Virus record (IMG/VR): IMGVR_UViG_3300031857_001206
Location: 1 to 25,947 of that record
DNA: 25,947 nt
Source: a virus
Direction: 5' to 3' (one strand)
The notes beneath the pieces were generated by a model that was not told the origin of the DNA, searched no databases, and saw nothing but the letters and a program-made list of their open reading frames with translations. Shown here piece by piece: positions 1 through 25,947 of this stretch; position 1 is the first letter of the stretch, and each line of letters begins with the position of its first letter. The translations under genes were made by a program, and so were the position numbers.

Positions 1-28
1 GTAGTTGCGTCGTCGGGCGTTTTGAGTT

Positions 29-63
29 TGACCCCACCCCCCAGACTGCCGGTGGGGGGGTCA
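29..63 (-). terminator. GC-rich hairpin at the end of the HNH gene (possible terminator)
   Basis: TGACCCC (29-35) and GGGGTCA (57-63) are perfect inverted repeats; inside them a C-run faces a G-run and would extend the stem after one mismatch. The right arm contains the HNH stop codon. On the minus strand the stem is followed by A-rich rather than T-rich sequence, so it is not a textbook intrinsic terminator. It may slow polymerase or protect the 3' end of the long left-hand transcript. Confidence 0.4.
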
Positions 64-363
64 TGGCTTGCCTCGGTTGCCTCGACTGGCGTTGCATGAC
101 CTGTGCGCACCCCGTAGCTCTGAGTTGATGTCACCTGGCACAACGTGATCGGCTTGCCAAGGGTCGTCAGGGTTGGAGCCTTTGCCACAGAGCCAGCAGA
201 GCAGGGTTGTCTCCCGTACTCGCTTCGCACGTGATGCGTAGTCACCTTGGTAGTGAGTTCGCTTCTTGTTCCGATTGTGGTTCCATGCCTGTTGGCATTG
301 GTCGCAGCGTTGGATGTTTGTTGTGAGTCGTCTGCACACTAGGCAGGGGCGTTGGATGGGCAT
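61..363 (-). CDS. Small HNH endonuclease with zinc-ribbon cysteines
   Basis: A 100-residue HNH nuclease. Three CxxC pairs are visible (C7/C10, C20/C23, C56/C59). The catalytic part has D72-H73 followed by L83, H87, C90 and N91 in the pattern DHVVPG...LRGAHRSCNASRG, typical of phage HNH enzymes that cut DNA with a single metal. The ATG at 363 lies 7 bases after the stop of the primase-polymerase, so it is the last gene of that transcript. It has no strong ribosome-binding site and is probably translated by coupling. Phage HNH genes often sit next to the terminase genes and assist packaging; the terminase could lie just beyond the left edge, but that is inference. A free-standing homing endonuclease is the alternative. 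Confidence 0.85.
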   Translation of the reverse strand: MPIQRPCLVCRRLTTNIQRCDQCQQAWNHNRNKKRTHYQGDYASRAKRVRETTLLCWLCGKGSNPDDPWQADHVVPGDINSELRGAHRSCNASRGNRGKP

Positions 364-370
364 GAGGTGG

Positions 371-2464
371 TTACCAGAGTTCTGATAGTGGGTCGATGTT
401 GTCAGGGTTTGGGTGGGCTTGGGTGGGGGTGGTTCCGAGGTGGTTCTGATTTTCTATGGTTTCGTCTTCGGGTACGGAACCGCGTGTACCTTTCAGGTAC
501 ACACGCTGGTTCCTTTGTACTTGTTGGGTTTCAGGAAGTGGTTCCGAAGTGGTTCCGAAGGTGGTTCCGAGTTGTGAGGTGGTTCCGAGTGGTTCCGTTT
601 TTTGGGTGTAGGTGGTTCCGAGTGGGTCTGGGCGGGGTTGTTTGCGACATTGGATGGCTCGTCCGATGGCTGATTTGTGGCCTAGTGAGATGCCTTGGTC
701 TTTGAGTTGGCGTTGCACTTCGTTGACTCCGATGTCGATGGGGAAGCCTAGTTCGTCTAGTCGGTGGGCGATGGCGATTTCTTTTTCTGTCCAACCTCGC
801 TGCTCTTTGGTGCGGAGTCGGATGGTGATGGTGTCATCGAAGTCTTCGACGATGAGGTTGACGGTTTCTGGTACCCAGCTGATGCGTGTGTGGGTGCGCT
901 TGAGGGTTAGACCGTCGTCTGATTTGTCAAGTCGGTACACGATGTCCACGTCATCGTTCTTGGCTGAGGAGCCTCGTTGGCCTTGTTTCTTGCCACCATC
1001 CTTACCAGCATGGTCTGTGCGTACACAAGCCACGTTGGCTCGTTTGAGGCTGAGTCCTGTGGTTCGTGCGAACTCACGGTAGGAGTCTGCTGAGTTCTCT
1101 TCACCATCTATGGCTCGTCCGGTGGTGTCTATCACTACGACCTCAGCCTTGGTGAGTTCTACAAGTTTCATGATGGCTGAGGCACCTTCGGTGGTGTTGA
1201 GTGGTGGGAGGTTGGGGATGAGTGCGTAGTGGAGGTGGGAGAGGTCGTCGTCTTCTGTGTAGCCGAATTGTTCTAGGCGTTCGTAGAGGTCTGATTCGAT
1301 CATTTCGTAATCCAAATAGAGACAATGGATGGGTGGTTGTGCTGGTTGTCCGAGGATGGGTTTGCCGGAGGCTAGTGCTGCAACGACGTTGAGTGTGAGC
1401 CATGACTTACCTGTCTTCGCTCCAGCAAACAATGCAGTCTGACGGCCTTTGGCGATGAGTGGTTTGGCTAACCATTCTTCGGTTGCGTGTTCGAGTGACC
1501 AGAATGTTTTCCAATCCACCAGCATTGACAGCATCTCGTCTGGTGTGGGGATTGGTGTGACTAGTTCGGGTTTGCCTTCAGAGGTGGCTAGGAAGGCTTG
1601 GGAGGCTTGTTTCCAGTCTCCTCCATGCTTTGAGGCTGCGTAGTAGCCGAAGCGGTTGTAACCTCCTTCTGGTAGCCAGGGGATGGATGAGGTGAAGACG
1701 ATGAGTGCGTCGTTGCCGTTGTGACCTATCGTTGCGCTGGTGCCGTCTCTTGGGTCTTTGCCTGGGCGAACCCAATGCTGTTCCCCATGTCTGTCTACTT
1801 TGGCGAGTGTCCAGCCGTCTGGGATGAGCAGTTCTTCCCACGTTGTCTTCGCACAGTATCGGGCTGAGGGGGTGTTGGGGTCTGTAAGGAAGTTGTCCGG
1901 TTGACCTTTGGGTTTGACCATCTCAGGTTGTTTGGTGAGCAGTTTGACGAGCCAGTCTGGGGCTTTGGCTGGTCGTCGTTCGTGTGGGCTGAGGCCGTGT
2001 TCCCATTGGTAGCTGCGCCCGTTGGGGTGGATGGTTGGGGCTGCGAGGACTTGGCCTCCGGTACCTCTGATGTCGAGTCCTACGCCTAGGCGTGAGCCTG
2101 CGTCGTTGCGTATGTCTTCGTCACAGTAGAAGTACAGGTGTTGTCCACCTGTGCCGGTGATCGCTGTGACTGTCTCTGGTAGTTGACCATACTTTTCTTG
2201 CAGGTCGTGCAGGGTGTCTGAACCTTTGTATTCTTCACGGTCATCCACGTCAAGTACAAAGATGCGTCCGTGTTTGGTTTGACCTGTAGCGATACCGATC
2301 CCATAACCTGAGTATTGGCTAGTCCACCAGTCGTTCACGACGTGAATGTCATTGCTGGCTTTGTCTTGCCATTGAGACATTGGTGGACGCTTCTCACCAG
2401 GCTTGATCGGGATAACTCTGATACCAAGCTCAGCGAGTTTGATTGCTTCTTCACGCATTGTCAC
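371..2464 (-). CDS. Bifunctional primase-polymerase fused to RepA-like ATPase/helicase
   Basis: A 697-residue replication protein. Residues 5-160 form a prim-pol (archaeo-eukaryotic primase) domain: metal-binding DVDD at 72-75, the GGQH motif with H109, and LDIRGTGGQVLAAPTIHPNG at 130-149. Residues about 310-540 form a RecA-fold ATPase: Walker A GAKTGKS at 348-354, Walker B VVVID at 442-446, and a TDHAGKD segment near 483. Together they would prime DNA and unwind or load at the fork. The last 90 residues are low complexity with repeated LGTT units, encoded by GGTTCCGA DNA repeats. The GTG at 2464 overlaps the previous TGA (GTGA) and has GGAG 8 bases upstream, so it is preferred over the ATG at 2458. 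No DNA polymerase gene lies in the window; this is the main replication protein seen. Confidence 0.92.
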   Translation of the reverse strand: MTMREEAIKLAELGIRVIPIKPGEKRPPMSQWQDKASNDIHVVNDWWTSQYSGYGIGIATGQTKHGRIFVLDVDDREEYKGSDTLHDLQEKYGQLPETVTAITGTGGQHLYFYCDEDIRNDAGSRLGVGLDIRGTGGQVLAAPTIHPNGRSYQWEHGLSPHERRPAKAPDWLVKLLTKQPEMVKPKGQPDNFLTDPNTPSARYCAKTTWEELLIPDGWTLAKVDRHGEQHWVRPGKDPRDGTSATIGHNGNDALIVFTSSIPWLPEGGYNRFGYYAASKHGGDWKQASQAFLATSEGKPELVTPIPTPDEMLSMLVDWKTFWSLEHATEEWLAKPLIAKGRQTALFAGAKTGKSWLTLNVVAALASGKPILGQPAQPPIHCLYLDYEMIESDLYERLEQFGYTEDDDLSHLHYALIPNLPPLNTTEGASAIMKLVELTKAEVVVIDTTGRAIDGEENSADSYREFARTTGLSLKRANVACVRTDHAGKDGGKKQGQRGSSAKNDDVDIVYRLDKSDDGLTLKRTHTRISWVPETVNLIVEDFDDTITIRLRTKEQRGWTEKEIAIAHRLDELGFPIDIGVNEVQRQLKDQGISLGHKSAIGRAIQCRKQPRPDPLGTTYTQKTEPLGTTSQLGTTFGTTSEPLPETQQVQRNQRVYLKGTRGSVPEDETIENQNHLGTTPTQAHPNPDNIDPLSELW
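431..621. repeat. GGTTCCGA direct repeats inside the primase gene (iteron-like, possible origin)
   Basis: Exact GGTTCCGA copies begin at 431, 540, 551, 563, 581 and 614, with near copies at 442 (GGTTCTGA) and 591 (GGTTCCGT). Starts in the dense cluster are 11, 12, 18, 10 and 23 bases apart, several close to one helical turn. The repeats encode LGTT-type units in the disordered C-terminus of the primase-polymerase. Replication initiators such as lambda O carry their own iterons inside the gene, so an origin is a reasonable inference. Simple expansion of a coding repeat is the alternative. Confidence 0.5.
484..502. repeat. Perfect inverted repeat GTGTACC/GGTACAC beside the iterons
   Basis: GTGTACC (484-490) and GGTACAC (496-502) are exact reverse complements separated by TTTCA. 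The pairing can continue to GCG/CGC with a two-base bulge. It lies in the gap between the isolated iteron at 431 and the dense cluster at 540-621, inside coding sequence. A protein-binding palindrome or an extruded origin hairpin are possibilities; no function is demonstrated. Confidence 0.45.
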
Positions 2465-2709
2465 GATGCCAACTCCACTTCATCAAACCAGTTAGACCAA
2501 ATCTCTGATGGATGTTTACCAAGCAGGCAAGCATATTTGTCTGCTCGCCATTGGTCTAGGTAGGTGTTGCCTTCTCGCCATGTTTGGATTGCAGCTCTAC
2601 CAACTCCGAGTCGTTCACCGATTGTTGATGCCCACATATCGTCTGGGAACTCTTTGAGTAGGGCTGAGGCGGGATAGTTGTATCCCTTGTTGACTCTTGT
2701 GTGTTTCAT
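2461..2709 (-). CDS. Small helix-turn-helix DNA-binding protein
   Basis: An 82-residue protein with a helix-turn-helix of the form TIGERLGVGRAAIQTWREG at residues 29-47, followed by LDQWRADKYACLLGKHPSEIW, the kind of second helical segment seen in small phage XRE/MerR-like regulators that recognise host-type promoter DNA. The ATG at 2709 is preceded by TAGGAGGG, slightly close to the start. Its TGA overlaps the GTG of the primase-polymerase, so the two are co-translated. The coupling suggests a role in controlling or assisting replication initiation, for example by binding the origin, but a transcriptional repressor is equally possible. Confidence 0.75.
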   Translation of the reverse strand: MKHTRVNKGYNYPASALLKEFPDDMWASTIGERLGVGRAAIQTWREGNTYLDQWRADKYACLLGKHPSEIWSNWFDEVELAS

Positions 2710-2746
2710 ATCCCTCCTACAGGATTAGGTGTTTTGAGTGTAGTTG

Positions 2747-2989
2747 TTATTCGTCTTCGTCTTCGTCATAGCGATTGTTGAATGACCTGGCGATTCGGTA
2801 CTTCTCTGCTGCGCTCGCTGATTCGAGTAGGCCGAGGCTGGTTGAGGCGGTTTGGTTGCGTAGGGTGGTGACCCAGAATGATTGGTCTCCGTTGATGCGT
2901 TCGATGTTGGCTATGACGACATAGCCGGTGCAGAGTCCTTCGGCTGATGCTTCTATGAACTCTGCTATCGGGTCTTCATAGTTACTCAT
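2747..2989 (-). CDS. Hypothetical small protein with acidic C-terminus
   Basis: 80 residues starting MSNYEDPIAEFIEAS. The middle (GYVVIANIERINGDQSFWVTT) looks like a two-strand beta unit, followed by GLLESASAAEKYR, a pattern seen in small actinophage proteins of unknown function. It ends in an acidic DEDEDE tail. The ATG at 2989 overlaps the stop of the preceding 30-codon gene by 8 bases and has no Shine-Dalgarno sequence, so it probably depends on termination-reinitiation. An extension to 3037 is open but would run through the preceding gene. Function is unknown. Confidence 0.65.
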   Translation of the reverse strand: MSNYEDPIAEFIEASAEGLCTGYVVIANIERINGDQSFWVTTLRNQTASTSLGLLESASAAEKYRIARSFNNRYDEDEDE

Positions 2990-3074
2990 CGAAGTCGTCT
3001 GGCTTATCTCCGCATAACGGCTTCGTTGGTAGCGCACGTTTGAGGGTGCAGTTGCAGATGCGGGCTTGAGTCAT
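2982..3074 (-). CDS. Micro-gene of 30 codons in the coupled cluster
   Basis: The ATG at 3074 overlaps the TGA of the upstream zinc-ribbon gene (ATGA), and the TAA lies inside the start region of the next gene. The predicted product begins MTQARICNCTLKRALPTK and ends in PDDFDE. It has three cysteines, two of them as CNC, and no recognisable domain. The support is positional: it fills exactly the space between two likelier genes and keeps the 4-base overlap rule of its neighbours. It might only carry ribosomes forward to the next gene. Confidence 0.45.
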   Translation of the reverse strand: MTQARICNCTLKRALPTKPLCGDKPDDFDE

Positions 3075-3241
3075 GATTGCTCGAAGACTGTGTAATCGGC
3101 ATGAGACATCTTGAGCATCCGTCCGTCTGGTTGGATAGCGATCCATGTTGGAGCGTCCGGATCGCACAAACAGCCCTGAAGTATTTGTGTGTCGTGTCTG
3201 ACCATTGAGCCACACTTGTTGCATTGGACACGGTAGATCAT
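3071..3241 (-). CDS. Zinc-ribbon-like small protein
   Basis: 56 residues starting MIYRVQCNKCGSMVRHDTQ. CNKC near the N-terminus and CLC about 15 residues later could form a zinc knuckle; the C-terminus (TWIAIQPDGRMLKMSHADYTVFEQS) looks like a compact beta fold. The same frame is open upstream to 3358, but the ATG at 3241 overlaps the TGA of the 20-codon gene before it, matching the cluster's overlap pattern, and the upstream part would lie over other genes. Similar short zinc-ribbon proteins are frequent in actinophages; their function is not known. Confidence 0.65.
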   Translation of the reverse strand: MIYRVQCNKCGSMVRHDTQILQGCLCDPDAPTWIAIQPDGRMLKMSHADYTVFEQS

Positions 3242-3300
3242 CGGGTCAACCAAAAAAAGTAAATAGCAAGTATTGCGCCAATAACGAATAGAGCAGTCAT
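3238..3300 (-). CDS. 20-residue single-span membrane microprotein
   Basis: The ORF reads MTALFVIGAILAIYFFWLTR, almost entirely one hydrophobic helix with a positive C-terminal end. The evidence that it is real is a strong GGGAGGA ribosome-binding site 6 bases before the ATG, ATGA overlap with the gene before it (stop at 3297) and ATGA overlap with the gene after it (start at 3241). Its size would exclude it from automatic gene calls. It should sit in the inner membrane with a cytoplasmic C-terminus. Superinfection or host-membrane modulation are conceivable roles; nothing in the sequence decides. Confidence 0.6.
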   Translation of the reverse strand: MTALFVIGAILAIYFFWLTR

Positions 3301-3446
3301 TCGTATTCCTCCCATCCCCATTCATGAATTTTGTGCAAAGGGCTGCTACAACCGTCATTCCAGGTAGCGCAGTACTCTTGGCAATGATCGCAGACCCAAA
3401 ATTCGTATAGCGTTTGCATTAAACGCTTAGCTTCTTCATTATTCAT
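3297..3446 (-). CDS. 49-residue Cys-rich small protein
   Basis: Begins MNNEEAKRLMQTLYEFWVC and contains CDHCQEYC followed by DGCS, a cysteine cluster suited to binding zinc, with His residues later. It is acidic and Trp-rich toward the C-terminus (HEWGWEEYE). The ATG at 3446 overlaps the TGA of the coiled-coil gene before it, and its TGA overlaps the ATG of the microprotein. The ribosome-binding site of that microprotein lies within this gene's last codons, which constrains the WEE residues. Function is unknown. Confidence 0.6.
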   Translation of the reverse strand: MNNEEAKRLMQTLYEFWVCDHCQEYCATWNDGCSSPLHKIHEWGWEEYE

Positions 3447-3598
3447 TTCCGCAGTTGCTCCAGTTCTGCTTTAACGGACTCTAGTTCGTTGCGTAAGGAT
3501 TCGATAAGGCTATTGGCTTCATTCAGCATATGCACTAACTCGTTGCGTTCATAGCCCAGCATGAATAGGTCTAGGGCTAGTTCGTTGTCACGACTCAT
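3443..3598 (-). CDS. 51-residue coiled-coil protein
   Basis: Starts MSRDNELALDLFMLGYERNE. The second half (LNEANSLIESLRNELESVKA and onward) shows heptad spacing of leucines and should be a helical coiled coil, probably a dimer. The ATG at 3598 lies within the end of the upstream gene (stop at 3588), an 11-base overlap. An upstream extension to 3631 exists but would overlap more. It resembles the other small coiled-coil genes at 4338 and 4514, suggesting a set of helical accessory proteins. No catalytic residues are visible. Confidence 0.6.
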   Translation of the reverse strand: MSRDNELALDLFMLGYERNELVHMLNEANSLIESLRNELESVKAELEQLRK

Positions 3599-3884
3599 TT
3601 TGTATCGCCTTTTCGAAGGCTGCAAGAGCAACCCGCATCAAATCATTCCAGCGTTCAGCGGTGAGAAGGTCTGAAGTGTGCGGACTTAAATCATTCGGGT
3701 CAAACGAACTTTTGAAGGTCAATCCTTCGTACAAGTCTAAGGCTTTGTACCAGTCTGATTCGTCACGACGAAATGGTTGAGTGTCCCAGTCCGGATGACG
3801 CAGCTTCCACTCCTCAACCAACCTAAGTCGCTCTGTCAAGTCATCACAGTATTTTTTGATGTTCAAATACGCTTGGTTGTTCAT
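3588..3884 (-). CDS. Hypothetical 98-residue protein
   Basis: Starts MNNQAYLNIKKYCDDLTERL. It is mostly charged and helical, with W and P rich stretches in the middle (ERLRLVEEWKLRHPDWD, FRRDESDWYKAL) and a helical C-terminus (LTAERWNDLMRVALAAFEKA). The ATG at 3884 overlaps the TGA of the gene before it (ATGA). A longer form from 3926 is open but ignores the overlap signal. It matches no family I recognise; the fold looks like a small soluble helical bundle. Confidence 0.6.
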   Translation of the reverse strand: MNNQAYLNIKKYCDDLTERLRLVEEWKLRHPDWDTQPFRRDESDWYKALDLYEGLTFKSSFDPNDLSPHTSDLLTAERWNDLMRVALAAFEKAIQNES

Positions 3885-4120
3885 CGTCGTTCCAGTTTGA
3901 TTGGTGATGACCAGCGTGAGTCCCATGCGCTGCCTGGTTTGGTTGCGATGGTGACGATGCCGTCTTCGTCAAGGCTGACGAGTAGGTAGAGGCCGTTTGT
4001 GTCTTTGGCGTTGATGATGTCATGGTTGGCGATGTGTGCCACCCAGTTCGCTGATTGGTCTCGATGGGTGAGGACGCTGATGGTGTGTGGTGCGTCTGGG
4101 AAGTTTTCTGTTTGGTTCAT
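3881..4120 (-). CDS. Hypothetical 79-residue protein, beta-rich
   Basis: Starts MNQTENFPDAPHTISVLTHR. It alternates hydrophobic and polar residues (ISVLTHRDQSANWVAHIANH, NGLYLLVSLDEDGIVTIATK), suggesting a small antiparallel beta domain, and ends with a basic SSPIKLERR. The ATG at 4120 forms ATGA with the upstream stop; an in-frame ATG at 4162 is less likely. No motif points to a function. Confidence 0.6.
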   Translation of the reverse strand: MNQTENFPDAPHTISVLTHRDQSANWVAHIANHDIINAKDTNGLYLLVSLDEDGIVTIATKPGSAWDSRWSSPIKLERR

Positions 4121-4341
4121 GGGTTTACATCCGTCCATTGTCCGTTGATTGTTGTGAAGCATTTTGATTCGGTAAGTCCGAAGGTGATGAACTTGGTTTG
4201 TTCACCTATCGCAGAACCTAACTTTGCGCAAGCGTCTTCTTTGGTGTTGGTTGCTATCCAACCTCCGATGACGAATGAGGTGCAGGTGAGGACGGTTGTG
4301 GTGAGTACACCAGCGATGAAGCTCGACGTGTCAATGTTCAT
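4117..4341 (-). CDS. Small membrane-anchored or exported protein
   Basis: 74 residues with an N-terminal hydrophobic segment at about 7-30 (FIAGVLTTTVLTCTSFVIGG) followed by a soluble tail containing two cysteines (DACAKLG, ESKCFTT), which could form a disulfide outside the membrane. There is no clear lipobox. The ATG at 4341 overlaps the TGA of the preceding coiled-coil gene. The purine-rich AGGGAGGG touches the ATG directly, too close for normal ribosome binding, so coupling is likely the main route. A role at the cell envelope during infection is inference. Confidence 0.6.
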   Translation of the reverse strand: MNIDTSSFIAGVLTTTVLTCTSFVIGGWIATNTKEDACAKLGSAIGEQTKFITFGLTESKCFTTINGQWTDVNP

Positions 4342-4517
4342 CCCTCCCTTAACCTTTCTTGGAGTTCAGCGACTTCTAGAACCAGTTCTTCAATTTGTTT
4401 GTTGAGTTCTTCGATGCGTCGCATCGCTCCGTTGAGTGCGATGTCTTTGACACCGACTTCAACTTGTAGGTCTTTGATGATGCCGGCAACTTTGTCTGAG
4501 AGGATCATTGGACTCAC
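4338..4517 (-). CDS. 59-residue coiled-coil protein
   Basis: Read from the GTG at 4517 (GTGAGTCCAATG). This GTG overlaps the upstream TGA as GTGA and has AAGGAG 7 bases before it; the in-frame ATG at 4508 is badly spaced. The product runs MSPMILSDKVAGIIKDLQVE and then a helical heptad region (RRIEELNKQIEELVLEVAEL). It likely forms a dimeric coiled coil. With its neighbours at 4514 and 3443 it makes three small coiled-coil genes in 1.3 kb. Confidence 0.6.
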   Translation of the reverse strand: MSPMILSDKVAGIIKDLQVEVGVKDIALNGAMRRIEELNKQIEELVLEVAELQERLREG

Positions 4518-4723
4518 AGTTCGGCTCCTTGGGCTAGATACACCCGTAGGCGTGAGATGTCTGAGTTGGCTTGGGTGAGTGTGGCACGGCAGGCTTCGAG
4601 TTCTTTGAAGAGTGAGTCTGCTGTGTCTTTGTAGTTGTCACGTTCTTCTGCGACCCGTGCGAGGGCGTTCTGTAGGTCGTTGACTCGCAGCTCTAACTCT
4701 GCGAACTGGTTTACATCAATCAT
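4514..4723 (-). CDS. 69-residue coiled-coil protein
   Basis: Almost the whole protein is amphipathic helix (FAELELRVNDLQNALARVAE, then DTADSLFKELEACRATL), with heptad leucines and one cysteine. The ATG at 4723 has a good TAGGAGG site and overlaps the TGA of the preceding 43-codon gene (ATGA). It could be a scaffold-like or binding accessory protein; the sequence does not allow a specific call. Confidence 0.65.
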   Translation of the reverse strand: MIDVNQFAELELRVNDLQNALARVAEERDNYKDTADSLFKELEACRATLTQANSDISRLRVYLAQGAEL

Positions 4724-4851
4724 TTTTTTTGCCTCCTAGCAATTTCAATCTTTAATGCTTCGATGGTTTTAAAGAGTCGTTCTTGGTCGCCTTGACCGAC
4801 GAAACTTTTCTCAAGAAACGCTATTGCGTTCTTTAGGTCTTGAATGGTCAT
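4720..4851 (-). CDS. 43-residue helical protein heading the micro-gene cluster
   Basis: Starts MTIQDLKNAIAFLEKSFVGQ and ends in the basic IARRQKK. The ATG at 4851 has AGGAG 5 bases upstream, and the TGA overlaps the next ATG by 4 bases. Its last codons also carry the ribosome-binding site of the next gene. It is the first gene after the structured gap at 4852-4948, so whatever that element does will set expression of this gene and the eleven behind it. Probably two helices; function unknown. Confidence 0.6.
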   Translation of the reverse strand: MTIQDLKNAIAFLEKSFVGQGDQERLFKTIEALKIEIARRQKK

Positions 4852-4875
4852 GTTGTCTCCTGGCTAAATAAGTGC

Positions 4876-4929
4876 GACAAGTTGGGTACCGCAGGGGGCG
4901 AAGGGGGTTCGCTCGATACCCAACTTGTC
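4876..4929. promoter_or_regulatory. Long nested hairpin between the SSB-like gene and the micro-gene cluster
   Basis: GACAAGTTGGGTA (4876-4888) and TACCCAACTTGTC (4917-4929) form a perfect 13-bp stem. In the 28-base loop, GCGAA (4898-4902) and TTCGC (4908-4912) form a second stem. It fills nearly all of the 97-base gap after the 6923-4949 operon. On the minus strand it is followed by GCACTTATTT, not a clean T-run, so a leaky terminator, an RNA-processing hairpin or a protein-binding palindrome all fit. No clear promoter is seen in the gap. Confidence 0.6.
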
Positions 4930-4948
4930 ACGATTTATTGATGTGGGT

Positions 4949-5350
4949 TTACCACATTGATTCTGAGTCATCCTTCACGGCTGGTTCAACCTTGGCCTTG
5001 TACAGCTTTGGTGCGTTGAAGGCTTTTGATTTCTTTTCGCCATCACCGGTGTACTTGACGGTCAGTTTCGTTCCAACCATTGTGGTTGCTCCGATGGCTT
5101 GAGCTGCTTCACGGATTGCTTTAACCATGTTGCCTCTTGCCCAAAGGTTCCCGATGCCATCGGCTGTGTTCATGGTGAAAACGAAGACGTATCGCACGTC
5201 GCCGTTGTCCCAAGTTTTGACTGTCCCAGATGGATCACGGTCTTCAAGCTTCTTCACTTCGATTACCGTGCCGCTGTGGGTGTCATTGACATTCTCAAAC
5301 TTCAAAGCGGGATACTTGCTCCCGCCATCGGATAGGAATATGTCTGTCAT
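4949..5350 (-). CDS. Probable single-stranded DNA-binding protein (OB-fold, phage type)
   Basis: 133 residues from the ATG at 5350, which forms ATGA with the previous stop. The sequence is beta-rich (HSGTVIEVKKLEDRDPSG, RYVFVFTMNTADGIGN, GTKLTVKYTGDGEKKSK), consistent with an OB fold. The C-terminus is acidic and ends in an aromatic residue (DDSESMW), resembling the acidic protein-interaction tip of SSB proteins. It follows a recombination-type nuclease gene in the same operon, which supports a role in coating single strands during replication or recombination. The family call is from fold pattern and context, not a diagnostic motif; a recombination mediator is the main alternative. Confidence 0.6.
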   Translation of the reverse strand: MTDIFLSDGGSKYPALKFENVNDTHSGTVIEVKKLEDRDPSGTVKTWDNGDVRYVFVFTMNTADGIGNLWARGNMVKAIREAAQAIGATTMVGTKLTVKYTGDGEKKSKAFNAPKLYKAKVEPAVKDDSESMW

Positions 5351-5772
5351 GATGCTTTCTCCTCTATGTGGAATTGATTGGTTTCTGGGATATAGATCAG
5401 GTTCAGCAAGTCCCGTGCGATGCCGTGACAAGCGTTAGCGAAACGCTGTGCTTGTTTCACGTCAAGGTTGGCAAGTGCTTCACCTGGTTTGGTGTATTTC
5501 TGCATGGTGATTTGGGAACATATGTCCTTCACCAAGTCTTCATCGAATTGGCCTGAGTCAAACAACAGGAATAGTCCTCTTGCTATCTCAAACCTTCGAA
5601 GAGATTTTGTTTCTTTAAGGCTGATGCTGCGACCAGCAAGTTCGGCTTGCGTGATAAGCATCGCCATTCTTGCCCTGTCAGCACCTTGAATGCCGTTTAA
5701 GCGTTCACGAATGTAGGTGACCGCTTGGTCATCGCCTGGCTGGTCTAGGTCACGACCCTCAATGGCGTTCAT
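5347..5772 (-). CDS. Hypothetical helical protein between nuclease and SSB-like genes
   Basis: 141 residues, mostly helical and charged (DDQAVTYIRERLNGIQGADR, LKETKSLRRFEIARGLFLLF, LVKDICSQITMQKYTKPGEA). The ATG at 5772 overlaps the nuclease TGA and its TGA overlaps the SSB-like ATG, giving a tightly coupled three-gene operon. Such a protein could be a recombinase mediator or DNA-end accessory factor, but it shows no ATPase motif and no HTH that I can defend. The position is the only functional hint. Confidence 0.6.
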   Translation of the reverse strand: MNAIEGRDLDQPGDDQAVTYIRERLNGIQGADRARMAMLITQAELAGRSISLKETKSLRRFEIARGLFLLFDSGQFDEDLVKDICSQITMQKYTKPGEALANLDVKQAQRFANACHGIARDLLNLIYIPETNQFHIEEKAS

Positions 5773-6923
5773 TGGATGCTTCCAATCTCTGCCGTATCGA
5801 ATGCCTTAGACTTACGTTTGGCAGGCTTAGGTGCGGTTGGGTCAGCGTCAAAGAACGGGATGTCATGTTCAGCCTCAACAACCTGTAAAGCTGCAACCAG
5901 TTTGTCCAACTGTGCATTGTCACATTCAACGAGTTTTGGGCATCCTTCAGGCCATGTCACCTTCAGCATGTTTTGTGCTTTCGGGCTGAGGTTGCCGATC
6001 CGTGCCTTTACCCAACCTTGCCGGATGGTGAGTTCGTTTGAGGGTGCAGGAATGTCGTCCTGTGGTATCGGATTTACCACAGGCACGACATCTCCCTGCT
6101 TCTCGTCAGAGAACTTGTAAGGCTTAAACAGGTCTTTACGCTTACGCCAGTCACGGGTTGCGAACGACATCTTCGCTGCTTCCCATCCTGCTTCAAGGTC
6201 AACTGTGTAGAACTTGCACGTTGCTTCACCGGCTGGAAGATGGCAGATGATGCCTTCTTTCATGTCTAAGCCTTCTGGGAGTGGTGTGCGTTCGCCAGTT
6301 TTCCAGTCATAAATCCAGTCAGCGTGTGCGTACATGGCGAGCTGTACTGCGATTGAACCAAACGAGTACGACAAGTCGGTTCCAGTCTTCAAGTCAAAGA
6401 TGCAGATTTTGCCGTCACGGGTCGTGACGATTCGGTCTGCTGTACCTGCATACTCGTACTCATCATTGATGAGGAGTACTTCAATCCATTCTTTACGCAT
6501 ACCGAAGTCCCACGCTGCGATTGATGCAACATAGGTTTCAATATCGGCCTGTAATCCTTGAAGGATTTGTGGCTTCATACCAAGGTCTAACTGTTGGGTG
6601 ATTGAGTGAAGTGCTGTACCGAGGTTTGCTCGACTGTATGCGCCCGCTGCTTCAATCGCATCGTTTGCAATCTTGTTTAGTTTGCTTCGATCATCCAACG
6701 ATGTTGATGCTTGTGCAAGCAGATCCGCTCGTTGAACAATCCCTGTGATTGCCATGCGTGTTTTCCAATCAGCAAGTGATGATGAATCATCCAACACTTT
6801 TGCGATTGTTGTGACACGGGTGTAGCCACGTTCTTTGCCTGTGGCTGGGTCACTAATTTTGTAGCGACCCCAACGGTCTTTTGGTGCTTCCGCTAATAAA
6901 CTGAACTCGTCTGATGTACTCAT
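5769..6923 (-). CDS. PD-(D/E)XK exonuclease, RecB/Cas4-like
   Basis: 384 residues from the ATG at 6923, which has TAGGAGG 7 bases upstream; a frame extension to 6992 would cross the promoter. The nuclease motifs appear in order: H106 in GTALHS, D163 in YAGTADRI, D177-x-K179 in IFDLKTG, and Q194 in AVQLAMYAHADW, typical of RecB-family and Cas4-like phage exonucleases. The last 100 residues are a linker and tail with several KPAK-like basic patches. It probably resects DNA ends for recombination-dependent replication, with the downstream protein and the SSB-like protein handling the exposed strand. It is the first gene after the promoter at 6965-6992. Confidence 0.85.
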   Translation of the reverse strand: MSTSDEFSLLAEAPKDRWGRYKISDPATGKERGYTRVTTIAKVLDDSSSLADWKTRMAITGIVQRADLLAQASTSLDDRSKLNKIANDAIEAAGAYSRANLGTALHSITQQLDLGMKPQILQGLQADIETYVASIAAWDFGMRKEWIEVLLINDEYEYAGTADRIVTTRDGKICIFDLKTGTDLSYSFGSIAVQLAMYAHADWIYDWKTGERTPLPEGLDMKEGIICHLPAGEATCKFYTVDLEAGWEAAKMSFATRDWRKRKDLFKPYKFSDEKQGDVVPVVNPIPQDDIPAPSNELTIRQGWVKARIGNLSPKAQNMLKVTWPEGCPKLVECDNAQLDKLVAALQVVEAEHDIPFFDADPTAPKPAKRKSKAFDTAEIGSIQ

Positions 6924-6964
6924 TCGCAGGCCTCCTAAAGCTTGGGAATTATGGGTGTGAATTG

Positions 6965-6992
6965 ACCATAGCAGGTTGAATTGCTTTGTCAA
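6965..6992 (-). promoter_or_regulatory. Sigma70-type promoter for the nuclease/SSB operon
   Basis: On the minus strand TTGACA (plus positions 6987-6992), a 16-base spacer and TATGGT (6965-6970). The -35 box is a perfect consensus match and the -10 has four of six. It lies in the gap between the Holliday resolvase and the nuclease start at 6923, leaving room for a short leader with TAGGAGG. This implies that the operon is read by the host housekeeping RNA polymerase, likely early in infection. Confidence 0.75.
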
Positions 6993-7001
6993 GCATTACT
7001 T

Positions 7002-7370
7002 CTACGGGGCGGGTGTAACAGGGTTTTGAGTTGGTTGATCGAGCATCAGCATCAGTTCACCCCAAATCTTGGCTGGCATCACCGCATACCAATCATCAAC
7101 ATTCGTTGACCCTCTGCGTTTGATAATGACTGTGCCAGTCCACGCTTTAGCGTTCTCCATCTCCACTTCAAGTTCACGCAAATAGCCTGGAATATCAATC
7201 TTCTTCTCTGCTTTAACTTCGATGCAAACACCAGGCATTCCGTCTATGTCGCCTCTGTCGTCTTGCCATCCGGCACGACTGCGTTCAGCGTGAATCCAGC
7301 CAAGTTTGCGCAACCACTTTGCTACAGCAAGTTCAGCTGCGGAACCTTTACGCTTCTGCGGTGATGTCAC
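7002..7370 (-). CDS. Holliday junction resolvase-like nuclease (PD-(D/E)XK)
   Basis: 122 residues. The N-terminus KRKGSAAELAVAKWLRKLGW followed by GDIDGMPGVCIEVKAEKK gives the archaeal-Hjc type active site: E13, D43 (with D41 nearby), E51 and K53. Such enzymes resolve four-way junctions and branched replication intermediates before packaging. The GTG at 7370 lies inside the end of the WhiB gene (23-base overlap) but has an excellent TAGGAGG site 7 bases upstream, so the start is well supported. The promoter for the next operon lies just after its end. Confidence 0.8.
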   Translation of the reverse strand: MTSPQKRKGSAAELAVAKWLRKLGWIHAERSRAGWQDDRGDIDGMPGVCIEVKAEKKIDIPGYLRELEVEMENAKAWTGTVIIKRRGSTNVDDWYAVMPAKIWGELMLMLDQPTQNPVTPAP

Positions 7371-7650
7371 CAGTACGCCTCCTAGACCGTCTTAACCTTT
7401 GACGCTCCATAGTAGTCGTACCACCCCAGATACCTATCTCGTCGTTGTCTAACGCAAACTTGAGACAGATTCGACGCACGTTGCATTTCGCACAGAACAG
7501 TTTTGCGTCAGCGATTGCGTGTGGTGAACCTTCGTTGAAGAACAGTTCGGTTTCACCTTTGCAGCGTGACATTTCTTGCCATTCTGGTCTGAGTGGTCTG
7601 AAGGTGTTGTCACCGTCTGACCACATGTCAACTACATGACCGCTGCTCAT
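7348..7650 (-). CDS. WhiB-family iron-sulfur transcription factor
   Basis: 100 residues with the full WhiB signature: four cysteines C30, C53, C56 and C62 (CAKCNVRRIC) that hold a 4Fe-4S cluster, the G[IV]WGG turn as GIWGG at 73-77, and a basic C-terminal DNA-binding stretch (ERQRLRRSRRRTG). WhiB proteins are confined to Actinobacteria and their phages and bind the host sigma factor region 4 to change promoter choice. Phage WhiB proteins can repress host whiB2 or alter cell division; which role applies here is unknown. The ATG at 7650 overlaps the previous TGA (ATGA). Confidence 0.93.
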   Translation of the reverse strand: MSSGHVVDMWSDGDNTFRPLRPEWQEMSRCKGETELFFNEGSPHAIADAKLFCAKCNVRRICLKFALDNDEIGIWGGTTTMERQRLRRSRRRTGDITAEA

Positions 7651-7928
7651 TGGTAGTCACGGTTCGTTGGATGGTAATAACGTGAACGAGTTTCCATCTG
7701 TTGCCAGTAGCGTTCCTGTGCTTCTTTACGGATTTGGAGTTGGTGTTCACGCACGTTCAAGATGTGCAGATAAACAATCGCTGCGAAGTTGAGTGCGATG
7801 AATAGTTTCCATTCGAGCGGGGTTGCTGGTTGCGCATCTGGCAGTTCTTCTGCTGTTGGTAACAACCAGAATCCCCACAGGATTCCCATTCCGATAACTG
7901 TTCCAATTTGCTTTTGTCTGTTTGTCAT
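7647..7928 (-). CDS. Small membrane protein with two hydrophobic segments
   Basis: 93 residues from the ATG at 7928, chosen because AAGGAGG stands 6-7 bases before it; an upstream ATG at 7952 has no site. Hydrophobic segments cover about residues 9-24 (GTVIGMGILWGFWLLP) and 40-56 (LFIALNFAAIVYLHIL), followed by a charged helical tail rich in Q, E and R. It would sit in the inner membrane with a cytoplasmic tail. It is translationally coupled to WhiB. Possible roles are envelope modification or superinfection exclusion; holin is less likely because a lysis cassette lies elsewhere. Confidence 0.6.
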   Translation of the reverse strand: MTNRQKQIGTVIGMGILWGFWLLPTAEELPDAQPATPLEWKLFIALNFAAIVYLHILNVREHQLQIRKEAQERYWQQMETRSRYYHPTNRDYQ

Positions 7929-7988
7929 GTTGCCCTCCTTTGGGTCATTCATGACATTAGAGCAAGACTGAAGCGAAGTGGTGGATGG

Positions 7989-8519
7989 TCACAAATCCCA
8001 GTTGGCTAGTTTGCCCTGGGTGTTTTTCATGAGGTATACAGCCATCGCTATTGAGCAGTCCACGTCATAGAGGGCTTCTAGGTCTTTGCGTTTGTTGCCT
8101 GTGTTGACTCCGCATACCTTGCGTGTTGCTGATAGCCAGCTGGAGTTGTGTTGAAAGAGACCTGAATCGTATGACCCGTTTTTGTTGAGTGTCCAAACGA
8201 TTCGGCCTTGAGCGTCCCAGCGGGCATTGACCGCTTTCCTGTTGCATCTGGCTTCACGCCAAGCCAGGTAGCTGAAGGTTTGTACCGGTAGGCCTGCTGC
8301 AGCGATCTTTGGTTCCCATTGTGGGCATCGCTTGGACTTATCTTTTGAGACTCCTCTAGGGAGTTTTTCTTCTACAACTTGTGGCATCTGTTCACGCATT
8401 TGCCGTTGATGCTTGATGGTGACGGCTGGGTTGGTTTGGTTTGATTGGGGTGCTTGGGCGTATGTTACGCCTGCTCCGATTGTGAGTAGGGCGATGAGGC
8501 TTGCGGTGAGTTTCAGCAA
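7989..8519 (-). CDS. Secreted lytic transglycosylase/lysozyme-like protein
   Basis: 176 residues with an N-terminal signal peptide (LTASLIALLTIGAGVTYAQA, about 1-22). The mature part has WREARCNRKAVN with E89 in the place of the catalytic Glu of the goose-lysozyme/SLT family, then SYDSGLFQHNSSW at 116-128, resembling the SxGLxQxN substrate motif. Cysteines at 65, 92, 136 and 155 could form two disulfides, consistent with export. The start at 8519 has GGAAGG 6 bases upstream. It lies far from the endolysin and inside the regulatory region, so it might act on peptidoglycan outside the membrane rather than in final lysis. A cell-wall hydrolase is likely; the exact bond is not certain. Confidence 0.75.
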   Translation of the reverse strand: MLKLTASLIALLTIGAGVTYAQAPQSNQTNPAVTIKHQRQMREQMPQVVEEKLPRGVSKDKSKRCPQWEPKIAAAGLPVQTFSYLAWREARCNRKAVNARWDAQGRIVWTLNKNGSYDSGLFQHNSSWLSATRKVCGVNTGNKRKDLEALYDVDCSIAMAVYLMKNTQGKLANWDL

Positions 8520-8540
8520 GTTGTTTCCTTCCGTTTGTCC

Positions 8541-8577
8541 GATATATATCGCACACCCAAGGAGGGGGAGGTGTGCG
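8541..8577. promoter_or_regulatory. Palindrome GATATATATC next to an 8-bp hairpin (operator/terminator candidate)
   Basis: GATATATATC (8541-8550) is a perfect 10-base palindrome. Its last base begins a stem CGCACACC (8550-8557) with GGTGTGCG (8570-8577) and a 12-base purine-rich loop. Both lie between the ribbon-helix-helix gene and the secreted hydrolase gene. The hairpin could end the upstream transcript, though no T-run follows; the palindrome could be an operator for the RHH protein encoded next door. Confidence 0.45.
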
Positions 8578-8624
8578 GGATGTTCAAGCCCAAGAAAAGG
8601 CGGGCGAACGATCCGAGGTTCAGT

Positions 8625-8774
8625 CTAGTCCGTTGGGTGCTGTGTTCGGTAGTACAGGTCTAAAGCCTGTTTGACTATCTGGGCGTTCGATGTGTCTTGC
8701 AATTCGGCTTCAACCTTGAGCCAATGCAAGGTCTCTTGTGGGATTCTGATAGTGAGTGTCGGGTACTTAGTCAT
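8625..8774 (-). CDS. Ribbon-helix-helix (Arc/CopG-type) DNA-binding protein
   Basis: 49 residues. It begins TKYPTLTIRIPQETLHWLK: the alternating LTIRI is the DNA-contacting beta ribbon, followed by helix LHWLKVEAELQ and helix NAQIVKQALDLYYRTQ. This is the classic RHH layout, which works as a dimer of dimers on short palindromes. The ATG at 8774 has AGGTGG 6 bases upstream and sits two bases after the previous stop. The palindrome at 8541-8550 is a plausible target, which would make it a regulator of the secreted hydrolase gene. Confidence 0.75.
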   Translation of the reverse strand: MTKYPTLTIRIPQETLHWLKVEAELQDTSNAQIVKQALDLYYRTQHPTD

Positions 8775-8776
8775 TG

Positions 8777-9031
8777 TTACCACCTGACCAAATCGCCGTC
8801 AGCTTCTTGACATTCTGGACACCATGACGTGTAACCAGCACCACGCTTTGAATGAACCCAAGTTGCAAGGTTGCGCTTGTTTGTGTCTTGAATGATTCCT
8901 GCATTCATCCATTCACCATCAACAAAGTGTTCACACATCAAAGCCCATTTGCCTCCGTCTTCTGGGCAATCTGCTTCAACAACTCCGACGATGCGTGTGA
9001 GGAAGTTTGGTGTTTGTGTTACTCGATTCAT
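8777..9031 (-). CDS. Hypothetical protein with C-terminal CPEC motif
   Basis: 84 residues starting MNRVTQTPNFLTRIVGVVEA. Cysteines include C in ADCPEDGG, ALMCEH and SWCPECQE, so a zinc site is possible. The central part (WMNAGIIQDTNKRNLATWVH) looks like a small mixed fold. The ATG at 9031 overlaps the previous TGA as TGATG with GGTGG 7 bases upstream; a GTG at 9034 adds one residue and is also possible. Small zinc-finger-like proteins of this size are common in phage early regions. No function is assigned. Confidence 0.55.
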   Translation of the reverse strand: MNRVTQTPNFLTRIVGVVEADCPEDGGKWALMCEHFVDGEWMNAGIIQDTNKRNLATWVHSKRGAGYTSWCPECQEADGDLVRW

Positions 9032-9225
9032 CACAGCACCACCGTTGTATCTACAACTTCACCGTCAACGATGAGCAAGTTTGCGTAGTAAACCTTCTTG
9101 CCATTTGGACGCTTGATACCTGCGAAGTGTGTCCAACCGAGTTGTGTTGAGAAGATTGAGCTGTGCTCTTTGATTTCTACAACTTCCCAATTCTGACCTT
9201 TGTTGCTGAACTTAATTGCTTCCAT
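9031..9225 (-). CDS. Hypothetical small protein behind a promoter
   Basis: 64 residues starting MEAIKFSNKGQNWEVVEIKE, a beta-rich small domain with the core FAGIKRPNGKKVYYANLLIV. The ATG at 9225 has GGGAGG 6 bases before it; an upstream frame start at 9246 has no site. It is the first gene after a good sigma70-like promoter at 9267-9295, so it should be made early and at a useful level. It is followed directly by the CPEC protein and the RHH protein, forming a small regulatory-looking operon. Function unknown. Confidence 0.6.
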   Translation of the reverse strand: MEAIKFSNKGQNWEVVEIKEHSSIFSTQLGWTHFAGIKRPNGKKVYYANLLIVDGEVVDTTVVL

Positions 9226-9266
9226 GATGTCCCTCCCAGAACTCAAGGTGTTTCCTTGATGACTTC

Positions 9267-9295
9267 AATCTAGGGGGTTGTAAGACAAATTGCAA
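9267..9295 (-). promoter_or_regulatory. Sigma70-type promoter for the early regulatory operon
   Basis: On the minus strand TTGCAA (plus 9290-9295), a 17-base spacer and TAGATT (9267-9272). The AT-rich sequence just upstream contains the palindrome ATTATTT-GA-AAATAAT (9298-9313), which could act as an UP element or an operator. The gap lies between the stop at 9314 and the ATG at 9225, and has the strong ribosome site GGGAGG. Confidence 0.7.
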
Positions 9296-9313
9296 CTATT
9301 ATTTGAAAATAAT

Positions 9314-9628
9314 TTAAGATTTTTTTGACCCTTTATTTATAAGGGTTTGCGGGACTAGACCAGGGATATTCTTCGTCATGACCTTCATATCCTGCACCAT
9401 CGCCACCGGAATACAGAGAACCCCATCCACGTCATCAGCGTCAGTCTTCGACTGGAATATCGTGATATGACCTTCTTTGCCACCATCGGAAATAGGTAGC
9501 AGAAACCCACAGCTGACAACCTCACAAGGCTCAGAACCGATGTCGGTGATTGGTGTCCACGTATCGGTTGCAGCGTGAGCGTCATGCCATCTGACGACAA
9601 CCATTGTGCGCATCTCATCGTGCGACAT
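9314..9628 (-). CDS. Conserved phage protein of unknown function (WHDAHAATDTWT type)
   Basis: 104 residues starting MSHDEMRTMVVVRWHDAHAA. The opening VVVRWHDAHAATDTWT and the later EPCEVVSCGFLLP and VDGVLCIPVAMVQDMKV belong to a small protein pattern I recognise from diverse marine and actinobacterial phages; no biochemical role is known to me. The ATG at 9628 has GAGAGG upstream and overlaps the end of the metallophosphoesterase by 14 bases. The C-terminus is Lys-rich. It ends just before the AT-rich promoter region, so it closes the transcript coming from the structural genes. Confidence 0.75.
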   Translation of the reverse strand: MSHDEMRTMVVVRWHDAHAATDTWTPITDIGSEPCEVVSCGFLLPISDGGKEGHITIFQSKTDADDVDGVLCIPVAMVQDMKVMTKNIPGLVPQTLINKGSKKS

Positions 9629-10583
9629 AATCCCGTCCTCTCCACCTAGCCCAACCATCACGAATAGGAATCATCTCAAGGTTGAACTCCCCATCACCAG
9701 GCACATACTCAACCACACTTAAACCCTGTTGCCAGTCTTCCGCTCGATACAACGGACGACCATCCAAATCATGTCCTCCACGTGTTGAAGGCACAGCACC
9801 ATCAATACGAGCCAAACAACCAGGCGATGCAGCAAGGATAGTTCTCGCCCCGTCATGGTCGTCCCGTGTGCGTTCAGCCCACTCTCTGCGGTGGATGTGA
9901 CCGTAGATGACAGAGGTTTTGACTGTCGCAAGATACTTGTGAGCGGTACTTCCACCGGAGGCAACCTTGTCACCATGAATGACATGAAGACGCTGGTTGA
10001 TCCAATGCGCACCCGTAGGGTAACCAGGTAGATACTCCACGCCATAGTCGTCAAGGTTGCAGAGATACGGTACCGACATCACAGGCCACTCATCAGGCCT
10101 CAGTCCTCGACGTAATCCGAACGCTGCACCAGCACCATCAAGAATGAAGTTGCCGAGCCGTTCCTCATGGTTGCCAGCGATCCAAACTATTCGAGCGTCT
10201 GGGGCTAGTTTGCGTAACTGTGCGCAGAGCTGGCTGGCACGGTCAATCGCAGCCTGAGTAGTTCTAGCGAACGCTGGGGTGTATCGGTATTTGCCAAACT
10301 CACAGAGGTCTAGGTTGTCTCCAACTAGAACGATTTGGTCGGGCTTGGATGCTTTGACGATTTGTAGTGCAACGTCTAAGGCTTGCTCGTCGTGGATTGG
10401 TTCAAGGTTGTTGTCGTGTGTTCTGAAGTATCCGAGTTGCATGTCGGGGAGAATGACTGCGACTGCATAGTCTCGTTGTGTTGTCTTCGTTGCCTTCGTT
10501 GCAGGGAGCGCATACTTCTTGCCTTGTTGTACAACAGGCCACGCAGGATAATAGTTGTGCCTAATTTCATTGAGTAATGACAT
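9615..10583 (-). CDS. Calcineurin-like metallophosphoesterase
   Basis: 322 residues with the complete metallophosphoesterase motif set: D47 in LPDMQLGYF, GD at 88-89 in VLVGDNLDL, GNHE at 137-140, HGD at 203-205 and GHIH at 228-231. These bind two metal ions and cut phosphodiester or phosphomonoester bonds. Phage members of this type are often found near replication genes and may process DNA ends or nucleotides; substrate cannot be told from sequence. The ATG at 10583 lies inside the end of the small HTH gene (17-base overlap) with AGGG upstream. The first 38 residues are outside the fold and are basic. Confidence 0.88.
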   Translation of the reverse strand: MSLLNEIRHNYYPAWPVVQQGKKYALPATKATKTTQRDYAVAVILPDMQLGYFRTHDNNLEPIHDEQALDVALQIVKASKPDQIVLVGDNLDLCEFGKYRYTPAFARTTQAAIDRASQLCAQLRKLAPDARIVWIAGNHEERLGNFILDGAGAAFGLRRGLRPDEWPVMSVPYLCNLDDYGVEYLPGYPTGAHWINQRLHVIHGDKVASGGSTAHKYLATVKTSVIYGHIHRREWAERTRDDHDGARTILAASPGCLARIDGAVPSTRGGHDLDGRPLYRAEDWQQGLSVVEYVPGDGEFNLEMIPIRDGWARWRGRDYVAR

Positions 10584-10794
10584 TGGCAGCCCTGTATCGT
10601 GTGATGACTGACGGAGAGAGCTTTATCTGTCGGGCTTGTAACGCTTTAATGATTTGTGTCGGACGAATCGTCGGATCATTCAACGCATCGAGCAAGTCTC
10701 GTCCATCGGCTTCACCAAGTTTGGCAAGAATGAAGTCAATGCTTCCGCTGTTACCAACGGCCTGACCTTTAATTTCGTTTAGGAACTTCCCCAC
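10567..10794 (-). CDS. Small helix-turn-helix protein
   Basis: 75 residues from the GTG at 10794, chosen because AAGGAGG stands 6 bases upstream; the frame stays open to 10845 without support. The C-terminal half (LLDALNDPTIRPTQIIKALQ, then KLSPSVITRYR) has the layout of the small HTH proteins found in actinophages. The N-terminus GKFLNEIKGQAV is short and charged. It lies between a membrane protein and the metallophosphoesterase. It could be a DNA-binding regulator or, less likely given its distance from head genes, a terminase small-subunit relative. Confidence 0.6.
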   Translation of the reverse strand: MGKFLNEIKGQAVGNSGSIDFILAKLGEADGRDLLDALNDPTIRPTQIIKALQARQIKLSPSVITRYRAANVITQ

Positions 10795-10993
10795 GTGTTG
10801 CCTCCTTGAGATGCCAGTCGATATGCGAATCCAACTTACTATCAATTCGCTCTACATTTCCACCGACTGACCGCAGGATTTCCATGACGTTTGCATGGTC
10901 GTTCGTGTTCTCTTTACGCACCTTCAGCAGAAGCGTAGTGACAATACCGCCAACTGCTGTAACGAGAGCTGCAATGACGACACCCCAATCCAC
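10769..10993 (-). CDS. Small membrane protein with coiled tail, holin-like
   Basis: 74 residues. One N-terminal membrane span (about 5-24, VVIAALVTAVGGIVTTLLLK) is followed by a charged helical tail (NDHANVMEILRSVGGNVERI). This resembles the DUF2746-like one-span proteins found beside actinophage endolysins. The GTG at 10993 lies just after the endolysin stop (TGATGTGG); an ATG there is out of frame. The ribosome site is weak, so coupling to the endolysin is probable. It may be a holin, antiholin or spanin-like accessory to lysis. Confidence 0.65.
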   Translation of the reverse strand: MDWGVVIAALVTAVGGIVTTLLLKVRKENTNDHANVMEILRSVGGNVERIDSKLDSHIDWHLKEATRGEVPKRN

Positions 10994-10994
10994 A

Positions 10995-11552
10995 TCAAGC
11001 CTGAACCTTTGATGCCAACCAAGCCTTCACACGCTCCGGCTTATTATCGCCAGCAACATAACGAAGATGCCAAGGTTCCTGAGGGACAACCTCCCACGAA
11101 AACCCAAACGACACAGCATTCTTCTTCAACCACTCAAGCCGTTTCCCGTTGGCGTTCGCAATATCAATGGCGATGCCGAGGTTATGCTTCGATAAGCCAG
11201 GTGTCGCCAAGGGAGCCATGCCCTTCTTGAGATACCAAGCTTGACCTTTGTACACCTTCGGCTTTTGACCAGCGATCACATTGGTTGTATAGCGTTGATA
11301 GAAGCCGTACTCCTGGGTCTCAAGACTGCGGTATGTGTCGGCTTGGCTACTGGGAGACAGGTCAATTCCTTCAGCGTTCGCAGCAGCATCCATAGCCTCA
11401 TACGCATCCGCAGCGCAATGATGAAGTTTGCCTTTACCCTCGATAGCTCGAAGCAACTTAGGTGGCAGTTTGCCTGGCACAGCCTTCTTCAAACATGAAC
11501 ACAGCACAACAGGGATAATCGGCAGGTCACCCTGCTTCTTAGCTGATGCCAT
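10995..11552 (-). CDS. Endolysin, M15/VanY-type peptidase
   Basis: 185 residues. The C-terminal domain carries the M15 zinc peptidase signature: SKHNLGIAIDIA with H123 and D130, and EPWHLRY with E159 as catalytic residue and H162 as third metal ligand; R75 in TYRS fits the substrate-binding position. These enzymes cut L-Ala-D-Glu or D-Ala-D-Ala bonds in cell-wall peptides. There is no signal peptide, so a holin is needed for release, and two small membrane genes lie immediately upstream. The ATG at 11552 shares its base with the stop of the holin candidate. The first 60 residues include CSC and HHC clusters of unclear role. Confidence 0.88.
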   Translation of the reverse strand: MASAKKQGDLPIIPVVLCSCLKKAVPGKLPPKLLRAIEGKGKLHHCAADAYEAMDAAANAEGIDLSPSSQADTYRSLETQEYGFYQRYTTNVIAGQKPKVYKGQAWYLKKGMAPLATPGLSKHNLGIAIDIANANGKRLEWLKKNAVSFGFSWEVVPQEPWHLRYVAGDNKPERVKAWLASKVQA

Positions 11553-11779
11553 TACTTAGCCTTGCCGAACGCTTCAGCGATTTCCTCTTTAGTGAGAACA
11601 CCATCAGATGACCATGCACGAAGCAAAGATTCAGTTACCTTGGCTGCTGCCACGATACCTGCGATTGCTGCTGCCTTCCAAAGTTGCACGTCAAGGACTG
11701 CACCACCGGCAACAGCAGCCAAAGCTGATGAACCGAATACTGCAACGATACGAAGGATGAGAGTCTTGAGAGTTTCCAT
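11552..11779 (-). CDS. Holin candidate
   Basis: 75 residues with two hydrophobic, Ala-rich helices (about 7-29 and 32-48: AVFGSSALAAVAGGAVLDVQ, AAAIAGIVAAAKV) and a charged C-terminus (LTKEEIAEAFGKAK). This is the typical shape of actinophage holins, and it sits directly before the endolysin with end-to-start overlap. It would form the membrane hole that lets the endolysin reach the wall. The ATG at 11779 overlaps the TAA of the preceding membrane gene as TAATG. Confidence 0.78.
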   Translation of the reverse strand: METLKTLILRIVAVFGSSALAAVAGGAVLDVQLWKAAAIAGIVAAAKVTESLLRAWSSDGVLTKEEIAEAFGKAK

Positions 11780-11943
11780 TAGTTGTTGTCCTTATTGGTA
11801 TATGCGCCGATGAAATGTAGAACGAGAGCTGCGATGGTTAGCCAGATCACGATCCGTTGCAACGTGCCAGACAAGGTAAGGATTGTGGTGACTGATGCTG
11901 CGATTGTCCATATCAACGCATGGAACTCACCCCAAAACTTCAT
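11779..11943 (-). CDS. 54-residue two-span membrane protein (second holin candidate)
   Basis: Reads MKFWGEFHALIWTIAASVTT and continues through two spans (about 9-24 and 31-48, IVIWLTIAALVLHFIGAY) to a polar KDNN end. The ATG at 11943 overlaps the stop of the mucin-like gene as TGATG, and its TAA overlaps the next ATG as TAATG, so it is firmly embedded in the lysis cassette. Two small membrane genes before an endolysin commonly make a holin/antiholin pair; which one makes the hole cannot be told. A membrane partner for the preceding secreted protein is another possibility. Confidence 0.65.
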   Translation of the reverse strand: MKFWGEFHALIWTIAASVTTILTLSGTLQRIVIWLTIAALVLHFIGAYTNKDNN

Positions 11944-13385
11944 CACCGAATCCTTCTTGCTGGTGCAGGGGCTACTGTCAAGAATACAGCACCAACAGCA
12001 ATCAGCGCACGACGAGTACCAACTGGCACAGTCGAGTTGAGTGGAACATAGTTGTCTGCGAAACCTTGGAAGATGTTGAGTGTTGATTCGAATGCTTCAC
12101 GCACTTCTTGAGGTGCTTCCTGTACGGCAGCAACTACCGCTTCCGCTTCGTCTGGGCTGAGTTCGGTTGGGGTGATTTGGGTGAAGAGCTGTTCGGCTTG
12201 GGCGGGGGTGATGTGGTTGAGTACGGCTGGGCTGGTGATGAGGAGGGTGGCTTGGCTGGTGTCTAGGTCTTTGGTGAGGACTTCATCCACGATGGCTTCT
12301 ATGGCCTCTGAGGACGCTTCTGAGAGGGCTTCTAGGGTGTCTAGCAGTTCTGTTTGGGTGAGCGGTTTTGGCTCGTCTGTGGGGGCTTGTAGCGTTGTGG
12401 TCACATCAGGTTCAGATGTGGTCACAGGAGGGACGGTTGATGTCGTTGTTGGTGGATTTGTTGAAGTTGTGCTGGTTGTTTGTAACGGAGGCGGGAGCGT
12501 TGTGGTGGGGACTGGTTCTGGCTCCGTTGTGGTGGTTGTCGTTGTTTCGAGAACAGTAGAGGTTGTTGCCGGTGGCACATAAACCGTCGTCGTCGTGGTT
12601 GTTACCGTTGGAACATAAACTGTCGTGGTTGTTGTTGGGGCTACAGTCGTTGAAGTACTTGTCGTCGTCGAGCTAGTTGAGGTAACCGTTGAAATACTTT
12701 GTTGGAGCGTTGTTGTTGTTTGTGGTGGTGCCGTTGTGGTTGTTGGGACGGACGTTTGAGGAAGACTCGAAGTCGTAGAAGTTGTTTCTTGAACTGTCGT
12801 AGTAGTCGGGTTGGTGACAGGGACAGTCGTTGACGGGACAGTAGAAGTAGAGGTCGTCGTAATTGTTGTGGATGAGATTGTAGATACCCATTCACCCAAG
12901 CCTAATGTCAGCCCTGTAATCGTGAGGTTGCCTGGTTGGCAGCATGAGTCAGTCGAGTACTGCTGGAATGCGAAGATGTCGCCAGCCTGAACCTGAATCA
13001 GTTCTGATCCGGTGGCATTGTTCTCATTCGTCAGCTTGGTGATGACCCCGTTGAGAATGATTTGTGGAGGGTCATACCAAGACCCATCATTGGTTTGATA
13101 CGCCCATTGGAAACCGAGTTCGTTTGTCTCCTCTGGGATGATGGCCTGCATCCGAACATAATGAGACTTCCCAGCACACGTCCCACCATCAGCACCCGTG
13201 AGTTTGAACCCACCCTCAACCGGCTCAACCGTCCCACCCTGTTCAGCGAGGCAAGACTTAGAGAACTCCCAAACCCCAAACGTGTCAGCCTCAGCCGATG
13301 ATGATGTGACTAGGAAACCGAAGAACGCTGGGAAGAAAACTAGATAGCGGGAAACTCGACCCAAGCCTGATTTGCTTCGTCCCAC
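11943..13385 (-). CDS. Secreted mucin-like Thr-rich surface protein
   Basis: 480 residues. A signal peptide covers about 1-34 (LVFFPAFFGFLVTSSSAEA). Residues 35-165 look like a beta-sandwich, possibly carbohydrate binding, with C45/C70 and the pair C148-C149. Residues 168-335 are a Thr/Ser/Pro/Val spacer, likely extended and open to O-glycosylation. Residues 340-450 are helical and acidic, and 453-480 form a hydrophobic, basic tail (TRRALIAVGAVFLTVAP). The last 50 residues recall the ends of surface proteins in aquatic Actinobacteria, from memory only. The GTG at 13385 is the least certain point; it overlaps the previous gene by 46 bases and has only GGGAAAG upstream. Tip adhesin or exported host-surface coat are both possible. 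Confidence 0.72.
   Translation of the reverse strand: MGRSKSGLGRVSRYLVFFPAFFGFLVTSSSAEADTFGVWEFSKSCLAEQGGTVEPVEGGFKLTGADGGTCAGKSHYVRMQAIIPEETNELGFQWAYQTNDGSWYDPPQIILNGVITKLTNENNATGSELIQVQAGDIFAFQQYSTDSCCQPGNLTITGLTLGLGEWVSTISSTTITTTSTSTVPSTTVPVTNPTTTTVQETTSTTSSLPQTSVPTTTTAPPQTTTTLQQSISTVTSTSSTTTSTSTTVAPTTTTTVYVPTVTTTTTTVYVPPATTSTVLETTTTTTTEPEPVPTTTLPPPLQTTSTTSTNPPTTTSTVPPVTTSEPDVTTTLQAPTDEPKPLTQTELLDTLEALSEASSEAIEAIVDEVLTKDLDTSQATLLITSPAVLNHITPAQAEQLFTQITPTELSPDEAEAVVAAVQEAPQEVREAFESTLNIFQGFADNYVPLNSTVPVGTRRALIAVGAVFLTVAPAPARRIR
12381..12884. repeat. Low-complexity Thr-codon tract
   Basis: About 500 bases encoding residues 168-335 of the mucin-like protein. The coding strand is dominated by ACN and TCN codons broken by short CCA/GTT units, without an exact tandem period; the element TTTTTVYVP recurs twice (around residues 252 and 263). 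The plus strand shows long open frames here, but they are a composition artefact. Such tracts change length by slippage. Confidence 0.7.
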
Positions 13386-13675
13386 AGATAATCTTTCCCA
13401 TCCGCAGGGTAATCAATCGGTGCTTGCCAATCATAGTTCTCATCAAGCGACCAAGACTCAAACGGCTTAGGTGAAATGAAAACATCAGCAACCGCATCGT
13501 AAAAATAATTCGGACTAGCATATTGTTTTCTTTGCGATCCGTCCACAAAAGTTTCTAACCATATACCACCAAACAAGTTATGACAAAAAAATTCACCATT
13601 TGATGCGTCCTCTTCATGTACGACTATTGTGCGTAGAACAACATTGTTCTGATCTAACTCAACAAAATAAGCCAT
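13340..13675 (-). CDS. Tail-fibre-associated conserved phage protein
   Basis: 111 residues starting MAYFVELDQNNVVLRTIVVH. It has FVDGSQRKQYASPNYFYDA, then FISPKPFESWSLDE and DYPADGKDYLWDEANQAW. This DGS-RKxYA and W-LDE arrangement is a family I recognise from many marine and environmental phages, where it lies beside tail fibre genes; its activity is unknown. The ATG at 13675 overlaps the stop of the glycine-rich gene as TAATG. It probably assists folding of, or forms part of, the host-contacting fibre. Confidence 0.7.
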   Translation of the reverse strand: MAYFVELDQNNVVLRTIVVHEEDASNGEFFCHNLFGGIWLETFVDGSQRKQYASPNYFYDAVADVFISPKPFESWSLDENYDWQAPIDYPADGKDYLWDEANQAWVEFPAI

Positions 13676-14406
13676 TAGAACGTGATGCTTCCACTTGATG
13701 TCCATTCATAAACCCTGAAGCCGTTAGCAACAGTAATAGTTGGACTTCCAGTTGTTGCTGTTGCAGGTGCAAAACTGTCTGCATATTTTATTGCAACAAT
13801 TCCTGCTATTCCATTTGAACCAGCAGCACCACCACTTGCTCCAGCACCACCAGCACCACGAGTGCTTCCCATTCCACCAGAACCGCTAAAACCACCACCG
13901 CCACCACCAGGAGCGTATGTTGTTGTTGCACCAGTTGTTGATGCAACTCCGTTCGCTACGCCAGCACCACCTGCTGCACCAACGCTTCCGCTACCGTTTG
14001 AACCGTTTCCACCTGCACCTGCACCACCACCTCCTGAGTTGTTCGTGCCACCGTTGGTTCCACCTGAGAAATCTCCGTTACTGCCACCAAAACCAGCACG
14101 ACCAAAAACGGTTTCACCACCTCCACCGCCGCTAGCTGTCACAGAACTAAACACAGATGAACTTCCACCGCCACCACTTGAATTATTGCCACCGCCACCA
14201 CCAAAGCCACCGACAGTTACAGTAAGGGCGACACCTGATGCAACAGCAAAAGACGAATTAGTTCGCAAAGCACCACTAGCACCACCACCGCCAGCCCAAT
14301 AACCAGCAGGGTATGGGCCTCCACCACCACCGCCTCCACCGACAACAACATATTGGACTGTTGTCGGTGGAGCAACACCACCATCTACTCCCGCGAGAAT
14401 TTGCAT
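13675..14406 (-). CDS. Glycine-rich tail tip/adhesin protein
   Basis: 243 residues from the ATG at 14406 (AAAGG upstream). After a short N-terminal anchor (MQILAGVDGGVAPPTTVQYV) almost the whole protein is Gly-rich, with runs of 5-8 glycines broken by Ser, Asn and Ala, likely a polyglycine-II sandwich like that of phage fibre adhesins. It ends with FRVYEWTSSGSITF, a closing motif of glycine-rich phage fibre proteins. A surface-exposed receptor-binding role is likely. It follows the other tip proteins and precedes the fibre-associated gene. An in-frame start at 14439 would overlap the previous gene and is rejected. Confidence 0.8.
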   Translation of the reverse strand: MQILAGVDGGVAPPTTVQYVVVGGGGGGGGPYPAGYWAGGGGASGALRTNSSFAVASGVALTVTVGGFGGGGGNNSSGGGGSSSVFSSVTASGGGGGETVFGRAGFGGSNGDFSGGTNGGTNNSGGGGAGAGGNGSNGSGSVGAAGGAGVANGVASTTGATTTYAPGGGGGGFSGSGGMGSTRGAGGAGASGGAAGSNGIAGIVAIKYADSFAPATATTGSPTITVANGFRVYEWTSSGSITF

Positions 14407-14408
14407 GA

Positions 14409-14792
14409 CTAGGCCTTTACGTTGCCGACCATGACCCAAGCATCGGTATCGATCTTGAGAACAGTACAGACAGCATATTGATCAGCAAGTTTCAGTTTGC
14501 TTCCAGCAGAACGAATGACTGCTGTACCAGCTGGAGCAAAAGTTGCAGTACCAGTAGACAAGTTCATGAAGTTCAGCTGGTCACCGATAGCAAACGCCAC
14601 AGATGAGTTCGCAGGGATAGTTATCGTTTGCGCTGCCACATTATTCAACGTCGTCAACTGACCTACCTGAGCTGTGCCAGGTGTGTAGGCCGTACCGGTT
14701 TGAGCGTTGATGGTGATAAGTGCATTAGCAAGAATGTTCATGTTGTTACTGGTGAGAACATCCCCAGGTGAAAATGTTGGTCTGACTGCCAT
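14409..14792 (-). CDS. Tail fibre/tip structural protein
   Basis: 127 residues starting MAVRPTFSPGDVLTSNNMNI. The opening FSPGDVLTSNNMNILANALI resembles the helical start of phage tail-fibre subunits; the rest is beta-rich with Thr repeats (TPGTAQVGQLTTLNNVAAQT, TATFAPAGTAVIRSAGSK). It likely forms a trimeric knob or collar at the tail tip. The ATG at 14792 has AGGAGA 5-6 bases upstream. It lies between the minor tail protein and the glycine-rich adhesin. Confidence 0.65.
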   Translation of the reverse strand: MAVRPTFSPGDVLTSNNMNILANALITINAQTGTAYTPGTAQVGQLTTLNNVAAQTITIPANSSVAFAIGDQLNFMNLSTGTATFAPAGTAVIRSAGSKLKLADQYAVCTVLKIDTDAWVMVGNVKA

Positions 14793-14800
14793 AGTGTCTC

Positions 14801-16054
14801 CTATGTTACCGCATAAGTACTGTCATCAAGTTCGCTGGTGTCAAGTATAAACGGCAACACCAACTGCACCTGACCTAACCCTAAAAACACCTCATGACGG
14901 GATGGGGCGATCTGATGACGAATGGACTCAACCACCACGTTCTGTCGAACCACCGAAGGAGTACCAACAGCGAACCGTTTCTCCACCGCCAAAATATCGC
15001 CAATCTCCAACGAGGCCATCAACTCTTGCTGAGCAGAAGACAACCCGTTCATCAACACACTTGTCTCATTGAACACCACCTCCGGTGTCTGGTACCTGCC
15101 CAGCAAAGCCACAGCCAAAGCAGAACCAGCAGCGTCATTGACCAACGGCAAATTGTTTAGAGCAAAGTTCTTAATCCCATACTCAGCCTGTGATGCCGTA
15201 CCATTCACAACACTCAAGACACTCGAACCCTGCACCTGAACCGAAATACGATTCAACACAGTCTCAGCACCATAAAGATTATTCAACGAACGAATTGGAA
15301 CATCCGTCACCGCAGTCCCACCCAACACCGCCACAGCCGTCCCAAACGAAACCTGCACACGAGGATCAAACACCAACATCCCATCACGAGACGCATAGAA
15401 CCGACCATTCTCCGAAACCTGCAAAGCCTGCAAAGCCTCCAACACGTTCGCATTATCCTCATACGCAACCGTCCCAACCGTTGCCAAACCAGGGTTAATC
15501 TCACGCAACGCAGTCGACCAAGACACCTCATTCCTAGACAAGATTGCGTCAACCCGCTCAGACGTGAGCTGCTGTGATGGATTGAACCCGACAAGGTTCG
15601 TCTGGGCTAACTGTGCCAAAGCATCAACAGCGAGAATCTGTGCTGATGATAACTGTGGCTCATCATATTCAATGTTCAAGTCGTAGATGTAACCCTTGAA
15701 CATCGCAGCCGTTCCAGCCGAACCACCATAAACCTCAACCGCTCGACGTGGAGCAATACCCAAATCGCCCTCGTACCAAGGCGAAGCAGTATTCAACGGG
15801 TCAAACGACCTACCAGATGCACGGTCATCAGCAAGGATCGCAAGCGTTCCGGTATTGAATGTGTCTACCTGATTCGTGCGCCCACGATTGATAGTGATGC
15901 TCTGAACATACTCAGTAATATCTACAAACTCTGTTGAACCCTCAAGGGTGTCCTCACCGTCAAGAAGACTGGAATCCAATTTGAAGATGTTCGTCTTAAA
16001 CCCGACATCCAAATTAACCTTAAGGGTTTCCCCCCACACCGCTTGTTTAGCCAT
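14801..16054 (-). CDS. Minor tail protein (distal tail/baseplate type)
   Basis: 417 residues directly after the tape measure, where siphophages place the distal tail and baseplate proteins. It has segments typical of beta-rich tail-hub proteins: DITEYVQSITINRGRTNQVD, a pattern seen in phage minor tail proteins, then GYIYDLNIEYDEPQLSSAQI and EIGDILAVEKRFAVGTPSV. No peptidase or lysozyme motif is visible. The ATG at 16054 shares bases with the tape measure TAA (TAATG). The exact name (Dit or hub) cannot be settled without structure comparison. Confidence 0.75.
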   Translation of the reverse strand: MAKQAVWGETLKVNLDVGFKTNIFKLDSSLLDGEDTLEGSTEFVDITEYVQSITINRGRTNQVDTFNTGTLAILADDRASGRSFDPLNTASPWYEGDLGIAPRRAVEVYGGSAGTAAMFKGYIYDLNIEYDEPQLSSAQILAVDALAQLAQTNLVGFNPSQQLTSERVDAILSRNEVSWSTALREINPGLATVGTVAYEDNANVLEALQALQVSENGRFYASRDGMLVFDPRVQVSFGTAVAVLGGTAVTDVPIRSLNNLYGAETVLNRISVQVQGSSVLSVVNGTASQAEYGIKNFALNNLPLVNDAAGSALAVALLGRYQTPEVVFNETSVLMNGLSSAQQELMASLEIGDILAVEKRFAVGTPSVVRQNVVVESIRHQIAPSRHEVFLGLGQVQLVLPFILDTSELDDSTYAVT

Positions 16055-18078
16055 TAGAAGATTGAACCAATAGAACCAAACGAGAATTGTCCACCGGTGA
16101 AGTTCAGGTATTCACGCAAATACTGCTCAATTTCCTGACCCACCTCAATACCACTAGCACCCAACCCAGCATTAACAATAATGTTCATTTGACGATCAAT
16201 ACCAGATACCAAATCACTAGCATTATTAGCCAAGGTGCTATCCGGAACAAGGTTCGCCATCGGATTAGGCATCCCACCTAGAACCTTCGGATACTTCTTA
16301 ATCAAATCAGCTGTCGCCTGCAACGAAGCATTGAACTCATCCTGAGCGTTCTTCGTATTAGTTACCGCCTCCTCCCAAGCCTCATACGCTGAAACCTGTT
16401 GACGAGTCGCATCCTCAACATCACGCAACGCCTGGTCATAAAGAATCGAACCAACAGTCGCACCATGAATAGCCTCATTGAGCAACCGTTGCTGGTCATT
16501 CAACTCCTTAGTTGACTCAGCCTGAGAATCAGTAGCATCCGAAACAGACAACTTCGCCTCAGCCAAATTGATTTCAGCACGACGAATATCTATTGGAGAA
16601 GACTCAGGGTCTTTACGAACCTCAGCAAGATTCTTCTCAGCATCAGCAACCGAGAATACAGCCTCCTCAACCCCATAAACAGCCCGCTCCTGCGCACGTT
16701 GTGCCTTAGCCAACTCAGCCTGCGCAGCCAACGCCTCAGGTGAACCAGCACCATAGCCACGTTCAATCTGAGCCAACTTAGCCTTAGCATCAGCCAAGTT
16801 CGTATTTGCATCAGTTAAAGATGCAAGCGACTTTTTCTCAGATTTCTGGGCATCATTGAACCTAAGTTGCAACGAAGTTGACTTCTTTATTGAATCCCCA
16901 TACGCCTTCAATTTTTGCTCAGCCGTAACGATTGCTTTCGTTGCCCCCTTCAAACCACTCTTGTCATCACCAGCCAATTCTGTTATTGAACCCTTGAAGC
17001 CAGTTTGCTGATTTATCGCATCACGGATATTTAATTTGTAATGGTTTACAGATGTTCCCAACTTGTCAAAGGAGTTCATCAAAGGAACGATTGGGATTTG
17101 CTCTTTGACCGAAGACTTCATGTCTTCCCATGCACCCTTGAAGTCAAGAGTTGCAGCTCTGTATGCAGCTCTTGACAGATAGATGAACGGGGCGATTGCG
17201 TTTGTAGCGAGGGCGAAACCTACTGCTATGAACTTGAGTGTTGAGACGATGGCCTTACCAGCACTACCTGATTCGAATAGGAGTTGCTGGAAACCTGCGA
17301 GCAATCCTTTTTCACCGATGACTGTGGTGACACGTTGAATGGCTGGGGCAACATTGTTGACCAAGTATTCAGAGAACCTTTGAAGATATGGCAATAACGC
17401 TGCGCCTACTGTTTCTAATATTTCCCCAAACTGACCTTGCAAAATCTTTAACTGTCCACCGAACGTATTCGCAGCTGTTTCCGCAGCACCGCCGAATTGG
17501 TCATTCAACAAACCAACAACCTTTTCAAAGTCCTTTGACTTCTTAATGTTCTCATCGAGCGGGATGCCAAGTCTTGATAGTGCTGTGAACTGTCCCTGGC
17601 TCGCCTTAGCCAATGCCAACGAAACAGACGCAAGGTCTTTACCTGTGGCAGCAGAAATATCTTGAGCGGTATTAAGCAGGTCTTGAGATTGAGTAAGGTC
17701 ACCTGTTGCTCGAACCAACGTGCCAAGCGAGCTTCGAAGTTCCACGTCGGAGGTTCCGGTGCGAAGTTGTGTGACCGATATGTATCGTTCAGCCGAAGCA
17801 GTCAACGCCTCATTGGCTCCAAAGGTTTTCTCCAGCTGACGCTGTAACTCTGCCTGCGATGCTTGGTCTTCCATCGCAGCCTTAACCGATTTAGTTAATC
17901 CAACAGCGATAGCACCGAATGCTGCCGTAGCCCCAACCGCCAAAGCACCAAACAAAGGTGAGGTCTTAGAAACCTGATTCCCGAAACCCTTGATGTCACC
18001 GGATAGAAGTTTCAGCCCTGCTTTGGCTGCAGCGGTATCAGAAATAAACTTAACAACGAACGTGCGCTCACCAGCCAT
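16054..18078 (-). CDS. Tape measure protein
   Basis: 674 residues, the longest tail protein in the window. The N-terminal part (TFVVKFISDTAAAKAGLKLL, then a hydrophobic FGALAVGATAAFGAIAVGL) and a region with YISVTQLRTGTSDVELRSSL and ALAKASQGQFTALSRLGIPL are typical of actinophage tape measures. A second hydrophobic stretch lies near residues 270-295. Residues 395-590 are long coiled coil with Ala/Glu/Lys repeats (NLADAKAKLAQIERG). At about 1.5 Angstrom per residue a tail near 100 nm is predicted. The ATG at 18078 has no clear ribosome site. Two genes lie between it and the tail assembly chaperones, which is unusual. Confidence 0.92.
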   Translation of the reverse strand: MAGERTFVVKFISDTAAAKAGLKLLSGDIKGFGNQVSKTSPLFGALAVGATAAFGAIAVGLTKSVKAAMEDQASQAELQRQLEKTFGANEALTASAERYISVTQLRTGTSDVELRSSLGTLVRATGDLTQSQDLLNTAQDISAATGKDLASVSLALAKASQGQFTALSRLGIPLDENIKKSKDFEKVVGLLNDQFGGAAETAANTFGGQLKILQGQFGEILETVGAALLPYLQRFSEYLVNNVAPAIQRVTTVIGEKGLLAGFQQLLFESGSAGKAIVSTLKFIAVGFALATNAIAPFIYLSRAAYRAATLDFKGAWEDMKSSVKEQIPIVPLMNSFDKLGTSVNHYKLNIRDAINQQTGFKGSITELAGDDKSGLKGATKAIVTAEQKLKAYGDSIKKSTSLQLRFNDAQKSEKKSLASLTDANTNLADAKAKLAQIERGYGAGSPEALAAQAELAKAQRAQERAVYGVEEAVFSVADAEKNLAEVRKDPESSPIDIRRAEINLAEAKLSVSDATDSQAESTKELNDQQRLLNEAIHGATVGSILYDQALRDVEDATRQQVSAYEAWEEAVTNTKNAQDEFNASLQATADLIKKYPKVLGGMPNPMANLVPDSTLANNASDLVSGIDRQMNIIVNAGLGASGIEVGQEIEQYLREYLNFTGGQFSFGSIGSIF

Positions 18079-18087
18079 GCGACGATT

Positions 18088-18798
18088 CTACTCAATAACA
18101 GACAACCCATTCCGCAAAGCAACAAACTCATCAAGCATCGCAGAATACAAAGCCTTACCTGTGAGACCATCCCAACGAGAAATATCTACAGGCGCATTCC
18201 ACCAAGTCTCATCCAATATCTCTGAACCAGCACGACGCTGACGAGGTTGACGCACCTGCTTCGAGCGTGGTGACACAGGGTTGACAACAGGTTCAACATC
18301 CAACTTAAAGGATGAATCAAGCAACTCGCCATGACCCTCATGGAACTCAAACGGCTGATCTGGTGCGTGTTGAGGCAGATAGAAAATACGTGCAGGGTCT
18401 TTAGTCTGAGGGTCACCAACCAGCCCGATACGGTCATGCAACTCTTGCCAGACCACACGCCATAACGACGCAGGCACCTTCTCCGCTAACGGCAAAACAA
18501 GGTGATAGTGAGGGTCGTCTAGACGATGCGAATAGGTGGAGTAAGCAAACCATTCCAAACCGTCAAGACGTGCATGGTCAAACGCTTCACCGTCCATGTC
18601 CACAACCAACGCCTCAACAAACCTGACATTACGGTTACCTCTGGTAGTACCAGCGTCATACTCAACCGGAGACCACAACGCACCCGCAGCCTTAACAGCG
18701 TTCTCCTCATGCAACGACAACAGCTCTTTCAACTGCTCCCAAGACGAAGCCAACGGCTTCGGATAAATCGACTTCACATTCTTGAACAGAACAGCCAT
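18088..18798 (-). CDS. Archaeo-eukaryotic-primase-like protein inside the tail module
   Basis: 236 residues with an AEP/Rep-type core: VDMDG with D67 and D69 as DxD metal ligands, YSTYSH at 86-91 with H91 as the sxH-type residue, H97 and H99 in DDPHYHLVLPL, and KDPARIFYLP at 133-142 with R137. This order is that of primase-like and plasmid-replication domains. No helicase domain is attached; the C-terminus is basic then helical (VSPRSKQVRQPRQRRAGSEI). The ATG at 18798 has a very strong AGGAGGAGG and 40 bases of leader, so it is well expressed. A replication-type gene between neck and tape measure genes is out of place. It may be a moron or a defence-related primase-like protein; sure of the fold, unsure of the role. 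Confidence 0.7.
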   Translation of the reverse strand: MAVLFKNVKSIYPKPLASSWEQLKELLSLHEENAVKAAGALWSPVEYDAGTTRGNRNVRFVEALVVDMDGEAFDHARLDGLEWFAYSTYSHRLDDPHYHLVLPLAEKVPASLWRVVWQELHDRIGLVGDPQTKDPARIFYLPQHAPDQPFEFHEGHGELLDSSFKLDVEPVVNPVSPRSKQVRQPRQRRAGSEILDETWWNAPVDISRWDGLTGKALYSAMLDEFVALRNGLSVIE

Positions 18799-18838
18799 AA
18801 CCCCTCCTCCTAGAAGGGTACAGGAAACTCAGCCGAAG

Positions 18839-19357
18839 TCAAGCACCATCTTTCAAAGTATTCAGTACTCGCTGAATAGAGTCCAGATATTCCCTAGCGA
18901 TATTCTCTTTCTCTTTGCGCACAGTAGGCCAGAAAAAATATGCCGAACGCCCACGATGACGCAAGAACTGTTTTGTTCTAGGTCGAGCCTGACCACCAAA
19001 CTCAGCACCAAAGAACACGTCACCCCTAGTGACGTTACGCTTACGCTTCCGGTTCGGGTTAGATGCCGAAACAAAACCTGACTTGTCATCCAACTTGATA
19101 GTAGGGATACGGTCACGCCTAGCCCGCATACCCTTCATCACCTCAGTAGCCTGACGATTACGAGTTACAGTCCCAGCCTCAACCTTGGCTTTATCCACAA
19201 GGTTCTGTGCCACAGTTTGCGCAGCCTTACGCATCTCAATATCAAATCGTTTATCAGCCTTTGAAGCATCACGCAAAAACTCGTAGATACCTTGTATCTG
19301 AATCGCATCATTACCGCCAGTAATGCTAACTTGACCTGCTCTACCAAAAACCGCCAT
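18839..19357 (-). CDS. Neck protein, HK97 gp10-like
   Basis: 172 residues. The first part is helical (YEFLRDASKADKRFDIEMRK, AAQTVAQNLVDKAKVEAG), followed by a beta part with FFGAEFGGQARPRTKQFLRH and RGRSAYFFWPTVRKEKE. The EFG...F..RG....FFWP pattern is the hallmark of the HK97 gp10 / neck family that links the tail to the head. It normally lies between the head-tail connector and the tail terminator, but here follows the tail assembly chaperones. The ATG at 19357 comes 9 bases after the frameshift product ends. Confidence 0.75.
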   Translation of the reverse strand: MAVFGRAGQVSITGGNDAIQIQGIYEFLRDASKADKRFDIEMRKAAQTVAQNLVDKAKVEAGTVTRNRQATEVMKGMRARRDRIPTIKLDDKSGFVSASNPNRKRKRNVTRGDVFFGAEFGGQARPRTKQFLRHRGRSAYFFWPTVRKEKENIAREYLDSIQRVLNTLKDGA

Positions 19358-19366
19358 ACAGCAAGA

Positions 19367-19776
19367 CTACCTGTTTAGATGAATTGCTCTCCAACGCAAA
19401 TAAGCAAACATCGTGAACAACATTCGAGGGTCTTCTGCCAGCAACACCGATGGTGCGATACCTGTCTCAACAGACAGGTAAGCCATCATCCAATGGGCTG
19501 ACTGATCTCCAAAGGGACGATCACGGCATCAGCCTGGTTGCCCAACTCCAATGTCTCAACCTCGTTAATCCACGAATCAAAATCCAAACCTGTTTTCTTT
19601 TGACGATGCTCCGAATGCCATGCGATAAACGCAAGATCAGTCAAAGTCAATTCAGCTTCAAACTTCGCAACACTCTTATTGAACTTCTTTTCAAACGCAA
19701 TAAAGTCAGGGAATGTTGCCATAATAATTCGCTTGGACTGATCCAAAGCAGAAGTCATCTCTAGAGCTATCTTCAT
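19367..19776 (-). CDS. Tail assembly chaperone, frameshifted long form (gpGT-like)
   Basis: Produced when ribosomes on the short chaperone slip back one base at CCCTTTG (19510-19516). Reading then continues as PFGDQSAHWMMAYLSVETGI and ends at the TAG at 19367, about 136 residues in total. The extension (AYLSVETGIAPSVLLAEDPR, then FTMFAYLRWRA) matches the usual second part of actinophage chaperones. These bind the tape measure and guide major tail protein onto it; only the long form is thought to make that link. An ATG within the extension (19486-19488) could in principle start it alone, but has no ribosome site. Confidence 0.85.
19486..19776 (-). CDS. Tail assembly chaperone, short form (gpG-like)
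   Basis: 96 residues with the recognisable chaperone pattern FIAFEKKFNKSVAKFEAEL, LTDLAFIAWHSEHRQKK, DFDSWINEVETLEL. It is placed directly after the major tail protein, as in nearly all siphophages. The ATG at 19776 has GGAGG 6 bases upstream. The in-frame stop is reached 24 bases after the slippery heptamer. The short form is made in excess and the long form in small amounts by frameshifting, a ratio known to matter for lambda tail assembly. Confidence 0.9.
   Translation of the reverse strand: MKIALEMTSALDQSKRIIMATFPDFIAFEKKFNKSVAKFEAELTLTDLAFIAWHSEHRQKKTGLDFDSWINEVETLELGNQADAVIVPLEISQPIG
19510..19516 (-). promoter_or_regulatory. -1 ribosomal frameshift site CCCTTTG
   Basis: In the zero frame the codons are CCT TTG; after a -1 slip they become CCC TTT, the X XXY YYZ heptamer rule. 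The -1 frame is open from here to 19367 and encodes the expected second chaperone domain, with length divisible into codons exactly after one slip. Nothing else in the overlap gives a comparable slippery site. A stimulatory structure was not identified by eye. Confidence 0.85.
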
Positions 19777-19812
19777 TTTCTACCTCCGCAGGTAAGGGTT
19801 GTTAAAGAAAAG

Positions 19813-20238
19813 TTATGCGCCAGTACCGGTCTTAGTTACAGCACCATCGATTGGATAGGTGACCGATGCGGTAGCAAGATCGCCAACAGCACCAGCAACA
19901 GGAGTCCAAGTCAAAGGAAGTACGTTGAATGCGTACTGTGGATTGCTTGAAGAAGCAGCACCAGTTCCGTTTGGCTTAACTGTCACAGGTACAGCAGTAC
20001 CAGCGTTCCAAGCGTCGTAGAACAACTTCTCAATCGTTGGGTAATCCTGATGCAACTCAAGTGTGATTGAGTTGTCTGCGAGACCTGCGATGCGGGTAAC
20101 CGCACCAGACGAGCCGAACGAAGTTGTAGCTACTTCCGCTTTTGACAGGTTTAATGTTACTGATGCTACGTAACTGGTGATATCGGTGTTTGCCGTACCG
20201 AAGGTAACCGCCACGTTTGTAAGAACTTGCTTTGCCAT
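19813..20238 (-). CDS. Major tail protein
   Basis: 141 residues, beta-rich with the usual major tail opening VTFGTANTDITSYVASVTLN, the core SFGSSGAVTRIAGLADNSIT, and DYPTIEKLFYDAWNAG, the helix seen in lambda V/HK97-type tail tube proteins. It forms the tube of the siphovirus tail. It is placed after the tail terminator and before the chaperones. The ATG at 20238 has AGGAG 8 bases upstream, and a possible promoter lies in the 74-base gap before it, which would suit a highly abundant protein. Confidence 0.88.
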   Translation of the reverse strand: MAKQVLTNVAVTFGTANTDITSYVASVTLNLSKAEVATTSFGSSGAVTRIAGLADNSITLELHQDYPTIEKLFYDAWNAGTAVPVTVKPNGTGAASSSNPQYAFNVLPLTWTPVAGAVGDLATASVTYPIDGAVTKTGTGA

Positions 20239-20282
20239 ATTTGTGACTCCTGCCTTCCGGCACTCGAAGATTTACTACTGAA

Positions 20283-20312
20283 ACTCTACACGCTCGCAGG
20301 ATTGCGCATCAA
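20283..20312 (-). promoter_or_regulatory. Possible promoter before the major tail protein
   Basis: On the minus strand TTGATG (20307-20312), 18-base spacer and TAGAGT (20283-20288), directly after the tail terminator stop. Both boxes deviate from consensus at two positions. The gap before a highly expressed gene is where a promoter would help, but the match is only moderate. Confidence 0.35.
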
Positions 20313-20720
20313 CTAAGCGTACACCACCACACGGAAGTCAACCATCAGATAGGTCGCATCGTTGCCATCCATCGTGGAGATATTTGAGGCAGACTCAACC
20401 AGCAAGTTCTGCACCACCCCACCCAACGAACGATCCGATTCCAACGCTGCACGAACCGAAGTCGCACCCTCATAAGACAGATACCCATCCAAAGCAGTCT
20501 GAGCTGTGCGCTCCGCAGACCTACCCACAACCACAGACACAACGAAGATATGAGTCACCAACCCACCACGCATCGCCCCGTTGTAAGTAATTGAATCCAA
20601 CATAGGCCAAGCGAACGGAGCGTTGAGATTGTCCGGTTGCTGGGCGTAAGCCCTCAAACCTGGGATCGTGGCTAAAGCGTTAGCGATACCAGTCTTAATC
20701 TCTGTGACTGAATAGCTCAT
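20313..20720 (-). CDS. Tail terminator protein
   Basis: 135 residues with the family's layout: SVTEIKTGIANALATIPGLR at the start, AYAQQPDNLNAPFAWPML, a beta strand core (THIFVVSVVVG) and a closing TYLMVDFRVVVYA strand. Tail terminators cap the tail tube and dock it to the head. It sits between connector and major tail protein as expected. The ATG at 20720 overlaps the connector TGA (ATGA). Confidence 0.8.
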   Translation of the reverse strand: MSYSVTEIKTGIANALATIPGLRAYAQQPDNLNAPFAWPMLDSITYNGAMRGGLVTHIFVVSVVVGRSAERTAQTALDGYLSYEGATSVRAALESDRSLGGVVQNLLVESASNISTMDGNDATYLMVDFRVVVYA

Positions 20721-21337
20721 GCAAATATCCGCATACGACGATACGGTTCAACCAACTGAGCCATATCAGGGTCAAGGTATCGAGACACACGGATAGCACC
20801 CAGATCACCAAACCCAGCCACACCAAGAGGCGAGTCGTAGCGTTTGAAGATGCGTGAAGCCTGAATGATCGTTGCCTGTGTTACAGGCTCCGGCACTTCA
20901 GGCCAACCGAAGACAGCAGTCACCTGAACCAAAGCCTGCTCACCATAGTTCGCATTGACAGTCGGGAAAAGATAATCACCTACAGCACGAATCTTGTCGT
21001 AACTCCACGTCAACCCGTCAAGGTTTCCGTTCAATGGTTCAAGCTGGTAGTCAGATACTTTCCATGTCACGTCAAAAGTTCCGTCAGCCTGTGAAGATGT
21101 TTTGAGTGTGATTGCTGTTCCAGCGATGTCATCAATGGAACAGTAGAACGAATCCTCAGCCTGATACACACGGGATGCCGTACCACTCTGCCAGAACTTA
21201 CGATTGCAATAACCATCAATGAGACGTGACGCTGCGCCAACACAGTTGTCAATCAAGTCGTCATCAAGGGTGTCAGCCGTTCCAATGCGGAGAGCTGCCT
21301 TAACCTGGTTGCGTGTGGCATACCCGTTTGTGATCAT
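20717..21337 (-). CDS. Head-tail connector (gp6-like adaptor)
   Basis: 206 residues. The N-terminal region YATRNQVKAALRIGTADTLD, DDLIDNCVGAASRLIDGYCN, RKFW is the typical helical start of head-tail adaptors, and the C-terminal FKRYDSPLGVAGFGDLGAIR is the conserved turn before the final helix. It docks on the portal ring. The ATG at 21337 overlaps the TGA of an HNH endonuclease (ATGA) with GGAG 8 bases upstream, so its ribosome site lies within the HNH gene's last codons. Confidence 0.85.
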   Translation of the reverse strand: MITNGYATRNQVKAALRIGTADTLDDDLIDNCVGAASRLIDGYCNRKFWQSGTASRVYQAEDSFYCSIDDIAGTAITLKTSSQADGTFDVTWKVSDYQLEPLNGNLDGLTWSYDKIRAVGDYLFPTVNANYGEQALVQVTAVFGWPEVPEPVTQATIIQASRIFKRYDSPLGVAGFGDLGAIRVSRYLDPDMAQLVEPYRRMRIFA

Positions 21338-21846
21338 TGACGAAGCTCCAGTAACTTAGCGATTTGTTTCAATCCTACTTTAGTTCCTTTTGAACGGTTG
21401 CAACTTCTGCATGAACAGGCGATATTCGATGGATCGGATGACCCTCCGAGAACTACGGGGATTATGTGATCTAGTTCAATCTGATTTATTAAAAGTGGAA
21501 TATCACAGATATAACATTTTTTGTGGTCACGTTGGTAAATCTGGACTCTTCTGGCTGTAGATAAAGTTCTTGACTTGGCTCTGTGCTTAGCCGTGTGATC
21601 CATTGATTTGCAGGTTTTTGAACAGTAGATAGCGTTTCTTTTTTTGTTCACCAGACTTGATTCACATCTCAAACAAGAATCAATAAGTCTTTTTCGTGAG
21701 TCCCTTAATTGTTTTTGTTTCTTGTTTTGGAACGTGTAACCACATTTTTCAGAACAAAATCTTTGCGAGTACTGTTTAATCAAAAACAGGGAATTGCATA
21801 AATCACAAGATTTGTATTTACCTTGTTGACCTTTTCTAATTGCCAT
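21334..21846 (-). CDS. AT-rich HNH endonuclease, likely mobile
   Basis: 170 residues with two N-terminal zinc ribbons (C14/C17/C31/C35 and C58/C61/C75/C79), each ending FCSEKC or YCSKTC, and a C-terminal HNH core: CYIC at 111-114, LDHIIPVVLGG with D126-H127, N141, CRSC at 146-149 and N150. The base composition is clearly lower in G+C than its neighbours, with A/T runs such as TTTTTTTG absent around it, suggesting recent gain. Free-standing HNH genes of this kind act as homing endonucleases or give a packaging advantage. It is inserted within the head gene row, yet overlaps the connector start by 4 bases. The ATG at 21846 has only a weak AGG upstream. Confidence 0.85.
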   Translation of the reverse strand: MAIRKGQQGKYKSCDLCNSLFLIKQYSQRFCSEKCGYTFQNKKQKQLRDSRKRLIDSCLRCESSLVNKKRNAIYCSKTCKSMDHTAKHRAKSRTLSTARRVQIYQRDHKKCYICDIPLLINQIELDHIIPVVLGGSSDPSNIACSCRSCNRSKGTKVGLKQIAKLLELRQ

Positions 21847-21856
21847 AACCTAAACA

Positions 21857-22522
21857 CTAGTTGATTGACGCTGCACCACGATACGGCACACCTTCAAGGG
21901 AATAGTTCACGAACGGATTCAACGAATACACCTGACATGAATACACATCCCATAACCGTTGCTTCATCGCTCGAAGGTGCATCTCATACAAAGCCCAATG
22001 CGAATCACCAGGCACATAACCATCAACCCTGTCACGCCCACCCAATGAACCACAGTCAGCCCCAACCAAAACAATGAACTTCGCCCCCATGTGCGCTGCC
22101 AAGTGCATCGCCCCATGAATACCCGAAGACCCGATAGTCAACTGCCCTGACAACACAGGCCAATCCTTACCGTGTGGATCAAACGATGTTCCAGGTCTAC
22201 CGGTACGAGTACCGAACGTGGTCAGATTCCCAGCACACCCAGCAAACACCCCATCAGTACCATGCTCACGCTCAGGAGTGAACGCCCCAATACAATCCTC
22301 CCGCTTCGCCTCATGTTGAGCGTCTTCGTGATAATGGCTGAAACAGTAGTAACCCTTCAACCCGAATACTGAGCCAACGAAGTTGACTGCGATGGTTACC
22401 TTGTCGTCAAAGAAGTCTGGTGTCAGATAGTCGAGTGTTGCTCCTGAGCCGAGAACATAGATGGTCTCGCCTTCATGGAGATTCTCGTAGTCGTTCATTG
22501 GGTCGTATTCTCTTAGTCCCAT
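21857..22522 (-). CDS. DUF115/MptE-like protein, likely part of a glycan-modifying set
   Basis: 221 residues from the ATG at 22522 (AAGGGA 6 bases upstream); the frame is open to 22552 without a site. The opening GETIYVLGSGATLDYLTPDF is the nucleotide-binding glycine loop of DUF115/6-hydroxymethylpterin pyrophosphokinase-like proteins, some of which act in flagellin glycosylation as sialic-acid-type transferases. Later HGAMHLAAHMGAKFIVLVGA and DCGSLGGRD complete a Rossmann-type fold. With two glycosyltransferases directly upstream it likely acts in sugar transfer to a phage or host surface. The ATG overlaps the GT-A gene by 10 bases. Confidence 0.7.
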   Translation of the reverse strand: MGLREYDPMNDYENLHEGETIYVLGSGATLDYLTPDFFDDKVTIAVNFVGSVFGLKGYYCFSHYHEDAQHEAKREDCIGAFTPEREHGTDGVFAGCAGNLTTFGTRTGRPGTSFDPHGKDWPVLSGQLTIGSSGIHGAMHLAAHMGAKFIVLVGADCGSLGGRDRVDGYVPGDSHWALYEMHLRAMKQRLWDVYSCQVYSLNPFVNYSLEGVPYRGAASIN

Positions 22523-23178
22523 CCGAGTTCCCTTCGTCGTGTTAAGTCCCAATGTCCGGCATCAGGTAAACCTGATTGCCAGCGCATGGCATGAAGCGCA
22601 GCGTTGGATGCGAAGCTCTTAGCGTTGCGTTCGTTTAGTTCTGGTGCAGAGTTAATCGTAGAAGAGTTATCGTGAACTATCCCAGCATCCGAAGACCAGA
22701 ACTGTATGTTGACCCGTTTGGCACGTTCCTCAAAATCGTTGTCCTCGAAGTAGGCGGGAACATAACATTCCGAAAACAACCCAACCTTGGCAATCACCTC
22801 AGACCCGATCCATGCACAACACCAACCAGGCTTCGCCTCAGTCAATGTCACCGAATCAGGTTTGCAATCGTTGTAGAAAACTTTCAACTGTCCAGGCTCA
22901 AAGTACGCATCAGAGTTCAGTAGTATCCAGCCGTCAGCATGAGGCGTTGCTTTGATTCCGAGGTTCCATGATGGGGCGACACCGAGGTTCGTTGGCATTG
23001 ACCAGACGTGATAGTTCTTGACATGGCGACGGTCAATCACCCAAGGCCAATCATGCAACGTGGACTGCCCACCATTGTCAATGACGATGAGTGTCTCCAC
23101 CGGATAGTCGATGGATTGTAGGCAGCGTTCTAGTAGGTCGTACCTGTTTAGGACGGGGACGATGATTACAGGAACCAT
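22513..23178 (-). CDS. Glycosyltransferase family 2-like (GT-A fold)
   Basis: 221 residues. The start VPVIIVPVLNRYDLLERCLQ and TLIVIDNGG give the nucleotide-sugar site, NLGVAPSWNLGIKATPHADG and ILLNSDAYF supply the DxD-like metal site as NSDAYF, and YFEDNDFEERAKR holds the ED acceptor/base region of GT2 enzymes. It would transfer a sugar from a nucleotide donor. The ATG at 23178 overlaps the previous TGA (TGATG) with AGGAGG 6 bases upstream. Phage glycosyltransferases here probably decorate capsid or tail. Confidence 0.87.
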   Translation of the reverse strand: MVPVIIVPVLNRYDLLERCLQSIDYPVETLIVIDNGGQSTLHDWPWVIDRRHVKNYHVWSMPTNLGVAPSWNLGIKATPHADGWILLNSDAYFEPGQLKVFYNDCKPDSVTLTEAKPGWCCAWIGSEVIAKVGLFSECYVPAYFEDNDFEERAKRVNIQFWSSDAGIVHDNSSTINSAPELNERNAKSFASNAALHAMRWQSGLPDAGHWDLTRRRELGWD

Positions 23179-24476
23179 CAGCCCTCCTGACACCACTCAG
23201 TCAGTTCCTTCATGATTGGCTTCCAGTAAGCCTCATACACGCTGTCAGCACGGTATTGGCTAGCAAACGCCACAGCCTCCTCTGAGACACCACGTGGGGC
23301 TTCGTAGGCATCAATCAAAGCCTCCACGATGGATGGCACCTGTGGAGTACAAAACCAAGACTTCTGATGCGCATCCCAGAACGGTTGGATCGCTACAGCT
23401 GACCCAACACCAACCAGTTCAGGTTGAGCCGTGTAGTCCGAAACGATGACCCGTGTACCGCAAGCCTGAGCCTCGATAACAGGGATACCGAAACCCTCAC
23501 CCATTGAGCAAGCCAACAACACATCCGAAGCGGTGTACAGCGCAGCCAACGCTTGCTGAGGGAAACCAGTCCGATACGCATACGGGTCAACAATCTTGTA
23601 TTGCTCAGGCTTCACACCACACGCCTCCAGCAGATGCACAAGATTGATACCACCCATCGCACCATCACGCTCCGTGTGCAGATACAGCAAAGCATCAGGA
23701 CGGTCTTGAGCGAAGATAGCGAACGCCAGAATGTTCTCACCAAAAGATTTGCGTGAAGGGTTCTGACCTTTGTTCGCAGCGTTCATCATCACAACAAACC
23801 TGTCCTCATCAACTTCCATGAGCTGTCTGCCGGTGAACTCACCACGACCATTACTCAACTTGTGTGTAGGAACAAACACATCCTCAAACGCATGAGGCGC
23901 ATACAACGCATCAACACCCGCATTCTGCAACATCTCCAAACCGAACTTAGACATCGCAATCGGTTTCACATTCGGACGCTTACACCAATCAATCACAGCA
24001 GGCGGGCAAGGCGCATGATCAATCGGAACCCACGAAGCAATATTTGGAACCTGATCCAACGATGGTGACTTCAACACCCACACATCAAACAACGTCATCA
24101 ACATCGCAGGAATCTCACGATTGCCATTAGCCCAATCCATCCAATGCGCAACAAGCACATCATCGGAATATGGTGACATTCCTCTTGGGTAAAGCTTTAT
24201 GCCATTCCAAATAGAAGCCATGCCCTCAATGCCGTACATCGCATGGATTGCTACTTCGTGGTTTTTGGTGAGCCTTTGGACGACTTGCGCTGTTTGGGTG
24301 CCGTACCCTGTTGGGGCGAACGGGGCGTTTGAGTACCAGAGGATTCGTAACGATTCGGAAGTGGAAGGTCTGCTTGCTCTGGCAAGTGCGCTATTCCCCT
24401 TCGGAGCAATATCTCCGCTTCTAGGTCTGGTAACTCGACCGGAGTGTTCTTGACGATTACGAGCATTCTTTCCCAC
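23178..24476 (-). CDS. Glycosyltransferase family 4-like (GT-B fold), start overlapping a small gene
   Basis: 432 residues. LRILWYSNAPFAPTGYGTQT near residue 43 is the N-terminal donor/acceptor loop of phage GT4 enzymes; SMGEGFGIPVIEAQACGTRV at about 330 is the GT-B sugar-nucleotide motif (ExFGxPxxEAxACG). The only normal start before the conserved LRILWYSN is the GTG at 24476, with GGAGA 5 bases upstream, giving about 42 extra residues rich in R, S and P that look unlike an enzyme. The same bases encode a 71-residue protein in another frame. Either both frames are used, or the enzyme is made through frameshift or an unusual start. It heads the sugar-modification set. Confidence 0.85.
   Translation of the reverse strand: MGKNARNRQEHSGRVTRPRSGDIAPKGNSALARASRPSTSESLRILWYSNAPFAPTGYGTQTAQVVQRLTKNHEVAIHAMYGIEGMASIWNGIKLYPRGMSPYSDDVLVAHWMDWANGNREIPAMLMTLFDVWVLKSPSLDQVPNIASWVPIDHAPCPPAVIDWCKRPNVKPIAMSKFGLEMLQNAGVDALYAPHAFEDVFVPTHKLSNGRGEFTGRQLMEVDEDRFVVMMNAANKGQNPSRKSFGENILAFAIFAQDRPDALLYLHTERDGAMGGINLVHLLEACGVKPEQYKIVDPYAYRTGFPQQALAALYTASDVLLACSMGEGFGIPVIEAQACGTRVIVSDYTAQPELVGVGSAVAIQPFWDAHQKSWFCTPQVPSIVEALIDAYEAPRGVSEEAVAFASQYRADSVYEAYWKPIMKELTEWCQEG
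24251..24466 (-). CDS. Small head-region protein nested in the glycosyltransferase gene
   Basis: 71 residues starting MLVIVKNTPVELPDLEAEIL LRRGIA when read on; the opening resembles the short proteins that phages encode next to the major capsid gene. Residues 36-71 are polar and basic (SSGTQTPRSPQQ, KQRKSSKGSPKTTK) where the overlapping glycosyltransferase is most conserved. The ATG at 24466 has GGTGGG upstream. The conserved half of this gene lies over the non-conserved start of the enzyme, and its loose half over the enzyme's conserved part, as expected when two genes share DNA. It could instead be the 5' part of a frameshifted fusion. Confidence 0.6.
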   Translation of the reverse strand: MLVIVKNTPVELPDLEAEILLRRGIAHLPEQADLPLPNRYESSGTQTPRSPQQGTAPKQRKSSKGSPKTTK

Positions 24477-24495
24477 CGTTCTCTCCTTCGCAGGT

Positions 24496-24550
24496 CGCAG
24501 GGTATAAAACAGAATGAGGGTAGGTCGCCCTGCGTGTTCGACCTACCCTC
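24496..24550 (-). terminator. Terminator after the capsid gene with a competing downstream pairing
   Basis: GAGGGTAGGTCG (24516-24527) and CGACCTACCCTC (24539-24550) form a perfect 12-bp stem with an 11-base loop; on the minus strand it is followed by ATTCTGTTTT, a fair intrinsic terminator. The loop contains CCCTGCG (24528-24534), which is the exact complement of CGCAGGG at 24496-24502, just before the next gene's ribosome site. Both cannot form freely, giving a pseudoknot or a terminator/antiterminator choice. It would reduce read-through from the capsid gene into the sugar-transfer genes. Confidence 0.75.
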
Positions 24551-24590
24551 AAACTTACACCGATATTGCTATCGGTTGCACTACCTCAAC

Positions 24591-25769
24591 TTATGGTTGG
24601 AGGAGGTGCTTGATGTGTGATGTCTGTGGCAAATCGCCATCGACACGGAATGTCGCACGGAACGTGACGAGACCAGCATTGAATGCGTAGTCATCGCTGC
24701 GATCCAAACGAAGGCCACCAACGGTTCGTACATAGTACGAAGGCAGGTGTCCGACGATTACCGACTTGGTGGTTGTTGCTACGTCAACCATTGATGGGTT
24801 TTCGTAGATTGGCTTACCAAGCAGCATGTCTGGGCTGTCCATTGAAAGGGCTGGCTGGAACACATAGTTTCCTGCGGTGTCCTTCAACTTGCGTACTGCA
24901 CCGATTGACTTGCCGTTCATCATCCAGCCAACGCCTGGAAGGTTGCGAGCTGCACCGTCCAAGGAGTAGAGGAGGTCGATGAGGTTGTCTGCGGTGAAAG
25001 CAGTTGCGGTACCTGCGGTGCCACCAACAGCCGATGCGGTCACGATGCCGTTAGGTGCATCAGTTCCCGAACCAACAGTCAATGCTGAACCAACAGCGTA
25101 ACCGAGTGCGTTTCCAACCTGGTCACCCAAGAATGAAAGCATGTCAACGCCAGCGTCTTCGAGCAGTTCTTGTGAGACCTGTACGAGGAAGCTGTACTTG
25201 TATGCGCTCAAGGTGATGAACGAGTTGAATACTGGATCGGATTCGCCAATTGCTGAACCTTCACCAGTTACCGTTCCAACTGAGTAGCTGGACAACGATG
25301 GGATTTGGAGGTTCTCGCCACCTGCGGTGTTCAGAACCGTTGAGGTCTGAAGTACCGGAGCGATCAAGCGAGCCTTCATGATTACCTGGTCGTAGAACGA
25401 CGTAGGTACTGGTGCGCCTGTGCTGGACTTGATGATGTCACGACGCTCGAATGAGTGGCTGCGCTTCTCACCTGTGAACAACGAACGCAGGTTAACTGCA
25501 TCGTCGCTTACTTGTACGCCTGCAACAGGACGAACCTGATCGGCGATTTCACGGGTGGCTGCATCCATGCGAAGTTCACGAGCTTCGTCTTCACGAAGTT
25601 TTGCGATGGTCTGCGCACGTTCGTCCAATTCCTTCGAGATGCGCTCGTAGGTTTGGGTTTCTTCTGCTGAGAGGTCACGCTTCTCTGCGGTGGCCTTATC
25701 CAAGATTGCCTTGGCTTCGTTCCATGCACGATTGCGAATCTCAACCTGACGGTCAATGTATTCTTTCAT
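24591..25769 (-). CDS. Major capsid protein, HK97 fold
   Basis: 392 residues. Residues 1-75 are a charged helical coiled coil (EIRNRAWNEAKAILDKATAE), the delta/scaffold domain removed by a protease in HK97-type phages. The capsid fold follows: STGAPVPTSFYDQVIMKARL, the E-loop region, VFNSFITLSAYKYSFLVQVS and ELLEDAGVDMLSFLGDQVGN in the spine helix, then the A-domain SLDGAARNLPGVGWMMNGKS and GKPIYENPSM, all HK97-family landmarks. The ATG at 25769 has AAGGA 7 bases upstream. A hairpin terminator follows the gene. The absence of a large insertion suggests a simple small icosahedral head. Confidence 0.93.
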   Translation of the reverse strand: MKEYIDRQVEIRNRAWNEAKAILDKATAEKRDLSAEETQTYERISKELDERAQTIAKLREDEARELRMDAATREIADQVRPVAGVQVSDDAVNLRSLFTGEKRSHSFERRDIIKSSTGAPVPTSFYDQVIMKARLIAPVLQTSTVLNTAGGENLQIPSLSSYSVGTVTGEGSAIGESDPVFNSFITLSAYKYSFLVQVSQELLEDAGVDMLSFLGDQVGNALGYAVGSALTVGSGTDAPNGIVTASAVGGTAGTATAFTADNLIDLLYSLDGAARNLPGVGWMMNGKSIGAVRKLKDTAGNYVFQPALSMDSPDMLLGKPIYENPSMVDVATTTKSVIVGHLPSYYVRTVGGLRLDRSDDYAFNAGLVTFRATFRVDGDLPQTSHIKHLLQP

Positions 25770-25823
25770 GATGTTTTCCTTCTCCCCGTAGGGATGATGT
25801 TGATGTTTGGATACGCAGGAGAT

Positions 25824-25880
25824 TTAACTCAAATCTGGTACGGCTCCGTACACAGCAACATCGAAGGAGGCTCCTCGCAT
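25824..25880 (-). CDS. Possible 18-codon leader ORF before the capsid gene
   Basis: Reads MRGASFDVAVYGAVPDLS and stops 54 bases before the capsid ATG. There is no ribosome site, so translation is doubtful; its balanced composition is the only argument. A GTACGG/CCGTAC hairpin (25838-25851) lies within it. It may simply be untranslated leader of the capsid message. Confidence 0.2.
   Translation of the reverse strand: MRGASFDVAVYGAVPDLS
25838..25851. repeat. Short inverted repeat in the capsid leader
   Basis: GTACGG (25838-25843) and CCGTAC (25846-25851) are exact reverse complements separated by CT. It lies about 70 bases before the capsid ATG in the untranslated leader, and could stabilise the abundant capsid mRNA or act as a small operator. 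Confidence 0.4.
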
Positions 25881-25903
25881 TCGACGCAGTAACGAAAAGG
25901 TTA

Positions 25904-25947
25904 CTAGAAGTTCTTCAGCAATTCAAGATGCTTCGCCAACACACCAA
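25904..25947 (-). CDS. C-terminal end of an upstream gene (partial)
   Basis: The frame GVLAKHLELLKNF followed by TAG (25904-25906) is open to the window edge. It is the only frame whose stop is followed by a hairpin (AGTAAC 25888-25893 with GTTACT 25900-25905). By position in siphophage genomes it would be the prohead protease or scaffold end, but 13 residues do not identify it. Confidence 0.4.
   Translation of the reverse strand, partial: GVLAKHLELLKNF

Follow-up and report, generated by a model that had tools for sequence, protein, structure and literature searches.

A candidate replication origin of iterons and a hairpin inside the 3' end of a phage primase-polymerase gene

Origins within and behind initiator genes

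In phage lambda, iterons are found inside the coding sequence of the initiator gene O. This origin lies mid-O and includes an AT-rich melting region; the system has no PrimPol, the host helicase being loaded by P. The oriV of RSF1010 associates 20-bp iterons, not located in a gene, with small priming hairpins on both strands (ssiA and ssiB); it relies on three separate proteins (RepA, RepB' and RepC), with an AEP primase and a RecA-fold RepA, and GTG was proposed as start motif for ssiA. The region 3' of pri-rep is a functional ori in phage-inducible islands (PMC6092414). In this PICI/SaPI type, iterons at the 3' end of a primase/Rep gene form two sets around an AT-rich core, Rep is of the SF3 type and, in PICI, the element drives E. 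coli plasmid replication (PMC6092414). Replication of plasmid pRN1 depends on a stem-loop that lies 3' of primpol, and a similar stem-loop origin was predicted in phage BIP-1 (PMC4234260). The proteins of this type (ORF904 in pRN1) join PrimPol, a helicase and a C-terminal winged helix, and the stem-loop structure is kept while its sequence drifts. In pRN1 the helicase is of the SF3 type and the stem-loop is about 100 nt long, non-coding and devoid of iterons; GTG was reported as start motif of ORF904 (PMC4234260).

The locus considered here belongs to a window of 25,947 nucleotides (the whole stretch of DNA analysed), whose main genes are on the minus strand. The first complete large gene of this linear contig displayed Prim-Pol (PF09250, 4.5e-40, residues 7-171) and AAA_25 domains (PF13481, 1.1e-21, residues 326-490), and its product matched the PHROG categories DNA primase and DNA polymerase/primase. 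This agreed with the earlier note, which had located an iteron-like array in the 3' end of a primase-polymerase gene; the array occupies the final 250 nt of that gene. The following features were delimited:

371-2464, minus strand: replication protein of 697 aa with Prim-Pol, AAA_25 (RecA-fold) and a C-terminal HTH (Pfam for the first two)
644-787, minus strand: C-terminal three-helix HTH domain, candidate iteron reader (residues 560-607, AlphaFold)
374-631, minus strand: protein tail encoded by the array, predicted to be disordered (residues 612-697, pLDDT about 25)
374-397, minus strand: C-terminal tip (SELW), acidic and with an aromatic last residue, retained by all clades
540-619, unstranded: main iteron block, GGTTCC at 540, 551, 563, 581, 591 and 614, all on the plus strand and most as GTGGTTCCGA
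476-513, unstranded: hairpin of 38 nt, its ends being an inverted iteron GGAACC (476-481) and an iteron GGTTCC (508-513)
431-448, unstranded: distal iterons beyond the hairpin, GGTTCCGA (431) and its near copy GGTTCTGA (441)

As judged from sequence, region 431-621 is very probably the replication origin of this phage, located within the phage's initiator gene, at the 3' end. Both components of origins at initiator-gene 3' ends were present, namely repeats with a stem-loop and a replication initiator, primase or helicase gene. The comparison with lambda O made in the earlier note was fair as regards an origin inside an initiator gene, but the 3'-end origins of pRN1 and phage-inducible islands are closer cases. 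The locus differs from each described type. Unlike PICI/SaPI, it displayed neither a pair of iteron sets around AT-rich DNA nor any AT-rich melting region in the array, which is G/T-rich with a hairpin core; the central position is taken by a bulged hairpin, the ATPase has a RecA fold and the array lies within coding sequence (an AT-rich version was encountered in E. coli-type prophages, see below). Unlike pRN1, the ATPase is AAA_25 and not SF3, and the hairpin has 38 nt and is coding. Unlike RSF1010, there is one fused protein and a single conserved hairpin. The place 3' of primase or Rep genes was already known for origins; here, iterons are combined with a hairpin, are located in coding DNA and accompany RecA-fold ATPases.

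Conservation of the array and its hairpin among relatives

In the window, GGTTCC occurred eight times on the plus strand (at 431, at 508 and at the six positions of the main block) and GGAACC once, inverted, at 476-481, over a span of 431-619. The spacings read on the gene strand were 23, 10, 18, 12, 11, 32, 32 and 45. The six exact copies of GGTTCCGA announced by the earlier note were recovered on the plus strand at 431, 540, 551, 563, 581 and 614, but the real array is larger than was said there, with eight GGTTCC and one inverted copy. A single stray GGTTCCGA was located on the minus strand, at 24023; shuffled windows were expected to hold 0.5 copies, and none of 100 shuffles reached at least seven.

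Sixty related phages were gathered from IMG/VR (63-98 % identity). Over the final 330 nt of the gene, GGAACC reached a density of 14.2 per kb; in the body it was 0.14, approximately 100-fold lower. In each of the nine long relatives, the densest GGAACC cluster was the array; those with full arrays displayed eight to ten copies per 300 nt against two to three in the next best cluster, while clades with short arrays were marginal (three against two).

A low-complexity protein repeat (LGTT) devoid of DNA function could be proposed, as the array region does encode a disordered tail. However, the copies in the tails of the relatives fell in all three reading frames (100/62/59), those of the window being translated as LGTT, TEP/SEP and RNQ/QNH, and the inverse copy as GSV. 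GGAACC or GGTTCC encoded 80 % of GT, 63 % of EP, 42 % of N[HPQRL] and 47 % of VP dipeptides in the tail, against 11, 0, 2 and 7 % in the gene body. Reading in three frames as different amino acids indicates that DNA, not protein, was conserved. The relatives kept the DNA repeat while amino acids varied, so that the suggestion that LGTT is a by-product of a DNA constraint held: LGTT is one of three frames, and the codon test agreed. As hairpin covariation and the intergenic copies of other phages (see below) also contradict it, a protein repeat was rejected as the cause, its probability being negligible.

The protein tail was nevertheless marked as translated by its tip, which was kept in all clades (ESELW, PDELW, EEDIW, DPLW or NNY, with W697 invariant in A1). 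Tolerance of the array by the protein would be explained by the tail being a disordered linker to this acidic, aromatic-ended tip. The tip recalls the tails of SSB and T7 gp4 and is a possible partner-binding peptide.

The earlier note had reported a 7-bp palindrome (484-502) alongside the repeats. The palindrome exists but is an integral part of the array, forming the core of the 38-nt hairpin GGAACC(CGCGTGTACCTTTCAGGTACACACGCT)GGTTCC. Hairpin size was 37-38 nt in every clade despite changed arms (GGAACCAGCGTGTGTACC.. in the window, GGAACCACCCCACCCCCC.. in L041, GGAACTGGTGTGCGTTTA.. in L052 and GGGACACCACACC.. in L053). Steps of 32 nt led, in most clades, from the last upstream iteron to the left arm and from there to the right arm (31-33 in a few). 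When right arms were swapped between clades, mean folding energy was -5.7 kcal/mol in the chimeras vs -12.5 in the cognates, and none of 200,000 permutations was as good as the cognate pairing. As folding was lost in chimeras and kept in cognates, hairpin arms co-vary among relatives. L025 and L028 retained one iteron each; L053 displayed no GGAACC iterons but kept the hairpin (L053:5679-5968), both outer arms having changed jointly (GGGACACC/GGTGTCCC). Conservation at the DNA level of direct GTGGTTCC iterons, followed at fixed 32-nt steps by a hairpin of two opposed iterons, is thereby shown in these sequences.

The window hairpin carries unpaired bases on its gene-strand 5' arm. This was the case for 11 of 13 hairpins of the family and 14 of 18 hairpins of other phages; the remaining ones displayed a 3' arm bulge (one) or equal arms (five), so that 25 of 26 uneven hairpins were bulged on the 5' arm, a count in which borders of distant hairpins were set by the analyst and some phages are mutually related. 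Bulges located nearly always on one arm set one strand apart from the other, in agreement with a single-stranded hairpin signal.

GGAACC arrays in unrelated phages

IMG/VR was also searched with the GGAACC array pattern alone, i.e. blind to proteins; the matches included tandem protein repeats as well. Dense two-way GGAACC/GGTTCC clusters were found in many unrelated phages. A RecA-fold replicative ATPase gene ended within 400 nt of 26 out of 33 mixed-orientation arrays, while none of ten arrays of the reversed motif CCAAGG, used as control, was near such a gene. The ATPase HMM was partly trained on array neighbours and its 33/34 is therefore not independent; Pfam scans and the reversed-motif control were the fairer evidence. 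According to Pfam, most of these genes encode AAA_25, either fused to Prim-Pol (L157, L197, L212, L213, L221, L225 and L230), fused to Toprim (L142 and L150) or alone (L173, L176, L196 and L204), while DnaB-type domains were encountered at the arrays of L122, L153, L177, L215 and L222. Array copies were also present in genomes of Prauserella, Nocardioides and Micrococcus. L263, L326, L340, L342, L370, L401 and others were set aside as plain tandem protein repeats; GGAACC arrays of L119, L163, L208 and L209 were left without assigned explanation.

Arrays of unrelated phages were mostly intergenic, just past the stop codon, and were within the gene in L157, L212, L217 and L230; direct iterons occurred in either orientation relative to the gene. 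Intergenic arrays of either orientation argue for an element read as double-stranded DNA. An RNA element of the mRNA (a regulatory hairpin or translational control) would account for one strand being special, as suggested by the 5'-arm bulges, but a single-stranded RNA reader would not tolerate both iteron orientations and no T-run follows the window hairpin, which makes this explanation extremely improbable. No known RNA family was matched in Rfam, and a tRNA search returned none.

A second class of initiators was represented by the PrimPol/VapE of E. coli-type prophages, with GGAACC iterons and a ATATATATATA tract at the 3' end of the gene. In PrimPol/VapE genes of E. coli-type prophages and a Yersinia phage (L234:8337-8524, L405:9400-9700 and L406:4447-4780), iterons flank an AT-rich tract, and it is the iteron sequence that differed between relatives. 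L234-like DNA was detected in 101 out of 5426 complete E. coli genomes. Other repeats occupied the same place in the relatives of this class that were encountered in further E. coli genomes and in Yersinia phage YeP4. Streptomyces phage mu1/6 (DQ372923) resembled the window in that the 3' end of its AAA_25-related helicase gene (gp21) harbors an array read in three frames plus a hairpin, and differed in the iteron, ACCTGCCC. This array (L231:3931-4124), which is unannotated as origin in record DQ372923, is by its sequence a candidate origin of a cultured phage. A constant place with a changeable iteron sequence is as expected of a pair of initiator and origin. The repeat search detected no GGAACC array at the PrimPol loci of Arthrobacter phage Eileen and Rhodococcus phage Shagrat, and a family-alignment scan for more distant PrimPols recovered the same family only.

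Taken together, DNA-level conservation, hairpin covariation and recurrence at replicative ATPase genes support the interpretation as an origin. Evenly balanced, in our estimate, is the broader proposal that GTGGTTCC iterons and a one-arm-bulged hairpin form a widespread, previously unnamed origin module, located in many phage lineages at the 3' ends of helicase genes with a RecA fold (with or without PrimPol, Toprim or DnaB-N fusion); the hairpin, being asymmetric, would signal priming or loading in a strand-specific manner. No description of such a module was found in the open-access literature. Apart from a few models, phages seldom have a known origin; if the proposal is correct, a sequence signature would allow origins to be located in many phages and prophages that are uncultured, would predict the protein that reads it and would provide a clean example of DNA that obeys two codes at once. 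Among the relatives with cultured hosts are the Streptomyces phage and prophages of E. coli, Prauserella, Nocardioides and Micrococcus.

Genome end and proposed initiation

Two features separate the array from the end of the contig or mark that end:

1-28, unstranded: contig end, probable packaging end (cos), at which relatives end or read through into terminase genes
61-363, minus strand: gene for a small HNH endonuclease, separating the array from the genome end (PHROG 338, 1.6e-6; PHROG 144, 5.6e-5)

The window, L005, L008, L013 and L057 all terminate at one homologous base, which is situated 365-371 nt past the gene stop. The shared ends read ..CAACTAC or ..GACTAC, while read-through relatives continue with CCATGCCGTGCGC and reach TerS-like, TerL and portal-type genes, names that were given from sequence and gene order and not from a family search. 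Shared ends and read-through into terminase-type genes point to a packaging end about 0.6 kb from the array. The stretch from the HNH stop to the genome end contains a C/G-rich inverted repeat (TGACCCCACCCCCC..GGTGGGGGGGTCA, 29-63), which is kept in relatives and is a candidate terminator or cos element.

The main confounder of the origin was a packaging signal, the array being part of a terminase binding region near cos. Besides the shared ends, the HNH gene adjoining the contig end, as is common at cos, and the GC skew speak for it. The earlier note had proposed to look for a cumulative GC-skew minimum at the array; a minimum was indeed near the array in all nine long relatives (0.5-0.84 kb), but it coincided mostly with cos, not with the array itself. 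All genes run one way. Being at the genome end, the skew minimum supports the neighbourhood and does not separate origin from cos. Against a packaging signal, 430-620 nt and a gene separate the array from the end, and the same element follows replicative ATPase genes in unrelated phages. No terminase was recognized by Pfam among flanking proteins of L213, L221, L142, L222 and L157, and L225 displayed a weak terminase-like match, i.e. one such neighbour among ten flanking proteins at six loci. The association with ATPase genes and the lack of terminase neighbours in most cases tested favour an origin over cos, and leave the packaging signal unlikely.

Somewhat less probable still was a parS-like partition site or a repressor-binding array of a plasmid-like prophage. 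It has a precedent in some mycobacteriophages, where an additional parS is formed by direct repeats immediately downstream of repA (PMC7157519). Nevertheless, nine relatives, of which several appear to be complete, yielded neither ParA-type ATPases (PF13614) nor tyrosine integrases nor large serine recombinases, while control genomes did match in the ParA search; a co-varying hairpin is moreover not expected of parS.

For the origin reading, initiation could proceed as follows. The C-terminal HTH domain of the PrimPol-ATPase would bind the iterons soon after its own synthesis, i.e. in cis; the ATPase ring would then open the DNA at the hairpin; and the asymmetric hairpin, extruded or single-stranded, would offer the Prim-Pol domain a strand-specific priming place. 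The HTH of the PrimPol itself appears to be the likeliest iteron binder, rather than the separate 82-residue protein that the earlier note had also put forward. Its helices (residues 560-571, 580-589 and 597-607) were predicted with a pLDDT of about 80; a full-length model was weak (pLDDT 61, pTM 0.33). Structural matches to HTH/wHTH DNA-binding domains were weak (best Z 3.6), as were the HTH-like matches retrieved from PDB by sequence and by fold. Comparisons of this HTH with the wHTH of other initiators (hhalign probability 3 %) and with the mu1/6 gp21 C-terminus (BLASTP, E 3.8) were not significant. The iteron contains GTG, and sharing of this triplet with the start motif of pRN1 ORF904 and with the one proposed for RSF1010 ssiA may be taken as a hint only.

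Elsewhere in the window, the replication region includes, upstream, PD-(D/E)XK/phage exonuclease and RusA-like resolvase genes (5769-7370). A 36-nt repeat is present in two copies (12561-12637) within a gene of 480 aa (11943-13385), and a glycosyltransferase group 1 gene (23178-24476) adjoins the capsid gene, an unusual place.
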